A stretch of DNA of 64,000 bases. Origin: Ruegeria sp. SCSIO 43209. Its GTDB lineage: Bacteria > Pseudomonadota > Alphaproteobacteria > Rhodobacterales > Rhodobacteraceae. Under the pieces are notes generated by a model. That model was given only the letters and a program-made list of their open reading frames with translations, had not been told where the DNA came from and made no database searches. The stretch is taken from NCBI RefSeq assembly GCF_019904295.1, contig NZ_CP065359.1, positions 124,001 through 188,000 of the forward strand, read 5' to 3'. Shown here in pieces: positions 1-64,000 of this stretch. The position numbers and the translations under genes are program-made. The first letter of the stretch is position 1. Every line of letters starts with the position of its first letter.

Positions 1-459
1 GGATTCAAGCCGGGGGATTTTGTCACCGTTTCGATTGAAGAACAGCCGCTCGATAATGTGGTCCGTCTGCCATCCTCGGTTCTGGACGCCACGGGCAACG
101 TGCTTGTTCTCGGCCCCGATGACCGGCTGGAACCGTTGGCTGTGCAATTGATCCGTCGTCAGGGCGATGAGGTGCTTTTGCGTGGTGAAGGCCTGGAAGG
201 CCGCGAGGTTGTGATTGGCCGGACGCCTCTGCTGGGTTCGGGTGTACGTGTGCGGCCCCTACGGATTGAGGCGAACGCTGAAACTGATCCGGGCATGGTC
301 GAGCTTTCGGACGAAAAGCGCGCTCAGCTTGTGGCTCAGGTCGAGGCCAGTGATGCAATGTCTCAGGAAGACAAAGCCCAAGTATTGGGCCAGTTGAGCG
401 AGGCCAAAGTGCCCGCCACCCTAATACGCCGTCTTGATGACAATCGGGCCGGGGGCTAA
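1..459 (+). CDS. RND efflux periplasmic adaptor subunit, C-terminal part (partial)
   Basis: The reading frame is open from the first base of the window, so the gene begins upstream and only about 152 C-terminal residues are present. The visible part reads as the beta-barrel and membrane-proximal region of an HlyD/AcrA-type membrane fusion protein (GFKPGDFV..., later DNVVRLPSSVLDATG). It ends 5 bases before the RND permease start. Such adaptors link the inner-membrane RND pump to an outer-membrane channel. The family call rests mostly on this adjacency and the fold-like pattern, because the N-terminal lipoyl and hairpin domains lie outside the window. Confidence 0.8.
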   Translation, partial: GFKPGDFVTVSIEEQPLDNVVRLPSSVLDATGNVLVLGPDDRLEPLAVQLIRRQGDEVLLRGEGLEGREVVIGRTPLLGSGVRVRPLRIEANAETDPGMVELSDEKRAQLVAQVEASDAMSQEDKAQVLGQLSEAKVPATLIRRLDDNRAGG

Positions 460-464
460 GCGCG

Positions 465-3400
465 ATGATCCGCGACATTCCCAACGCGGCGGGCGGTATC
501 CTCAGCTATTTCACCCGGCACCGGACTGCGGCCAATCTGTTGCTGCTGATCATGCTGGTGCTGGGGGCCGCCGCGATCCCCAACATGCGTGCACAGTTCT
601 TTCCTGATGTGATTCTCGAACGCGTCGATGTGAACGTTCAATGGGACGGCGCAGGCCCCGAGGATGTCGACAATGGCATCGTCCAATTGCTGGAACCTGC
701 GTTACTGGCGGTTGAGGGTGTTGCCAGTACTGAATCGACCTCACGTGAGGGAACTGCGCAGGTCCGGCTGGAGTTTGAGCCGAACTGGGACATGTCTCGC
801 GCGGTTGAGGAGGTCCGGACCGCCGTCGATAGCGTCACCAACCTGCCCGAAGACGCCGAGGAACCAACCATCAGGCGCGGCGCTTGGCGGGATCGTGTCA
901 CGGATGTTGTCATAACAGGGCCCATAGAAGCTGAACAACTGGCCAAATTCACCGATGAATTGATCAGCCGCCTATTCGCGGTTGGTGTCACGCGCACCAC
1001 GATCCGGGGACTGGCCGCGCCGCGTGTGGTGGTCGAAGTCCCCACCGCACAGTTGATCGCCAATGATATCTCGCTTTCGGACATTGCCGAGGCCATCGCG
1101 GCAGAAGTCACCGCGAACCCTGCGGGCGATGTCACAGGTGCCAATGCGCGTATTCGGACAGGCGTTGAGAAACGCACCCCGGAAGAGATCGAGGGTATCG
1201 CCCTGCGCAACTTTGCCGATGGTTCAAAGCTGGTTGTGGGCGATGTGGCTGAAATTCGGGTCGAGGGGGTCACGCGCAACCGCAGCTATTTCGTGGGTGA
1301 CAATCCGGCGATGTCGATCCGCGTCGACCGGTCCAATTTGGGCGATGCCATCGGAATTCAGCGCGATGTCGAGGATGTCGTGGCCGAGATGCAGGCCAGC
1401 CTGCCCGAAGGTATCACGATTGAGCTGATCCGCACCCGCGCACAAGCGATCACCGACCGGCTGGATATTCTGGTCGACAATGGGCTGGTCGGGCTTGGGC
1501 TGGTGGTTTGTCTACTCTTCTTGTTTCTGAACGCCCGCATCGCTTTCTGGGTGGCTGCCGGTATTCCGGTGGCAATGTCTGCGGCGATTGCGCTGATGTA
1601 TCTGGGCGGGTTGTCGCTGAACATGGTGTCTCTGTTCGGTTTGATTATTACCTTGGGCATCGTGGTTGATGACGCCATCGTCGTGGGAGAGCACGCCGAT
1701 TTCCGTGCCCGCCGTTTGGGCGAAGCGCCAATCGTCGCCGCAGAACGCGCTGCCCGCCGAATGGCGATGCCGGTGTTTGCTGCAACAGTGACCACGGTCA
1801 TCGCCTTCTTTGGTCTCACCGCCATCGGTGGCCGCTTCGGAGAGCTGATCCGAGACATCCCGTTCACCGTTATCGCTGTCCTGATTGCCTCACTGATCGA
1901 ATGCTTCCTGATCCTGCCGAACCATATGGCCCATGCCATCGCGCATTCGGCTAAGGAGCATTGGTATGACTGGCCCAACCGGGTTGTGAACAAGGGCTTC
2001 CGCTGGGTGCGCGACCACCTGTTCCGCCCGTTGGTCGCGTGGGTGGTCTGGGCACGGTATGTGGTTGTTGCACTGATGGTGGTGATACTGGCCAGTCAGA
2101 TCGCTCTGTTCATTCGGGGTGATGTGAATTGGCGGTTCTTCAACGCACCGGAACGCGGCTCGGTCACGGGCAATTTCATCATGGTCGAAGGGGCGACGCG
2201 CGCTGAGACGCTGGAAATGATGCGCATGGTCCAGGAAGCCACGGAAGAACTGGGTCAGGTTTACGAAGAACGCCATGGCCGCAATCCAATCGAATACGTT
2301 CTAGCCGAGGTTGGCGGTTCGGCCGGATGGGGGCTGCGCGCGGCGGATGGCAAGGATGACGATTTGCTGGGCGGCATCTCGATCGAGCTGATCGATGCCG
2401 ACTTGCGCCCCTATTCCAGCTTTGAATTTGTGGGCGAGCTGCAGGATTTCGTGCCGCGCCACCCGAAGGTCGAGCTGCTTAGCTTCCGTGGTTGGCGTTC
2501 AGGGCCCGGTGGCGACGCGATTGACGTGCAGTTCTATGGTGCGGATGTGAACACGTTGAAATCTGCATCCGAGGACCTCCAGGCGGAACTTGCGAAATAC
2601 CCGGAAGTTTCAGCGCTCGAGGATAACCTCGCCTATGACAAGGAAGAGTTCATTCTGGACCTCACCGCGCAGGGTCAGGCGCTGGGTTTCCGCATCGAAA
2701 CACTGGGCCGCGTGTTGCGAAACCGGCTGAACGGGATTGAGGCCGCGACCTTCCCGGATGGTCCGCGTAGCACCGAGATTCGGATCGAACTGCCTGAGGG
2801 CGAACTGACTGCTGATTTCCTCGAACGCACATTGATGCGGACTCCGGATGGCGTTTATGTCCCGCTCGCCGATATCGTCTCGGTCGAGCGTAAATCGGGT
2901 TTCTCGACCGTCCGGCGCGAAAATGGTCTGCGGGTCATCTCGGTGAATGGTGATATTTCCGAGGACGACCCGGCGCAGGCTGCCGAAATCGCCCGCGCCA
3001 TGCGCGAAGAGATATTGCCAAACATCGCCGCCGAACGGCAGGTCGAATGGCGCATGGCTGGCCTGAGTGAGCAAGAGGATGAATTCCTGTCCGAGGCCCG
3101 CACAGGCCTGATCCTGTGTCTGACCGGAATTTATCTGGTATTGGCTTGGGTCTTTGCCAGTTGGACAAGGCCCTTGGTGGTCATGGCGATCATTCCCTTT
3201 GGCCTCGTGGGCGCGATCTGGGGGCATTACCTGTGGGGCGTGCCGTTAAGCATGTTCACCGTCGTCGGCCTGTTGGGCATGACCGGGATCATAATCAACG
3301 ACTCGATTGTTCTGGTGACCACAATCGACGGATACCGGAAAGAGCGCGGGTTGGTGCCGTCAATCGTCGAAGGCACGGCAGATCGATTGCGGCCTGTGAT

Positions 3401-3866
3401 GCTGACCACGCTGACCACGGTACTCGGGCTGACGCCCTTGATGTACGAAAGCTCGCAGCAGGCGCAGTTTTTGAAACCGACCGTGATCACACTGGTCTAT
3501 GGGCTGGGCTTTGGCATGGCCCTGATCCTGCTGCTAGTGCCTGCATTGCTGGCCATCCTAAACGACATCTCACGCCCGATGACATCGATGAGACGGGCCT
3601 TGCGAGCGCCGGACAGGGTGGTGCGCAATGCCGTGCGCGCAACGGGCGCAGCGTTGGCGATCTGGCTGGGGGCCTCGATGATCTGGCCCGTAGTGACAGG
3701 TGCGCCGTTGGCGCTGCTCTCGGGTCTCTACCCAGCCGCCGAAGGTCCAAGTGTGTTGCAAATGGGTTTTGGCGTTTTCGTAGCGGGTGCGACCGTGATC
3801 CTGCTGGTAGGTGTCGTGCTGTCCAGCGTGCTTTATGCACGCTTGTCGGATCGGGTCGAGGCTTGA
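465..3866 (+). CDS. efflux RND transporter permease subunit (AcrB/HAE family)
   Basis: Inner-membrane proton-driven pump that would work with the upstream adaptor. The 1133-residue product has the RND layout: TM1 near residues 20-38, a large periplasmic domain, a TM bundle from about 330 to 500, a second periplasmic domain, and a second bundle from about 870 to 1040. The paired aspartates D402/D403 in [11 protein letters not shown] match the TM4 proton-relay residues of AcrB-type pumps. It is longer than the usual 1020-1050 residues because of a C-terminal extension (about 1065-1125) that seems to hold two further hydrophobic segments. The substrate cannot be told from sequence. The ATG at 465 follows the adaptor stop closely. 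Its 3' end overlaps the convergent NUDIX gene by 34 bases. Confidence 0.93.
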
Positions 3867-4282
3867 TCCATCTCTAAAGCACGCCGCAAAAGATCGGGAA
3901 CGCGGTCGCTCATTGGCAGGTCGCCGCTGGTGATCTGGTCCACCGGAAACCACTGAGCGTCCTGCGCGTCGTCTGCAGCGACAGGCGTGCCGGTTACATA
4001 GCGACACGCAACTCCGACCAGCAGGTAGTGCGCCCGGGTCTGCCCGCTATCATCGCGCAGCAAAAGGTCGAGATTGTCGAGATAGACCAAAGGCTCAGCA
4101 ATCACACCGGTCTCTTCCCGCAGCTCGCGGGTGGCGGCGTCCAGAACCGTTTCACCCCATTCCACATGGCCGCCTGGAAAGCCCCACAACCCCTGATCGG
4201 GTTGCTTGCTGCGTTGCACCAAAAGTACCTGGCCATCGTGCAGCACGACAGCCAAGGCACCGATCTTTGGGGTCTGGCTCAT
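3833..4282 (-). CDS. NUDIX hydrolase
   Basis: Hydrolase of nucleoside diphosphates linked to another moiety; the exact substrate is unknown. The complete Nudix box GX5EX7REUXEEXGU lies at residues 38-60 ([10 protein letters not shown]...RELREETGV) of a 149-residue protein, a normal single-domain length. I chose the ATG at 4282 (MSQTPKIGA) over an upstream in-frame start because it begins just before the first beta strand and lies 4 bases after the stop of the upstream DsbD-N-like gene, which suggests co-transcription. The 3' end runs 34 bases into the RND permease gene on the other strand. Confidence 0.9.
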
Positions 4283-4286
4283 CCGG

Positions 4287-5099
4287 TCAGCCTGCGCTGC
4301 ATCCTTGGATATCGACAGCGTGGTTTGCCCCCAGAACCGTGATGCGCACTTCGGACCGATCCAGCGCAAATGGCCCGCCGGAGGCACCGATAATCTCCGA
4401 GCTTGCAATCAGGGTGTTGCCCTGACGGCGTGTATCGGGCTGCGATGCCCAGAGTGCCGGGTTTCCTGGTTCAATGACGGCGAATTCGGACCCGCCCGCT
4501 GAAGGCATGGTGATACGCGCCTCGATCCGCATTCCGTCTGCAGTGGGAGTCAATTGGCACGTCGCATCCGCCACGCCTGCTTCGCGTTCGGAAAACGGGC
4601 GCTGGGCGAGGGCTGCGGCGATGGCCGGATTGCGTGCAGCGTCGGCATCCATTGTGTGATCGAATTGCAACCGACCCGGCACGCAGACATCCTTACACAC
4701 GCCCAAGTCCATCTCGCCGCGCAAACGCACGGGTTTGGCAGGGTTCTTAGGCGTGATTTCGACGGGCAGTACAAGTTGATCCTCATACCCGACCGAGCGC
4801 AGCCCGTTCTGATCAAACACATGCGGCGCGGGCCACGTGAAGGCTATGTCTGCAATATTGTGAGAGCCTTTCCAATCAAACTGTGGCGGAATGCCCGCAT
4901 CGCCGGGTGCGCGCCAATAGGTCTTCCACCCGTCCTTGAGCTTTAGACGCAAGGCCCCCTGATAGGTACCTTCGGCGGTTTTGCCGCCGTCCAACACCTC
5001 AATCTGAACCAGATTATCAACCCCCTGCGCAATGGCGGGGGCACCAAAACAAAGGCTAACGGCCAACACGGCTGCAGCAGATTTGCAAAGCGCTTTCAT
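4287..5099 (-). CDS. periplasmic DsbD N-terminal (alpha)-domain-like protein
   Basis: The 270-residue product starts with a clear signal peptide ([19 protein letters not shown]..., cleavage near AIAQ, residue 25). The mature part resembles the immunoglobulin-like alpha domain of DsbD/ScsB, including a C-x3-C pair at residues 135 and 139 (GVCKDVC) and [13 protein letters not shown] strands. Known DsbD alpha domains pass electrons to periplasmic thiol partners. Here neither the membrane beta domain nor the thioredoxin gamma domain is present, so the reductant must come from a protein encoded elsewhere. Two more cysteines (ATCQL and near the C terminus, QGCSAG) could form a second disulfide. It is divergent from yqgE and followed at once by the NUDIX gene. 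Confidence 0.8.
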
Positions 5100-5247
5100 A
5101 TGCAGAACATGCGCATTCCGGTCGTGATTGCCAAGTCACGTTCCGGTCACTTCTGTGAAATGCACGGAAATCCCGGCTGATCCCTTGCCATTCCCCGGTT
5201 CACAGGGTCATTCTAGGGATATCCTATGGCGCAAGAGATATCTGCTG

Positions 5248-5802
5248 ATGGACCTTACGGGAAAACTGTTGATTGCGATGCCCGGAATGGGCGACCCGCG
5301 ATTCGAGCATTCGGTCGTCTATATCTGCAGCCATGGTGATGACGGCGCGATGGGATTGATCGTGAATAAGCCTTCGGACTTGCGGATCAAGACCTTGCTG
5401 GAACAGCTCAACATCCCGTGTCGGATACCCGTAATTGGCGAACGGCTGGTGCAGTTTGGCGGCCCGGTCGAGATGTCGCGTGGCTTTGTCCTGCATAGCG
5501 CAGATTACGAGGCGAATCTGCATTCAATGCAGATTTCCGAAGATTTCAGCATGACCGCAACGCTGGATGTGCTCGAGGATCTGGCCTCGGGCAAGGGGCC
5601 GCTGAATTCGATGCTGACTTTAGGTTATTCCGGCTGGGGGCCGGGTCAGTTGGAAGATGAGATCGCGATGAATGGTTGGTTAACGACTGATGCGTCGTCG
5701 AAACTGGTCTTTGATGTCCCTGATGACGAGAAATGGGAGGCGGCTTTGGCTACGCTTGGTGTTGATCCGCTGACCCTATCAGCCAGTGCAGGCCGCGCCT
5801 AA
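5248..5802 (+). CDS. YqgE/AlgH family protein (UPF0301)
   Basis: Conserved cytosolic protein of unknown biochemical function; the name AlgH comes from an alginate regulator in Pseudomonas. The family signature near the N terminus is clear: LTGKLLIAMPGMGDPRF, followed by a VxYICxHxxxGAMGLIVNKP pattern. The ATG at 5248 gives 184 residues, the usual family length; an upstream in-frame ATG would add 40 residues without homology. The stop codon interlocks with that of the convergent Sua5 gene (4-base overlap). Confidence 0.92.
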   Translation: MDLTGKLLIAMPGMGDPRFEHSVVYICSHGDDGAMGLIVNKPSDLRIKTLLEQLNIPCRIPVIGERLVQFGGPVEMSRGFVLHSADYEANLHSMQISEDFSMTATLDVLEDLASGKGPLNSMLTLGYSGWGPGQLEDEIAMNGWLTTDASSKLVFDVPDDEKWEAALATLGVDPLTLSASAGRA

Positions 5803-6746
5803 TCGCGAGGGGCTGCTGCGCGGCGTAGACGGTCGTTGATGGCCGCACCTAATCCGTGATGGGGAATTGGTGATACGGCGATTGGCCGACCGGTATCGTT
5901 AAGTTTGTGAAGGGCGGCAAACAGGCTGGCGGCGGCCTCGGGCAGGTTGCAGGTGCTGGAGAGGTTCAGATCACAATCAACAGGGCCAAAACCCAGCAAC
6001 ACCTCGTCCCCCTGCCGTGACCGGGCGTTCAGCCGCACCGGCGCGTCCGGCGCGTAATGGGATTGCAACTGCCCCGGCGCAGTAAGCAGATCGCCGGGTT
6101 GGTGGTGATGCAGTTCTGCCTTTAGAACCTCTTCGATTTGTTCCAATGCGACACCACCTGGACGCAACAAGGCAGGGGTGCCGGCCAGACCCACAATAGT
6201 GGACTCAAGCCCGACACCGCACGGCCCATCGTCCAGAACTGCGGCTATGCGTCCCTCCAGCCCCGCTCGGACATGGGCCGCCGTCGTTGGGCTGATCTGA
6301 CCAGAGGGGTTGGCCGATGGCGCTGCCACAGGACCGTCAAAAGCGGTCAGTAAAGCCTGCGCTGTGGGATGCGCAGGCACGCGAACGGCCAGAGTATCCA
6401 AGCCAGCTGTGACCAGCGACGAAATCCCGTGATCGGGGCACAGAGGAAGAACCAGAGTTAACGGTCCGGGCCAGAAGGCATCAGCCAACAAATCAGCCTG
6501 ATCGGTCCATTGGACAAACCGTTTGGCGGTCTCGGTTGAGGCGACATGGGCGATCAGTGGGTTAAAACTGGGTCGCCCCTTGGCTTCATAGATCGCGGCC
6601 ACAGCCTTGCCGTTCCGTGCATCGCCACCCAGTCCATAGACGGTCTCGGTCGGGAAAGCGACCAGCAGCCCCTGTCGCAACAGGTCAGCGGCCTTGGCGA
6701 GCCCGTCGGCGTTTGCTGGTAAGTCTTGAGTGCCGAGAAGGGTCAT
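5799..6746 (-). CDS. sua5: L-threonylcarbamoyladenylate synthase (Sua5 type)
   Basis: Makes threonylcarbamoyl-AMP from threonine, bicarbonate and ATP, the first step of t6A37 modification of ANN-decoding tRNAs. The YrdC domain fills about residues 10-195: FPTETVYGLGGDA at 31-43, the substrate-binding KGRPSFNP at 56-63, and PSANPSG further on. A C-terminal Sua5 domain follows, so the 315-residue length fits the long Sua5 form rather than the short TsaC form. The gene is convergent with yqgE, whose stop codon it overlaps. Confidence 0.93.
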   Translation of the reverse strand: MTLLGTQDLPANADGLAKAADLLRQGLLVAFPTETVYGLGGDARNGKAVAAIYEAKGRPSFNPLIAHVASTETAKRFVQWTDQADLLADAFWPGPLTLVLPLCPDHGISSLVTAGLDTLAVRVPAHPTAQALLTAFDGPVAAPSANPSGQISPTTAAHVRAGLEGRIAAVLDDGPCGVGLESTIVGLAGTPALLRPGGVALEQIEEVLKAELHHHQPGDLLTAPGQLQSHYAPDAPVRLNARSRQGDEVLLGFGPVDCDLNLSSTCNLPEAAASLFAALHKLNDTGRPIAVSPIPHHGLGAAINDRLRRAAAPRD

Positions 6747-6878
6747 GGATCGTGACGCCGCGTTTTGGTTGCTTGCAGTTCAGGTAACGGTAGGTAATCG
6801 TGCCAGCCCAGATGAATACCGGCGTGGGGCCGGGATTCCAACCCCACGCTGACAACTTGCCAGAACCAGAGGGAAACC

Positions 6879-8582
6879 ATGCCCTATCGCGCCCCGATCT
6901 CAGACTATGAATTCCTGTTCCGCAACGTGATCGGCTTTGACCAGATCGCCGCGACCGAAAAGTTCTCGGAAGCCAGCGAGGATGTGGTCAGCGCCATTCT
7001 GACCGAAGCCGGAAAGCTGTGCGAAGAGGTCATGGCCCCGCTGCAGCGCCCCGGCGATCTGGAACCGGCCCGATTGGAAAACGGCGTGCTGCGAACGTCT
7101 CCAGGCTATGCCGAAGGTTGGAAAGCAATTGCCGAAGGCGGCTGGATCGGGATGAGCGGCGATCCCGAATATGGCGGTATGGGTCTGCCCATGACCATGA
7201 CCACTGCCGTGAATGAGATGATGAGCGCGGCCTGCCTGTCGCTGCAACTGGCCCCGCTGATGACCCAAGGCCAGATCGAGGCGCTGGAGCATCACGCAAG
7301 CGATGCGTTGAAGGCGCTCTATCTGCCCAAGATGATGGCGGGTGAATGGTCAGGCACCATGAACCTAACCGAACCGCAGGCCGGATCGGATGTGGGCGCG
7401 CTGACCTCGAAGGCCGAAGACAATGGCGACGGCACCTATTCGGTGACCGGGCAGAAGATCTATATCTCTTGGGGCGACAACGACTTTGCCGAGAATGTCT
7501 GCCATCTTGTTCTGGCCCGCCTGCCAGACGGTGTTCCGGGAACCAAAGGGATTTCGCTGTTTCTGGTGCCGAAATACATACCCGACGAGAACGGCAACCC
7601 CGGCGTGGCCAATGACCTCAAGGTGGTCTCGCTGGAACACAAGATGGGTCTGCACGGCTCGCCCACCTGCTTGATGCAGTATGACGGGGCCAAGGGTTGG
7701 CTGGTCGGCAAGGAACATGGCGGCATGGCCGCGATGTTCACCATGATGAACAACGCGCGTTTGGGCGTTGGTGGCGAAGGTGTGGGCGTCGCCGAGGGCG
7801 CTTATCAACACGCGTTGGCCTATGCGTTGGAGCGTAAGCAGGGCAAGACGCCCTCGGGCACGATCATCGACCATGCGGATGTGCGGCGGATGCTGATGTC
7901 GATGCGCGCGGATGTGTTTGCGGCGCGGGCGATCATGCTGGCCAATGCAGCTGCAATCGACATGGCGCAGGCCACGGGTGAGGCCGATTGGGCGGCACGT
8001 GCGGCGCTGCTGACGCCGATCTGCAAGGCTTTTGGCACCGAGACCGGCATGCGCGTTTCCGAGACCGGCGTTCAAGTGCATGGTGGCATGGGCTTCATCG
8101 AAGAAACTGGTGCTGCACAATATTATCGCGATGTCCGTGTGACCGCGATCTACGAGGGCACCAATGGTATTCAGGCCATGGACCTCGTAGCGCGCAAGAT
8201 GATGGATGGGGGTGAGGCGGCCTCGAACCTTCTGGATGAGATCGAGGATCAAGCTGAGAAGGCGCGCGCCACGATGCCTGAACTTGCTGGTCCTGTTTGG
8301 GAAGCTTCCGAGTCGCTGCGGGAAGCGACGGAGTGGCTCGTTGCTCAATCGGATATGAACAACCGGTTTGCTGGCGCGGCTTCGTATCTAAAAGCGTTCG
8401 CGCGGGTTCTGGGCGGGCATTACCATCTGTCAGCGGCGCTAGCCGATCCCGATGGACCGCGCGCCAAGTTGGCACGTTATTATATTAATGTGCTGCTGCC
8501 TGAACATACGGGCTTGCTTGCGCAGGCGCAGAACGGGGCGGATGACCTCTATGCCCTCAGCCCAGAGGAACTGGCGGTTTGA
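6879..8582 (+). CDS. acyl-CoA dehydrogenase family protein, possible 3-methylmercaptopropionyl-CoA dehydrogenase (DmdC-type)
   Basis: FAD-dependent alpha,beta-dehydrogenase of an acyl-CoA that would pass electrons to ETF. The 567-residue protein has the long acyl-CoA dehydrogenase form with an extra C-terminal domain. FAD and substrate motifs are visible (MNLTEPQAGSDVG, YSVTGQKIYISWGD, VQVHGGMGFIEE), and a catalytic-type glutamate sits at about E426 in YEGTNGIQ. Proteins of this subfamily in roseobacters include DmdC, which acts on methylmercaptopropionyl-CoA in DMSP demethylation. From memory, an R. pomeroyi paralog lies in similar surroundings, but paralogs differ in substrate and no other dmd gene is here. 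The ATG at 6879 follows a GAGGGAAAC ribosome site. An MBL hydrolase follows in a TGATG overlap. Confidence 0.85.
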   Translation: MPYRAPISDYEFLFRNVIGFDQIAATEKFSEASEDVVSAILTEAGKLCEEVMAPLQRPGDLEPARLENGVLRTSPGYAEGWKAIAEGGWIGMSGDPEYGGMGLPMTMTTAVNEMMSAACLSLQLAPLMTQGQIEALEHHASDALKALYLPKMMAGEWSGTMNLTEPQAGSDVGALTSKAEDNGDGTYSVTGQKIYISWGDNDFAENVCHLVLARLPDGVPGTKGISLFLVPKYIPDENGNPGVANDLKVVSLEHKMGLHGSPTCLMQYDGAKGWLVGKEHGGMAAMFTMMNNARLGVGGEGVGVAEGAYQHALAYALERKQGKTPSGTIIDHADVRRMLMSMRADVFAARAIMLANAAAIDMAQATGEADWAARAALLTPICKAFGTETGMRVSETGVQVHGGMGFIEETGAAQYYRDVRVTAIYEGTNGIQAMDLVARKMMDGGEAASNLLDEIEDQAEKARATMPELAGPVWEASESLREATEWLVAQSDMNNRFAGAASYLKAFARVLGGHYHLSAALADPDGPRAKLARYYINVLLPEHTGLLAQAQNGADDLYALSPEELAV

Positions 8583-9628
8583 TGGATGGCGAGGCTCCGC
8601 AAGTGATGCGATATCCGTGGGAGGAACCACCCGCTCCTGGCGAATGGGTCGAAGTTGCAGAAGGAGTTCTGTGGATTAGGCTGCCTTTGCCGATGGCGCT
8701 GGATCATGTGAATGTCTATGCACTTGATGATGGCGACGGCTGGACCATAGTCGACACAGGGCTTTCTTCAAAGAAAACACGGGGAATCTGGCAGGCCCTG
8801 ATGGAAGGGCCATTGGCTGGCAAACCCGTCCGTCGCGTTGTCGTGACTCATCACCATCCTGACCATGTCGGCAATGCGGGCTGGTTCCAGTCCGAGCATG
8901 GTGCAGAACTGGTCACCAGTCGTACCGCATGGTTGTTCGCACGTATGCTGACGCTGGATGTGCAAGAGAATTGGCCGAAGGAAACGTTGGATTATTACCG
9001 CAGCGCGGGGATGGATCCGGACGTGCTGGCCGGTCGGATGGCCGAGCGTCCGTTCAACTTTGCCGACGCCGTGTACCCTATGCCGCTGGGATTTACCCGT
9101 GTCAAACAGGGCGACGTGATCCGCATGGGTGGCCGCGACTGGGATGTTCACATGGGCAACGGCCATGCGCCCGAGCATTGCACCTTCTGGAGCCGCGAGG
9201 ACAATCTGGTGCTGACCGGTGATCAGATCCTCAGTTCGATCAGTTCCAACTTGGGCGTCTATGCCACCGAGCCGATGGCCGATCCGGTGGCCGACTGGTT
9301 GGAGGCGTGCGAACGCCTGCAACCGCTGGCCCGGCCCGATCATTTGGTTTTGGGCGGGCACAAACTGCCGTTCACCGGGTTGCCGATCCGCATGCGGCAG
9401 TTGATCGATAACCACCACGGCGCGCTTGAGCGTCTGCTGAACGATCTCGATCAACCCAAAACTGCCGCCGAGTGCTTTGCCCCGCTGTTCAAGCGCCAGA
9501 TCAGGGGCGGGGAATACGGCCTCGCGCTGGTCGAGGCGGTTGCACATATGAACCATCTCTACCACATTGGAGCTGTCGCCCGGACGCAGCGCGCGGACGG
9601 AGCTTGGGAATATCAGCGCAAAGGGTAG
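8582..9628 (+). CDS. MBL fold metallo-hydrolase
   Basis: Metallo-beta-lactamase-fold hydrolase with the metal-binding HHHPDHVG motif at residues 90-97, a later GHAPEHC histidine, and a D in LTGDQILSS. The substrate is unknown. The 348-residue length with a C-terminal helical extension resembles the LACTB2-like or glyoxalase-II-like groups that often accompany acyl-CoA metabolism genes. The ATG at 8582 overlaps the stop of the acyl-CoA dehydrogenase (TGATG), so translational coupling is likely. A TTG one codon earlier is also possible. A DUF6173 gene follows 4 bases later in the same apparent operon. Confidence 0.87.
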   Translation: MDGEAPQVMRYPWEEPPAPGEWVEVAEGVLWIRLPLPMALDHVNVYALDDGDGWTIVDTGLSSKKTRGIWQALMEGPLAGKPVRRVVVTHHHPDHVGNAGWFQSEHGAELVTSRTAWLFARMLTLDVQENWPKETLDYYRSAGMDPDVLAGRMAERPFNFADAVYPMPLGFTRVKQGDVIRMGGRDWDVHMGNGHAPEHCTFWSREDNLVLTGDQILSSISSNLGVYATEPMADPVADWLEACERLQPLARPDHLVLGGHKLPFTGLPIRMRQLIDNHHGALERLLNDLDQPKTAAECFAPLFKRQIRGGEYGLALVEAVAHMNHLYHIGAVARTQRADGAWEYQRKG

Positions 9629-9632
9629 AGCA

Positions 9633-10082
9633 ATGGACAAGATCGAAACCTCAGCCGAGGCAGCGGAATCTGCGGCGTTGCCGCGGTGCTATGAGGTGCA
9701 CGCCAACCCTGAAGCGGCATCGGGGAACAAGGATTTGCCCAAGCCATTGCAAAAGCCGGTCGAAAGCAAAAGCCCTGCTCAATGGGCCTATGAGCGGCTG
9801 ATCATGTATATTCAGAATTTCGAGAAGACTCTGGATGGCGATCATGAGGTTGCCATGGGATTCACCGGTGGTGATGCCGGTGTAATGCGGATCGAGGGCA
9901 TGGGCTATTTCGATCCGGATGTGATTACCTTCTATGGCTCGGACGGAGGCGGCGCCAAAACGCAGCTCGTCCAGCATGTCAGCCAGTTGAATGTGATGCT
10001 GCGTGCCTTGCCGAAATCGATCGAGGATAAACCAGCCAACCGCATTGGTTTCCGGCTGGCGGCTGATCTGGAAGAAAGCTGA
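9633..10082 (+). CDS. DUF6173 family protein
   Basis: A 149-residue soluble protein with a low-complexity N-terminal 50 residues and a conserved core (PAQWAYERLIMYIQNFE, GFTGGDAGVMRIEGMGYF, LVQHVSQLNVMLRALPK). I recognise the core as DUF6173, a family of unknown function common in Rhodobacteraceae. It has no signal peptide or membrane segment. The ATG at 9633 sits 4 bases after the MBL gene stop, so it is probably the last gene of the acyl-CoA dehydrogenase operon. Confidence 0.8.
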   Translation: MDKIETSAEAAESAALPRCYEVHANPEAASGNKDLPKPLQKPVESKSPAQWAYERLIMYIQNFEKTLDGDHEVAMGFTGGDAGVMRIEGMGYFDPDVITFYGSDGGGAKTQLVQHVSQLNVMLRALPKSIEDKPANRIGFRLAADLEES

Positions 10083-10146
10083 CGCCCACTCTTGCAATTC
10101 ACACTTACGCAGCCTTGAATGGATAGACCATTCAGGAGGCAACCGC

Positions 10147-11985
10147 GTGACCAATTTCTCAGCCGTTACAACTGCCTACCGGGGCGCATGGGCGCGGCGG
10201 CGCGTGTTTGTGCCTGTTTATGTCGCCGTTCGGTTGCTGTTGGTTGCACTGATCGCTCCGGGCGTTGCCATCGCCGTCAATGTTGCTGTTTCATTGTCTG
10301 ATCAATCGGCGCTGACGGATCAGGACATTGCGATGTTCCTGCTGTCACCAGCGGGCTTCATCGCTGCGGTTGTAGTTCTCAGCCTGTTCTTACTGGCCGA
10401 GGTCTTTGTCTTCTCGGTCATGGCCGGATCATTGCGGATGGGTGAGCGTGACCCTTGGCGCGCGGGCAGTGCTTCCATCCGGTTGATCCTGACGCGTTTA
10501 CCTGCGCTTTTCGGCTTTGCCGCACGGTTCATTTTGCGTGTGCTGGTACTTGCGCTGCCTTTTGTCGCCGTGGCTGGCCTGATCGCCTGGTGGATGCTGA
10601 CTGAATACGACATCAACTATTACCTCACCTTCCACCCGCCTTCATTCTGGGTCGCAGTGGTGCTGATCGGATTTGTGGTGCTGTGTCTGGCTTGGGTTCT
10701 GATCCGCAGGCTCTCGGCCTGGGCGCTGTCGCTGCATCTTGTATTATTTGAGGGCTGCAAACCCGCCGAAGCCTTCTCCACCAGCACGGATCGAATGGAA
10801 GGAAAACGCGGTCGCCTCAAGATCGAGCTCGGCCTTTGGCTTGCGATGCGTCTCGTGATCGCCGCACTGATTGCCTTTGTGGCCGGACTGTTGTTCGATC
10901 TGGTGCCGTTGCAGGAAAGCACGAACCTGCGCTTTGCGCTGATCCTCAGTATGATCGTAGCGGGCCTATGGTCGCTGGCTGGGCTTGTGCTTGCAGCCGT
11001 CGCTCTGGGAGCATTGGCGGTTCTGCTGGATGGGTTCTTCGACACACAAGGCCGAGAGGTCTCTCATCCCGAACCCGGCAACCTGCGCGCGCCGCTTTAC
11101 GCTGTGGTCGGTGGCGCGGCAATCGCCCTGCTGATCGGGCTCTGGTCCGGGCAGGAGTTGCTGGTCCGCATTCAGGCCTCCGATCATGCGGATGTCATTG
11201 GTCATAGGGGTGCGGCGGCGATAAGGCCGGAAAATACCATGGCGGCAGTGTTGAAGGCTATCGAAGATGGCGCCGATTGGGTTGAGATCGACGTTCAGGA
11301 GACTGCGGATGGTGTGGTCATCATCGCGCATGACAGTGATTTCATGAAACTGGCGGGTGTGCCGCTCAAGGTCTGGGACGCAACCATGGAGGATATAGCC
11401 GAGATCGATATCGGCAGCTGGTTCGGCCCCGAATATGCTTCGGAACGGACGCCCACGCTGCGGGATGTTCTGGAAGCTGCGAAGGGCAAATCCAAGGTCA
11501 TCATCGAGCTGAAATACTATGGCCATGACGTCGACCTGGAAAACCGAGTTACCACGATTGTCGAGGAGCTGGATATGCAGGATGACATCGCCACCATGTC
11601 ATTGAAATATCCGGCCGTGCAGAAGATGAAAGCGCTGCGCCCCGATTGGCGGGCAGGCGTTCTGGCCGCGACCGCGATAGGCGATCTTTCAGGGCTTGAG
11701 GGCGATTTCGTGGCCGTAAACGCAGCGACGGTATCTCCGGGTCTGATCCGCTCGGTCCATGAGGCGGGCAAGGACATCTATGTCTGGACGGTGAATGACC
11801 CGCTACAGATGTCGGCCATGGCATCGATGGGGGTCGACGGGCTGATCACCGATCGTCCTGCCATGGCCCGCGAAGTGCTGCGTGTTCGTGCCGAGATGGG
11901 ACCGGGCGAGCGTCTGATGCTATGGTTGGCGACGACGTTCGGATTGTCTATCGATACTGCCGAGATGCGCGATGCGAACCCGTGA
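10147..11985 (+). CDS. membrane-anchored glycerophosphodiester phosphodiesterase
   Basis: Cleaves glycerophosphodiesters to glycerol-3-phosphate and an alcohol. The 612-residue product has an N-terminal membrane region of about 340 residues with several hydrophobic segments (GDPD membrane-domain type) and a C-terminal GDPD catalytic domain. The catalytic signature is visible: DVIGHRGAAAIRPENT near residue 353, WVEIDVQ, and IIAHDSDF. I chose the GTG at 10147 because AGGAGG lies 7 bases upstream (10134-10139) and the hydrophobic region starts soon after; the longer ORF would overlap DUF6173. The next gene, a secreted phospholipase-like protein, overlaps by 14 bases, which points to linked phospholipid turnover. 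Confidence 0.9.
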   Translation: MTNFSAVTTAYRGAWARRRVFVPVYVAVRLLLVALIAPGVAIAVNVAVSLSDQSALTDQDIAMFLLSPAGFIAAVVVLSLFLLAEVFVFSVMAGSLRMGERDPWRAGSASIRLILTRLPALFGFAARFILRVLVLALPFVAVAGLIAWWMLTEYDINYYLTFHPPSFWVAVVLIGFVVLCLAWVLIRRLSAWALSLHLVLFEGCKPAEAFSTSTDRMEGKRGRLKIELGLWLAMRLVIAALIAFVAGLLFDLVPLQESTNLRFALILSMIVAGLWSLAGLVLAAVALGALAVLLDGFFDTQGREVSHPEPGNLRAPLYAVVGGAAIALLIGLWSGQELLVRIQASDHADVIGHRGAAAIRPENTMAAVLKAIEDGADWVEIDVQETADGVVIIAHDSDFMKLAGVPLKVWDATMEDIAEIDIGSWFGPEYASERTPTLRDVLEAAKGKSKVIIELKYYGHDVDLENRVTTIVEELDMQDDIATMSLKYPAVQKMKALRPDWRAGVLAATAIGDLSGLEGDFVAVNAATVSPGLIRSVHEAGKDIYVWTVNDPLQMSAMASMGVDGLITDRPAMAREVLRVRAEMGPGERLMLWLATTFGLSIDTAEMRDANP

Positions 11986-12526
11986 ACTCACCCTCATTCT
12001 GGCCTGTTGCGCGCTGCCTGCAGCTGCGCAGGACCTGATGCGTAGCGTGGAAATGCCCGCTCACCGGGCGTTGGCCGACACGATAGAAGGCGCTGAACTG
12101 ACCCCCTTTGAAACGGATGGCTGTTCGGGCGGATTATCTTCCAGCTGGCGTATGGTTGCCGAGACCTTTCCGAAGTTCAGTCTGCTTTATGAAGAACACC
12201 CGCCATGGGAGTACTGCTGCGTTACTCACGATCGCGCCTATTACAACGCAGGCGGCGCATCGCAGGCCGAGGCCAGCTTTGACGCCCGGCTCGCTGCCGA
12301 TGACGCGCTGCGCACCTGTGTCAAAACCCACGGCGAAAGCCATGCTGATGAATATGCCGAACGCTATGATATGACGCCGGATCAAATCCGCTCGGTTCAT
12401 TCGATCACCTCCGAGGCGATGTTTCTGGCCGTGCGTTTTGGGGGTGGTCCCTGCAGCGGGTTGCCCTGGCGCTGGGGGTTTGGTTATCCAGGCTGCACGA
12501 TTTTTGGACCAACTGCGCGCGAATGA
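11972..12526 (+). CDS. secreted protein with phospholipase A2-like motif
   Basis: A 184-residue protein with a signal peptide (MRTRELTLILACCALPAAA, cleavage near residue 19-20), probably periplasmic. The centre carries DGCSGG (49-54) and, about 30 residues on, YCCVTHDRAYYNAGG (81-95). This matches the CCxxHDxxY catalytic helix of secreted phospholipases A2, with DGCSGG in the place of a glycine-rich calcium loop. Several other cysteines (near TCVKTH and the C terminus) could form disulfides. The activity is inferred only. The 14-base overlap with the glycerophosphodiesterase gene supports a common role in lipid breakdown. I do not recognise a named family with certainty. Confidence 0.7.
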   Translation: MRTRELTLILACCALPAAAQDLMRSVEMPAHRALADTIEGAELTPFETDGCSGGLSSSWRMVAETFPKFSLLYEEHPPWEYCCVTHDRAYYNAGGASQAEASFDARLAADDALRTCVKTHGESHADEYAERYDMTPDQIRSVHSITSEAMFLAVRFGGGPCSGLPWRWGFGYPGCTIFGPTARE

Positions 12527-12594
12527 CGTCGTGACAGGCTCTGAATTTTGCATTATCCAACATTTCAAATACGCGAATTGGGATTCTAATAAAC

Positions 12595-12729
12595 ATGGCT
12601 GATCACAAGCACGGCGAGATGGACATCACCGTTCAAACAAAAACCTTTGACGGTTTCATCAAATTCACCACGTGGTGCGTGGTAGCAATTGTACTCCTTT
12701 GCCTGTTCCTGGCGGTCTTTGCGGCCTAA
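12595..12729 (+). CDS. aa3-type cytochrome c oxidase subunit IV
   Basis: A 44-residue protein: a charged N-terminal segment (MADHKHGEMDITVQTKTFDG) followed by one membrane helix (residues 25-43). This matches the small bacterial subunit IV of aa3-type cytochrome c oxidase known from Paracoccus and Rhodobacter. It packs against the core subunits and is not essential for catalysis in those organisms. It stands away from any other oxidase subunit gene here. The ATG at 12595 lacks a strong ribosome site. The downstream lipoprotein starts 21 bases after the stop. Confidence 0.88.
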   Translation: MADHKHGEMDITVQTKTFDGFIKFTTWCVVAIVLLCLFLAVFAA

Positions 12730-12750
12730 ACGGTACACGAGGCGCATCTC

Positions 12751-13383
12751 TTGTTCAGGATTCTGATTGCCTGCCTGCTGGCAGTGACAGTTGCGGGTTG
12801 CGCGGGATCGCAGCGCCCGCAGGCTGATCCCTCGGAAATCGTGGCCCGGTCCTATCGTGATCCGGGGCCATCGACACTGACGCTCTATACGATGATCAGC
12901 ACGCGCACCGGGTCGGGGGCACACACGTCGCTGATGATCAGCGGCAGCGAGCGGGTCATATTTGACCCTGCCGGATCGTTCCGGGCGGATGTGGTGCCGA
13001 TCAAGAATGATGTCCTTTATGGCATCACGCCAAATGTCGAACGCGCTTATCGTAGCAGTCATGCGCGCGAGACGCATTATGCCCGTATTCAGACGATCGA
13101 AGTGACGCCACAGCAGGCCGAGATCGCGCTGCAATTGGCCAAGCAGATGGGCCCGGTTTCGCAGGCTTTTTGTGCAAATTCGACCTCGCAATTGCTGCAA
13201 CAGGTCCCGGGGTTCGAGCAAATCAAAACAACATTCTACCCGGTGAAGCTATCCGATCAGTTTGGTCAGATTCCAGGCGTTGTCACCACGGACTATCGTG
13301 AGAATGACTCGGCTGATCTTCAGCAGGGGCTGGCGGAAAACAATGCGCGCCTCAATCAGCTTGAAGCGGTCTCAACCAACTAG
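12751..13383 (+). CDS. hypothetical lipoprotein
   Basis: A 210-residue product with a lipoprotein signal: FRILIACLLAVTVAGC with the lipobox cysteine at 17. I chose the TTG at 12751 because an in-frame stop lies 21 bases upstream and an ACGAGG-like ribosome site precedes it. The mature part has HTSLMISGSERVIFDPAG and a conserved cysteine in QAFCANSTSQLL; this His...Cys pattern recalls NlpC/P60 or DUF4105-like papain folds, but that is a guess. It lies downstream of the COX IV gene and overlaps the convergent azlD by 12 bases. Function unknown. Confidence 0.7.
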   Translation: MFRILIACLLAVTVAGCAGSQRPQADPSEIVARSYRDPGPSTLTLYTMISTRTGSGAHTSLMISGSERVIFDPAGSFRADVVPIKNDVLYGITPNVERAYRSSHARETHYARIQTIEVTPQQAEIALQLAKQMGPVSQAFCANSTSQLLQQVPGFEQIKTTFYPVKLSDQFGQIPGVVTTDYRENDSADLQQGLAENNARLNQLEAVSTN

Positions 13384-13704
13384 GTACAGCAGACCGTAAA
13401 GCGTGGCGGCCCCTGAAAAGATGGCCGCTATGACGTTTTTCGTTACAATTCCCACCGTCAACGCAACTGCCGCAGCCGCCATGCGCGGCATATCCGGTTG
13501 TCCTTCGGTGGCCGTGGGCCAGACTACCAAAGGTGCGATCAGGGCAGGCAGAATCGCCACTGCTGTGTACCTCAGGTGCCGCAGAAGCCAGGGCGGCATC
13601 GGGCGGTCGCCAACCAGCCCGATAAAGGTAAAGCGCAGAAGGTAGCTGCCTATCGCCAGACCTACGATGATGATCCACATGGTTGTCGGGTCGATCTGCG
13701 TCAT
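13372..13704 (-). CDS. azlD: AzlD domain-containing branched-chain amino acid transport protein
   Basis: Small partner of AzlC in export of branched-chain amino acids. The 110 residues form about three to four hydrophobic helices with the family's pattern (IIIVGLAIGSYLLRFTF, VAILPALIAPLVVWPT, GIVTKNVIAAIFSG). It overlaps the upstream azlC by 4 bases (ATGA), the normal azlCD arrangement. Its 3' end overlaps the convergent lipoprotein gene by 12 bases. Confidence 0.9.
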   Translation of the reverse strand: MTQIDPTTMWIIIVGLAIGSYLLRFTFIGLVGDRPMPPWLLRHLRYTAVAILPALIAPLVVWPTATEGQPDMPRMAAAAVALTVGIVTKNVIAAIFSGAATLYGLLYLVG

Positions 13705-14411
13705 GACTTTTTCCGCTCTAACATCAATTCAGCCCGTGCACCTGCCATCATCCCGGCTATCCCTGCGATCAACAGTCCAAGATTGAACGGCACTGCCACG
13801 CAGAGCAGGGCGACAACAATCGCCACCAGCGCGGCTACAACATGCGCCATGGTGCGCATCATCGGTCCGATCATGGACAAGAACGTGATCGGCAGCGCAA
13901 AATCCAGAGCCCAGCTTTCCGGAATCTGCGCCCCCAGAACAGCACCCAGATAAGTGGCGAGTATCCAAAGCGGCGTGATCGGCGTGACCGAGCCGACAAA
14001 GTACGCCATGCGCTGAGGCACGGACATATCCGGTTCTTTCTCGAATCGGACAATCGAACAGGCGTAAGACTGATCAACAATAAGATAGGCTCCAAGGGCC
14101 CGTTGCCACAGCGGAGCCGCCCCCAGATAAGGGGTCAGTGAAGCCGAATACATGGCCACCCGCAGGTTCACAGCCAGGGCCGAGATCAGAACGATAACCG
14201 TTGGTGTATTGTCCTGGAGCAATTGCAATGCGGTGAACTGAGCGGCGCCGGCAAACACCGTGGCGGAAAAGGCCATCGTCTGGATGATATCCAGCCCTGC
14301 TTCTGTGGCAAAAACACCAAACAGAAGGCCAAAGGGCATGGCGACGAAGATAAACGGCGTCCCGTCGCGAAAACCTTTCCAGAAGTACGACTTGGATGTG
14401 GCAGAGGCCAT
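13701..14411 (-). CDS. azlC: AzlC family branched-chain amino acid permease
   Basis: Inner-membrane permease of 236 residues with about seven hydrophobic segments. AzlC signatures are GFRDGTPFIFVAMPFGLLFG near the N terminus and FAGAAQFTALQLLQ. With AzlD it is expected to export branched-chain amino acids. Its start codon is the reverse of the CCATGG that also holds the first possible start of fdhD on the other strand, so these divergent genes have no intergenic space if both starts are used. Confidence 0.92.
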   Translation of the reverse strand: MASATSKSYFWKGFRDGTPFIFVAMPFGLLFGVFATEAGLDIIQTMAFSATVFAGAAQFTALQLLQDNTPTVIVLISALAVNLRVAMYSASLTPYLGAAPLWQRALGAYLIVDQSYACSIVRFEKEPDMSVPQRMAYFVGSVTPITPLWILATYLGAVLGAQIPESWALDFALPITFLSMIGPMMRTMAHVVAALVAIVVALLCVAVPFNLGLLIAGIAGMMAGARAELMLERKKS

Positions 14412-15351
14412 GGCTAAATCCTATGGTGACGCGAGCAGCAGTAGCCGTCTTGGGAAGGGGTTGCAATTGGCCACGGAGATCGACCTGTCAGACTACCTCA
14501 TTGCGCCCGATCCGGGGGCTGCCCGCCTGACGCGCGGTGTCGAGGGTGTGGACCAGAATGGTGAGATAAGTCAGATCTCAGTGGTCGAGGAACGCCCGCT
14601 GACCATTTTCCTCAACTCACAGGAAATCGTGACGGCAATGACCATCGGCGACTATCCTGAATACCTTGCGCTCGGGTTTCTGCGTAATCAGGGGATGCTG
14701 CTTGCAGATGATGAAATTACTCGGGTCGACTATGACGACGATCTGGAAACCGTGGTCGTGCGTACAGCGCGTGAGACCTCATACGAGGACAAGCTGAAGA
14801 AGAAGACCCGCACCAGCGGTTGCGCAGTAGGCACTGTGTTCGGAGACATGATGGAGGGGCTAGAGGACGTGCGCCTGCCACAGGTCTCGGTGCGCACCTC
14901 GTGGCTGTATGAGTTGGCGTCGAAGATCAACCGCACCCCGTCTCTGTACCTCGAGGCGGGTGCCATCCATGGCACGGTGCTTTGTCATGAAAGCCACCCG
15001 TTGGTTTATATGGAAGACGTGGGCCGCCATAACGCGGTCGACAAGATCGCAGGCTGGATGCTCTCCGAGGGTGCGACTGCGTCTGACAAGATCCTCTATA
15101 CGACCGGTCGTTTGACCTCGGAAATGGTGATCAAAACGGCGATGATGGGCATCCCTGTTCTCGCTTCGCGATCGGGATTCACCGCCTGGGGTGTCGAGAT
15201 CGCGCGCGAGGTCGGTTTGACTCTGATCGGCCGGATGCGCGGGCAGCGGTTCGTGTGTTTGTCGGGCGAAGACCGATTGGTGCGCGATGTTGATCCGTCG
15301 AGCGTGGCGATTGAGGACAAAAAACATCGCAGGAAAAGTGCCGATGGCTGA
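14410..15351 (+). CDS. fdhD: formate dehydrogenase accessory sulfurtransferase FdhD
   Basis: FdhD moves sulfur from a cysteine desulfurase to the molybdenum cofactor of formate dehydrogenases. The 313-residue protein has the family core (ERPLTIFLNS, AMTIGDYPEYLALGFLRNQG, YMEDVGRHNAVDKIAG, LASRSGFT). The active-site loop reads TSGCAVGTVFG with one cysteine (C138) instead of the C-x2-C of the E. coli protein. The first ATG at 14410 overlaps the azlC start; a TTG at 14467 with GGAAGGGG 6 bases upstream is a good alternative and would shorten the protein by 19 residues. It leads a mobA-mobB-moeA operon. Confidence 0.9.
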   Translation: MAKSYGDASSSSRLGKGLQLATEIDLSDYLIAPDPGAARLTRGVEGVDQNGEISQISVVEERPLTIFLNSQEIVTAMTIGDYPEYLALGFLRNQGMLLADDEITRVDYDDDLETVVVRTARETSYEDKLKKKTRTSGCAVGTVFGDMMEGLEDVRLPQVSVRTSWLYELASKINRTPSLYLEAGAIHGTVLCHESHPLVYMEDVGRHNAVDKIAGWMLSEGATASDKILYTTGRLTSEMVIKTAMMGIPVLASRSGFTAWGVEIAREVGLTLIGRMRGQRFVCLSGEDRLVRDVDPSSVAIEDKKHRRKSADG

Positions 15352-16000
15352 ACAGTCGCAAAAACCGCTGGGGGTTATTCTGGCAGGCGGCCTCGCTACG
15401 CGGATGGGGGGCGGTGATAAAGGGCTGTTGCAGATCGGCGGGCAGAGCCTGCTGGATCGGGTGATAGACAGGCTGCGCCCTCAGGTCGGCGGGCTGGCTT
15501 TGAACGCCAACGGCGATGCCGAACGGTTTGCCCGCTTGAACTTGCCGGTTGTTTCGGACTCGATCGAGGGCTTTGCAGGACCGCTGGCCGGCGTTTTGGC
15601 CGGGCTTGATTGGGCCGCTGAACAGGGCGCTCAATCTATCGTGACGGTTGCGGCGGATACTCCGTTTTTTCCGCATGATCTTGTGGCGCAACTGGTGCAC
15701 GCATCCGAAGGTCAGAAATACCCCCTTGTTCTGGCAACCACCCCGCGCACGGGTGACGAGGCTTTGAAATCCGGTGGCGGCAAGCGGGTCAATCGGCACC
15801 CGACCTTTGGGCTCTGGCCGGTGGCATTGCGCGATGATCTGAGGGCGGCGTTGAACGGTGGACTGCGCAAGGTTGTCCTGTGGACCGACCAGCATGATGG
15901 GCGAGAGGCGCTGTTTTCGGCCCAGCCGTTTGATCCGTTCTTCAACGTCAACACTCCCGATGATCTGGCCCGCGCTGAAACCTTGTTGGAGCAGGTATGA
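15344..16000 (+). CDS. mobA: molybdenum cofactor guanylyltransferase MobA
   Basis: Transfers GMP from GTP to molybdopterin to make the bis-MGD cofactor used by formate dehydrogenase and other DMSO-reductase-family enzymes. The nucleotide-binding LAGGLATRMGGGDKGLL lies at residues 14-30 of 218. Further motifs are GFAGPLAGVLAGL and VAADTPFFP. The ATG at 15344 (MAEQSQ) follows AGGAAAAG and overlaps the fdhD stop by 8 bases; the longer upstream start is unlikely. It overlaps mobB by 4 bases. Confidence 0.94.
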   Translation: MAEQSQKPLGVILAGGLATRMGGGDKGLLQIGGQSLLDRVIDRLRPQVGGLALNANGDAERFARLNLPVVSDSIEGFAGPLAGVLAGLDWAAEQGAQSIVTVAADTPFFPHDLVAQLVHASEGQKYPLVLATTPRTGDEALKSGGGKRVNRHPTFGLWPVALRDDLRAALNGGLRKVVLWTDQHDGREALFSAQPFDPFFNVNTPDDLARAETLLEQV

Positions 16001-16488
16001 GGGTCTACGGCGTCACCGGTTGGAAAAACGCGGGCAAAACCGGCCTAGTGGAACGGCTGGTGGCTGAAATCACCGGACGTGGGTATACCGTTTCCACCGT
16101 TAAACATGCGCATCATTCCGTCGACGTAGACCATCCGGGTACCGACAGCCAGCGGCATCGCGCGGCGGGTGCGTCCGAAGTGCTGTTGGCATCCGGCCAG
16201 CGGATCGCACTGATGCAGGAGTTGCGCGGTGCGCCCGAGCCGAAGCTGGACACCCTGCTGTCGCGTTTGTCTCCGGTCGATCTGGTGTTGATCGAAGGCT
16301 TCAAACGCGAGCGTCACCCCAAGATCGAAGCGTTTCGCGCAGAACCCGGAAATCCGCTGATCGCCACGGATGATGACACGGTTCGCGCGGTTGCAAGTGA
16401 TACGCCTTTGGAATTGGATTGCCCGGTGTTTGATCTGGATGATACGGCGGCCATTGCAGATTTTATCCTGGAAGAGGTCGGATTATGA
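15997..16488 (+). CDS. mobB: molybdopterin-guanine dinucleotide biosynthesis protein MobB
   Basis: GTP-binding protein that assists MobA; not strictly needed for MGD synthesis in E. coli. The P-loop GWKNAGKTGL lies at residues 7-16 of 163, followed by STVKHAHHSVDVDHPGTDS and DLVLIEGFK, all typical of MobB. The ATGA overlaps with mobA upstream and moeA downstream show a tight operon. Confidence 0.94.
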   Translation: MRVYGVTGWKNAGKTGLVERLVAEITGRGYTVSTVKHAHHSVDVDHPGTDSQRHRAAGASEVLLASGQRIALMQELRGAPEPKLDTLLSRLSPVDLVLIEGFKRERHPKIEAFRAEPGNPLIATDDDTVRAVASDTPLELDCPVFDLDDTAAIADFILEEVGL

Positions 16489-17750
16489 GCACGCCGGATA
16501 TCTCACCTCCGCCCTTGCGCAATGATTGTTTCGCCTTGCCTGCAGGGGTGAACTGGACACCCGTTGATGAGGCTCTGGCGCTTTTGCGAGACAGATTGTC
16601 GGTTGTAGCTGGGGTTGAAAACGTGCCCGTGATGCGGGCGGCGGGCCGAGTTCTGGCGGTGGACGTGTCGGCCAAACGATCAAACCCGCCTCAGCCCAAC
16701 ACCGCTGTCGATGGGTACGGATTTGCCGGTCCGGTGCCGGACGGACCCTGTGTCATGCCTTTGGTAGAGGGCCGGGCGGCCGCGGGTGTACCCTTTGACG
16801 GTGAGGTCCCAGAGGGCCATGCGATACGCATTCTTACCGGAGCTGCACTGCCAAAGGGTGTTAATACGGTCATATTGGAAGAGGATGTGACCTTTGATCA
16901 GGGGCACATTGCATTCCGAGGTCCGTTAAAACAGGGCGCGAACACGCGAAAGGCAGGCGAAGACGTGGTTGAAGGCGCGCTGACCTTGCCAGTTGGGCGG
17001 CGTTTAACACCAACGGATCTGGCGCTTTTGTCGGCGGTTGGTCTGACTGAGGTTTCTGTCCGCAAGGTTTTGCGGGTCGGAGTGCTATCGACCGGGGATG
17101 AGCTGGTCGAGCCGGGTGACAGCGCCGGACTGGGGCAGATTTATGATGCCAATCGTCCGATGCTGCTGTCACTGGCCGAGCGGATTGGATTCAAATCGGT
17201 TGATCTTGGGCGCGCCGAGGATGATCGCGCGGCGCTGAAACAGCATTTGGATCGCGCAGCTCAGCAAGTGGATGTAATCCTTACCAGTGGCGGCGCCTCC
17301 GCCGGCGATGAAGATCACGTCTCGGCATTGTTGCGAGAGGCCGGGGCGATGCAGGAATGGCGCATCGCACTAAAACCCGGGCGGCCTTTGGCGCTGGGCA
17401 TGTGGGATCAGACGCCGGTGTTTGGCTTGCCGGGCAATCCGGTGGCAGCACTGGTTTGCACGTTGATCTTTGCCTGCCCAGCACTGAACCTGCTGGCCGG
17501 TGCAGGCTGGCAAGAGCCGCAAGGCTTCGACGTGCCCGCCGCGTTCAAAAAGCACAAGAAACCGGGTCGCCGGGAATACCTGCGGGCGCGCATCCGTGAA
17601 GGACAGGCCGAGGTATTCCATTCGGAAGGATCTGGCCGGATCAGCGGGCTGAGCTGGGCCGAAGGCTTGGTCGAAATCGAGGACGGTGCCCGCGATATCA
17701 AGCCCGGCGATCTGGTGAGGTTCATACCCTACGGGAGTTTTGGGCTTTAA
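16485..17750 (+). CDS. moeA: molybdopterin molybdotransferase MoeA
   Basis: Inserts molybdate into adenylated molybdopterin. The 421 residues cover all MoeA domains: an N-terminal linker with PNTAVDGYGF, the RILTGAALPKGVNTVILEED segment split by domain II, the MoCF-binding core (LSTGDELVEPG, IYDANRPML, TSGGASAGDEDHV) and the C-terminal beta domain from about residue 345. It is the last gene of the fdhD-mobA-mobB-moeA operon. Its TAA shares the TTAA with the stop codon of the convergent membrane-protein gene. Confidence 0.94.
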   Translation: MSTPDISPPPLRNDCFALPAGVNWTPVDEALALLRDRLSVVAGVENVPVMRAAGRVLAVDVSAKRSNPPQPNTAVDGYGFAGPVPDGPCVMPLVEGRAAAGVPFDGEVPEGHAIRILTGAALPKGVNTVILEEDVTFDQGHIAFRGPLKQGANTRKAGEDVVEGALTLPVGRRLTPTDLALLSAVGLTEVSVRKVLRVGVLSTGDELVEPGDSAGLGQIYDANRPMLLSLAERIGFKSVDLGRAEDDRAALKQHLDRAAQQVDVILTSGGASAGDEDHVSALLREAGAMQEWRIALKPGRPLALGMWDQTPVFGLPGNPVAALVCTLIFACPALNLLAGAGWQEPQGFDVPAAFKKHKKPGRREYLRARIREGQAEVFHSEGSGRISGLSWAEGLVEIEDGARDIKPGDLVRFIPYGSFGL

Positions 17751-18739
17751 TCGAACGTCCCTGCGACACGTCCCACCAGCATGAAGGCACGCGCTGTGCG
17801 GGTTTCGCCCAGAGCTGTAAGCTCGGCATCGCTGGCATTAGGTTCGAACTCGACGATCATATGGTCAAAGCGGCGCAGGAAATGGTGTGCGGCATCGCGA
17901 AAGATCGGATCCTGTTTCATCCGCGCCGCAGTCAGCGCCAGTGACGAACGGTCCCGAATGCCACCCAAGGCAGCCACCGACCGCCCGCGCGCGCCTTGGG
18001 CAAATTGCCGCCAGACTTCGGGTCGGGCCATATCGGGGCGCAGGTCATCCATATAGATGCCTTCCTGGCTGAGAAGGGTCAGAACATCTTGTGAGGCCTG
18101 CACAAGTTTCGAGGTCTTGCGATCTTTCAATGCAAGCCGCAGCGCGTTAAATCCCTCGGCATCGCTTTGCGTCTCGGGGAAGTTCAGGGCGCGGATAAAG
18201 ATGTCGGTGGGCAACGGGGGCGCAATTTCTTCCGCTGAGGTGCCAAGTTCCAACGAAGTCTGATTGGCCATGTCCGGCGCGGGCCTTTGGGTGCGCCCGG
18301 GTTCACCGCGATTGGTCGAGAATGTCGCCAGCGCGCTCTCGGTCTTTTTTGCGCTTTCGGCGATTTCATCCAGTTTCTTGCCGACCGTCGGTTCATACGT
18401 GCTGGCCGCGCGTTGTTGCTGAACGACATAGCTGTTGCGGATCGCATCGATCGCTGTCTGCAGGCGGGCGCTTTCTTCGCGCATCACGCGGCTGGCGCGC
18501 ATCGCGAGGGCTGCGACCCAGATCATTGCGACCGGCATGAACACCGCCAGGAAGGTGACGATGAACCCTCCTTGTTGCCCGCCGGGCAGTACCAGAAACA
18601 CGACCGACACCACCAGCCAGATCAGGCTGAGAACAACTGCTGCAATCTCGATCTCGGTGACCGAACGGTGCGCCGGACGGTCGTAGATACCCAGCGAGGT
18701 TGGTTTCTCGGGTTCTTGCTCAGGTTCAGACCCTGACAT
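17747..18739 (-). CDS. conserved hypothetical membrane protein
   Basis: A 330-residue protein with an acidic N-terminal tail, two membrane helices (about residues 30-80, IAAVVLSLIWLVVSVVF and FIVTFLAVFMPVAMIW), a helical segment (about 85-140) likely to form a coiled coil, and a mostly helical C-terminal domain of about 150 residues. There is no recognised enzyme motif. It sits directly downstream of greA with a short gap and may be in the same transcript. Proteins of this kind appear in Rhodobacteraceae without assigned function. Confidence 0.72.
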   Translation of the reverse strand: MSGSEPEQEPEKPTSLGIYDRPAHRSVTEIEIAAVVLSLIWLVVSVVFLVLPGGQQGGFIVTFLAVFMPVAMIWVAALAMRASRVMREESARLQTAIDAIRNSYVVQQQRAASTYEPTVGKKLDEIAESAKKTESALATFSTNRGEPGRTQRPAPDMANQTSLELGTSAEEIAPPLPTDIFIRALNFPETQSDAEGFNALRLALKDRKTSKLVQASQDVLTLLSQEGIYMDDLRPDMARPEVWRQFAQGARGRSVAALGGIRDRSSLALTAARMKQDPIFRDAAHHFLRRFDHMIVEFEPNASDAELTALGETRTARAFMLVGRVAGTFD

Positions 18740-18753
18740 GACAAACGCTCCGG

Positions 18754-19224
18754 TCAGGCGTATTCGATACTCAGAACTTCATAAGAGCGCACGCCTCCGG
18801 GGGTGCGGACCTCGACACTGTCGCCTTCTTCTTTGCCAATCAGGGCGCGGGCGATGGGGGATTTGATGTTCAGAAGGCCCGCTTCGATATTGGCCTCATA
18901 CTCACCTACGATCTGCCAGGTCTTTTCTTCGTCGGTATCTTCATCCACCAACGTGACCTTCGCGCCGAACTTGATGGCCCCTGACAGTTTGGCCGGATCA
19001 ATGACATCTGCCAGCGACAGGATGCCTTCAAGCTCTTTGATGCGGCCTTCGATAAAGCCCTGCTTTTCGCGCGCCGAGTGGTATTCGGCGTTTTCTTTCA
19101 GGTCGCCCAGTTCGCGGGCTGAGGCAATCGCCTCGATGATCGCCGGGCGCTCGACGGATTTCAGATTCTTCAGCTCTGCCTCGAGCGCGGCATTGCCCGA
19201 AGGCGTCATGGGGATCTTTTCCAT
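18754..19224 (-). CDS. greA: transcription elongation factor GreA
   Basis: Binds the secondary channel of RNA polymerase and triggers cleavage of backtracked RNA. The ATG at 19224 gives 156 residues ([18 protein letters not shown]), the standard length. The N-terminal coiled coil carries the acidic tip pattern in [20 protein letters not shown] (about 38-57), and a C-terminal FKBP-like domain contains [21 protein letters not shown]-rich inverted repeat lies 28-55 bases upstream of the start in the likely leader. Confidence 0.95.
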
Positions 19225-19252
19225 TGTCTTGTCGTCCACGCAGAAATTGTTA

Positions 19253-19280
19253 CGCCCCGCCGCACAATAGCGTCGGGGCG
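19253..19280 (-). other. GC-rich inverted repeat in the greA leader
   Basis: CGCCCCG (19253-19259) and CGGGGCG (19274-19280) form a 7-bp stem around a 14-base loop, upstream of the greA start on the minus strand. No T-run follows on the greA side, so it is not a classic terminator. It may affect greA mRNA structure or be chance in GC-rich DNA. Confidence 0.35.
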
Positions 19281-19458
19281 AAGGATGGGTTGGCAATTAC
19301 CTGACCCAAATGAGGCGTGAATTGCAAGAGGGGAGGTGTGCGTTGTCAGTAAACTCGCAACTTAGCGCCGCCGTTCCGGGGGGCGGGTGCGTCTGTGGCG
19401 CTTTCCCAACAATTCTCCACTTCGCCAACGGCTGGCTTCGTGCCCAAGCCACAGCATC

Positions 19459-19839
19459 TCAATCATACTGAACCACTTCGAATTCGATGCCATTGTCATC
19501 TTCGAAATAGAACCGCTTGCCTGGCTCATAGTCTGCGTGGTTGTGCGGTTCAAATCCCGCTTTGCGGACCTTTTCCTCGGTGGCGTCGATATCCTCGACC
19601 AGCACACCTACATGGTTCAAGCCGCCCACGAAATCATAGCTGTTTTCGCCTGATGGCTTGGGATCGCCGGGGGCGTAGAGTGCCAGATAGGTATGTGGGC
19701 TGCCCACATGCACCGTATAGCCACCGGCAATGGCAGGGCCTTCCCAGCGTGTTTTCCAGTCGAAGACTTTCTGCATCCACGCCGCAGATGCCTTTGGGTC
19801 GCGGACCGTGAAATTAGTATGTTCCAGCGTCGCCATCAT
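19459..19839 (-). CDS. VOC family protein (glyoxalase-like)
   Basis: A 126-residue vicinal-oxygen-chelate protein with two betaalphabetabetabeta modules: LEHTNFTVRDPKASAAWMQK at the start and GLNHVGVLVEDIDATEEKV in the middle, with histidines and a C-terminal NGIEFEVVQYD glutamate that could bind metal. The substrate is unknown; glyoxalase I, fosfomycin or extradiol activity cannot be assigned. An AAGGAG sits 6 bases before the ATG. It is divergent from soxR across 89 bases that contain a MerR-type promoter directed into this gene, so it is probably a SoxR target. Confidence 0.88.
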   Translation of the reverse strand: MMATLEHTNFTVRDPKASAAWMQKVFDWKTRWEGPAIAGGYTVHVGSPHTYLALYAPGDPKPSGENSYDFVGGLNHVGVLVEDIDATEEKVRKAGFEPHNHADYEPGKRFYFEDDNGIEFEVVQYD

Positions 19840-19875
19840 GGGATTCTCCTTCCAATTTGAGGCTTGTCCCGACTC

Positions 19876-19906
19876 ACTGTAATTTCTAAACCTAACTTTA
19901 GGTCAA
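19876..19906 (-). promoter_or_regulatory. MerR/SoxR-type promoter with palindromic operator, reading into the VOC gene
   Basis: On the minus strand, TTGACC (19906-19901) and TACAGT (19881-19876) are separated by 19 bases. The spacer carries the palindrome ACCTAA-CT-TTAGGT (19890-19903), which overlaps the -35 box. An overlong 19-20 bp spacer with a central palindrome is the hallmark of promoters switched on by MerR-family activators that unwind the DNA. The adjacent divergent gene encodes a SoxR-like protein, so it is the obvious regulator. Confidence 0.75.
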
Positions 19907-19928
19907 GAGATTTCTTTGGGAGGATGTA

Positions 19929-20396
19929 ATGGTTGTTTCGGAAGGTCTGGCGATTGGAGCATTGGCCCGGCGCACCGGGTTGGCGGTGTCGGCGATCCGA
20001 TACTACGAGGCGCAAGGTTTGATATCTCCATGGCGTAACGCGGGTGGGCAGCGGCGTTATCAGCGCGCCGATATCCGACGGCTAAGCTTTGTGATGATCG
20101 CGCAGCAATTCGGTCTGACTTTGCCCGAGATCCGCGAGGTATTGTCGGGCTTGCCAGGAAACCGCACACCGACGCCTCAGGATTGGAAGAGTATCAGCGA
20201 ACGGCTGCGCACGCATCTGGATCAGCGAATCGATACGCTGATGCGACTGCGCGACAATCTGGATGGATGTATTGGTTGCGGCTGCCTCAGCCTGCCGAAA
20301 TGCAAGCTTTACAACCCCGATGACAGGGCCAAATCCCATGGTAGCGGTCCCAGATACCTCATGGGGGACGCACCCGAAGCCAGAAGTGTCGAATAG
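19929..20396 (+). CDS. soxR: redox-sensitive transcriptional activator SoxR
   Basis: MerR-family regulator that senses redox-cycling compounds through a [2Fe-2S] cluster. The winged-helix DNA-binding part occupies residues 6-72 (GALARRTGLAVSAIRYYEAQ), a dimerisation helix follows, and the cluster motif C-x2-C-x-C-x5-C is complete at C114, C117, C119 and C125. The length of 155 is normal. GGAGG precedes the ATG at 19929. The divergent VOC gene and its 19-bp-spacer promoter suggest a one-target local regulon rather than the soxS system of enterics. Confidence 0.93.
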   Translation: MVVSEGLAIGALARRTGLAVSAIRYYEAQGLISPWRNAGGQRRYQRADIRRLSFVMIAQQFGLTLPEIREVLSGLPGNRTPTPQDWKSISERLRTHLDQRIDTLMRLRDNLDGCIGCGCLSLPKCKLYNPDDRAKSHGSGPRYLMGDAPEARSVE

Positions 20397-20412
20397 CGGC
20401 GTTGTTACGCCG
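20397..20412 (+). terminator. weak hairpin after soxR
   Basis: CGGCG (20397-20401) pairs with CGCCG (20408-20412) around a 6-base loop just after the soxR stop, followed by TGTTT. The stem is short and the T-run poor, so this is at best a weak terminator. Confidence 0.35.
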
Positions 20413-20520
20413 TGTTTCGATTGACCAAAGTCTTTATGACCATGTAATCAGCCGTGAAACAATATTGCGCCGACCGCATGAAGAAAGCGCCAATTCGGAA
20501 AGTTAGCTAAGGAGCCCGCG

Positions 20521-22167
20521 ATGGCCGAGATTGAACGCGAAGCGATGGAATATGACGTGGTGATCGTGGGTGCTGGCCCTGCGGGACTGTCTGCGGCCAT
20601 CCGTCTGAAACAGCTGGATGCCGACCTGAACGTCGTGGTTCTGGAGAAGGGTTCAGAAGTGGGTGCGCATATCCTGTCGGGTGCGGTGCTGGACCCTTGT
20701 GGTCTGGATGCTCTGATCCCCGATTGGAAGGAAAAGGGTGCCCCGCTGAACGTGCCGGTGCATGAAGACAATTTCTACATGCTGGGCGAGGCTGGCAAGA
20801 TCCGCATCCCCAATTTCCCGATGCCGCCGCTGATGAACAACCACGGCAACTACATCGTCTCGATGGGCAATGTCTGCCGCTGGATGGCCGAACAGGCCGA
20901 AGAGCTGGGCGTCGAAATCTTCCCCGGCATGGCCTGTTCCGAGCTGGTCTACGGTGAGAACGGCGAAGTCAAAGGCGTTGTTGCCGGTGTATTTGGTCTG
21001 GAGCCAGACGGATCCTACGGTCCCAACACCGAACCGGGCATGGAACTGCATGGTAAATATGTCTTTCTGTCGGAAGGCGTGCGCGGCTCACTGTCCAAGG
21101 AAGTCATCGCCAAATACGACCTGTCTGCCGGTAAAGAGCCGCAGAAATACGGCGTTGGCATGAAAGAGATCTGGGAGATTGATCCAGCCAAGCACAAAGA
21201 AGGCTCGGTCACGCACACCATGGGCTGGCCGCTGGGCAGCAACGCGGGTGGCGGGTCGTTCATCTATCACCTTGAAAACAATCAGGTCTATGTCGGCTTT
21301 GTGGTTCACCTGAACTACAAAAACCCGCACCTGTACCCCTACATGGAATTCCAGCGCTTCAAGCATCACCCGATGGTGGCTGACCTGCTTAAGGGCGGCA
21401 AGCGTGTGGCTTATGGTGCCCGCGCGATCACCGAGGGTGGCTACCAGTCGATGCCGAAACTGGTCGCGCCGGGTGTTGCGCTGTTGGGTTGCTCGGCGGG
21501 CATGGTCAACGTGCCGCGCATCAAGGGCAACCACAACGCGATGCTGTCAGGCAAGGCCGCGGCCGAGGCCGCCTTTGATGCCATCAAGGCCGAGCGTTCG
21601 GGTGATGAGCTGACCGCTTATGAGACCGACGTTCGCGATGGTGCAATCGGCTCGGATCTGAAGAAGGTGCGCAACGTCAAACCGCTGTGGTCGAAATACG
21701 GCCTGACCGCCAGCTTGGTACTGGGCGGTATGGACATGTGGACCAATACGCTGGGCTTCTCGCTGCTGGGCACTCTGGGCCACGGCAAGAACGACGCGGA
21801 ATCGACCGAAGATGCAAGCAAGCATCAACCCATCGACTACCCGAAACCCGATGGCACACTGTCCTTTGACCGCCTGACGAACGTATCGTTTGCGGCCACC
21901 AACCACGAGGAAAGCCAGCCTTGCCATCTGAAACTGACCGACCCGGACATCCCGGTTAAGGTCAACCTGCCCAAATTCGACGAGCCGGCACAGCGTTACT
22001 GCCCCGCAGGCGTCTATGAGATGGTCGAGGATGAAGACGGGCCGCGATTCGTGATCAACTTCCAGAACTGTGTTCACTGCAAAACCTGTGACATCAAGGA
22101 TCCCAGCCAGAACATCACCTGGACTACACCGCAGGGCGGCGACGGGCCGAACTACCCCAATATGTAG
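20521..22167 (+). CDS. electron transfer flavoprotein-ubiquinone oxidoreductase
   Basis: Membrane-associated enzyme that takes electrons from reduced ETF, and thus from acyl-CoA dehydrogenases, to ubiquinone. It has 548 residues, the normal ETF-QO length. The FAD-binding DVVIVGAGPAGLSAAIRL lies near residues 12-29. The C-terminal ferredoxin-like [4Fe-4S] region has CPAGVYEM and FQNCVHCKTCDIKDPSQNI, followed by WTTPQGGDGPNYPNM at the end. It stands alone, with 124 bases of upstream spacer. It would serve the acyl-CoA dehydrogenase at 6879 and the methylsuccinyl-CoA dehydrogenase of the ethylmalonyl-CoA pathway, which is not in this window. Confidence 0.95.
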   Translation: MAEIEREAMEYDVVIVGAGPAGLSAAIRLKQLDADLNVVVLEKGSEVGAHILSGAVLDPCGLDALIPDWKEKGAPLNVPVHEDNFYMLGEAGKIRIPNFPMPPLMNNHGNYIVSMGNVCRWMAEQAEELGVEIFPGMACSELVYGENGEVKGVVAGVFGLEPDGSYGPNTEPGMELHGKYVFLSEGVRGSLSKEVIAKYDLSAGKEPQKYGVGMKEIWEIDPAKHKEGSVTHTMGWPLGSNAGGGSFIYHLENNQVYVGFVVHLNYKNPHLYPYMEFQRFKHHPMVADLLKGGKRVAYGARAITEGGYQSMPKLVAPGVALLGCSAGMVNVPRIKGNHNAMLSGKAAAEAAFDAIKAERSGDELTAYETDVRDGAIGSDLKKVRNVKPLWSKYGLTASLVLGGMDMWTNTLGFSLLGTLGHGKNDAESTEDASKHQPIDYPKPDGTLSFDRLTNVSFAATNHEESQPCHLKLTDPDIPVKVNLPKFDEPAQRYCPAGVYEMVEDEDGPRFVINFQNCVHCKTCDIKDPSQNITWTTPQGGDGPNYPNM

Positions 22168-22271
22168 GCAAGAACACGGGCGTTGGCAGGGTCGTGAAGG
22201 CTCTGCCATTGCCTCTCGCCCAGCAAAGCCCTAGCTTGTCGGTCAGTCAACGACAGCAAGGCAGATTATCA

Positions 22272-23984
22272 GTGGTTTCCCTGGTTCGACGCGCGGCTCT
22301 GGCCGTGATCCTCAGTTCTTCAATCGCGTTTCCTGCGGTATCGGATACCGGATCGGGGTCGTATCTGGCCGGGCGTCAGGCGATTTATGAGAGCGACTAT
22401 CCCGCTGCCGAGCGTTACTATGCGCAGGCGCTTCGCGCTGATCCCCAAAATCCGAAACTGCTGGAAAACGTGGTCGTCGCCCGGCTCGCTTTGGGTGAGA
22501 TTGAGCGGGCCCTGACCGTCGCCGAAGTTATCGAGGAAAATGAACTGCCCAGCCAGGCCGCTCGGATGGTGATCGCCGCCAATCTGGTGGCAGATGGCAA
22601 GCTGGATGAATTTCTGGCCCGCGATCCTGAAACGCAAGGGGTTGGACCGCTGGTTGATGGCCTGATGATTGCTTGGGCTCATATGGGGCAAGGCGCCATG
22701 ACCAAAGCGATGGAACAATTTGACGTTGTTACCACGCAGGAAGGTCTGAAAGAATTTGCACTTTATCACAAGGCCATGGCGCTGGCGTCAGTCGGAGACT
22801 TTGAGGGGGCCGAGGCGATCCTTGCCGCAGATGATGGCCTGGTTGCCCGTTTTTCACGCCGGGCTGCGCTGGCGCGTGCCGAAGTGCTGTCGCAGCTGGA
22901 TCGCAACGACGATGCGCTGGAATTTCTGGATAACGTCTTTGCCGCCGGCAGTGATCCGACCATCGAAGGTTACGTCACCCGGCTGTCTGATGGCGAAACG
23001 CTGCCCTTTACCCATGTCCGTTCTGCACAGGATGGCATGGCCGAGGTTTTCTTCACCGTTGGCGCTGCGCTGAGTGCCGAGGCCGCGCAGGATTATGTTC
23101 TGCTATATGCCCGGGTCGCGGCCTTTCTGCGGCCTGACCATATTGATGCGCTTTTGCTAAGCGCTGAGTTGTTGGATGGGCTGGAACAATATGATCTGGC
23201 GGTTGATGTCTATCGGCAGGTGCCTCCGGACAGCAGCGATTATCATGCCGCCGAGCTGGGGCGCGCCGAGGTCCTAAGTCGCTCTGACAGAAAAGAAGCT
23301 GCCGCCGAGGTCCTGCAAAACCTTGCCGCCCAAAGCCCTGATTTGCCCGGTGTGCATGTAGCCCTGGCCGACCTGCGGCGCCAGCAAGAGGATTACGCGG
23401 CAGCGGTCACCTCTTACGACAAGGCGATTGGCCTGACGGAAGAGGGTGCAGGCGGAAACTGGTTCCTGCATTATGCCCGCGGGATATCGCATGAACGCCT
23501 GAAGAACTGGGACGAGGCCGAGGCCGATTTCCGCCGCGCGCTTGAGTTGAACCCGGACCAACCACAGGTGCTGAACTATCTCGGGTATTCGCTGGTCGAG
23601 CGGCGCGAGAAATTGGACGAAGCGTTGAATATGATCGAACGCGCCGTCGCAGCGCGCCCTGACAGCGGCTATATCGTTGACAGCTTGGGCTGGGTGTTGT
23701 TCCGCCTGGGCCGGTACGACGAAGCAGTTGACCACATGGAGCGCGCCGTTGAGCTGATGCCGGTCGATCCGGTGGTAAATGACCATCTGGGCGATGTTTA
23801 CTGGGCCGTAGGTCGTGGGCGTGAAGCCGAGTTCCAGTGGAAACGAGCACTGTCTTTCATTGATCCTGAAGATACCGACGGCGAAGCCGATCCTGAACGC
23901 ATCCGCCGCAAGATCGAAGTCGGATTGGATGCTGTTCTGGCCGAGGAAGGTGCCGAACCCCTGAAGGTCGCCAATGAAGGCTGA
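22272..23984 (+). CDS. secreted/periplasmic tetratricopeptide repeat protein
   Basis: A TPR-repeat protein of about 570 residues after a signal sequence (VVSLVRRAALAVILSSSIAFPAVS). Several TPR units are seen: YLAGRQAIYESDYPAAERYY near the N terminus and a regular array at the C terminus (DEAEADFRRALELNPDQPQVL, YDEAVDHMERAVELMPVDPVV). I favour the GTG at 22272 because the signal peptide then starts at once; a GTG at 22194 would add 26 hydrophilic residues. It probably scaffolds other envelope proteins. It overlaps ispE by 11 bases. Confidence 0.83.
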   Translation: MVSLVRRAALAVILSSSIAFPAVSDTGSGSYLAGRQAIYESDYPAAERYYAQALRADPQNPKLLENVVVARLALGEIERALTVAEVIEENELPSQAARMVIAANLVADGKLDEFLARDPETQGVGPLVDGLMIAWAHMGQGAMTKAMEQFDVVTTQEGLKEFALYHKAMALASVGDFEGAEAILAADDGLVARFSRRAALARAEVLSQLDRNDDALEFLDNVFAAGSDPTIEGYVTRLSDGETLPFTHVRSAQDGMAEVFFTVGAALSAEAAQDYVLLYARVAAFLRPDHIDALLLSAELLDGLEQYDLAVDVYRQVPPDSSDYHAAELGRAEVLSRSDRKEAAAEVLQNLAAQSPDLPGVHVALADLRRQQEDYAAAVTSYDKAIGLTEEGAGGNWFLHYARGISHERLKNWDEAEADFRRALELNPDQPQVLNYLGYSLVERREKLDEALNMIERAVAARPDSGYIVDSLGWVLFRLGRYDEAVDHMERAVELMPVDPVVNDHLGDVYWAVGRGREAEFQWKRALSFIDPEDTDGEADPERIRRKIEVGLDAVLAEEGAEPLKVANEG

Positions 23985-24792
23985 GGCATTTGCCCCCGCC
24001 AAGATCAACCTGACCCTGCATGTGACCGGCCAACGCGCGGATGGCTATCATCTGCTTGATTCGTTGGTTGCCTTTGCCGATGTTGGGGATCAGTTGAGCC
24101 TCATTTCCGGCCCCGAGCTGTCTCTGTCGGTCACGGGTGAGTTTTCGGATGGCGTACCGACCGATGATCGCAATCTGGTCTGGCAGGCCGCCGAGGCCGC
24201 AGGCTGGACCGGTCGCATTCATCTGAACAAACAACTGCCGCACGGTGGCGGTGTCGGGGGCGGCTCCTCGGATGCTGCGGCGCTATTGCGCACTGCGACG
24301 AAGGGGGGAGAGTGGCCCGATAGCGTGCCGCTGTCGCTTGGCGCGGATGTCCCGGTATGCATACATGCTGCTGCAGCGCGTATGCGCGGGATTGGTGAAC
24401 AGATTGAGCCGATGGCGTTGCCGCCCCTCCCGGCGCTTTTGGTCAATCCGGGTATTGAAGTTTCCACCGGCCCGGTGTTTTCCGCTTTGCACAGCAGAGA
24501 CAACGCACCGATGCCTGCTGAGATCCCTGCATTCAAAACACCGGAAGACTGCGCCACGTGGTTGCAGGTTCAGCGGAATGATTTAGAGGCACCTGCAATA
24601 TCTGTAGCGCTGGGCATTGCGGAGGTCATAGCGGCGTTGGAAGACACCCGAGACGCGTTGATGGTTCGTATGTCGGGTTCAGGCTCAACCTGTTTCGCAC
24701 TTTATCCAACGCTCAAAGCAGCCCATTTTGCCGCCTATGAGATCGGCGCGGCCCAACCCGGCTGGTGGTACCGCGCAACGACGCTCAGTTAA
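23974..24792 (+). CDS. ispE: 4-diphosphocytidyl-2-C-methyl-D-erythritol kinase
   Basis: ATP-dependent kinase of the MEP pathway to isopentenyl diphosphate. The GHMP-kinase features are AFAPAKINLTLHVTGQR at residues 4-20 and the phosphate loop PHGGGVGGGSSDAAALL (about 90-106). A C-terminal GSGSTCFALYP motif is also present. The 272-residue length is slightly short of E. coli IspE. It starts inside the end of the TPR gene and is convergent with ispB, so an isoprenoid kinase and a polyprenyl synthase lie tail to tail. Confidence 0.94.
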   Translation: MKAEAFAPAKINLTLHVTGQRADGYHLLDSLVAFADVGDQLSLISGPELSLSVTGEFSDGVPTDDRNLVWQAAEAAGWTGRIHLNKQLPHGGGVGGGSSDAAALLRTATKGGEWPDSVPLSLGADVPVCIHAAAARMRGIGEQIEPMALPPLPALLVNPGIEVSTGPVFSALHSRDNAPMPAEIPAFKTPEDCATWLQVQRNDLEAPAISVALGIAEVIAALEDTRDALMVRMSGSGSTCFALYPTLKAAHFAAYEIGAAQPGWWYRATTLS

Positions 24793-25783
24793 GGCGCGAT
24801 ACGACGTAGTCTGCCAGATCGCCTAACAGGGTGCGGATTTCGTGATCCGGAAGAGGCGCCAGCGCAGCCTTGGCCTTGGCCGCCCAACCAAACGCATCCG
24901 CGCGGGTTGCATCCAGCGTGCTGTATTTGGCCATCAGCGACAAAGCGTGATCCAGATCACCCTCTTCCTGCCGCCCGCGACCGATCGTCCGTTCCCAAAA
25001 CGCGTGTTCCTCGGCAGTTGCCTGAGCCACGGCTTTGATCACTGGCAGGGTCAATTTGCGTTCACGGAAGTCGTCGCCGATGTTTTTGCCTGTGGCCACA
25101 CTATCGCCTTGATAATCCAGAAGATCATCAGCGATCTGGAACGCGATTCCAAGCGCGTCGCCATAGTCATACAGCGCCTTGACCTGAGCCTCAGTCGCGC
25201 CTGCGATCACACCACCCACTTCGGTTGCGGCAGAAAACAGCGCCGCCGTTTTGCCGCGTACAACCTGCAGGTAGACACCTTCATCCGTGCCCAGATCGGT
25301 GGCCGCTGTCATCTGCAGCACCTCGCCTTCGGCGATTGTGGCCGATGCATTTGCAAGGATATCCAGAACCCGCAACGAACCGGTTTCGACCATCAACTGA
25401 AAGCTGCGGGAAAACAGGTAATCGCCAACCAGAACACTGGATTTATTGTCCCATAGTAGGTTTGCCGTCGGTCGCCCGCGCCGCTGCCCGCTTTCATCGA
25501 CGACATCGTCATGCAGCAGGGTTGCGGTATGAATGAACTCGACCGTTGCAGCCAGCTTGACGTGATGGTCGCCTGAATAGCCGAACAGCTGCGCCGCCGC
25601 CAGGGTCAGCATCGGGCGCAGACGCTTACCGCCCGCCTCGACCAGGTGCGCGGTCACTTCGGGAATGCGCGGGGCATGTTCCGACGCCATACGCGTCCGA
25701 ATCAGCGTATTTACTGCTGCCATTTCGCCCGCAAGCATCTCTGCCAGACGCTCATGCGGTTTCGAGATCGTGCTGACGTTCAT
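24785..25783 (-). CDS. ispB: polyprenyl diphosphate synthase (octaprenyl/decaprenyl type)
   Basis: Trans-prenyltransferase that builds the side chain of ubiquinone. The 332 residues hold the first aspartate motif LLHDDVVDESGQRRG and the second IADDLLDYQGD, plus GGKRLRPMLTLAAA near the N terminus. Chain length cannot be read with certainty, but ubiquinone-10 is usual in Rhodobacteraceae. I chose the ATG at 25783, preceded by AGGAG; the GTG one codon before is too close to the ribosome site. It overlaps ispE by 8 bases at the 3' end. Confidence 0.93.
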   Translation of the reverse strand: MNVSTISKPHERLAEMLAGEMAAVNTLIRTRMASEHAPRIPEVTAHLVEAGGKRLRPMLTLAAAQLFGYSGDHHVKLAATVEFIHTATLLHDDVVDESGQRRGRPTANLLWDNKSSVLVGDYLFSRSFQLMVETGSLRVLDILANASATIAEGEVLQMTAATDLGTDEGVYLQVVRGKTAALFSAATEVGGVIAGATEAQVKALYDYGDALGIAFQIADDLLDYQGDSVATGKNIGDDFRERKLTLPVIKAVAQATAEEHAFWERTIGRGRQEEGDLDHALSLMAKYSTLDATRADAFGWAAKAKAALAPLPDHEIRTLLGDLADYVVSRLN

Positions 25784-25839
25784 CACTCTCCTGATACAAG
25801 GCTCGACATCCCTGTCACCTTGCCCTTACATCCATCCCC

Positions 25840-26055
25840 ATGAAAGAACTATTGCGCAGCACCGATCCGACAATCCTAGCCTTTGCAACGGCTCTCCTTG
25901 AGGGCGAGGATATAGACTGCTTTCAGATGGACGTAAATATGAGCATCCTAGAAGGCGGCATCGGAATCTTTCCCCGTCGCCTGATGGTGCGGGCAGATGA
26001 TCTGACTCGCGCCGAACGGGTCATGCGCGATAACGAGATCCCGCTGGGGCGATGA
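25840..26055 (+). CDS. DUF2007 domain-containing protein
   Basis: A 71-residue soluble protein (MKELLRSTDPTILAFATALLE, FQMDVNMSILEGGIG, FPRRLMVRADDLTRAERVM). This matches the DUF2007 small-domain family of unknown function. It is divergent from ispB and overlaps the following methyltransferase gene by 4 bases, so the two are probably translated together. Confidence 0.87.
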   Translation: MKELLRSTDPTILAFATALLEGEDIDCFQMDVNMSILEGGIGIFPRRLMVRADDLTRAERVMRDNEIPLGR

Positions 26056-26819
26056 GCAGCTTTTCCGACAGTGATCTGACCTGCAATGATTTTCTGGGCG
26101 GGCGTGTGCGTCTGTGGCAGCCGCGCTCAGGATATCGTGCAGGGGTCGATCCGGTCTTACTGGCGGCATCGGTCCCGGCACAAGCTGGCCAGTCGGTGCT
26201 GGAATTGGGCTGCGGGGCAGGGGCTGCTATTCAGTGCCTAATGGCGCGAGTGCCGCACCTGAAGGCAACTGGGGTTGAACTGCAGGCTGGCTATGCAGAT
26301 CTGGCCCGCCGCAATTCGGAACAAAACGCAGCGATCACCGTGGTTGAGGCGGATTTGAACGCACTACCGAATGATCTGCGACAAGAACAGTTCGATCATG
26401 TGATCGCCAATCCGCCCTACTACCGGGCAGGCGCGCACAGCCCTGCCACCGACGCGGGTCGGCAGATCGCACTAGGTGAAGACACGCCGCTTAAGGACTG
26501 GATCAGTGTCGCCGCTCGACGTCTGGCGCCGCGCGGTTATCTTCACATGATCCAGAGGGCAGACCGGCTGCCCGATATGCTTGCGGGGTGCGCGGGCCGC
26601 TTGGGCTCGATTCAGGTGCTACCTCTGGCCCCTCGTGCGGATCGCGCGTCCGAGCTGGTGATTTTGCGTGCCAGAAAGGGCGGGCGCGCCGCATTTCGGC
26701 TACACGCACCGCTGATTCTGCACCTCGGTGACCGGCACGTAGAAGACGGCGAAAGCTATACCCCAAAGGTTTCGGCGGTGTTGCGCGATCGGGCGGATTT
26801 GACCGGGCACTTTGCCTGA
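26052..26819 (+). CDS. tRNA1(Val) A37 N6-methyltransferase-like protein
   Basis: SAM-dependent methyltransferase of 255 residues with motif I LELGCGAGAAIQCL (about 51-64), GVELQAGYADLARRN, and the amino-methyltransferase motif NPPYY. NPPY enzymes modify exocyclic amino groups of nucleic acids or glutamine. The opening LTCNDFLGGRVRLWQPRSGYRAGVDPVLLA is typical of the TrmN6/YfiC group. The target tRNA is inferred from the family only. Confidence 0.88.
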   Translation: MSSFSDSDLTCNDFLGGRVRLWQPRSGYRAGVDPVLLAASVPAQAGQSVLELGCGAGAAIQCLMARVPHLKATGVELQAGYADLARRNSEQNAAITVVEADLNALPNDLRQEQFDHVIANPPYYRAGAHSPATDAGRQIALGEDTPLKDWISVAARRLAPRGYLHMIQRADRLPDMLAGCAGRLGSIQVLPLAPRADRASELVILRARKGGRAAFRLHAPLILHLGDRHVEDGESYTPKVSAVLRDRADLTGHFA

Positions 26820-26943
26820 TCGGCAATGACCAGCCGAATTTGTCGGATTTATTATAGATTTCGTGCGTCTGCAGCGTGACAGGCTGGAAATGATGTGATC
26901 AACTTCCTACGTGACACTTACAAACCAGAGAAGGAGGACCGCC

Positions 26944-27108
26944 ATGAGCGTGAGCGCACATCTGACGGAGTTGAAGAAAAAACACGAAATTCTCGGTCTT
27001 GAAGTGGAAGAAGCGCAACGCTCACCTGGTATTGACGATCTCCATATCGCACAGCTGAAGAAGCAAAAGCTGAAGCTAAAAGAAGAGATCGAGCGCCTGT
27101 CGACCTAA
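26944..27108 (+). CDS. YdcH/DUF465 family small coiled-coil protein
   Basis: A 54-residue, highly charged helical protein (MSVSAHLTELKKKHEILGLEV..., IAQLKKQKLKLKEEIERL) matching the DUF465 family. The ATG at 26944 has AAGGAGGA upstream, a near-ideal ribosome site, which suggests high expression. An in-frame ATG 33 bases earlier has no such site. Function unknown; the family may bind other proteins through its coiled coil. Confidence 0.9.
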   Translation: MSVSAHLTELKKKHEILGLEVEEAQRSPGIDDLHIAQLKKQKLKLKEEIERLST

Positions 27109-27112
27109 GGTT

Positions 27113-27979
27113 CTAGGCCTTCAGGCTGGCGCGGGCCGCGATGGCAGCGCCACCGGTGACAAACAAGGCCGCGATCGCCAGACCCCAGGACGGGGCGGCG
27201 ATCCCGGCCAGAACCAACACAAGCGTCGATAACAAAGGTGCCGCGTATGAGGCGGTGCCCAGGACTTGAATGTCTCCGCGCTTGACCCCGATATCCCAGA
27301 CATAGAATGCCAGCCCCACAGGCCCGAGGCCGAGCGCAAGGGTCGAGGCCCAGCCGAATGCGCCTTGCGGCCAGATCGTTTCTTCCACCGCGAAATGCAG
27401 GCCCCATGAGGCGATGGCCGTCAGGACGCAGAACACCGCGACCGAGCTTGTGGGCACATCGCCCAGCCGACGCGACAGTACTGAATAGCTGGACCATGTC
27501 AGCGCGCAGAGCAAAGCCAGCCCGTAACCGGGCAAGTGTTGAATCTGGAAGCCAGCGCTGCCTCCACCGGTGATGATGACGGCGGCTCCGGCAAAGCCAA
27601 GGCAGGCTCCGATAAGGTGGCCCGGTTTCAGATGCTCTCCGGGCAGCAGGCCTGACAGAAGAACGATCAGTAAGGGCCAGAGATAGGCGATCAGCCCGGC
27701 CTCGGCCGCGGGGGCCATGCGTAAGGCGGAAAAATACAGCGCGTGGTAGCCAAAAAGACCAATCGCGCCAAACAAATATGTCGTCCACGCGACTTGGCGC
27801 AGTTGCCCCAGCCCACCGCTCGACATGGTCCAGATCAGGCCCAACGTGCCGCCGATGGTAAAACAGATCGCGTTCAACAACAAAGGCGGCGTCGGGGCCG
27901 AGCCCACAGTGAACAGCGCCAGAAGAGACCACAGCAAAACCGCGACAAAGCCGACTGCGGTCGCGCCCATTCTGCTCAT
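27113..27979 (-). CDS. EamA/RhaT family drug-metabolite transporter
   Basis: Inner-membrane permease of 288 residues with about ten hydrophobic helices in two EamA repeats (AAEAGLIAYLWPLLIVLLSGLL in the first; VGLAFYVWDIGVKRGDIQVLG in the second). Proteins of this type export amino acids or other metabolites; the substrate is unknown. It overlaps the upstream LysR regulator gene by 4 bases, so the two form one operon and the regulator may respond to the exported compound. Confidence 0.9.
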   Translation of the reverse strand: MSRMGATAVGFVAVLLWSLLALFTVGSAPTPPLLLNAICFTIGGTLGLIWTMSSGGLGQLRQVAWTTYLFGAIGLFGYHALYFSALRMAPAAEAGLIAYLWPLLIVLLSGLLPGEHLKPGHLIGACLGFAGAAVIITGGGSAGFQIQHLPGYGLALLCALTWSSYSVLSRRLGDVPTSSVAVFCVLTAIASWGLHFAVEETIWPQGAFGWASTLALGLGPVGLAFYVWDIGVKRGDIQVLGTASYAAPLLSTLVLVLAGIAAPSWGLAIAALFVTGGAAIAARASLKA

Positions 27980-28923
27980 TCACCAGCTACCTTCTCAACA
28001 GGGATGATTTCAAACTCATCCGATATATGCGCAGTCTTTTCAATCTCGGATATGAACCAGTCGCGGAACGCTGCGATCTGCGGTCGCTTCTCTGCCCCTT
28101 GCAGGCAGAGGAAACGAAATCGCCCGGCGGTCTCCAGTGCCACTTTGAACGGCGCGACCAGTCGCCCTTCGGTCAGGTCTTTCAGGATCATGGCGCGCCG
28201 CCCCAGAACCACGCCCACCCCGGCCACGGCAGCGTCGATGGCGTGATCGGCGTTCGAAAAATGCGCCCCATGGGTCGGAGTGAAATCCAATCCAACCGCA
28301 CGGAACCACGCGGGCCAGTCGCAACGCGGCTTGAGGAAACTGATCGAATCGTCATGGATCAGAGGGGCCTCGCGCAACGACGCAGGCGTGGGGAATTGCT
28401 CGGCTAGTTCCGGGGTCATCACCGGTGTCAGCCATTCCTTGCGGACGGGAACGGAATAGAGCCCCTCATCCGGCCCATAGCCGAAGCGGATCGCCACGTC
28501 GACGTCATCGCGTTCAAGGTCCATGTTGCGCAGAGTGGCCGAGAATTTCAGGTCAATCCCCGGATTTGCACGGGCGAACTCATAAAGGCGCGGCGCCAGC
28601 CATTTCGCTGTCAGGGCAGGGCCTGCTGTAACCGTCAGGCTGGTTTCATCCTGCAGCCTCCGCGTCGCTTGCCACGCGGCTTGCAGGGCGGCAAAGCCAT
28701 CCGCGGTTCCGGGGGCTAATGTACGCCCGGCTTCGGTCAGTTTGACGGCGCGATTGAGACGGCGAAACAAGGGGTGGCCCAGATGCTCCTCTAACGACTT
28801 GATTTGAAAGGACAGGGCGGCAGGGGTCACATTCAATTCCTCCGCCGCCTTGGCAAACGACATATGTCGTGCGGCGGCATCGAAGGCGCGCAATGCAGTC
28901 AGCGGAGGCAGGCGGTCAGTCAT
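27976..28923 (-). CDS. LysR family transcriptional regulator (GcvA-like)
   Basis: A 315-residue LysR regulator. The N-terminal winged helix reads RLPPLTALRAFDAAARHMSFAKAAEELNVTPAALSFQIKSLE, the form seen in GcvA/AmpR-type members. The effector domain follows from about residue 90. I chose the ATG at 28923 over a GTG directly before it; neither has a clear ribosome site. It is transcribed away from a 36-residue ORF and co-transcribed with the EamA exporter. Confidence 0.9.
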   Translation of the reverse strand: MTDRLPPLTALRAFDAAARHMSFAKAAEELNVTPAALSFQIKSLEEHLGHPLFRRLNRAVKLTEAGRTLAPGTADGFAALQAAWQATRRLQDETSLTVTAGPALTAKWLAPRLYEFARANPGIDLKFSATLRNMDLERDDVDVAIRFGYGPDEGLYSVPVRKEWLTPVMTPELAEQFPTPASLREAPLIHDDSISFLKPRCDWPAWFRAVGLDFTPTHGAHFSNADHAIDAAVAGVGVVLGRRAMILKDLTEGRLVAPFKVALETAGRFRFLCLQGAEKRPQIAAFRDWFISEIEKTAHISDEFEIIPVEKVAGE

Positions 28924-29034
28924 CACAGTTAAGTTTTTCTGAACTGAATGGGCGAAAACTCTCGTTTGTGCGATTTAAAATCAAAGGCCATGCTGATGGC
29001 AAGACAAATCCAACTTGATTGAGAAGGGTTCAGC

Positions 29035-29145
29035 ATGATCGAGATGACAACAAACCCAGCCATTCAGAATGCCATTCACCGTGCGCATGAAGAGCGCGGC
29101 AAGGCGGTTGTCGGGTTCTGGTCCTGGCTATTCGGTTCCCGCTGA
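29035..29145 (+). CDS. short ORF, 36-residue basic/amphipathic peptide
   Basis: ATG at 29035 with GAAGGG about 6 bases upstream opens a 36-codon frame: MIEMTTNPAIQNAIHRAHEE, then RGKAVVGFWSWLFGSR. It ends in an aromatic, possibly membrane-active segment. A strong bidirectional hairpin terminator stands 33 bases after the stop, as expected for a small real transcript. It lies alone between a divergent LysR gene and phbB. I do not recognise the family; the tail recalls DUF1127-like small proteins, without confidence. Confidence 0.6.
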   Translation: MIEMTTNPAIQNAIHRAHEERGKAVVGFWSWLFGSR

Positions 29146-29178
29146 TCACAGCGCGCGTGATCTTACGGGATAAAAGAA

Positions 29179-29203
29179 GGGCCGGTCCTTGTTGGACCGG
29201 CCC
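29179..29203. terminator. bidirectional rho-independent terminator
   Basis: GGGCCGGTCC (29179-29188) pairs perfectly with GGACCGGCCC (29194-29203) around a 5-base loop. GTTTT follows on the plus strand and TTCTTTT on the minus strand, so it can end both the 36-residue ORF transcript and phbB. Confidence 0.85.
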
Positions 29204-29226
29204 GTTTTCATTCTCAGGTCGTCGGT

Positions 29227-29949
29227 TTAGACGAAGAACTGTGCCCCGTTTGCCGAAATGGTCGAGCCGTTGATGAACTGCGAATCGTCCGATGCCAGGA
29301 AGGCGACGCAGCGCGCGATTTCTTCCGGTTCACCCAGACGACCAGCCGGGATCTGGCCGATGATCGATTCGCGGACCTTTTCCGGCACTGCCATGACCAT
29401 CTCGGTCGCGATATAACCGGGGCAGATGGCATTGGCGGTGATACCCGCCCGTGCGCCTTCCTGCGCCAGAGACTTCACAATCCCCAGATCACCTGCTTTC
29501 GTCGCAGCATAGTTGACCTGCGCAAACTGACCTTTCTGACCGTTGATCGAGCTAATCACGATGATACGACCAAATTTACGCTCGCGCATGCCCGGCCATA
29601 CCGGGTGCACGGTGTTGAAGACGCCGGTCAGGTTGGTGTCGATAACCTGATGCCATTGCTCAGGCGTCATCTTGTGGAAGGGTGCATCACGGGTGATGCC
29701 AGCGTTGGCGACCACGATGTCGATCGGGCCAACCTCGGCCTCGACTTTTTCGATGCCCGCTTTGGATTCGTCATAATCCGCAACATTCCATTTATAGGTC
29801 TTGATACCGGTTTCGTCGGTGAACTTTGCGGCGGCTTCGTCATTGCCTGCATAAGTGGCGGCAACATTGTATCCTTCGGCCTTCAGCGCCTTGGAAATTG
29901 CTGCGCCGATGCCGCGGGAACCGCCGGTTACGAGTGCTGTACGTGCCAT
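29227..29949 (-). CDS. phbB: acetoacetyl-CoA reductase
   Basis: NADPH-dependent reductase forming (R)-3-hydroxybutyryl-CoA for polyhydroxybutyrate; the same product can enter the ethylmalonyl-CoA pathway. The 240-residue SDR has the cofactor motif TGGSRGIGAAI, NAGITRD, the catalytic serine in ISSINGQKGQFAQ, and Y/K in NYAATKAG. The end NGAQFFV is typical of PhbB. It has its own 187-base upstream region, separated from phbA by a terminator, so the two genes are likely not a single transcript. Confidence 0.95.
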   Translation of the reverse strand: MARTALVTGGSRGIGAAISKALKAEGYNVAATYAGNDEAAAKFTDETGIKTYKWNVADYDESKAGIEKVEAEVGPIDIVVANAGITRDAPFHKMTPEQWHQVIDTNLTGVFNTVHPVWPGMRERKFGRIIVISSINGQKGQFAQVNYAATKAGDLGIVKSLAQEGARAGITANAICPGYIATEMVMAVPEKVRESIIGQIPAGRLGEPEEIARCVAFLASDDSQFINGSTISANGAQFFV

Positions 29950-30089
29950 TTAGGACTCCTCCAAATTTAGTCGTCTTGGTAATTCTGTTACTCTGAGAGT
30001 TAAGGATGCGCAATATCGTTTCGTGCTCGATCTTATCTTTCTGTCCGGCGATATTGTCGCATCTAAGGGATATGATCCGATTGTAACAA

Positions 30090-30116
30090 AAAAGGGCGCC
30101 CAGTGGACGCCCTTTT
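30090..30116 (-). terminator. rho-independent terminator after phbA
   Basis: AAAAGGGCG (30090-30098) and CGCCCTTTT (30108-30116) form a 9-bp stem. Read on the minus strand it is followed by a run of T, 20 bases after the phbA stop. It separates phbA from phbB. Confidence 0.85.
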
Positions 30117-30136
30117 GTATTTGGTTTTCAGCGCAC

Positions 30137-31312
30137 TTAGTCACGCTCCACGCACAGTGCAACGCCCATGCCGCCGCCGATGCAGAGGGTCGCAAGGCCC
30201 TTCTTGGCATCCCGGCGCTTCATTTCGAACAGCAGGGTGTTCAGAACCCGGCAACCGGATGCACCGATCGGGTGGCCGATAGCAATCGCACCGCCGTTCA
30301 CGTTCACGATCGACGGGTCCCAACCCATGTCTTTGTTCACGGCGCAGGCTTGCGCTGCGAAGGCTTCGTTTGCTTCGACCAGATCCAGATCATCGACCGA
30401 CCATCCAGCTTTCTCCAGCGCCTTGCGCGAAGCGTAGATAGGGCCAACGCCCATGATCGACGGGTCAAGTCCGGCGGTCGCGTAGGATGCAATTCGGGCC
30501 AAGGGCTCAATCCCACGCTTTTCGGCATTCTCAGCCGACATCAGCAGGGTGGCTGCGGCACCGTCATTCAGGCCCGAAGCGTTTGCGGCTGTGACAGAAC
30601 CGTCCTTGGCGAAGGCCGGGCGCAGTTTGCCCATGGCTTCGATCGTCGCGCCGTGGCGGATGTATTCGTCCTTGTCCATCACGATGTCGCCCTTGCGGGT
30701 CTTGATGGTGAAGGGCACGATTTCGTCGGCGAACTTGCCAGCGTTCTGGGCGGCTTCGGCCTTGTTTTGCGAGGCGACGGCAAATTCATCCTGCATATCG
30801 CGGCTGATCTGCCATTTCTCGGCCACGTTCTCAGCCGTCTGGCCCATGTGATAGCCGTTGAAGGCATCCCACAGACCATCGCGTATCATGGTGTCGATAT
30901 ACTTCATGTCACCCATTTTGTGACCGGCGCGCAGGGCGGCGGCGTGGGGCGACAGGGTCATGTTTTCTTGTCCACCGGCGGCTACGATCTCGGCATCGCC
31001 CAACTGGATGTGCTGAGCGCCCAGGGCGACAGCGCGCAGGCCCGAGCCACAAACCTGGTTGATGCCCCAAGCCGCGCTTTCCTGCGGCAGACCTGCATTG
31101 ATATGCGCCTGACGCGCTGGGTTCTGGCCTTGAGCAGCAGTCAGAACCTGGCCCATGATGGTTTCGCTTACCTCGCCCTTATCGATCCCGGCGCGTTCTA
31201 CAACGGCCTCAAGGACGGCAGCGCCCAGATCATGTGCGGGGGTGTTCGCAAACGAACCGCTAAAGCTACCGACGCCCGTACGTGCGGCGGATGCGATTAC
31301 TACGTTGGTCAT
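30137..31312 (-). CDS. phbA: acetyl-CoA C-acetyltransferase
   Basis: Condenses two acetyl-CoA to acetoacetyl-CoA, the entry to PHB and to the ethylmalonyl-CoA pathway. The 391-residue thiolase has the acyl-enzyme cysteine in [11 protein letters not shown] (about residue 88), the histidine in [14 protein letters not shown], and the second cysteine in [11 protein letters not shown]. Its upstream region holds a TGC-rich palindrome at 31436-31451, about 120 bases before the start codon, that fits a PhaR site. Confidence 0.95.
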
Positions 31313-31435
31313 AAAGTCAATCCTTTACCGTCATGGTCCTGTGGGAAATCTGACGGCGCGGTTTGAGGAGAAGTCTTCTCCGGGTGCAAGAGCGCCTCGT
31401 GATCCCCCGCTCAAGCATCTTCTGCAATAGCGCAA

Positions 31436-31451
31436 TGCTGCATCTGCAGCA
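31436..31451. promoter_or_regulatory. TGC-rich palindrome upstream of phbA, candidate PhaR operator
   Basis: TGCTGCA-TC-TGCAGCA is a perfect 7+2+7 inverted repeat, with more TGC/GCA words (TTCTGCAATAGCGCAA) directly before it. PhaR of Paracoccus denitrificans is known to bind TGC-rich DNA with CTGC/GCAG halves near PHB genes. It overlaps no coding sequence and lies upstream of phbA on the minus strand. It is also close to the 3' end of the EAL gene. Confidence 0.6.
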
Positions 31452-31506
31452 ACGGACAGCTTGTCTCAGAGTGAGCCTTGGCGGTGTTCCGCGCGACCAG
31501 CTGCTA

Positions 31507-32340
31507 TCAACTGCCCGTTTTTGCAGCTTTTTTCGAGCTCCAGGGCGGAGTGACTGAAGGCGCTCCATACAGAAAGCCCTGCAGACAATCGACACCATTT
31601 GCGATCAGGAAATGAGCATCTTCGTCACTTTCGACCGATTCGGCGGTGACAAGAATTTCGAATTCCCGCGCAACTGCAATCAGTGCGCGCGCCAGCGATT
31701 GATTGTCGGGATTGCTGCTGATGCCCCTGATGAACTGCCCATCGATCTTGGCGGCATCGAACAGAAATTCACGAAAGTGGCGAAAGCCAAAGTTACTGGC
31801 CCCAAAATCATCCAGCGCAAAGGCGATACCGCGGGCTTGTTGGCGATCCATGAAATCTACCACCAGTTCGGGCACCTGCATCGCCGAAGATTCTGAGATT
31901 TCCAGAATCAACCTTTCGCCCAAGCTTGTGTCTTTTTTCAGAAACCTATCCAGCACACGCGACCAGTTGGAATAACCGATGGACCGCGCGGACATGTTGA
32001 TCGACAGGCGGATGCCAGGGTTGCGGATCAGAGTGCGCAGCCCCATTTCAAGCGCGACGCAATCAAGGTCCCGGCCAATTGGCGTGTTCTCAACCTGTGG
32101 CATGAACTCGCGCGCGGGGATGACGCGGCCGGTTTCATCCAATACACGGATGAACCCTTCGTAGAACGCGATTCCCTGAGGAGGATGTGCTTGAACGACA
32201 GGCTGGAACGCCAGCCTGCATTGTCTATGCTTTACGGCTTCGGTCGCCATCTGTACCACCGATCGATCCCGTGAAGTGACGGCGGCGCTCAAAGGGTCGT
32301 CCGATCCCTCGGGCAGGTCTGCGCGTTTCCTGTTTCCCAT
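31507..32340 (-). CDS. EAL domain protein (c-di-GMP phosphodiesterase-like)
   Basis: A stand-alone EAL domain of 277 residues without sensor or GGDEF part. Most catalytic positions are kept: NMSARSI, LEISES, LDDFGAS with the DD metal ligands, AAKIDGQFI, AESVES, and QGFLYGAP. The first motif reads YEGFIRV, so the signature EAL is EGF; the metal-binding glutamate is retained. Activity is therefore plausible but not certain. There is no membrane segment. It is downstream of an isolated stretch that includes the phbA promoter region. Confidence 0.88.
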   Translation of the reverse strand: MGNRKRADLPEGSDDPLSAAVTSRDRSVVQMATEAVKHRQCRLAFQPVVQAHPPQGIAFYEGFIRVLDETGRVIPAREFMPQVENTPIGRDLDCVALEMGLRTLIRNPGIRLSINMSARSIGYSNWSRVLDRFLKKDTSLGERLILEISESSAMQVPELVVDFMDRQQARGIAFALDDFGASNFGFRHFREFLFDAAKIDGQFIRGISSNPDNQSLARALIAVAREFEILVTAESVESDEDAHFLIANGVDCLQGFLYGAPSVTPPWSSKKAAKTGS

Positions 32341-32450
32341 GACGTACCGTTCCCCTGATCCCGATGATTTTGGCCGGGGCCAGTTTCAGGGAAGACAGGT
32401 AAAACCGGGGTTAACGCTCAAAATTTTATCGCAGGTGGTGGGGCGGAAGA

Positions 32451-32639
32451 TCAGTGTGTTGATTGCCATGCATGACGCAGCGAAGCAGCTGCACCGATAA
32501 GCGCTCCTAAAAGTCCCAGCGCGGCCATGACAAATCCCAACCCCAATAGCGCGGGCATTGCTCCGTTGAGTGCGACGGTCATTGTGATGACGAGGCCCAG
32601 CAAACCTGTGATCGTAGAAATTCTCATCAGCTTTGACAT
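32451..32639 (-). CDS. small hydrophobic membrane protein
   Basis: A 62-residue protein with two membrane helices (ISTITGLLGLVITMTVAL and PALLGLGFVMAALGLLGALIGAA) and a short polar tail. The ATG at 32639 follows GGAGGTCCGC; a longer in-frame start has no ribosome site. No family is recognised. It lies between the sterol desaturase-like gene and the EAL gene on the same strand. Confidence 0.62.
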   Translation of the reverse strand: MSKLMRISTITGLLGLVITMTVALNGAMPALLGLGFVMAALGLLGALIGAAASLRHAWQSTH

Positions 32640-32729
32640 GCGGACCTCCGGAAATGCACTCTTAAAACATCTCAGGGGATATGGAGCGCTTGTGCCAAAT
32701 TTCAAGCAAAGAAAAGGTCTTTTTGAGAC

Positions 32730-33701
32730 CTAGGCCCGCTTGGCTGTGGAAGCAGGTGATTTGGTGCCGAACTGCTCGAATCCCGGTGTGCCGTGATCTT
32801 GCGGATGGCGGACAAGGTGCTTGGCCTTGATCTGTTGGGAATTGTCGCGGCTGCCATCGTGGCTATAGCCCGGAGGGGCAAAACAATAAGCCAGACGTTG
32901 GCGCAAGGTCAGGCCCGGTTGGGTGGCGTCCCGCCAGATTCCAACCCATTCATGAAACGCCACGCGCAGCGGATTGAACGTGCCGATATTGTGGACAAGC
33001 CCATAGTCGACCTTGTCATCTTCTTGCTCGGGGACAAATGTGCCGAACATCTTGTCCCAGATGATAAAGACACCCGCATAGTTGCAATCAAGATATCGCG
33101 CATTTCGCCCATGATGGGCGCGGTGGTGACTGGGCGTATTCATGACGGCTTCGAACCAGCGCGGCATTTTGCCGATCGCTTCGGTATGGATCCAGAATTG
33201 GTAGATCAGGTTCAGACCTCCGACGAACAGCACCATCGCCGGGTGAAAGCCTAGTAAGATTAGCGGCGCACGTACCACCATCATAAAGGTGAATGTATAG
33301 GTCCAGGTCTGCCGCAGCGCCGTTGTCAGGTTGTAATGCTGTGAGCTGTGGTGGTTCACATGACTGGCCCAGACCCAGCGAATGCGGTGCCCAAAGCGGT
33401 GCACCCAGTAATACCGCAGATCGTCCAGTACAAAGCACAAGATGATGACCGGGATCGAGGTCCCTAGGTTGAGCGGTGTTATCTGCCACAGCCACATGAA
33501 AAACGCATATGCGATGAAGCCCAGCAAAAAGCCCGAGGCGATATTGCCTGCCCCCATGATCAGCGAGGTCAAGGCATCGCGGGTTTCGTACCTACCGCCC
33601 CGGCCTTTGATCGCGATCCAAAGGAATTCGGCCAGAATGGCCGCGATGAAGAAGGGCACGGCCCATTGCACCGCGTCGGGAAAGCTCACGTGATCGGTCA
33701 T
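32730..33701 (-). CDS. sterol desaturase/fatty acid hydroxylase family protein
   Basis: Di-iron membrane oxygenase of 323 residues. All histidine boxes are visible: HRFGHR, HVNHHSSQHYN, and HRAHHGRNARYLDCNYAG, with about four hydrophobic helices between them. Bacterial members hydroxylate or desaturate lipids, carotenoids or alkyl-ethers; the substrate here is unknown. The C-terminal 40 residues are polar and not part of the core. It overlaps the upstream single-helix protein gene by 4 bases (33698-33701). Confidence 0.9.
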   Translation of the reverse strand: MTDHVSFPDAVQWAVPFFIAAILAEFLWIAIKGRGGRYETRDALTSLIMGAGNIASGFLLGFIAYAFFMWLWQITPLNLGTSIPVIILCFVLDDLRYYWVHRFGHRIRWVWASHVNHHSSQHYNLTTALRQTWTYTFTFMMVVRAPLILLGFHPAMVLFVGGLNLIYQFWIHTEAIGKMPRWFEAVMNTPSHHRAHHGRNARYLDCNYAGVFIIWDKMFGTFVPEQEDDKVDYGLVHNIGTFNPLRVAFHEWVGIWRDATQPGLTLRQRLAYCFAPPGYSHDGSRDNSQQIKAKHLVRHPQDHGTPGFEQFGTKSPASTAKRA

Positions 33702-34084
33702 GCGGGATCCATCAGATATTGCCAGTGCTGGCGTTCGGTCTCATCAAGGTGGACGATGACCCGAGGAGTGCTGAAATCGTGGAACAGGACTTCAAAGCCT
33801 TCGGGATGATCCAGCCAATCGAAATCCCGTAAATGGCGGGCCACGGTATCGGCACCAAAGGACCACAGCAGACCGGCTCCGGTTTCGGTTCGGATAAGGG
33901 CGGCGTGACTATCATGGGCAACGGTTACGTCAATGATTGAATCATCTGGAAAGTGACGCAGCCACTGTTCCTGTGCTGTCTTGGGCGTCAGCACTTGCAA
34001 GCGTGATTTGCCCGTCAGATGCAGCAGCAAGGCGACCCCGGCAATGCCGCCGACGACGAGGATCAATAGTATTTCCAGCGGCAT
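33698..34084 (-). CDS. hypothetical single-pass membrane protein
   Basis: A 128-residue protein with one N-terminal membrane helix (PLEILLILVVGGIAGVALLLHL, about residues 2-23) and a soluble domain rich in aromatic residues (LLWSFGADTVARHLRDFDWL, HWQYLMDP at the end). It overlaps the sterol desaturase-like gene by 4 bases and probably shares its transcript. No family or function is recognised. Confidence 0.68.
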   Translation of the reverse strand: MPLEILLILVVGGIAGVALLLHLTGKSRLQVLTPKTAQEQWLRHFPDDSIIDVTVAHDSHAALIRTETGAGLLWSFGADTVARHLRDFDWLDHPEGFEVLFHDFSTPRVIVHLDETERQHWQYLMDPA

Positions 34085-34143
34085 TCCATCCTCCTGCAGA
34101 TAACCTGCAAGCGGGCGATTTGTCTGTCAAAGGTGGCGTGGCG

Positions 34144-34473
34144 TCAGCCGCTTTCCAGGCTTTCCAGAATCTCATGCTGGACGATGCGTGCGACAAACGG
34201 CATTAACCCGTCAGGGCCAGAGGCCCGATCTTTGAGATGGATGCAGATATCGGGCCTTCGCGCGGCGATGATGCCAACCATTTCTCCGCGTATCTTGTCA
34301 TCAAGACCCGCGCCCATGATCGCACAGGCGATGCGCGGTTCCGCGTCCAGCTGCCGCCGCACCTCATCCTGATCATGCGCGCCCAGCCACTGAATCGGCA
34401 GGTGATCCAGTTGTTGTGCCACGTTGCCGATTACATTCGGCAACCGCCCAATCAACAGAACTACCGGTTTCAT
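34144..34473 (-). CDS. hypothetical receiver-like small protein
   Basis: A 109-residue soluble protein starting MKPVVLLIGRLPNVIGNVAQQL. The alternating beta/alpha pattern (VVLLIG, IACAIMGAGLD, DICIHLKD) recalls a response-regulator-like or Rossmann fold, but no phosphorylation motif is clear. I chose the ATG at 34473, which has GGGAG upstream, over one 27 bases earlier. A terminator lies just upstream, so it has its own promoter. It may precede the membrane-protein and desaturase genes in an operon. Function unknown. Confidence 0.65.
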   Translation of the reverse strand: MKPVVLLIGRLPNVIGNVAQQLDHLPIQWLGAHDQDEVRRQLDAEPRIACAIMGAGLDDKIRGEMVGIIAARRPDICIHLKDRASGPDGLMPFVARIVQHEILESLESG

Positions 34474-34506
34474 CGGAGTCTCCCTTTCTTCCGGTCGCAA
34501 ACGAAA

Positions 34507-34526
34507 ACCGGCCCGTTGGGGCCGGT
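34507..34526 (-). terminator. rho-independent terminator after the TlpA gene
   Basis: ACCGGCCC (34507-34514) pairs with GGGCCGGT (34519-34526) around GTTG. On the minus strand TTTTCG follows. It stands 41 bases after the TlpA gene stop. Confidence 0.8.
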
Positions 34527-34566
34527 CTCATTCTAACACAGATTTTCTGCAAGAGCGCGCGGGACC

Positions 34567-35133
34567 TCAGCTATTGCCTTCGACAAGCGCTGAAATTATC
34601 GCCTTGGCACTGTCCGAGTTCCATTCTGCATCACCGATCAGGCGTGCGATCTCATTGCCATCGGGGTCGATGATCACAGTGATCGGCAGGCCAATCACTC
34701 CCATTTCGCGTGCAACCGCCTGTTTCGGATCCTGATGGCGCGGCAAGTTGTCGATGCCGTTTTCGTCAAAGAACTTCTTGATCCCGGCAGGTGTGTTGCG
34801 ACCGGTCGCCAGGGTCAGAACCTCGAATTTGTCACCGCCAAACTCCTGTTGCAGTTCAGCGATCTGAGGCATTTCTTTGCGGCACGGCGCACACCATGTG
34901 GCCCAGAAGTTCAGCAGCACATACTTGCCTTTGTAGTCGGCCAGCGATCCGGTGCCACCATCATCTTCTAGTTCAAAATCGACCACTTTGACCGGCTTGG
35001 GCTCACTATGCAGTATCAGCCGCTTCAGGCTGCCCTCACGCAATGGGCCAAGCGTTGCCGCATCTGTTGCCAAAGCGGCGTTTGCACCCAGCGCTAGGGC
35101 CATATAAAGGGGGATCAGACGTAACAGGCGCAT
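34567..35133 (-). CDS. TlpA family thioredoxin-like protein
   Basis: Periplasmic thiol-disulfide reductase of 188 residues. The ATG at 35133 starts a signal peptide or anchor ([20 protein letters not shown]). The thioredoxin fold follows, with the active site [15 protein letters not shown] (C81, C84) and a cis-proline in [12 protein letters not shown]. TlpA proteins reduce apocytochrome c or copper-delivery proteins. It is divergent from argH with only 21 bases between start codons, so at least one promoter must overlap coding DNA. Confidence 0.9.
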
Positions 35134-35154
35134 ATCAACTCCGGGTTTTCTTTC

Positions 35155-36543
35155 ATGACCGATCAATCTTCGAACCAGATGTGGGGCGGCCGCTTTGCCG
35201 CTGGTCCAGACGCGATCATGGAGGCGATAAATGCCTCGATCGGGTTCGATCAGCGGATGGCAGCCCAGGACATCGCAGGCTCGCGCGCCCATGCCGCCAT
35301 GCTGGCTGCCACAGGCGTTATTACTGATAGTGATGCGCACGCCATTCGGGAAGGCCTGCTCACCGTTTTGTCAGAAATTCAGAACGGAGAATTTCAGTTC
35401 TCGACTGCGCTGGAAGACATTCACATGAATGTCGAGGCGCGACTGAAAGAGGTGATCGGAGAACCCGCAGGCCGTCTGCACACTGGCCGGTCGCGAAACG
35501 ACCAGGTGGCGACCGATTTCAAACTCTGGGTTCGCGACCAGCTAGATGCCGCAGAATCCGGTCTTCTGGCCCTGATCCGCGCGCTTTTGGCGCAGGCCGA
35601 GGCCGGGGCAGACTGGGTCATGCCCGGTTTCACCCACCTGCAAACCGCGCAGCCGGTAACCTGGGGTCACCACATGATGGCCTATGTCGAGATGTTTGGC
35701 CGCGATCTGTCCCGCGTGCGCGACGCCCGTGCCCGGATGAACGAATCCCCCTTGGGCGCAGCCGCGTTGGCCGGGACCTCTTTCCCAATCGACCGCCAGA
35801 TGACAGCCGAGGCGCTGGGCTTCGACCGCCCCGCAGCCAACTCATTGGACGCTGTCAGCGACCGCGACTTCGCGTTGGAGTTCCTGTCGACCGCCTCGAT
35901 TTGCGCCATGCACTTGTCGCGCTTTGCCGAGGAATTGGTAATCTGGTCCTCGGCCCAATTCCGGTTTGTATCACTGTCTGATCGCTTCTCGACTGGTTCA
36001 TCAATCATGCCGCAAAAGAAGAACCCCGATGCAGCTGAGCTCATCCGTGCCAAGGTTGGCCGCATATTTGGTGCGAATACTGGCCTGATGATGGTGATGA
36101 AGGGGCTGCCGCTGACCTATTCCAAGGACATGCAGGAAGACAAAGAACAGGTATTTGATGCGGCAGATAACTGGATGCTGGCACTTGCCGCGATGGAAGG
36201 CATGGTCAAGGACATGACCGCCAATCGCGAAAGCCTGGCTGCCGCTGCCGGGTCTGGCTTTTCAACTGCGACCGACCTGGCCGACTGGTTGGTCCGCGTG
36301 CTGGGCCTGCCCTTCCGCGACGCGCACCATGTCACTGGATCGCTGGTGGCCATGGCTGAAAGCAAGGGCTGCGACCTACCGGATCTGACGCTGGAGGACA
36401 TGCAATCGGTCCACGCGGACATCACCGACGACGTCTATTCTGTTCTTACCGTCGAAAATTCGGTAAACTCTCGCCAATCCTATGGCGGCACCGCACCGGA
36501 TCAGGTGCGGGCCCAGATCAAGCGATGGAAGGCGCTGGTGTAA
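35155..36543 (+). CDS. argH: argininosuccinate lyase
   Basis: Final step of arginine biosynthesis: argininosuccinate to arginine and fumarate. The 462-residue protein shows [20 protein letters not shown] at the start, [13 protein letters not shown], the [13 protein letters not shown] histidine region, and the superfamily signature [13 protein letters not shown]. The stop overlaps the start of a mini-lipoprotein gene (TAATG), and lysA follows 475 bases later, so amino-acid genes and lipoproteins are grouped. Confidence 0.96.
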
Positions 36544-36725
36544 TGCAGATACGACGGGTGGTGCTATTGATTGCGGTCGCAGCGGCCTTGGCCGGGTGTG
36601 GTGCCGATGGCGAACCCATACAGCCCACCATGAGCGCAAGCGTCGGCGTAGGCAGCAGCGGCACCTATGGTGGTGTTGGCGTTGGTCTCAGACGCGGTGG
36701 GCTGGGCGTTTATCTGGGGCTCTGA
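36543..36725 (+). CDS. small lipoprotein, glycine-rich
   Basis: A 60-residue product whose ATG overlaps the argH stop codon (TAATG). The signal [19 protein letters not shown] carries a lipobox with the cysteine at 19. The mature part is only 42 residues and glycine/serine-rich (SASVGVGSSGTYGGVGVGLR). It looks translationally coupled to argH. Function unknown; a similar small ORF is known to me from related genomes but without a role. Confidence 0.75.
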   Translation: MQIRRVVLLIAVAAALAGCGADGEPIQPTMSASVGVGSSGTYGGVGVGLRRGGLGVYLGL

Positions 36726-36798
36726 ACTCCAAAATTGCAATTTGCTGATCGCACACCCATCTGCATCTGACACATCCTGAATGACAAAGAGAAAATGC

Positions 36799-36948
36799 AT
36801 GAGACCTGCCGGCCTGATCCTCTGCCTCGCCGTACTTGCAGCTTGCGACCCGTCAGGCGCACCCCGAACGGAACCAACCGCCGCACCTAGCGGGTCCGGG
36901 GTCTCGGTTTCAGGATATGCGAGGGTTGGCGCGTCAAAGACATTCTGA
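36799..36948 (+). CDS. mini-lipoprotein between argH and lysA
   Basis: A short frame with a lipoprotein signal: MRPAGLILCLAVLAAC, lipobox cysteine at 16, then a proline/glycine-rich tail ending GVSVSGYARVGASKTF (49 residues). An in-frame ATG at 36781 would add six basic residues (MTKRKC), which is also possible. The clear lipobox and the position just before lysA support it being real. It is the second tiny lipoprotein in a row here. Confidence 0.65.
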   Translation: MRPAGLILCLAVLAACDPSGAPRTEPTAAPSGSGVSVSGYARVGASKTF

Positions 36949-37018
36949 ACCGCGACGGTGACCACAACCCTACCGGAATCATTTGATCCACATACCTCTT
37001 TTGGTCTAAGCGCGCGGT

Positions 37019-38284
37019 ATGGATCATTTTCTCTACCGCGACGGCGCGCTTTTCGCCGAGGATGTGCCAATCTCCGAAATCGCTGCCGCGGTCGGAACCC
37101 CGTTCTATGTCTATTCGACGGCGACGCTGCAGCGGCATTTCAAGCTGTTCGATGACGCGCTTGAGGGCACTGATCACCTAGTCTGCTATGCGATGAAAGC
37201 GGCCAGCAATCAGGCCATCCTGAAGACGCTGGCGCAGGCAGGTGCGGGAATGGATGTGGTTTCGGGCGGGGAATATCTGCGCGCCAAAGCCGCGGGCGTG
37301 CCCGGAGACAAGATTGTCTTTTCGGGCGTCGGCAAGACAGCGGATGAGATTCGTACCGCTCTGACCGGTGGCATTCGTCAGTTCAACGTCGAATCCGAGC
37401 CCGAAATGCAGGTGATCAATGCGGTTGCACTGGAATTGGGCAAGGTTGCGCCGATCACTGTTCGGGTGAATCCGGACGTGGATGCAAAAACCCACGCCAA
37501 GATCGCCACCGGCAAGTCCGAGAACAAGTTCGGTATCCCAATCTCGCGTGCGACCGAGGTTTATGCACTGGCCGCAAGCCTTCCGGGACTGGAGGTGATT
37601 GGGATCGATGTCCATATCGGATCGCAACTAACCGAGCTTGAGCCGTTTGAACTGGCTTATATGAAGGTTGCGGAACTGACAGAGCGCCTACGCGCAGAGG
37701 GGCATAACATCCGCCGCCTCGATCTGGGCGGTGGTTTGGGTATTCCTTATGCCCGTTCCAACGACGCGCCTCCGCTGCCGGTTGAATATGGTGCGATGGT
37801 TAAGAAAACACTGGGCCATCTGGGCTGCGAGATCGAGATTGAGCCCGGTCGACTGATCGCTGGCAATGCGGGTCTGATGGTGTCCAAGGTCATCTATGTT
37901 AAATCCGGCGAAGACCGCGATTTCCTGATCCTCGATGGCGCAATGAACGACCTGATCCGCCCCGCGATGTATGAGGCGTATCATGATATAGTGGCGGTCG
38001 AAGAACCTGCCGCAGGGGTCGAACAGCGCCCGTATGATATCGTTGGTCCGGTCTGTGAATCCGGGGATACCTTTGCAAAACAACGCAACATGCCGGCTTT
38101 GAAATCGGGCGATCTTATCGCATTCCGCAGTGCAGGTGCCTACGGTGCAGTCATGTCTAGCGAATACAATACGCGGCCCCTGATCCCTGAGGTTCTGGTG
38201 AACGGGGATCAATTTGCCGTAATTCGTGAACGCCCAAGCTTTGACGAAATCATAAACCGCGATACCATACCTGAGTGGCTTTGA
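37019..38284 (+). CDS. lysA: diaminopimelate decarboxylase
   Basis: PLP enzyme converting meso-diaminopimelate to lysine. The 421 residues show the PLP lysine in CYAMKAASNQA (about residue 58), VDVHIGSQLTE with the PLP-stacking histidine, EIEPGRLIAGNAG, and the C-terminal-half VCESGDTFAK of the partner active site. The ATG at 37019 lies 70 bases after the mini-lipoprotein. It is followed within 37 bases by the DUF4175 gene. Confidence 0.96.
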   Translation: MDHFLYRDGALFAEDVPISEIAAAVGTPFYVYSTATLQRHFKLFDDALEGTDHLVCYAMKAASNQAILKTLAQAGAGMDVVSGGEYLRAKAAGVPGDKIVFSGVGKTADEIRTALTGGIRQFNVESEPEMQVINAVALELGKVAPITVRVNPDVDAKTHAKIATGKSENKFGIPISRATEVYALAASLPGLEVIGIDVHIGSQLTELEPFELAYMKVAELTERLRAEGHNIRRLDLGGGLGIPYARSNDAPPLPVEYGAMVKKTLGHLGCEIEIEPGRLIAGNAGLMVSKVIYVKSGEDRDFLILDGAMNDLIRPAMYEAYHDIVAVEEPAAGVEQRPYDIVGPVCESGDTFAKQRNMPALKSGDLIAFRSAGAYGAVMSSEYNTRPLIPEVLVNGDQFAVIRERPSFDEIINRDTIPEWL

Positions 38285-38320
38285 CGCGATAGGCGCGTCG
38301 GGCCGATCAGGAGGCCCGCC

Positions 38321-40867
38321 TTGCGCGACAACCAGACCTTGCCAATTCCAAGACTGTCCCTGTGGCTGACGCACGGGGGTATGCTGGCTGAGCAGGTGAT
38401 GCGCGCCTTCTGGCCGTTCTTTTCTATTCTTATGGCGCTGCTGGCCGCCCTGATGCTGGGTCTGCACGATCTTGTGCGCATTGAAGCCGTTTGGATTTCT
38501 GCAGCGGTCGCATTGATTGCTTTAATTGCGACAGCGGTTTTGGGAATCAGACGGTTCCACCTGCCAACCCGGGCCGAGGCGCTGGTTCGGCTGGATGAAA
38601 CCCTGCCCGGACGCCCGATACAAGCACTGATGGACGATCAGGCAATCGGTGCGATGGATGCGGATTCGGTGGCACTGTGGCATGCGCACCAGACGCGCAT
38701 GGCAGATCGTGCATCAAAGGCCGATCCGGTGAAACCCGACTTGCGGCTGGCGTCTCGCGATCCCTATGCGCTTCGCTATGCTGCCTTATTGGCACTCGTC
38801 GTTGCGGCTCTGTTCGGCTCGTTCTGGCGGATAGGCTCGGTCGCTGACATGACGCCGGGGACCGCTCAGGCGGGGCAGGGCCCGACTTGGGAGGGTTGGA
38901 TTGAACCGCCGCGCTACACCGGGCTGCCAACGCTCTACCTTGCCGATCAGACCGATCCGACGTTGACGGTGCCTAAAGGCAGCCGCATCACACTTCGGTT
39001 CTACGGCGAGATCGGCGCGCACAGCCTGACAGAATCTTCGACACCTCTGGGCACCGAAGCCGCGACAGAACCGGAACAGGAATTTGTTGCGGAACGCTCG
39101 GGCCAAATGCGGATTGATGGCCCGGCAGGGCGCGATTGGGCGCTTGAGATCCTTCCAGACACTGCCCCCAGGATCGCGACGGCAGGAGTGGCGCAATCAG
39201 AGGCTGGCGGACAGATGAAGCTGCCCTTCGCTGCTGCGGATGACTATGGAATCGTCTCCGGCACCGCCCGGATCGAATTGGACCTGCCTGCGGTCAACCG
39301 TCAATTCGGTCTTGCGACCGAGCCTGAACCGCGCGAGATCATTACGGTCGAGTTGCCAATGCCGATTACAGGCGATCGGACCGATTTCACCGAAGACTTG
39401 ATCGAGGATTTCTCGCAGCACCCTTGGGCACATTTGCCGGTAAAAATAACCCTCATGGCTATCGACGCGGCAGATCAAGAGACGGTGGCAGAACCTTATC
39501 TGACAGAACTGCCGGCCCGTAGGTTCTTTGACCCATTGGCTGCTGCGGTGATCGAACAGCGGCGCGATCTGCTCTGGTCGCGCGAAAACGCGCTGCGTGT
39601 ATCGCAATTGCTGCGTGCGGTTTCGCACCTACCCGAGGACCTGTTCCGCTCAGATACAGCGTATCTGCGTCTGCGTGTGATCCTGCGGCGGCTGGAGACC
39701 TTCGACAAATACGGCGCACTGAACGTCAAACAGCAGGAAGAAATTGCGCAAGCGCTGTGGGATCTGGCGGTTCTGATCGAGGATGGCACGCTGGCCGACG
39801 CACTGGAACGGATGCGCCGTGCGCAGGAGCGTCTGACCGAAGCGATGCAGAACGGTGCCAGCGACGAAGAGATTGCCGAACTGATGCAGGAGCTGCGCGA
39901 AGCGACACAGGATTACATGCGGCAACTCCAGCGTCTGGCGCAGGAAAACGGTGAGACGCAGCAAGGACAGCAGGGCCAGAACGGCGAAACCCTGCAGATG
40001 ACGCAGGATGACCTGCAGCGAATGATGGACCGCATTCAGGAGCTCATGGAACAAGGCCGCATGGCCGAGGCGCAGCAGGCATTAGAAGAGTTCCAGCAAA
40101 TGATGGAAAACATGCGCGTCACACAGGGGCAGGGCCAAGGTGGCCAGTCCGAAGGACAGCAGGCCATGGAAGGGCTGGCAGAAACCCTGCGCGAACAACA
40201 GGGCCTCAGCGATCAGGCATTCCGCGACCTGCAGGAACAGTTCAACCCCGGTGCGCAAGCGGGCGAAAGTCAGGGCAATGAGGGTCGCAACGGTGGTCTG
40301 GGACGCGGCCAGAGCCATGAAGGCCAGGGCGGCCAGGGCCAGGGTCAGGATGAGGCTGGTGAAGGCCAGCAAGGTCAGGGGTCACTGGCGGATCGGCAGC
40401 AGGCGCTGCGGGATGAGTTGAGTCGGCAACAACAAGGTCTGCCCGGCGGTGGTACACCCGAAGGCGACGCTGCGCGCGAAGCATTGGGCCGTGCGGGCCG
40501 GGCCATGGACGACGCCGAAGACGCCTTGCGCAGCGATGATCTGGCCGAGGCGATTGACCGTCAATCCGAGGCGATGGAAGCCTTGCGCGAAGGCATGCGT
40601 TCACTGGGCGAAGCCCTGGCGCAGAACCAGCAGAACCAGCCGGGTCAAGGGACCGAGGCCGGCGACATGCAGGCCAATAACCGCGATCCATTGGGTCGTA
40701 CGCCAGGTTCCGCGGGATCAATCTCGACCGACGACAACCTGCTGCAAGGCGAAGATGTATATCGCCGTGCGCGCGAGTTGCTGGATGAAATCCGCCGCCG
40801 GACCGGTGAACAGGATCGGCCTCAGATCGAGTTGGAATACCTCAAGCGATTGCTCGAAAGGTTCTAG
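38321..40867 (+). CDS. TIGR02302/DUF4175 family membrane protein
   Basis: An 848-residue protein that starts at TTG 38321, with AGGAGGCCC 6 bases upstream. Two or three membrane helices lie in the first 175 residues (FFSILMALLAALMLGL, AVALIALIATAVLG, AALLALVVAALFGSFW). A periplasmic beta-rich region follows to about residue 380. The last 400 residues are helical and very rich in glutamine, glycine and glutamate (about residues 540-710, repeated GQ units). The family is common in alphaproteobacteria, often beside lysA, and has no assigned role; the envelope is its likely place. The stop interlocks with the convergent zinc-ribbon gene. Confidence 0.88.
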   Translation: MRDNQTLPIPRLSLWLTHGGMLAEQVMRAFWPFFSILMALLAALMLGLHDLVRIEAVWISAAVALIALIATAVLGIRRFHLPTRAEALVRLDETLPGRPIQALMDDQAIGAMDADSVALWHAHQTRMADRASKADPVKPDLRLASRDPYALRYAALLALVVAALFGSFWRIGSVADMTPGTAQAGQGPTWEGWIEPPRYTGLPTLYLADQTDPTLTVPKGSRITLRFYGEIGAHSLTESSTPLGTEAATEPEQEFVAERSGQMRIDGPAGRDWALEILPDTAPRIATAGVAQSEAGGQMKLPFAAADDYGIVSGTARIELDLPAVNRQFGLATEPEPREIITVELPMPITGDRTDFTEDLIEDFSQHPWAHLPVKITLMAIDAADQETVAEPYLTELPARRFFDPLAAAVIEQRRDLLWSRENALRVSQLLRAVSHLPEDLFRSDTAYLRLRVILRRLETFDKYGALNVKQQEEIAQALWDLAVLIEDGTLADALERMRRAQERLTEAMQNGASDEEIAELMQELREATQDYMRQLQRLAQENGETQQGQQGQNGETLQMTQDDLQRMMDRIQELMEQGRMAEAQQALEEFQQMMENMRVTQGQGQGGQSEGQQAMEGLAETLREQQGLSDQAFRDLQEQFNPGAQAGESQGNEGRNGGLGRGQSHEGQGGQGQGQDEAGEGQQGQGSLADRQQALRDELSRQQQGLPGGGTPEGDAAREALGRAGRAMDDAEDALRSDDLAEAIDRQSEAMEALREGMRSLGEALAQNQQNQPGQGTEAGDMQANNRDPLGRTPGSAGSISTDDNLLQGEDVYRRARELLDEIRRRTGEQDRPQIELEYLKRLLERF

Positions 40868-41631
40868 TTCTGCCCTGCGCCCCCAGTCTGTGTCTCAAGC
40901 CAAAGGCGCGCTTGATCGACCAGTGAGACATATGATTTCAGCATCGGATCGGCTTGCGGAACCGCCTCGCTGATCTGATTGGCATTGCCATATATCAGAA
41001 ACAGAATGACGCCGATGATAATGATCAAGGCAAAGCCACGCAGAAACCCACCGGATTTGCGGGCCGGAGCAACGGCTTCAGCTTCGTCCGATGTCAAGTC
41101 GCTGCGCAGACCCGAGTTGATCGCCTCAACATCCGGCAGCTCATCTTTCTGACCTGCGTCAGCGGCGGTTTCAGTGGCCGAGGGCCGTTTCGGTTTGACT
41201 TTGGGCTCTTCAGGCGGATCCAATGCCAGATCAGGTTGGCTTTCCAGATTGCTGCCTTCACGCTCGCGCAGTTCTGCCTCGCGTGCAGCCTCTTCCTTGA
41301 GGATGCTGGATACCGCTGGGTCTACGTTTCCAACACTCAATTCCTCGGGCGCATCGGGTTCTGGTGTGTCTTCTACCTTAACCTTTTCTGGCTCGGCCTT
41401 GGCCGCATCGGGTTCTGGCGCATCCTCTGACTTAACATCTTCCGGTTCGGCAAAGGCTGCCTGGATTGCACTCGCAGATTTCGCTTCCAGCTCTGCTTTG
41501 CTGGCGACTGGATACTTTTCCTGAAACCAGGTCTCTTCGCAAGCCGAGCATTGAACTTCGCGCCCGTCCTCGGGGATCACTTCGTCCGGGACTTCGTACT
41601 GGGCGCTGCAATTCGGACACGTTAAACGCAT
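40864..41631 (-). CDS. zinc-ribbon (MJ0042-type) membrane protein
   Basis: A 255-residue protein with an N-terminal zinc ribbon: CPNC at 5-8 and CSAC at 28-31, the MJ0042 pattern. A long acidic, proline-rich, disordered linker follows, including a tandem near-repeat of about 16 residues (EDVKSEDAPEPDAAKAE / EKVKVEDTPEPDAPEE). One membrane helix lies at about 197-215 (FALIIIIGVILFLIYG), with a short outer tail. Alphaproteobacterial proteins of this form are annotated only by the ribbon. It is divergent from ftsE. Confidence 0.82.
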   Translation of the reverse strand: MRLTCPNCSAQYEVPDEVIPEDGREVQCSACEETWFQEKYPVASKAELEAKSASAIQAAFAEPEDVKSEDAPEPDAAKAEPEKVKVEDTPEPDAPEELSVGNVDPAVSSILKEEAAREAELREREGSNLESQPDLALDPPEEPKVKPKRPSATETAADAGQKDELPDVEAINSGLRSDLTSDEAEAVAPARKSGGFLRGFALIIIIGVILFLIYGNANQISEAVPQADPMLKSYVSLVDQARLWLETQTGGAGQN

Positions 41632-41813
41632 TCTGCCTCCTGGCCTTCAAGGCTGGCCTGATAATAGTTTTTTCAGGGATGATATTCCGTTAAGACCCAA
41701 CAGCAAAGCGTGTTTTCGGTTTCGCGGGCCAAGTGTCGCCAATTGGCCCCGCCCGAGGCATTGAATCCACCGCTGCGCTCGGGCAAGAGGTGAGCAGAAC
41801 AAAGGGGGCAGGC

Positions 41814-42491
41814 GTGATCGAGCTGGAGAATATCAGCTATACCTACGGCGGTGGTGAGTTGCTGAGCGATGTTTCGCTGCAATTGCAGCCCGGATCGTTC
41901 CACTTTCTGACCGGGCCTTCGGGTGCGGGCAAGACCACATTGCTGAAACTCTGTTATGGCGCGTTGTTGCCAACCTCGGGCAGGTTGATGGCCTTTGGCG
42001 AGGATATCGCCCGCATGGACCGTGATCAGATGGCGCTGCTGCGCCGCCGAATTGGCGTGGTGCATCAGGATTGCCGATTTTTGGATCACATGACGCTGGC
42101 CGAGAATGTCGCGTTGCCGCTGATGGTCTCGGGGCGCTCTGAAAATGGGCAGCAGGACGATCTGACCGAACTGCTTGGCTGGGTCGGGCTTGGCAGCAGG
42201 CTTGAGGCGCACCCGCCTGAACTATCGGGGGGCGAACGCCAGCGTGCCGCATTGGCCCGCGCAGTCATCCTATCGCCCGATGTGGTGCTTGCGGATGAAC
42301 CCACCGGCAATGTGGACTGGGAGATGTCGCAACGACTTCTGCGCCTGTTGGTCGAATTGAACAGGATGGGAAAAACCGTGCTGATCGCCACCCATGACCT
42401 AAGCCTGATCCGCGCCGCCAAAAGCCAGGTTCAGGCTCGCGTACTGCGTATCGCGCAGCGCCGGGTGCAGCTTGCGGGGGCGGATCTATGA
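41814..42491 (+). CDS. ftsE: cell division ATP-binding protein FtsE
   Basis: ABC ATPase that with FtsX regulates peptidoglycan hydrolases at the septum. The 225 residues hold Walker A GPSGAGKTTLL at 34-44, the signature LSGGERQRAALARA, and Walker B VVLADEPTGNVD. The GTG at 41814 follows AAAGGGGG and gives the standard length; the longer ORF start adds 27 residues without homology. It overlaps ftsX by 4 bases. Confidence 0.93.
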   Translation: MIELENISYTYGGGELLSDVSLQLQPGSFHFLTGPSGAGKTTLLKLCYGALLPTSGRLMAFGEDIARMDRDQMALLRRRIGVVHQDCRFLDHMTLAENVALPLMVSGRSENGQQDDLTELLGWVGLGSRLEAHPPELSGGERQRAALARAVILSPDVVLADEPTGNVDWEMSQRLLRLLVELNRMGKTVLIATHDLSLIRAAKSQVQARVLRIAQRRVQLAGADL

Positions 42492-43387
42492 GCAAGGGCA
42501 CGATCCGCAATTTGCTGCGCCGTGACAGCCGCGCCGACCGGGTGGTGCCACCCACGGGCTTTACGGCGCAATTGACCCTGTTCGTGTCTGGCGCAATGGC
42601 CTTTCTGGCGGTGTTTGCGCTGGCTCTTTCGTTAGCCTCGGGCCGTGTGGCGGATCGTTGGGCTTCAGAGTTGGCGGGGGCAGCGACCTTGCGGATCAAT
42701 GCCCCTGCAGATCAACGTGCGGCGCAAACCGAGGCTGCTTTGAATGTCCTCCAGCAAACGCCGGGTGTGGCTTCGGCTCGCGCGTTGACGAGCGAAGAGC
42801 AGGCCACACTGCTGTCACCCTGGTTCGGACCGGACTTGCCTCTGGACACTTTACCAATCCCGCAGCTGATAGAGATTATCGAAGGTGAGCCGGGTCTTGA
42901 TGCGGCTGGCCTGCGGCTGCGGCTAGGGGCTGAGGTGCCGGGCGCAGTGCTGGATGATCACACTCGCTGGCGCGAGCCATTGGTTGATGCGGCCAATTCA
43001 CTGCGGCGTCTGGGCTGGATTTCGATCCTGCTGATCGGTGGCGCCACTGCCGCTATGATCACGCTTGCCGCCAACGCCTCGCTTGCCGCCAACGCGCAGA
43101 TAATCGAGGTTCTGCGTCAGGTCGGCGCGCGGGACCGGTTCATCGCCGGAGCGTTCGTGCGCCGCTTTACGTTCCGGGCGCTGTTTGGAGCAGCAGTTGG
43201 CACTTTGCTGGGTATGACGGGTGTATTTTTGCTCCCCGAAGCCTCGGATGCGGGTGGTTTTCTCACTGGCCTTGGGTTTCAGGGTATCGGTTGGATCCTG
43301 CCCGTGCTGATCCCGGTATTGGGCGCGGCCGTTGCGTTTCTGGCCACATGGTCAGCCGCGCAGCGCAAGTTGAAGGAGCTTTCGTGA
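42488..43387 (+). CDS. ftsX: cell division protein FtsX
   Basis: Membrane partner of FtsE, 299 residues, with four membrane helices: one near residues 30-50, then a periplasmic loop of about 120 residues, and three in the C-terminal part (ISILLIGGATAAMITLAANAS, the ALFGAAVGTLLGMTGVFLL region, and WILPVLIPVLGAAVAFLATW). The loop region resembles the extracellular domain that activates amidase regulators. It overlaps ftsE (ATGA) and plsC (TGATG), which ties division and phospholipid synthesis in one transcript. Confidence 0.92.
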   Translation: MSKGTIRNLLRRDSRADRVVPPTGFTAQLTLFVSGAMAFLAVFALALSLASGRVADRWASELAGAATLRINAPADQRAAQTEAALNVLQQTPGVASARALTSEEQATLLSPWFGPDLPLDTLPIPQLIEIIEGEPGLDAAGLRLRLGAEVPGAVLDDHTRWREPLVDAANSLRRLGWISILLIGGATAAMITLAANASLAANAQIIEVLRQVGARDRFIAGAFVRRFTFRALFGAAVGTLLGMTGVFLLPEASDAGGFLTGLGFQGIGWILPVLIPVLGAAVAFLATWSAAQRKLKELS

Positions 43388-44127
43388 TGTTCATGGCTAT
43401 TCAATGGGTCCGGTCGCTGATCTTTATGATCACCATCTATGCCTGGATGCTGGTGCTGGGGCTTGTCTTTGCCCCCTATGCGCTGTTCGCCAAGCGTGGC
43501 GCATTGCGAGCATGCAAAACCTATGCGCGCACAACCAAGTGGTTGGCCCGCTGGATGGTTGGTATTCGCTGCGAAGTGCGCGGGGAAGTCCCACATGGCG
43601 AGGTTGTGATCGGCGCCAAGCACCAGTCGTTTCTGGACATCATCATAATCTTCGACGCCATCCCGCACGGCAAGTTCATCATGAAGCGAGAGCTTCTGTG
43701 GACGCCGGTCATTGGCATGTATGCGCGCCGTCTGGGATGTATCCCGGTCAATCGCGGAAAACGAGGGGCGGCGGTTGCCAAAATGGTCAAGGATGTTGCG
43801 CGCGAGTTCAGCGAACCCGGTCAGTTGGTGATCTACCCGCAAGGTACGCGCGTCGCGCCAGGGGTACACAAGCCTTACAAGGTTGGAACGGCGGTTCTGT
43901 ATGAAGGGCTCGGGTTCCCGTGCGTGCCAGTTGCCACCAATGCGGGCGTCTTCTGGCCCAGAACCGGTGTCATGCGCAAGCCAGGCACCGCGATTGTCGA
44001 TTTCCTTAATCCGATTGAACCCGGCGTTGCGCGGAATGCCTTTCTTGAGCAGCTGGAAAACGTGATTGAGACACGCTCGAACGAATTGATGAGAGAAGTG
44101 GGGTTTGACCCGGATGGAATTCGTTAA
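43387..44127 (+). CDS. plsC: 1-acyl-sn-glycerol-3-phosphate acyltransferase
   Basis: Acylates lysophosphatidic acid to phosphatidic acid at the inner membrane. The ATG at 43387 overlaps the ftsX stop. The 246 residues have an N-terminal hydrophobic segment (FMITIYAWMLVLGLVFAPYAL), the HX4D motif KHQSFLD at 78-84 and the phosphate-binding IYPQGTRVAPG. The ftsEX-plsC order is shared by related genomes as far as I recall. It overlaps the following flavoprotein gene by 14 bases. Confidence 0.92.
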   Translation: MFMAIQWVRSLIFMITIYAWMLVLGLVFAPYALFAKRGALRACKTYARTTKWLARWMVGIRCEVRGEVPHGEVVIGAKHQSFLDIIIIFDAIPHGKFIMKRELLWTPVIGMYARRLGCIPVNRGKRGAAVAKMVKDVAREFSEPGQLVIYPQGTRVAPGVHKPYKVGTAVLYEGLGFPCVPVATNAGVFWPRTGVMRKPGTAIVDFLNPIEPGVARNAFLEQLENVIETRSNELMREVGFDPDGIR

Positions 44128-44719
44128 GGATATCACTGCCCTTGAGGCTCTGTATGGCACGCCCGGAGCAGCCTCGATCCGCAAAGTGGCGCGGCGGCTA
44201 ACACCGCTCTACCGCAAATGGATTATGGCCTCACGCTTGTGTATCCTCAGCACCGTCGGCTCCGAAGGTGTCGATGGCAGCCCGCGTGGAGATGAAGGGC
44301 CAGTTGTGTTGGAACTGGACCAAGGCACCCTGGCACTGCCGGATTGGCGGGGAAACAACCGCTTGGATTCCCTGCGAAATATCGTACTCGATCCACGCGT
44401 CTCATTGTTGTTCATGGCGCCCGGTTCGAACAATGTGGTTCGGGTAAATGGGAACGCTCAACTGACTGCTGATGAAGCCCTGCGCGCCCGGTTCGAAAAA
44501 CACGGAAAACGCCCCGCAACCGTAATCGTAATCGAGATATCCGAGATTTACACACAATGCGCGCGCGCCCTGATCCGGGCCAGAACCTGGAGTGGCCACG
44601 ATGAAAGCGAGGGCCTGCCGACGGCTGGCGAGATATTGTCGGAAATGACGTCAGGAGAGGAAGGCGGCGCGCAATATGATCAGGAATGGGGTGCCCGCGC
44701 CGCTAGAACCATGTGGTAG
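44114..44719 (+). CDS. pyridoxamine 5'-phosphate oxidase family FMN-binding protein
   Basis: A 201-residue split-barrel flavoprotein of the PPOX type (MSMEG_1061-like). Typical strands are LCILSTVGSEGVDGSPRGDEG, LALPDWRGNNRLDSLRNI and VSLLFMAPGSNNVVRVNGNAQL. Substrates of this group are unknown or include coenzyme F420- and FMN-linked redox molecules. The ATG at 44114 is preferred over a TTG three codons earlier. It is the last gene of the ftsE cluster and is convergent with the EthD-like gene. Confidence 0.84.
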   Translation: MEFVKDITALEALYGTPGAASIRKVARRLTPLYRKWIMASRLCILSTVGSEGVDGSPRGDEGPVVLELDQGTLALPDWRGNNRLDSLRNIVLDPRVSLLFMAPGSNNVVRVNGNAQLTADEALRARFEKHGKRPATVIVIEISEIYTQCARALIRARTWSGHDESEGLPTAGEILSEMTSGEEGGAQYDQEWGARAARTMW

Positions 44720-44736
44720 GCAAGGATGGCTCTGAT

Positions 44737-45045
44737 TCAGCCGATCACCTCACCGATCAGCATCTGCGGTTTGACATTGGTGAAGTTTGGCAGATCGGCC
44801 AGGACAGGGCCTGCCTTTGACATAGCGTCGTTCATGGCGTCCTGATCTTCAAACATGATCGTTGCGATCGCGTAATGACCTGCTGGCGCTTCAGGGCCTC
44901 CCGCAATGCCTTTGGTTACGACCGTACGTTCGATATGTGACCCCATGTGCTCGCCGACAAGCGGAAGATGTGTGTCGACATAATAGTCGAAATCGAAATG
45001 TGTTTCTGTACCTATGGGATAGATCACCTGTAAACTGACGCTCAT
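44737..45045 (-). CDS. EthD family protein
   Basis: A 102-residue dimeric alpha/beta-barrel protein. The pattern SLQVIYPIGTETHFDFDYYVDTHLPLVGEHM matches the EthD family, named after a protein needed for ethyl-tert-butyl-ether breakdown, though most members have no known role. AAAGGAAGT precedes the ATG. It stands alone, 121 bases from lpdA on the same strand. Confidence 0.83.
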   Translation of the reverse strand: MSVSLQVIYPIGTETHFDFDYYVDTHLPLVGEHMGSHIERTVVTKGIAGGPEAPAGHYAIATIMFEDQDAMNDAMSKAGPVLADLPNFTNVKPQMLIGEVIG

Positions 45046-45166
45046 CTGACTTCCTTTCCAAAAGCAATGGAGTCAGTAAACCGCGTCTGATCACCTGCCG
45101 CAAATGGTTTTGAGCGACACGGGGTGCCGCTCAAGGAGACTAGGTAGAGGACCTGCTCAGGTTTGG

Positions 45167-46555
45167 TCAGCTATGAATTGGCCCGTCACCACAGGCGAGC
45201 GCCGCCTCGCGCACTGCTTCGGAATAGGTCGGGTGAGCGTGACAGGTCAGGGCCAGATCTTCGGCTGATGCGCCGAATTCCATGGCGACGCAAACCTCGT
45301 GGATCAGGTCTCCGGCCGCGGGGCCGATGATATGCGCGCCCAGAATGCGATCGGTTTCTTTGTCTGCCAGAATCTTGACGAACCCGTCGGCTGCGAAATT
45401 CGCCTTGGCCCGGCCATTGCCCATGAACATGAACTTGCCGACCTTGTAGGCGCGGCCCTGTTCTTTGAGTGTCGCTTCGGTCTCACCCACATTGGCCACC
45501 TCGGGCCAAGTGTAGATGACCCCAGGAATAACACCATAGTTCACATGACCATGCTTGCCTGCAACCTGCTCGGCTGCGGCCATGCCCTCGTCTTCAGCCT
45601 TGTGGGCCAGCATCGGGCCTTCGGTCACGTCGCCGATGGCGTAGATGCCCGGCACGTTGGTCTGCCAATCACTGCCGACCTTGATCTGGCCGCGCGGGGT
45701 CATCTCGACGCCCAAAGCGTCCAGCCCCAGCCCATCCGAATATGGCTTGCGCCCGGTGGCCACCAGCACAGTATCGGCATCGATGACATGCTCGCTGTCA
45801 TCCTTGAGCAGCTTGTACGTTACCTTGGCTTTGGTCTTGGTGGCTTCGGTCTTTTGCACCGCAGCGCCCATGACGAACTTCAAACCCTGTTTCTTCAGGA
45901 TACGCTGGAAAGTCTTCTGAACCTCGGGGTCCATACCCGGCGTGATTTCCTTGAGGAATTCGATCACCGTCACCTCTGCGCCCAAACGGCTGTAGACCGA
46001 GCCCAATTCAAGCCCGATCACACCGGCACCGATCACAATCATTTTCTTGGGAACTTTGCCCAGAGACAACGCGCCAGTCGAAGTCACCACGACCTTTTCG
46101 TCAACCTCGACGCCAGGCAGTGCCGATGGCTCAGAGCCCGAAGCGATAATGATGTTCTTGGTCTCATGGACCTCATCACCAACCTTGACCCTGCCCGCAG
46201 CAGGGATTGAGCCCCAGCCTTTCAGCCAATCGATCTTGTTCTTCTTGAACAGAAACTCGATGCCCTTGGTGTTGCCATCGATGACCTCGTCCTTGTAGGC
46301 CTGCATCTGCTTCCAATCGACCGAAGGTGACTTCCCCTTCAGACCCATCTTTGCAAAGTTGTGTTCGGCTTCGTGCAACTGATGGCTGGCATGCAACAAT
46401 GCTTTCGAGGGGATGCAGCCCACGTTCAGGCAAGTCCCACCCAGCGTCTCGCGCCCCTCGACAACTGCGGTTTTAAGGCCCAGTTGGGCGCAACGGATGG
46501 CGCAGACATAGCCGCCGGGTCCGGCGCCGATTACGATGACGTCATAATTTGCCAT
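45167..46555 (-). CDS. lpdA: dihydrolipoyl dehydrogenase (E3)
   Basis: FAD enzyme that reoxidises the lipoyl groups of the 2-oxoglutarate dehydrogenase E2 and perhaps other complexes. The 462 residues have the FAD motif [15 protein letters not shown], the redox pair C42/C47 in [16 protein letters not shown], an NAD-binding [13 protein letters not shown] and the C-terminal H-E dyad in [15 protein letters not shown]. It is downstream of sucB, so this copy serves 2-oxoglutarate dehydrogenase. Confidence 0.96.
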
Positions 46556-46626
46556 TACATTCTCCTAAATCGACCGGGTGATCCGGCAGCGTTCCGATCC
46601 GGTATGGCGGGTCGGGTACCTATATT

Positions 46627-46896
46627 TCAAACGGGTTCCAGCAGCTTGATTGATATATGCGCAATGCCGCCGCGTTCATGGTGCATCGCCAGTTCTTCGG
46701 ACCCAAAAAAGGCTTTGGCCTTATCCAGATTCATAACCTCGAACATCGCTATCGCATGATCCCGCTGATCTGGATCGCGCCAGACATGCAGGTCGCGGAT
46801 ACCCGCGGCCTTGCGCATCGGTTGATCCTCGCGGAACACCTTCAGCCAGGCATCGAAATCGGCCACATCGGCTTGCCACAGTACATGAGTCGCCAT
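46627..46896 (-). CDS. small dimeric alpha/beta-barrel (ABM-like) protein
   Basis: An 89-residue protein (ATHVLWQADVADFDAWLKVF, DLHVWRDPDQRDHAIAMFEV, AMHHERGGIAHISIKLLEPV) with the look of antibiotic-monooxygenase or YCII-like ferredoxin-fold proteins. It lies 1 base after sucB and 71 bases before lpdA, inside the 2-oxoglutarate dehydrogenase operon. No function is known; its position suggests constitutive co-expression with the complex. Confidence 0.75.
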   Translation of the reverse strand: MATHVLWQADVADFDAWLKVFREDQPMRKAAGIRDLHVWRDPDQRDHAIAMFEVMNLDKAKAFFGSEELAMHHERGGIAHISIKLLEPV

Positions 46897-46897
46897 C

Positions 46898-48418
46898 TTA
46901 CAGATCCATCAGCAGACGGCGCGGGTCTTCCAGCGCCTCTTTTACGCGGACAAGGAATGTCACAGCACCCTTGCCGTCCACAATACGGTGATCATAGGAC
47001 AGCGCCAGATACATCATCGGGCGGATTTTGATCTCACCATTGATGACCATGGGACGATCCTGGATCTTGTGCATGCCCAGAATGCCCGATTGCGGCGGGT
47101 TCAGGATCGGTGAAGACATCAGCGAGCCGTAGACGCCTCCGTTCGAGATCGTGAAAGTGCCGCCCTGCATTTCCGCCATCGAGAGTTTACCGTCACGGGC
47201 GCGCTTGCCTTTTTCGGCGATGGCTTTCTCGATCGCTGCGAAAGACATCGAGTCCGCATCCCGGATGACTGGAACCACCAGCCCTTGCGGCGTACCTGCG
47301 GCCACACCCATATGCACGAAGTTCTTGTAGACGATGTCATTGCCGTCGATCTCGGCATTCACTTCGGGCACTTCTTTCAGCGCATGACAGCAGGCCTTGG
47401 TGAAAAAGGACATAAAGCCCAGACGTACGCCATGCTTCTTCTCGAACTGGTCCTTGTACTGGTTGCGCAAAGCCATCACCTCAGTCATGTCCACCTCGTT
47501 ATAGGTGGTCAGGATCGCGGCGGTGTTCTGCGCGTCTTTCAGGCGCTTGGCGATGGTTTGGCGCAGACGGGTCATGCGCACGCGCTCTTCGCGGCTCGCA
47601 TCCTCGGCAGCCACAGGCGCGCGCGGAGCTTGGGCAGCGGGGGCGGGCACAGCCGCCGCAGGCGCTGGGGCCGTAGCTGCTGCAACTGCCTTTGCCACGT
47701 CTTCTTTCATGATACGACCATCGCGTCCGGTGCCAGTGACCTGATCCGCAGACAGACCAGCTTCGGCCATCGCTTTCTCAGCCGATGGAGCGTTGGACAC
47801 GTCTTTACCTGTGCTGGCTGCAGCCGGAGCGGCGACGGCCGCCACCGGAGCCGCTGCCGCACCTGCGGCTGCGCCCGAGATCACCGCCAATTTGGCAGAA
47901 GCATCGACCGTGCTGCCTTCAGGCGCAACGATTTCAGCCAGAACGCCTGCCGCCGGGGCAGGGACCTCGACCGAGACCTTGTCGGTTTCCAGTTCGCACA
48001 GCATTTCATCCTGTGCAACGCTGTCGCCGACCTGTTTGAACCATGTCGAGACTGTAGCCTCGGTGACGGATTCACCCAATGTCGGCACCATCACATCTAC
48101 ACTGCCGCCTGATGCTGCGGGTGCCGCTGCCGCCGGGGCCGGGGCCGGGGCCGCCGCTGCCGGAGCAGGCGCAGCCCCTTCGCCCGCCGCTATCGTGGCA
48201 AGCAGGGCATCGACGCCCACGGTCTCACCTTCGGCTGCAACGATCTCACCCATCACGCCAGCAGCGGGTGAGGGCACCTCAACCGTAACCTTGTCAGTCT
48301 CCAACTCGCACAGCATCTCATCTACGGCGACTGCATCGCCGGGTTTTTTGAACCAAGTCGCAACGGTGGCTTCGGTGACAGACTCGCCCAGCGTGGGAAC
48401 ACGAACTTCAATCGTCAT
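46898..48418 (-). CDS. sucB: 2-oxoglutarate dehydrogenase E2 (dihydrolipoyl succinyltransferase), two lipoyl domains
   Basis: Transfers succinyl from lipoyl groups to CoA. The 506-residue protein has two lipoyl domains, with lipoylated lysines at K43 and K147 in identical CELETDKV motifs. They are joined by alanine/proline linkers. A peripheral-subunit-binding domain (about 215-250) and a catalytic domain ending [12 protein letters not shown] follow. E. coli SucB has one lipoyl domain of about 80 residues, so the duplication explains the extra length of about 100 residues. It lies 3 bases after sucA. Confidence 0.95.
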
Positions 48419-48421
48419 CGT

Positions 48422-51379
48422 TTACTTTCCTTCAATGCTCAGCGCTTCGTTCACCAGCGCTTCTTGTTGGGCTTTGTGTTGGCTGGCCAGACCCGTCGCG
48501 GGCGAGGCCGAAGTTGCGCGACCGGCATAGACCGGACGGGTGTGTTTTGCGCCAATGCGGGTCAGAACCCATTCGATATTGGGCTCAATAAAGGTCCAAG
48601 CACCCTGGTTCTTGGGTTCTTCCTGACACCAGACCATCTCGGCCCCCTTGAAGCGCTCAAGCTCGTTGATCAGCGAATGCGCGGGGAAAGGATAGTATTG
48701 CTCGATCCGCATTAAGTAGATGTCGTCGATGCCGCGCGCATCGCGTTCCTCAAGCAGATCAAAATAGACCTTGCCCGAGCACATGACGACCCGCTTGATC
48801 TTGTCATCTGCCACCAGTTTAGTGTCCGAGTTGCCCTGTTGAGCATCATCCCACAGCACCCTATGGAAGCTCGAGCCTGTGGTGAATTCCTCGGCCTTGC
48901 TGACCGCCAGCTTATGGCGCAGCAGCGACTTCGGCGTCACCAGGATAAGCGGCTTGCGGAAGGTCCGGTGCAATTGACGGCGCAGGATGTGGAAATAGTT
49001 CGCAGGCGTTGTGCAGTTCGCCACGATCCAGTTGTCCTGACCGCACATTTGGAGAAACCGCTCAAGCCGTGCGGATGAGTGCTCTGGGCCTTGCCCTTCG
49101 AACCCATGCGGCAGCAGCGTGACCAGACCAGACATCCGCAGCCACTTCGATTCACCCGAACTAATGAACTGATCGAACATGATCTGCGCCCCGTTGGCGA
49201 AATCGCCAAACTGTGCCTCCCAGAGAACAAGCGCGTTGGGCTCGGCCAGTGAATAGCCATACTCGAACCCAAGCACCGCGTATTCGGACAGCATCGAGTC
49301 AATCACGTCATAATGTGATTGGCCCTTGCGGATATTGTTCAGCGGGTAATACCGTTCCTCGGTTTCCTGATGGACAAATCCAGAATGGCGTTGGCTGAAT
49401 GTGCCACGCGTCGCGTCCTGTCCGGCCAAACGTACAGGGTAGCCTTCGGTCAGCAGAGAGCCAAACGCCAGAGCCTCGCCCGTTGCCCAGTCAAAGCCGG
49501 TTCCGTTTTCGAACATCTGTTTCTTGTGGTCCAGCAACCGGCCCACGGTTTTGTGCATCGCAAAACCTTCGGGGGCGCTGGTCAGAGCGGTGCCGATCTC
49601 GGCCAGCGTCTCTGGTGTAATTGCGGTTTCACCGCGCATGTATTCGTCTTTGTGCTTGTCCAGATGCGACCAGCGCCCATCCAGCCAGTCGGCTTTGTTT
49701 GGCTTGTAGTCTTTCCCGGCATCGAACTCTTCATTCAGATGTGCCTGAAAGGCCGCCTTCATGTCTTCAATCTCGCCTTCGGGGATAAGCCCGTCCCTGA
49801 CAAGGCGCTCGGTATACAACGACAACGTGGTCTTATGCGTCTTGATCTTCTTGTACATGATCGGGTTGGTGAACATGGGCTCGTCGCCCTCGTTATGACC
49901 AAACCGGCGATAGCAGAAAATATCCAGCACCACGTCCTTGTGGAACTTCTGGCGGAACTCGGTCGCCACCTTGGCGGCATGCACCACCGCCTCGGGGTCG
50001 TCGCCATTCACGTGGAAGATGGGAGCTTCAACCATCAGCGCGATATCCGTGGGATAAGGGCTGGAACGGCTGAAATGTGGCGCGGTGGTAAAGCCGATCT
50101 GGTTGTTCACCACGATATGCATGGTGCCGCCGGTCTTGTGCCCCTTCAGGCCCGACAGGCCAAAGCCTTCGGCGACAACGCCCTGACCGGCAAAGGCCGC
50201 ATCACCGTGCAAGAGGATGCCCATCACCTTGGTGCGGTCTTCGTCGTTCAACTGGTCCTGCTTGGCGCGGACCTTACCCAGAACCACCGGGTTCACCGCC
50301 TCAAGGTGCGAGGGGTTTGCGGTCAGCGACAGGTGAACGCTATTGCCATCGAACTCTCGGTCGCTTGACGCGCCGAGGTGATATTTCACGTCGCCTGATC
50401 CATCCACGTCTTCGGGCTTGAAGCTGCCGCCCTGAAACTCGTTGAAGATCGCGCGATAGGGCTTGCCCATCACATTGGCCAGAATGTTCAGACGACCCCG
50501 GTGTGGCATACCGATGACGATATCGCTGAGGCCCAAGGCGCCGCCGCGCTTGATGATTTGTTCCATCGCGGGGATCAGTGCCTCGCCACCATCCAGACCA
50601 AACCGCTTGGTGCCCATGTATTTCACATGCAGGAATTTCTCGAAACCCTCGGCCTCGACCATCTTGTTCAGGATCGCCTTGCGGCCTTCCTTGGTGAAGG
50701 CGATTTCCTTACCGAACCCCTCGATGCGTTCCTTCAGCCACGCGGCCTCTTCCGGGTTCGAGATATGCATGTATTGGAGCGCGAAGGTGCCGCAATAGGT
50801 CCTCTTCACGATCTCGACGATTTGGCGCATGCTGGCCATCTGCAGGCCCAGCACGTTGTCAATAAAGATCGGTCGATCCATGTCAGCATCGGTGAACCCG
50901 TAAGTCTTCGGGTCCAGCTCGGGATGCGTACTGGCGGCGCGCATGCCCAGCGGGTCCAGATCAGCTGCCAGATGTCCCCGGATACGATAGGCCCTGATCA
51001 GCATCAGCGCCCGCAGGCTGTCCAGCACCGCGCGCTTGATCTGGTCATCACTGACCTCAACACCCTTGGCCGCCGCCTTATCCTTGATTTTGTTGCCCGC
51101 TGCTTTGGCGTCGATCTCGGCCCACTCGCCAGTCAACGCACCCGTCAGATCATCGGCAGGCATCGGAGGCCAATCGCTGCGCGCCCACGAAGGGCCCTCG
51201 GCCTCGCGCTGCACATCCGGCGCGTCATCGCCCATGGCCTTGAAGAACTCGACCCAGGCTGCGTCGACCGCACCGGGGTTCTTGGTGTACTGGGCATAAA
51301 GCTGCTCCAGATATTCGGCATTATGCCCCTGCATGAAGCTTGAGGCATGAAAGGCGGTGTTGGGCGAGTGTTCGGTCAT
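48422..51379 (-). CDS. sucA: 2-oxoglutarate dehydrogenase E1 component
   Basis: Thiamin-diphosphate enzyme decarboxylating 2-oxoglutarate and succinylating the lipoyl group of SucB. It has 985 residues, close to the family length. Visible regions include the N-terminal E2-binding HASSFMQGHNAEYLEQLY, the MPHRGRLNILANVMGKP block, the ThDP site LLHGDAAFAGQGVVAEGFGLS, and SQRHSGFVHQE. The ATG overlaps the DUF805 gene stop by 4 bases. Confidence 0.97.
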   Translation of the reverse strand: MTEHSPNTAFHASSFMQGHNAEYLEQLYAQYTKNPGAVDAAWVEFFKAMGDDAPDVQREAEGPSWARSDWPPMPADDLTGALTGEWAEIDAKAAGNKIKDKAAAKGVEVSDDQIKRAVLDSLRALMLIRAYRIRGHLAADLDPLGMRAASTHPELDPKTYGFTDADMDRPIFIDNVLGLQMASMRQIVEIVKRTYCGTFALQYMHISNPEEAAWLKERIEGFGKEIAFTKEGRKAILNKMVEAEGFEKFLHVKYMGTKRFGLDGGEALIPAMEQIIKRGGALGLSDIVIGMPHRGRLNILANVMGKPYRAIFNEFQGGSFKPEDVDGSGDVKYHLGASSDREFDGNSVHLSLTANPSHLEAVNPVVLGKVRAKQDQLNDEDRTKVMGILLHGDAAFAGQGVVAEGFGLSGLKGHKTGGTMHIVVNNQIGFTTAPHFSRSSPYPTDIALMVEAPIFHVNGDDPEAVVHAAKVATEFRQKFHKDVVLDIFCYRRFGHNEGDEPMFTNPIMYKKIKTHKTTLSLYTERLVRDGLIPEGEIEDMKAAFQAHLNEEFDAGKDYKPNKADWLDGRWSHLDKHKDEYMRGETAITPETLAEIGTALTSAPEGFAMHKTVGRLLDHKKQMFENGTGFDWATGEALAFGSLLTEGYPVRLAGQDATRGTFSQRHSGFVHQETEERYYPLNNIRKGQSHYDVIDSMLSEYAVLGFEYGYSLAEPNALVLWEAQFGDFANGAQIMFDQFISSGESKWLRMSGLVTLLPHGFEGQGPEHSSARLERFLQMCGQDNWIVANCTTPANYFHILRRQLHRTFRKPLILVTPKSLLRHKLAVSKAEEFTTGSSFHRVLWDDAQQGNSDTKLVADDKIKRVVMCSGKVYFDLLEERDARGIDDIYLMRIEQYYPFPAHSLINELERFKGAEMVWCQEEPKNQGAWTFIEPNIEWVLTRIGAKHTRPVYAGRATSASPATGLASQHKAQQEALVNEALSIEGK

Positions 51380-51915
51380 TGGGCTACCTCATATGGGTTG
51401 GGACCGTATTGGTTGGTGCCTGGTTCGCTGGGGCGGGTCAGCCACCACAGAACCAGGAGGGGCGACACAAACAGGACAAGAAGTGTCGGAATGACAATAA
51501 GAAGAGTTGCGCGGGTGAACAGGATATCCAACGTGCCGCCATGGAACTGGCTGGCAAGGCCGATGCCAAAGATCAGGACGGCAAGCGCACCAAGTATCAG
51601 CAGGATCGGCAGCAGAGCATAAAGCCCGCTGCGCCCGGTATCATGCATCCGCCGCCATGCAACGGCCAGATGCGGGAAGAAGACAATCAGGCTGACGATG
51701 CTTTGGACCGGGCCTGTTGAGGTGGCCGTGACGGATTTGGATGTTTCGGTTTCAGTCACTGCGACCTGAGTGAAGAACTGCCAGTCGATGATCCCGGCGA
51801 TGATGCTCCAGATCACGATGAACAGGAAAAAAAACCAGTATTCGGGCCGCGAGGCACGGCCCGAAAAGGTGAAAAACTTGGAGAAACAGGTTTTAATGGC
51901 TTCGCCGAAAGTCAT
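51376..51915 (-). CDS. DUF805 domain-containing membrane protein
   Basis: A 179-residue protein (MTFGEAIKTCFSKFFTFSGRASRPEYW...) with four membrane helices. The FSGRASRPEYWFFFLF entry and the WRRMHDTGRSGLYALL helix are hallmarks of DUF805. It lies between sucD and sucA and overlaps sucA by 4 bases. A longer ORF of 277 residues is just overrun into sucD. The family is of unknown function; its conserved place inside this operon is of interest. Confidence 0.9.
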   Translation of the reverse strand: MTFGEAIKTCFSKFFTFSGRASRPEYWFFFLFIVIWSIIAGIIDWQFFTQVAVTETETSKSVTATSTGPVQSIVSLIVFFPHLAVAWRRMHDTGRSGLYALLPILLILGALAVLIFGIGLASQFHGGTLDILFTRATLLIVIPTLLVLFVSPLLVLWWLTRPSEPGTNQYGPNPYEVAQ

Positions 51916-51949
51916 GTTTACCGCTCCTCCCAAAGCAGTCAAATTCTGG

Positions 51950-52831
51950 TCAACCGATGGCTTCCAGCACAGCCTCACCCAGCTGCGCCGGGCTTTCGGC
52001 CACGACGATACCAGCCGAGCGCATGGCTTCGATCTTGTCCTCGGCGCCGCCTTTGCCGCCGGCGACGATGGCGCCCGCGTGGCCCATGCGGCGGCCAGGA
52101 GGGGCCGTGCGGCCCGCGATGAACCCTGCCGTGGGCTTCTTGCGGCCTTTCTTGGCCTCATCCGCCAGGAACTGTGCAGCTTCTTCCTCGGCCGAGCCAC
52201 CGATTTCACCGATCATGATGATCGACTCGGTTTCGTCATCCGCCAGGAACCATTCCAGCACGTCGATATGCTCGGTCCCTTTGATCGGGTCGCCGCCGAT
52301 GCCCACGCAGGTGGACTGGCCCAGACCCACATCGGTGGTCTGTTTGACGGCCTCATAAGTCAGGGTACCCGAACGAGACACAACACCGACCGAGCCGCGC
52401 TTGTGGATGTGGCCGGGCATGATGCCGATCTTGCAGGCGTCGGGCGTGATGACACCGGGGCAGTTCGGGCCGATCAGGCGCGAGTTCGACCCTTCCAGCG
52501 CACGCTTCACCTTCATCATGTCCAGAACGGGGATGCCTTCAGTGATGCAGACGATCACTTCCATCTCGGCATCAATCGCCTCGAGGATCGAATCCGCTGC
52601 AAACGGCGGCGGCACGTAGATCACGCTGGCATTGGCTTCGGTCACATGCTTGGCCTCGTGGACCGAGTTGAACACGGGCAGGTCAAGATGTGTCATCCCG
52701 CCTTTGCCGGGGGTCACGCCGCCGACCATCTTGGTGCCATAGGCGATGGCCTGTTCGCTGTGGAATGTGCCCTGCGAGCCGGTAAAGCCCTGACAGATCA
52801 CTTTGGTATTTTCGTCGATGAGGACTGCCAT
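51950..52831 (-). CDS. sucD: succinate-CoA ligase alpha subunit
   Basis: With SucC makes succinate, ATP or GTP, and CoA from succinyl-CoA. The 293 residues have [18 protein letters not shown] (CoA-binding), [17 protein letters not shown], and the phosphohistidine in [11 protein letters not shown]. The ATG at 52831 is preferred over one 39 bases upstream and follows GGAGAACG. It is 83 bases after sucC, with a palindromic element between. Confidence 0.96.
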
Positions 52832-52850
52832 CTGGCGTTCTCCTTTATAC

Positions 52851-52906
52851 GGCAGGCTTCTGCCCGCCAAAATCTTGGGAAAGGCGGGCTGAAGCCCACC
52901 CTACGG
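52851..52906. repeat. REP-like palindromic element between sucC and sucD
   Basis: GGCAG-GCTT-CTGCC (52851-52864) is a small hairpin whose tail GCCCGCC (52862-52868) is complementary to GGCGGGC (52883-52889). A second inner hairpin GGGCT-GA-AGCCC (52886-52897) is followed by ACCCTACGGG. GGCGGGCTGAAGCCCACCCTAC resembles a dispersed intergenic repeat that I have seen in many bacterial genomes. It may fine-tune sucC versus sucD levels. Confidence 0.5.
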
Positions 52907-52914
52907 GATGACAC

Positions 52915-54108
52915 TCAGCCTTTGACGGCCTTCACGATTTTCTCGGCACCGTCTTTCAGATTGTCCGCTGCGATCACATCGAGGCCCGAGGTGTTGATGA
53001 TCTCTTTGCCCTTCTCGACATTCGTGCCTTCCAGACGCACGACCAGCGGGACCTGCAGGCCCACCTCTTTCACCGCGGCAACGACGCCCTCGGCAATCAC
53101 ATCACAGCGCATGATGCCGCCGAAGATGTTGACCAGAATGCCTTTGACGTTGGGGTCCGAGGTGATGATCTTGAACGCCTCGGTTACTTTCTCTTTGGTC
53201 GCGCCACCGCCCACATCCAGGAAGTTGGCAGGCTCGGCACCGTAAAGCTTGATGATGTCCATCGTGGCCATCGCAAGACCGGCACCGTTGACCATGCAGC
53301 CGATCTCACCGTCCAGCGCGATGTAGTTCAGGTCGTATTTGGACGCTTCCAGTTCCTTGGGGTCTTCCTCGGTCGTGTCGCGCAACTCGGCAATATCCGG
53401 GTGGCGGTATACCGCGTTACCATCAAAGCCGACTTTTGCGTCCAGTACTTTCAGGTCGCCCTTGTCCGAGACGATCAGCGGGTTGATCTCCAGCATCTCC
53501 ATGTCCTTCTCGACGAAGGCATTGTAGAGCTGGTTCATCAGCTTGACGCATTGTTTGACCTGCGCGCCTTCCAGTCCCAACGAGAACGCGATGCGGCGGC
53601 CGTGATAGGGCTGATAACCAGTGGCGGGATCAACCGAGAAGGACAGGATTTTCTCAGGCGTCGCAGCGGCCACCTCTTCGATGTCCATGCCGCCTTCGGT
53701 CGAGCATACGAATGAGATACGGCTGGTCTGGCGGTCCACCAGCAGGGCCAGGTAAAGTTCACGTTCGATGCCCGAACCGGCTTCGATGTAGATGCGGTTC
53801 ACCTGCTTGCCTGCAGGGCCGGTCTGATGGGTGACCAGCGTGCGGCCCAGCATCTTTTTGGCTTCTTCGGCGGCTTCTTCCACCGATTTGGTCAGACGGA
53901 CACCGCCTTTTTCACCGGCGTCGGCCTCTTTAAAGGAACCCTTGCCGCGACCACCCGCGTGGATTTGCGCCTTGACGACCCAAAGCGGCCCGTCCAATTC
54001 ACCGGCTGCGGTTTTGGCTTCCTCGGCGCGCAGAACTGCGCGACCATCGGAGACCGGAGCGCCATAGCTGCGAAGAAGCGCTTTGGCTTGATATTCGTGA
54101 ATGTTCAT
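52915..54108 (-). CDS. sucC: succinate-CoA ligase beta subunit
   Basis: Nucleotide-binding subunit, ATP-grasp fold, 397 residues. The start [19 protein letters not shown], the ATP loop [11 protein letters not shown], the metal/nucleotide EINPLIV and the C-terminal CoA-ligase domain with [12 protein letters not shown] and [16 protein letters not shown] are typical. It is the first gene of the sucC-sucD-DUF805-sucA-sucB-(ABM)-lpdA cluster. Its upstream region has a paired palindromic operator. Confidence 0.97.
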
Positions 54109-54216
54109 CGAAATTGTCCCGTCTGACTACGATTACACCGTTATAGGGGTGTCTAAGCGCCAAAATTAAAGAGTTTTTTGACCGGTCACGGGAAATTGTC
54201 GAAGATTTTCAGTATT

Positions 54217-54247
54217 TGTGATCACAGTTTTTTGGGGTGTGATCACA
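54217..54247. promoter_or_regulatory. tandem TGTGATCACA operators upstream of sucC
   Basis: Two identical perfect 10-base palindromes, TGTGATCACA, at 54217-54226 and 54238-54247, have starts 21 bases apart (two DNA turns). They lie 108 bases upstream of the sucC start codon. The same pair with the same spacing occurs 113 bases upstream of sdhC. The regulator is unknown from the sequence. Confidence 0.75.
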
Positions 54248-54370
54248 AAAATTGCGGGGCGTGGAAATTGATTCGATGATCCGGGATCATGCCCACAAAA
54301 CACATTCATAGATGAGTTTTGCGACGTTTGCGCGAACATCTTTTAGCCAGCTTGGCACCGTGTAAAAGAA

Positions 54371-54395
54371 AACCGGCCCTTGAAGAGGGCCGGTT
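54371..54395 (-). terminator. rho-independent terminator after mdh
   Basis: AACCGGCCCT (54371-54380) pairs perfectly with AGGGCCGGTT (54386-54395) around a 5-base loop. On the minus strand TTCTTTTACA follows, 22 bases after the mdh stop. It separates mdh from the sucC operon. Confidence 0.87.
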
Positions 54396-54417
54396 CATTG
54401 GTTCTAGGGTTCGTGAC

Positions 54418-56293
<1,876 letters not shown>

Positions 56294-56297
<4 letters not shown>

Positions 56298-56593
56298 GCG
56301 TTGGGCGGCAATGCTTCGGCCAGTGTTTCATAAGACTGGCCTGAGGCGATCAGGCAGGTCACACCTTCCGGCAAGGTCACAACAATGGTCCAGCTGCCGG
56401 TTTGGTCCGAGGCAAAAACCTCCATCACCGCTCCCCGACGCGCAATACCGATGCCTCGTCGGGTTTCGCCATATGACTTTGTCAATCGCTTGATCACGTC
56501 TTCGCGTGGCGCACAATTCTGTGCGCTGACTTGTTGCGCTGCCAGTACCATGATGCCCAAGCCAATCGTCATTTTCAGCATAATCGTTTTCAT
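56294..56593 (-). CDS. hypothetical secreted protein
   Basis: A 99-residue product with a signal peptide (KTIMLKMTIGLGIMVLAAQQVSAQ, cleavage near residue 25). The mature part has two cysteines (QNCAPRE and VTCLIASGQSYETL) likely to form a disulfide. It is similar to small periplasmic proteins of Rhodobacteraceae with a CxxR...SYGE pattern. Function unknown. Its stop codon interlocks with that of the TauE gene. Confidence 0.68.
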
Positions 56594-56670
56594 TGGTCAC
56601 CCCTTTCAAGCTCTTCCTCAAAGCAGCGTGCCGTAGGCAAAAGGACATCGCGTTAAGGCAACGCACGTTG

Positions 56671-56696
56671 CGCAGCGCAGGAAATGCTGCGCTGCG
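56671..56696. promoter_or_regulatory. strong hairpin in the mcl2 upstream region
   Basis: CGCAGCGCAG (56671-56680) and CTGCGCTGCG (56687-56696) form a perfect 10-bp stem around GAAATG. GCGATTTTGTT follows on the plus strand. No gene ends just before it on that strand, and the mcl2 start is 72 bases downstream. It could be a leader attenuator, an operator, or the remote terminator of the TauE gene. Confidence 0.5.
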
Positions 56697-56768
56697 GCGA
56701 TTTTGTTCTTGAACTTTCCGTCAAAAAATGCCCCATTCCGCGCAACATTATTTCAATGGGAGAGTCCA

Positions 56769-57626
56769 GTGGACCCGCGCCAACGCCCCTATCGCTCGGT
56801 ACTATACATCCCCGGCTCGCGTGAACGCGCGCTTGATAAGGCCCGCACATTGCCGGTGGACGCCATCATCTTTGATCTTGAAGACGCGGTTGCGGCTGAT
56901 GAGAAAGAGAACGCGCGCGAGACCCTCAAGGCGGCTTTGGCCGCCGGAGGCTATGGCGCTCGGGTCAAGATCGTGCGGATCAACGGGCTTGATACCGAAT
57001 GGGGGCGCGCGGATGCCGAAGCCGTGCGCGAGATGGATGCAGATGCCGTTCTGTTGCCAAAGGTGAGTTCTGCTGCGGATGTGGATGCGCTGACCTCAAT
57101 CACCGGAGACCTGCCGATCTGGGCGATGATGGAGACGCCGCGCGGGATGCTGAACGCAGCTGAAATTGCCGCACATCCGCTGATGGCAGGCTTTGTCATG
57201 GGGACCAACGATCTTGCGAAAGAGCTGCAGACGCGCTTCCGCCCCGACCGTTTGCCGATGATGACCTCGCTTGGCCTGTGCCTGTTGGCGGCCAAGGCAG
57301 AGGGGCTGATCATCGTCGATGGCGTCTACAATGCCTTCAAGGACACCGACGGTCTGGCCGCCGAGTGTGCCCAGGGCCGCGACATGGGCTTTGATGGCAA
57401 AACCCTGATCCACCCGGCCCAGGTCGACATCGCAAACTCCGCCTTTGCCCCTTCCGAGGATGAGATTGATCTGGCTCGCCGTCAGATTGCCGCTTTCGAG
57501 GAAACCGAGTCGCAGGGGCAGGGGGTCGCCGTTGTCGATGGCAAGATTGTTGAAAACCTACACGTTGTAACTGCCCGCGAAACTCTGGCAAAAGCAGAGG
57601 CGATAGTAGCTTTGCAAGCGGGGTAA
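56769..57626 (+). CDS. mcl2: (3S)-malyl-CoA thioesterase (HpcH/HpaI aldolase family)
   Basis: In Rhodobacter sphaeroides, Mcl2 hydrolyses malyl-CoA to malate and CoA, pulling the ethylmalonyl-CoA pathway forward. The 285 residues (GTG at 56769 with GGGAGAG upstream) match the length I recall for Mcl2. CoA-lyase-type motifs are RSVLYIPGSRERAL, AIIFDLEDAVAADEK, WAMMETPRGMLNA and GFDGKTLIHPAQV. A malyl-CoA lyase (Mcl1) is the alternative, but that is longer, about 318. The mch gene four positions on supports the pathway call. Confidence 0.85.
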   Translation: MDPRQRPYRSVLYIPGSRERALDKARTLPVDAIIFDLEDAVAADEKENARETLKAALAAGGYGARVKIVRINGLDTEWGRADAEAVREMDADAVLLPKVSSAADVDALTSITGDLPIWAMMETPRGMLNAAEIAAHPLMAGFVMGTNDLAKELQTRFRPDRLPMMTSLGLCLLAAKAEGLIIVDGVYNAFKDTDGLAAECAQGRDMGFDGKTLIHPAQVDIANSAFAPSEDEIDLARRQIAAFEETESQGQGVAVVDGKIVENLHVVTARETLAKAEAIVALQAG

Positions 57627-57632
57627 GCCAGT

Positions 57633-58187
57633 ATGGGCTTTGTTCTTCTGATCCTTGGTGTGGCACTTTGGTGGGCCGCACATCTTTTTAAGCGCGCGAT
57701 GCCGGAACCACGTGCCGCCATGGGCGACGCGGGCAAGGGCGTCGTGGCGCTCGCCTTGGTGGCCTCGGTATTGTTGATGATCTTCGGTTATCGCATGACC
57801 GATTTCATATATGTCTGGGCGCCGCCAACCTTTCTGATTCACGTCAACAACCTGCTGGTGTTGATCGCGTTCTATCTGGCCAGCCCTGCGGGAACCAAAG
57901 GTCGCCTGTTGAACAAGGTCCGTCACCCCATGCTGGGTGGCTTTAAACTCTGGGCCTTTGCGCACCTGTTGGTGAACGGTGATCTGGCGTCGATCATCCT
58001 GTTTGGTGGCTTGCTGGCCTGGGCGATTGTCGAAGTGATCGTGATCAACAAATCCGAACCAGACTGGGCGCCGGGCGAACCCGGCACATACGGCAAAGAT
58101 GCCATGTTCTTTGTGGGCTCCATCGTGCTGCTGGGCGTTGTGGGCTATATTCACGGGCTGGTTGGTCCGTCTCCGTTTGGTGGTTAA
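57633..58187 (+). CDS. NnrU family membrane protein
   Basis: A 184-residue protein with about five membrane helices (FVLLILGVALWWAAHLF, VALALVASVLLMIFGY, NLLVLIAFYLA, ASIILFGGLLAWAIVEVI, FFVGSIVLLGVVGYIHG). The RHPMLGGFKLWAFAHLLVNGD motif is characteristic of NnrU, first found near nitrite and nitric oxide reductase regulation. No denitrification gene is present, so a link to nitrogen oxides is unproven. It starts 7 bases after mcl2 and is part of that cluster. Confidence 0.87.
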   Translation: MGFVLLILGVALWWAAHLFKRAMPEPRAAMGDAGKGVVALALVASVLLMIFGYRMTDFIYVWAPPTFLIHVNNLLVLIAFYLASPAGTKGRLLNKVRHPMLGGFKLWAFAHLLVNGDLASIILFGGLLAWAIVEVIVINKSEPDWAPGEPGTYGKDAMFFVGSIVLLGVVGYIHGLVGPSPFGG

Positions 58188-58199
58188 GGGGCCTAATCA

Positions 58200-58406
58200 A
58201 TGGCGAAACTTTATCGTTTGTTGACCGAGGAAGACACATCAGCCTTCTGCCACAAGGTCTCGGACGCGTTGGCAAAGGGATGGGAGCTTTATGGCGACCC
58301 GTCCTATGCCTTTGACGCCGCAAATAACGTGATGCGTTGCGCGCAGGCTGTGACCAAAGAGGTCGCCGCTGATTACACCCCCGACATGAAACTGGGACAG
58401 CAATAA
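58200..58406 (+). CDS. DUF1737 domain-containing protein
   Basis: A 68-residue soluble protein (MAKLYRLLTEEDTSAFCHKV, KGWELYGDPSYAFDAANNVM) matching the small DUF1737 family. It lies between nnrU and mch, and its stop overlaps the mch start (TAATG). Function unknown. Confidence 0.85.
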   Translation: MAKLYRLLTEEDTSAFCHKVSDALAKGWELYGDPSYAFDAANNVMRCAQAVTKEVAADYTPDMKLGQQ

Positions 58407-59434
58407 TGGCAAAAACCAATCCGGGTAACTTTTTCGAGGATTATTCAGTCGGGCAGATCCTGCATCACGCCGTGCCGCGCACGGTGACCGAAGGCGAGCG
58501 CGCGTTGTACCACGCGCTCTACCCTGCACGACATGCGCTCTATTCCTCGGATGAGTTCGCCCGGAATTGTGGCCTGCCGCAAAGCCCGATTGATGATCTG
58601 GCGGCGTTCCATGTGGTATTCGGCAAAACGGTTCCCGATATCTCGCTGAACGCGGTCGCCAATCTGGGCTATGCCGAGGGTCGCTGGCTGAAACCGGTCT
58701 ATCCCGGCGATACCTTGCGCGCCGAATCCGAGGTGATCGGCCTCAAGCAAAACTCAAACGGCAAAACCGGCGTCGTCTGGGTCCGCACCCGCGGGCTGAA
58801 CCAGCGCGACGAAGTGGTGATCGAGTATGTTCGCTGGGTCATGGTGCGCAAATCAAACCTCGACGCGCCTGCACCAGAGACGGTGGTGCCCAATCTGAAA
58901 AAGGCGCTTGATGTCAGCGATCTGGTGGTACCACCGGGGCTCGATTTCTCGAAATACAATTTTGTACAATCCGGCGAAAACCACCGCTGGGATGCGTACA
59001 ACACGGAAGAAACGATTGATCACGTCGATGGCGCGACCGTCGAAGAGGCCGAGCACATGCTGGCCACCCGCCTGTGGCAGAACACCGCCAAAGTGCATTT
59101 CGACCTCACCTTCCGTCCAGAGGGACGGTTGATCTATGGCGGCCACGTTATCTCAATGGCGCGTGCCTTGTCGTTTAATGGCCTCGCGAATGCGCAGATG
59201 ATCGTTGGTCTGAACGGAGGTGCCCACGCCAACCCTTGTTTCTCGGGCGATACGATCAAAGCCTGGTCCGAGGTTTTGGACAAGGCCGAGACCGGAACTC
59301 CCGGAATCGGTGCCATCCGCTTGCGCCTTGTTGCGACCAAAGGCGGCGAGCCCTTCGTTCTGCGCAATGACGAGGGGAGATATCTTCCTAACGTTCTGCT
59401 AGATTTGGATTATTGGGCTCTTATGCCGATGTAG
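58406..59434 (+). CDS. mch: mesaconyl-CoA hydratase (beta-methylmalyl-CoA dehydratase), MaoC family
   Basis: Hydrates mesaconyl-C1-CoA to beta-methylmalyl-CoA in the ethylmalonyl-CoA pathway. The 342 residues contain two hot-dog halves. The first begins NPGNFFEDYSVGQILHHAVP with YPARHALYSSDEFA. The second has FDLTFRPEGRLIYGGHVISMARALSFNG and GGAHANPCFSGDTIKAWSEV. The length matches the R. sphaeroides enzyme I recall (about 343). It is translationally coupled to the DUF1737 gene and lies in one cluster with mcl2. Confidence 0.88.
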   Translation: MAKTNPGNFFEDYSVGQILHHAVPRTVTEGERALYHALYPARHALYSSDEFARNCGLPQSPIDDLAAFHVVFGKTVPDISLNAVANLGYAEGRWLKPVYPGDTLRAESEVIGLKQNSNGKTGVVWVRTRGLNQRDEVVIEYVRWVMVRKSNLDAPAPETVVPNLKKALDVSDLVVPPGLDFSKYNFVQSGENHRWDAYNTEETIDHVDGATVEEAEHMLATRLWQNTAKVHFDLTFRPEGRLIYGGHVISMARALSFNGLANAQMIVGLNGGAHANPCFSGDTIKAWSEVLDKAETGTPGIGAIRLRLVATKGGEPFVLRNDEGRYLPNVLLDLDYWALMPM

Positions 59435-59500
59435 CCAATGCCTTCTGGCGGCTGACATTCAAGTGATCACGGTCCGCGAAATCCATGCTACGCTTGGCGC

Positions 59501-60172
59501 ATGATGATGTTTCGTGCGCTCGCCGCCAGCCTGTATCTGGCATCTCAGGCCTATGCTTGTGATTTGGCTCTGGCCTTGGCCGTAGACGTTTCAGGCTCGG
59601 TTGATTCCGAGGAATATCGTATCCAAATGGACGGTCTTGCCGCAGGTCTGCGGGACCCTATCGTATCCGAGGCCTTGGTGCGCGGACAGGCTCGGCTGAT
59701 GCTCGTGCAATGGACAGGCAGTTCTCGCCAGAGGATCACGATCCCCTGGACCCGGATCGATAGTTTTAACACCTTGGACAGTTTTGCTGATCAGGTCGCA
59801 GCTGATCCTCGTGTCTGGCGTAACTTCTCAACTGCGATAGGTGAGGCGCTCGATATGACGGTTGCCAGCTTTGACGACGTGCCCGAATGCGAAAGGCATC
59901 TTATTGATCTTTCGGGCGACGGAATTTCGAATGAAGGAATCGAGCCGTCGACCATCCACGCCAAACTGCGGGATCGCGGCATCACCGTGAACGCGATCGC
60001 GATTGAAGAAAGTGAACCCGATCTGACAGCCTATTTCTTCGAGAACGTCATCGTTGGCGAGGGGGCCTTTGTCGTCTCTGCAGCAGGCTTCGCGGATTAT
60101 CCCGAACGTATTCGCAAGAAGCTTTTACGCGAGGTGACACAGCAGACTGCAGGGCTGACGCCGCTCCAATAA
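59501..60172 (+). CDS. DUF1194 (von Willebrand factor A-like) secreted protein
   Basis: A 223-residue protein with a signal peptide (MFRALAASLYLASQAYA) and a vWA-type fold. The metal-site motif is DVSGSVDSEEY, followed by LIDLSGDGISNEG and VNAIAIEESEPD. The cysteines at residues 20 and about 129 (PECERHL) may pair. The DUF1194 family is periplasmic or secreted with unknown role. A single GTGATCAC palindrome (59463-59470) lies 30 bases before the start. Downstream is the sdh control region. Confidence 0.82.
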   Translation: MMMFRALAASLYLASQAYACDLALALAVDVSGSVDSEEYRIQMDGLAAGLRDPIVSEALVRGQARLMLVQWTGSSRQRITIPWTRIDSFNTLDSFADQVAADPRVWRNFSTAIGEALDMTVASFDDVPECERHLIDLSGDGISNEGIEPSTIHAKLRDRGITVNAIAIEESEPDLTAYFFENVIVGEGAFVVSAAGFADYPERIRKKLLREVTQQTAGLTPLQ

Positions 60173-60178
60173 TAGATT

Positions 60179-60266
60179 CGTGATCACATTGCTTTTTCAT
60201 TGAAAACGCTAACATTGGCGGTATCGAATGTGATTTGTGATCACGAGAATATTTTGTGTGATCACA
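60179..60266. promoter_or_regulatory. TGTGATCACA-type operators upstream of sdhC
   Basis: Three related palindromes: CGTGATCACA (60179-60188), TGTGATCACG (60236-60245) and the perfect TGTGATCACA (60257-60266). The last two have starts 21 bases apart, exactly as upstream of sucC, and end 113 bases before the sdhC start (108 for sucC). The region 60173-60379 has no ORF. A common regulator is likely. Confidence 0.78.
60201..60214. promoter_or_regulatory. possible LacI-family operator upstream of sdhC
   Basis: TGAAAACGCTAACA differs at two positions from the palindrome TGTTAACGCTAACA, which has the core expected of LacI-family carbon regulators (A-A/G-C-G-C/T-T). CceR is such a regulator reported to control TCA genes in Rhodobacter. 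It lies between the first and second TGTGATCACA-type sites. The assignment is tentative. Confidence 0.4.
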
Positions 60267-60379
60267 AACGCGGCTTATCAGCGATTTTGTGTTAAATTTA
60301 CTGGATTTTGCACCTGCAGCGCGTGACAGAGTCGTAAAAAACAGTAAAACGTTCGGTAGCCAACCGAAAAGGAGCCAAC

Positions 60380-60763
60380 ATGGCCGATGTAAATCGAGGC
60401 AACCGCCCGCTTTCTCCACATTTGACGATCTATCGTCCACAGATGACGTCCATATCTTCGATTATGGTGCGCATCACGGGTCTTGCGTCTTTTGGTTTGG
60501 CTTTGTTGGTCGTCTGGTGGTTACTTGCTGCGGCCACATCGGAAAGCGCCTTTGAGCTGATCAATGGATTGATGACCAGTTTCCTGGGTGATCTGATCAT
60601 GTTCGGCGCGGCTTGGGCCATTTTCTATCACATGCTGGGCCGTTTGCGGCACGTCATCTGGGATCTGGGATATTGCGTGAATGTTGAAGTGTCCGAGAAG
60701 ATGGGCATTGGCATGTTCGTGCTGGCAACTGTCCTGGCTCTGATCACAGCCGTAGCGCTTTAA
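60380..60763 (+). CDS. sdhC: succinate dehydrogenase cytochrome b556 subunit
   Basis: Membrane anchor of complex II, 127 residues with three helices. The quinone-site segment RPLSPHLTIYRPQMTSISSIMVRITG (serine and arginine ligands) is followed by the heme-ligand histidine in FYHMLGRLRHVIWDLGY. The ATG at 60380 follows AAAGGAGCC. It starts the sdhC-sdhD-sdhA-sdhB operon. Confidence 0.95.
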   Translation: MADVNRGNRPLSPHLTIYRPQMTSISSIMVRITGLASFGLALLVVWWLLAAATSESAFELINGLMTSFLGDLIMFGAAWAIFYHMLGRLRHVIWDLGYCVNVEVSEKMGIGMFVLATVLALITAVAL

Positions 60764-60776
60764 GGGGAGGTTCGCG

Positions 60777-61160
60777 ATGCAGTTTCTCACAGACCGTAAA
60801 CGCGCGCAGGGCATGGGGGCCGGACGTGCAGGTACACATCACCACTGGCAAATGATGCTCAGCTCGGCGGCATTGGTCATCCTTGTTCCGCTGTTTGTAT
60901 TTACCTTCGGGCACGCCCTAGGCGGAACCTACGAAGAGGCTCTGACCTATTACAGCCGCCCGTTCCCGGCGATTATCATGGGTCTGACACTGGTTGTTGT
61001 CGTCCCGCATTTGTTGCGCGAAGCCCAGGAAGCGATTGAGGACTACGTGCATGGCGTCGCGGAAAAGCTGGCGCTGATGGCCGCGCAAGCTTTTGCATAC
61101 ACACTCATTGCTGCGGGTCTCTTTGCGCTCGCGCGTCTGGCCCTCGGATATGCGCAGTAA
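60777..61160 (+). CDS. sdhD: succinate dehydrogenase hydrophobic anchor subunit
   Basis: Second membrane anchor, 127 residues with three helices. GAGRAGTHHHWQMMLSSAAL at the start and HLLREAQEAIEDYVHG in the middle fit the alphaproteobacterial SdhD; the histidines and the aspartate-tyrosine pair are candidates for heme and quinone contacts. It begins 13 bases after sdhC behind AGGGGAGG. Confidence 0.93.
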   Translation: MQFLTDRKRAQGMGAGRAGTHHHWQMMLSSAALVILVPLFVFTFGHALGGTYEEALTYYSRPFPAIIMGLTLVVVVPHLLREAQEAIEDYVHGVAEKLALMAAQAFAYTLIAAGLFALARLALGYAQ

Positions 61161-61172
61161 GGAACAAGAACA

Positions 61173-62981
61173 ATGACAGCAGCATATGAATACGAAACCC
61201 ACGAATATGACGTGGTGGTTGTCGGTGCCGGTGGCGCGGGTCTGCGTGCAACATTGGGCATGGCCGAGCAGGGTTTGCGCACCGCTTGCGTAACGAAGGT
61301 ATTCCCGACCCGTTCACACACAGTGGCCGCCCAAGGCGGCATTGCGGCGTCCTTGTCGAATATGGGGCCAGACCATTGGCAGTGGCACATGTATGACACC
61401 GTAAAGGGCTCGGACTGGCTGGGTGACACCGATGCGATGGAATACCTCGCGCGTGAAGCACCCAAAGCCGTATATGAGCTAGAACACTACGGAGTGCCAT
61501 TCAGCCGGACCGAAGAAGGCAAGATCTATCAGCGCCCATTTGGTGGCCACACCACCGAATTTGGCGAAGGCCCCGCTGTGCAGCGGACCTGTGCGGCCGC
61601 CGACCGGACCGGTCATGCGATCCTGCACACGCTGTATGGTCAGTCGCTGAAGAACAACGCTGAGTTCTACATCGAGTATTTCGCCATTGATCTGATAATG
61701 TCTGAGGACGGACAGTGTCAGGGTGTCGTGTGCTGGAAGTTGGACGACGGCACGATGCACGTCTTCAACGCCAAGATGGTTGTTCTGGCGACCGGCGGCT
61801 ATGGCCGCGCCTATTTCAGTGCAACCTCGGCACATACCTGCACCGGCGACGGTGGTGGTATGGTGGCCCGCGCGGGTCTTGCACTGCAGGATATGGAATT
61901 TGTTCAGTTCCACCCAACCGGCATCTACGGATCGGGGTGCCTGATCACTGAAGGTGCACGTGGTGAAGGCGGATACCTGACCAACTCGGAAGGCGAGCGG
62001 TTCATGGAGCGCTATGCGCCCCAGTACAAAGACCTCGCGCCGCGCGACTACGTTAGCCGTTCAATGACCATGGAAATTCGCGAAGGGCGTGGACATGGTG
62101 ACAACGGCGACCACATCCACCTGAACCTCAGCCATTTGCCAGCCGAAGCTTTGGCGGAACGCCTACCGGGCATTTCAGAATCTGCGCGCGTTTTTGCAGG
62201 GGTTGATGTTACCAAAGAACCGATTCCGGTTCTGCCGACCGTGCACTATAACATGGGCGGTATCCCGACGAACTATTGGGGTGAAGTTCTGAACCCGACA
62301 GCCGACAACCCGACCGCCGTGGTCCCTGGCCTGATGGCTGTGGGCGAGGCCGGGTGTGCCTCGGTTCACGGGGCAAACCGTCTTGGTTCAAACTCGCTGA
62401 TCGACCTCGTGGTCTTTGGCCGCGCTGCGGCGATCCGAGCGGGCAAAGTTGTGGATGCCGACGCGTCGAACCCGGTTCTGAACCAGGCCTCTGTCGATAA
62501 GGCGTTTGACAGGTTCGATGCGGCGCGCAACGCCAGCGGTGCAATTCCAACCGCAGATCTGCGGCTTGAGATGCAGCGCACCATGCAAGAGGACGCGGCG
62601 GTTTTCCGCACCTCGAAGACCATGGCTGAGGGCGTCGAGAAGATGACTGCGATCGCCGCCAAGATGGATGATCTGAAGGTTTCTGACAGATCGTTGGTCT
62701 GGAACAGCGATCTGATGGAGACGCTCGAGCTTACCAACCTGATGCCAAGCGCGCTCGCCACCATCGTTGGTGCCGAAGCTCGTAAGGAATCCCGCGGTGC
62801 GCACGCCCATGAAGATTTCACCGAGCGCGACGATGAGAACTGGCGCGTCCACACGGTCAGCCGTGTCGATGGCAATAAAGTAGAGCTTAGCTACCGTCCG
62901 GTTATCGTTGATCCGCTGACGACCGAAGACGAGGGCGGCATCAGCATGAAAAGAATCGCGCCCAAGGCGCGGACGTTCTAA
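61173..62981 (+). CDS. sdhA: succinate dehydrogenase flavoprotein subunit
   Basis: Catalytic subunit of complex II, 602 residues, with covalently bound FAD. Motifs: FAD-binding [20 protein letters not shown], the FAD-linked histidine in [17 protein letters not shown], the catalytic region [18 protein letters not shown], and [21 protein letters not shown]. It starts 12 bases after sdhD. Confidence 0.97.
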
Positions 62982-62993
62982 GGAGAGGAACTT

Positions 62994-63773
62994 ATGGTAC
63001 AACTGACCCTCCCCAAGAATTCCCGGATCACCACCGGTAAAACCTGGCCCAAGCCCGACGGCGCGACCAATGTGCGCAAATTCCAGATCTATCGCTGGAA
63101 CCCGGATGATGGCCAGAACCCGCGCGTCGATACTTATTTCGTCGATATGGATACTTGCGGCCCGATGGTTCTGGACGCTCTGATCAAGATCAAGAACGAG
63201 ATTGACCCAACCCTGACTTTCCGCCGGTCCTGCCGCGAGGGCATCTGTGGTTCCTGCGCGATGAATATCGACGGGATCAACACGCTGGCCTGTATCTATG
63301 GCATGGATGAGATCAAGGGCGACGTGAAAATCTATCCGCTGCCTCATATGCCAGTGGTCAAGGACCTGATCCCTGATCTGACTCATTTCTACGCCCAACA
63401 CGCCTCGATCATGCCGTGGCTGGAGACTAAGACCAATCGTCCGGCAAAAGAGTGGAAGCAATCCATCGAAGACCGCAAGAAATTGGATGGTCTCTATGAA
63501 TGTGTGATGTGTGCCAGTTGTTCGACCTCGTGCCCCAGCTACTGGTGGAACGGCGACCGTTATCTCGGCCCTGCCGCGCTGCTGCATGCTTACCGCTGGA
63601 TCATCGACAGTCGGGATGAGGCCACCGGTGAGCGCTTGGACGAGTTGGAAGATCCGTTCAAGCTGTATCGCTGCCACACCATCATGAACTGCGCCAAGAC
63701 CTGCCCCAAGGGTCTGAATCCGGCCAAAGCGATTGCAGAAATCAAGAAGATGATGGTGGACCGCGCGGTCTGA
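62994..63773 (+). CDS. sdhB: succinate dehydrogenase iron-sulfur subunit
   Basis: Carries three iron-sulfur clusters from FAD to quinone, 259 residues. The [2Fe-2S] ligands are in [15 protein letters not shown] with a later TLAC. The [4Fe-4S] ligands are in [15 protein letters not shown] and the [3Fe-4S] ligands in [17 protein letters not shown]. It follows sdhA by 12 bases with AGGAGAGG upstream. A short hairpin lies downstream. Confidence 0.97.
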
Positions 63774-63793
63774 TCGTGCACTAAATCAACGCG

Positions 63794-63812
63794 CTTGCCG
63801 AGTTGCGGCAAG
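63794..63812. terminator. possible terminator hairpin after sdhB
   Basis: CTTGCCG (63794-63800) and CGGCAAG (63806-63812) form a 7-bp stem around AGTTG, 20 bases after the sdhB stop. No T-run follows, so termination is uncertain. Confidence 0.4.
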
Positions 63813-63910
63813 TGCATGCCGCCTCTGCAAAACTATGCGATGCGTTTATTCTCCTGCGGTTCTAAGTTTGCTGCAGGGAGGAGTGATGAGTTCGAAAAGA
63901 GGTCACTCCG

Positions 63911-64000
63911 ATGAGCAGGCAAAACAAAAAACACGACGCGGCCAAAGCTCTGGAATTGCTGGAGCAAGCCTGGGCTTACTATACGCCCGAGCCCAAAGTT
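63911..64000 (+). CDS. hypothetical protein, N-terminal part (partial)
   Basis: The ATG at 63911 opens a frame that runs off the window: MSRQNKKHDAAKALELLEQA, then WAYYTPEPKV. It looks like a short basic start and an amphipathic helix. An ATG at 63886 in another frame, right behind GGGAGGAG, is an alternative, but that protein is low-complexity and basic. Small proteins of this form follow sdhB in related genomes as far as I recall. Function unknown. Confidence 0.6.
   Translation, partial: MSRQNKKHDAAKALELLEQAWAYYTPEPKV

Follow-up and report, generated by a model that had tools for sequence, protein, structure and literature searches.

A likely AkgR-type regulon in Ruegeria, with a sharply conserved two-site geometry before sdhCDAB and the suc operon

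Two palindromes with the core GTGATCAC, 21 bp apart, stand before both sdhCDAB and the suc operon of Ruegeria sp. SCSIO 43209, and very probably they constitute an AkgR-type binding module of a GntR/FCD regulator, which is encoded at L001:3759-4406 and would activate the two operons. This reading is drawn from sequence. An activator is the best reading because a site of the same kind lies at the GntR/FCD gene, because gene and pair occur together in the family, and because of the published AkgR motif and the predicted AkgR regulon. The system is likely to be an AkgR-type regulon in another organism, having a sharply conserved two-site geometry, and its regulator is likely to be an activator. 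The window discussed below is the whole stretch of 64,000 nucleotides that was analysed, and its sites and first genes are the following:

60179-60188, forward strand: third copy, CGTGATCACA, 57 bp above the distal core of the sdhC pair
60236-60245, forward strand: distal site of the sdhC pair, TGTGATCACG, with the core GTGATCAC at 60237-60244
60257-60266, forward strand: proximal site of the sdhC pair, TGTGATCACA, with the core at 60258-60265, 21 bp from the distal one
60380-60763, forward strand: sdhC, succinate dehydrogenase cytochrome b556 subunit, first gene of sdhCDAB (open reading frame, TIGR02970 above cut-off)
54238-54247, reverse strand: distal site of the sucC pair, TGTGATCACA
54217-54226, reverse strand: proximal site of the sucC pair, TGTGATCACA
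52915-54108, reverse strand: sucC, succinate-CoA ligase beta subunit (open reading frame, NF001913 above cut-off)

All three sdhC copies and the sucC pair are located where the first-pass annotation had put them. It had also given a spacing of 21 bp between the starts, 113 nt to the sdhC ATG and nearly the same distance at sucC, and the measured gaps from the proximal 10-mer are 113 nt to the sdhC ATG (60380, forward strand) and 108 nt to the sucC ATG (54108, reverse strand). The geometry shared by two operons on opposite strands, to which it gave more weight than to the motif, is present with about 6.0 kb between the pairs and exceeds chance, that is, 2 exact 21-bp core pairs are seen in the genome against 0.0045 expected from its 144 GTGATCAC cores. 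Most of these 144 cores fall outside the explanation by an AkgR-type module, which is counted against it. In the window the core occurs 7 times, whereas 1.2-2.1 occurrences are expected under Markov models of order 1-3, and TGTGATCACA with at most one mismatch gives 9 matches against 1.82 expected, a number that 0 of 100 shuffles reach. The 4.6-Mb genome contains 5 exact copies of the 10-mer TGTGATCACA. The window accounts for 3; one of the other two stands just before a GntR-family gene and one lies inside an open reading frame (L002:3930-3939), and the latter also matches TTGTGATCACAA better than any other place in the genome. The gene adjoining sdhC is a DUF1194 gene with a weak von Willebrand A match (59501-60172), which ends 6 nt before the third copy, and a further GTGATCAC core is found at 59463-59470, 30 nt before the ATG (59501) of this gene.

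The pair is widely kept in the family. Paired GTGATCAC cores 11-41 bp apart were found in 273 of 296 genomes of the Rhodobacteraceae, nearly all of different genera, and the commonest number of pairs per genome, among the matches listed, is two. The reversed pattern, used as a control, matches 1 of the 296 genomes; this control flatters the motif because it contains CTAG, which is rare in many bacteria, and the counts of spacing and position are independent of it. Upstream regions were read for 72 of 96 matching genomes at sdhC and for 67 of 99 at sucC, the choice being non-random: the best-scoring 30 for each gene were taken, then further matches, and genomes in which no pair had been found were deliberately included. 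An exact pair precedes sdhC in 59 of the 72 regions (21 bp in 54, 20 bp in 5) and sucC in 58 of the 67 (21 bp in 53, 20 bp in 5). The comparison with other Rhodobacteraceae that the first-pass annotation had proposed comes out with the spacing kept, at 21 bp in 107 pairs and 20 bp in 10 over both genes.

All 9 sucC regions devoid of an exact pair come from pair-less genomes, one of which (G035) has a pair with one mismatch at 21 bp. The 13 such sdhC regions include 3 with a pair of 1-2 mismatches at exactly 21 bp and 1 with a one-mismatch pair at 19 bp; in the remaining 9 no pair, even an imperfect one, was found, and 8 of these 9 belong to pair-less genomes. The ninth (G080), which has the pair before sucC and none in its sdhC region, is counted against the AkgR reading. 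Outside the family the pair occurs in 2 of 237 genomes (from a class-wide draw of 241, 4 of which belong to the family). One of these pairs (G473) lies within long open frames. The other (G430, of another alphaproteobacterial family) is exact, has the 21-bp spacing (L313:992-1020) and stands just before a GntR/FCD gene whose product is 30% identical to the Ruegeria regulator described here; an open reading frame resembling, by eye, a short-chain dehydrogenase follows that gene.

The third copy is a real tendency of sdhC, having no fixed place. An extra exact core above the pair is present in 14 of the 59 sdhC regions with a pair, against about 0.5 expected at the density of this genome, and in none of the 58 such sucC regions read to at most about 310 nt above the pair, so the third copy is not idle chance. 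It stands 56-57 bp above the distal core in five of the 72 sdhC regions read, this genome included, and at 99-265 bp in nine others at no constant distance; over the same reach of at most about 310 nt, 45 of the 59 sdhC regions have none. It could be imagined that the third copy forms a DNA loop with the pair or offers a second docking point, and the excess of extra cores and the five regions of equal distance speak for such an arrangement. The regions of both genes that do without an extra core and the scatter of the other distances speak against it, and the copy might instead serve a neighbouring gene; looping or docking is regarded as unlikely. The first-pass annotation had offered an activator or a looping regulator for the far-upstream placement: the activator stands, as the best reading by inference, and looping has in its favour the excess of extra cores at sdhC, and against it their varied distances and the lack of such cores at sucC.

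The candidate regulator (L001:3759-4406) is a protein of 215 residues with GntR and FCD domains (PF00392 and PF07729, both above cut-offs), 98% identical to its counterpart in Ruegeria conchae, and its gene is about 127 kb from sdhC in this genome. The nearest solved structure, as judged by sequence, is McbR of Escherichia coli (4p9f; 76.3 bits over residues 18-213). A GTGATCAC core ends 8 nt before the start codon of the candidate gene. Of 80 named homologue loci, 79 likewise have a core that ends ahead of the homologous start, by 5-56 nt, and for 60 of the 81 cores at these loci the distance is 8-12 nt. Moreover, a homologue of more than 285 bits is found in 22 of 23 pair-bearing genomes and in 3 of 23 pair-less ones (Fisher p=1.2e-8, with a cut set after the scores were seen and with related genomes that are non-independent in the test), the sample being all 23 pair-less genomes and, of the pair-bearing genomes sorted by handle, the first 23. 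In two of the three pair-less genomes with a strong homologue (G035 and G258) an imperfect pair is present, with 1 or 2 mismatches and a spacing of exactly 21 bp, and in the third (G139) neither sdhC nor sucC was found. A pair at 19-23 bp with at most two mismatches in all was found in 0 of 17 pair-less genomes having no strong homologue; these 17 come from 20 such genomes, leaving out G106, G152 and G174, and G093 is covered at sdhC only. Two contrary cases are a genome that has the pair and a homologue of just 133 bits (G018) and a genome with a 198-bit homologue and no pair (G248). In one genome (G100, L312) the homologue is split into fragments in different frames, and a single one-mismatch core remains before sucC, at -115, an apparent joint decay of regulator and sites.

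There are many GntR/FCD paralogues in the genomes compared, and PS417_07240 of Pseudomonas simiae is also proposed to bind GTGATCAC (PMC6365646). It might be supposed, consequently, that the pair is bound by some paralogue other than the AkgR orthologue. However, it is the close homologue group of the candidate regulator that carries the site before its own gene (79/80 loci) and tracks the pair, so another paralogue is improbable. In 9 of 22 genomes with the pair and a strong homologue, sdhC shares a contig with the regulator gene and is no more than about 25 kb away from it, which is in keeping with the close locus numbers RSP_0981 and RSP_0974-6. Orthology of the candidate to RSP_0981 is proposed because of the targets, the motif and this neighbourhood.

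The distance from the pair to the putative sdhC promoter is nearly constant, and two putative promoter elements can be assigned in the window:

60323-60350, forward strand: putative sdhC core promoter, GTGACA (60323-60328) as candidate -35, a 16-nt spacer and TAAAAC (60345-60350) as candidate -10
54140-54145, reverse strand: putative sucC -10, TATAAC, the clearest sucC element

Of the 59 sdhC regions that have a pair, 53 show a GTGAC beginning 55-100 nt after the start of the proximal core. The distance is 65-68 nt in 49 of them and 76, 76, 78 and 88 nt in four; if a region had several, the one nearest to 66.5 nt was taken, a rule that favours the common value. In 45 of the 53 a TA follows after the 16-nt spacer. 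The distance from site to GTGAC varies little (sd 3.8) in comparison with that from GTGAC to ATG (sd 16.0). At sucC, only 13 of 58 regions have TATA[AC] at a distance of 78-80 nt from the proximal core. From these elements transcription of sdhC would start near 60357, with the site centres near -95 and -116, and that of sucC near 54133, with the centres near -88 and -109. The four longer GTGAC distances exceed the common value by approximately one or two helical turns, which, with four cases, is suggestive only. In relatives a GCGCCAAAAAACCGCGC-like element is also seen between the sdhC pair and the promoter, 30-47 nt after the proximal core (for example in L144, L146, L148, L150 and L151), and GCGCCA starts 30-32 nt after the start of the proximal core in 17 of the 59 regions; the element is absent from the window and may be the site of another regulator.

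Repression is common among GntR proteins, so an AkgR-type protein could also bind the pair and repress the operons. This is improbable as well, to about the same degree as binding by another paralogue: AkgR is termed an activator in PMC6365646, and the pair does not overlap the putative promoter but lies above it, GTGAC being found 65-68 nt downstream in 49/59 sdhC regions.

Two further explanations can be treated briefly. TGTGA and TCACA are the half-sites of CRP, which has the spacing TGTGA-N6-TCACA, and the half-site letters match those of the palindromes; nevertheless, use of the sites by a CRP/FNR-type regulator is set aside as very improbable because the half-sites abut and lack the 6-bp spacer, and because the pair tracks the GntR/FCD gene family. 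Chance repetition of a common word, which the 144 genomic copies might suggest, is hardly credible in view of the two exact pairs where 0.0045 are expected, the recurrence of this spacing at sdhC and sucC throughout the family, and the single genome among 296 that the reversed pattern matches. A wider regulon was also sought in this genome with a 12-mer allowing two mismatches; with 179 hits, compared with 45 for the reversed control, this search was too loose to name targets.

Imam et al. (mBio, 2015) reportedly equated AkgR with RSP_0981 of Rhodobacter sphaeroides, and AkgR is said to activate TCA-cycle genes directly. The present sites resemble that system in several respects. GTGATCAC is given as a motif among AkgR binding sites in PMC6365646, and the sites here match it. 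The GntR protein RSP_0981 is predicted to regulate succinyl-CoA synthetase (sucCD), succinate dehydrogenase (sdh) and alpha-ketoglutarate dehydrogenase (sucAB), according to PMC4344238, and the sites here likewise stand before the sdh and suc operons. In addition, a GntR/FCD regulator is encoded in the same genome and occurs with the pair across genomes (22/23 vs 3/23). The difference is that AkgR is known from Rhodobacter sphaeroides, which belongs to another genus than Ruegeria. No mention of the 21-bp pair was found in those parts of the AkgR literature that the search covered, Imam et al. 2015 being outside it, and a literature search with TGTGATCACA gave nothing relevant by title. The two-site layout, in near-constant register with the putative sdh promoter, is an added detail on a known kind, that of AkgR.

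Two other regulators are comparable in part. PS417_07240, the proposed regulator of the deoxyribonate cluster of Pseudomonas simiae, is a proposed GTGATCAC binder and 32% identical to AkgR, but it is assigned a single site, between -47 and -40 relative to its cluster, and belongs to another pathway (PMC6365646). CceR (RSP_1663), a LacI-family protein, is likewise a predicted regulator of sdh and mdh in R. sphaeroides, but it has its own motif, GTT N6-8 AAC (PMC4344238).

As a mechanism for the AkgR-type module, we infer that two dimers of the L001:3759-4406 protein, one per GTGATCAC palindrome, would occupy the same face of the DNA with two helical turns between them. Sitting approximately 90-116 bp above the putative starts of sdhCDAB and the suc operon, they would activate the two operons, probably through contact with RNA polymerase from the upstream side. 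The single site immediately ahead of the regulator's start codon would probably serve to repress the regulator gene. A more general proposal for AkgR of the Rhodobacteraceae, which is possible rather than probable, is that the number of sites acts as a sign switch. Two dimers 21 bp apart, held in helical register with a downstream core promoter whose distance is fixed (or longer by one or two full turns), would activate the TCA steps of succinyl-CoA and succinate, and a single dimer at the regulator's own start codon would repress; the geometry would then be the conserved signal, which fades once the regulator is gone and to which a third site is often added at sdhC.

The analysis provides two central energy operons with a likely regulator and with a promoter layout that can be tested. 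The core GTGATCAC occurring twice, 21 bp apart, is a simple pattern with which the module can be searched for in new genomes. Furthermore, genomes that have neither the regulator nor the pair are natural test cases for far-upstream activation of the GntR type, and the few sdhC promoters that seem to be displaced by approximately whole helical turns are further natural test cases for a GntR-type activator.
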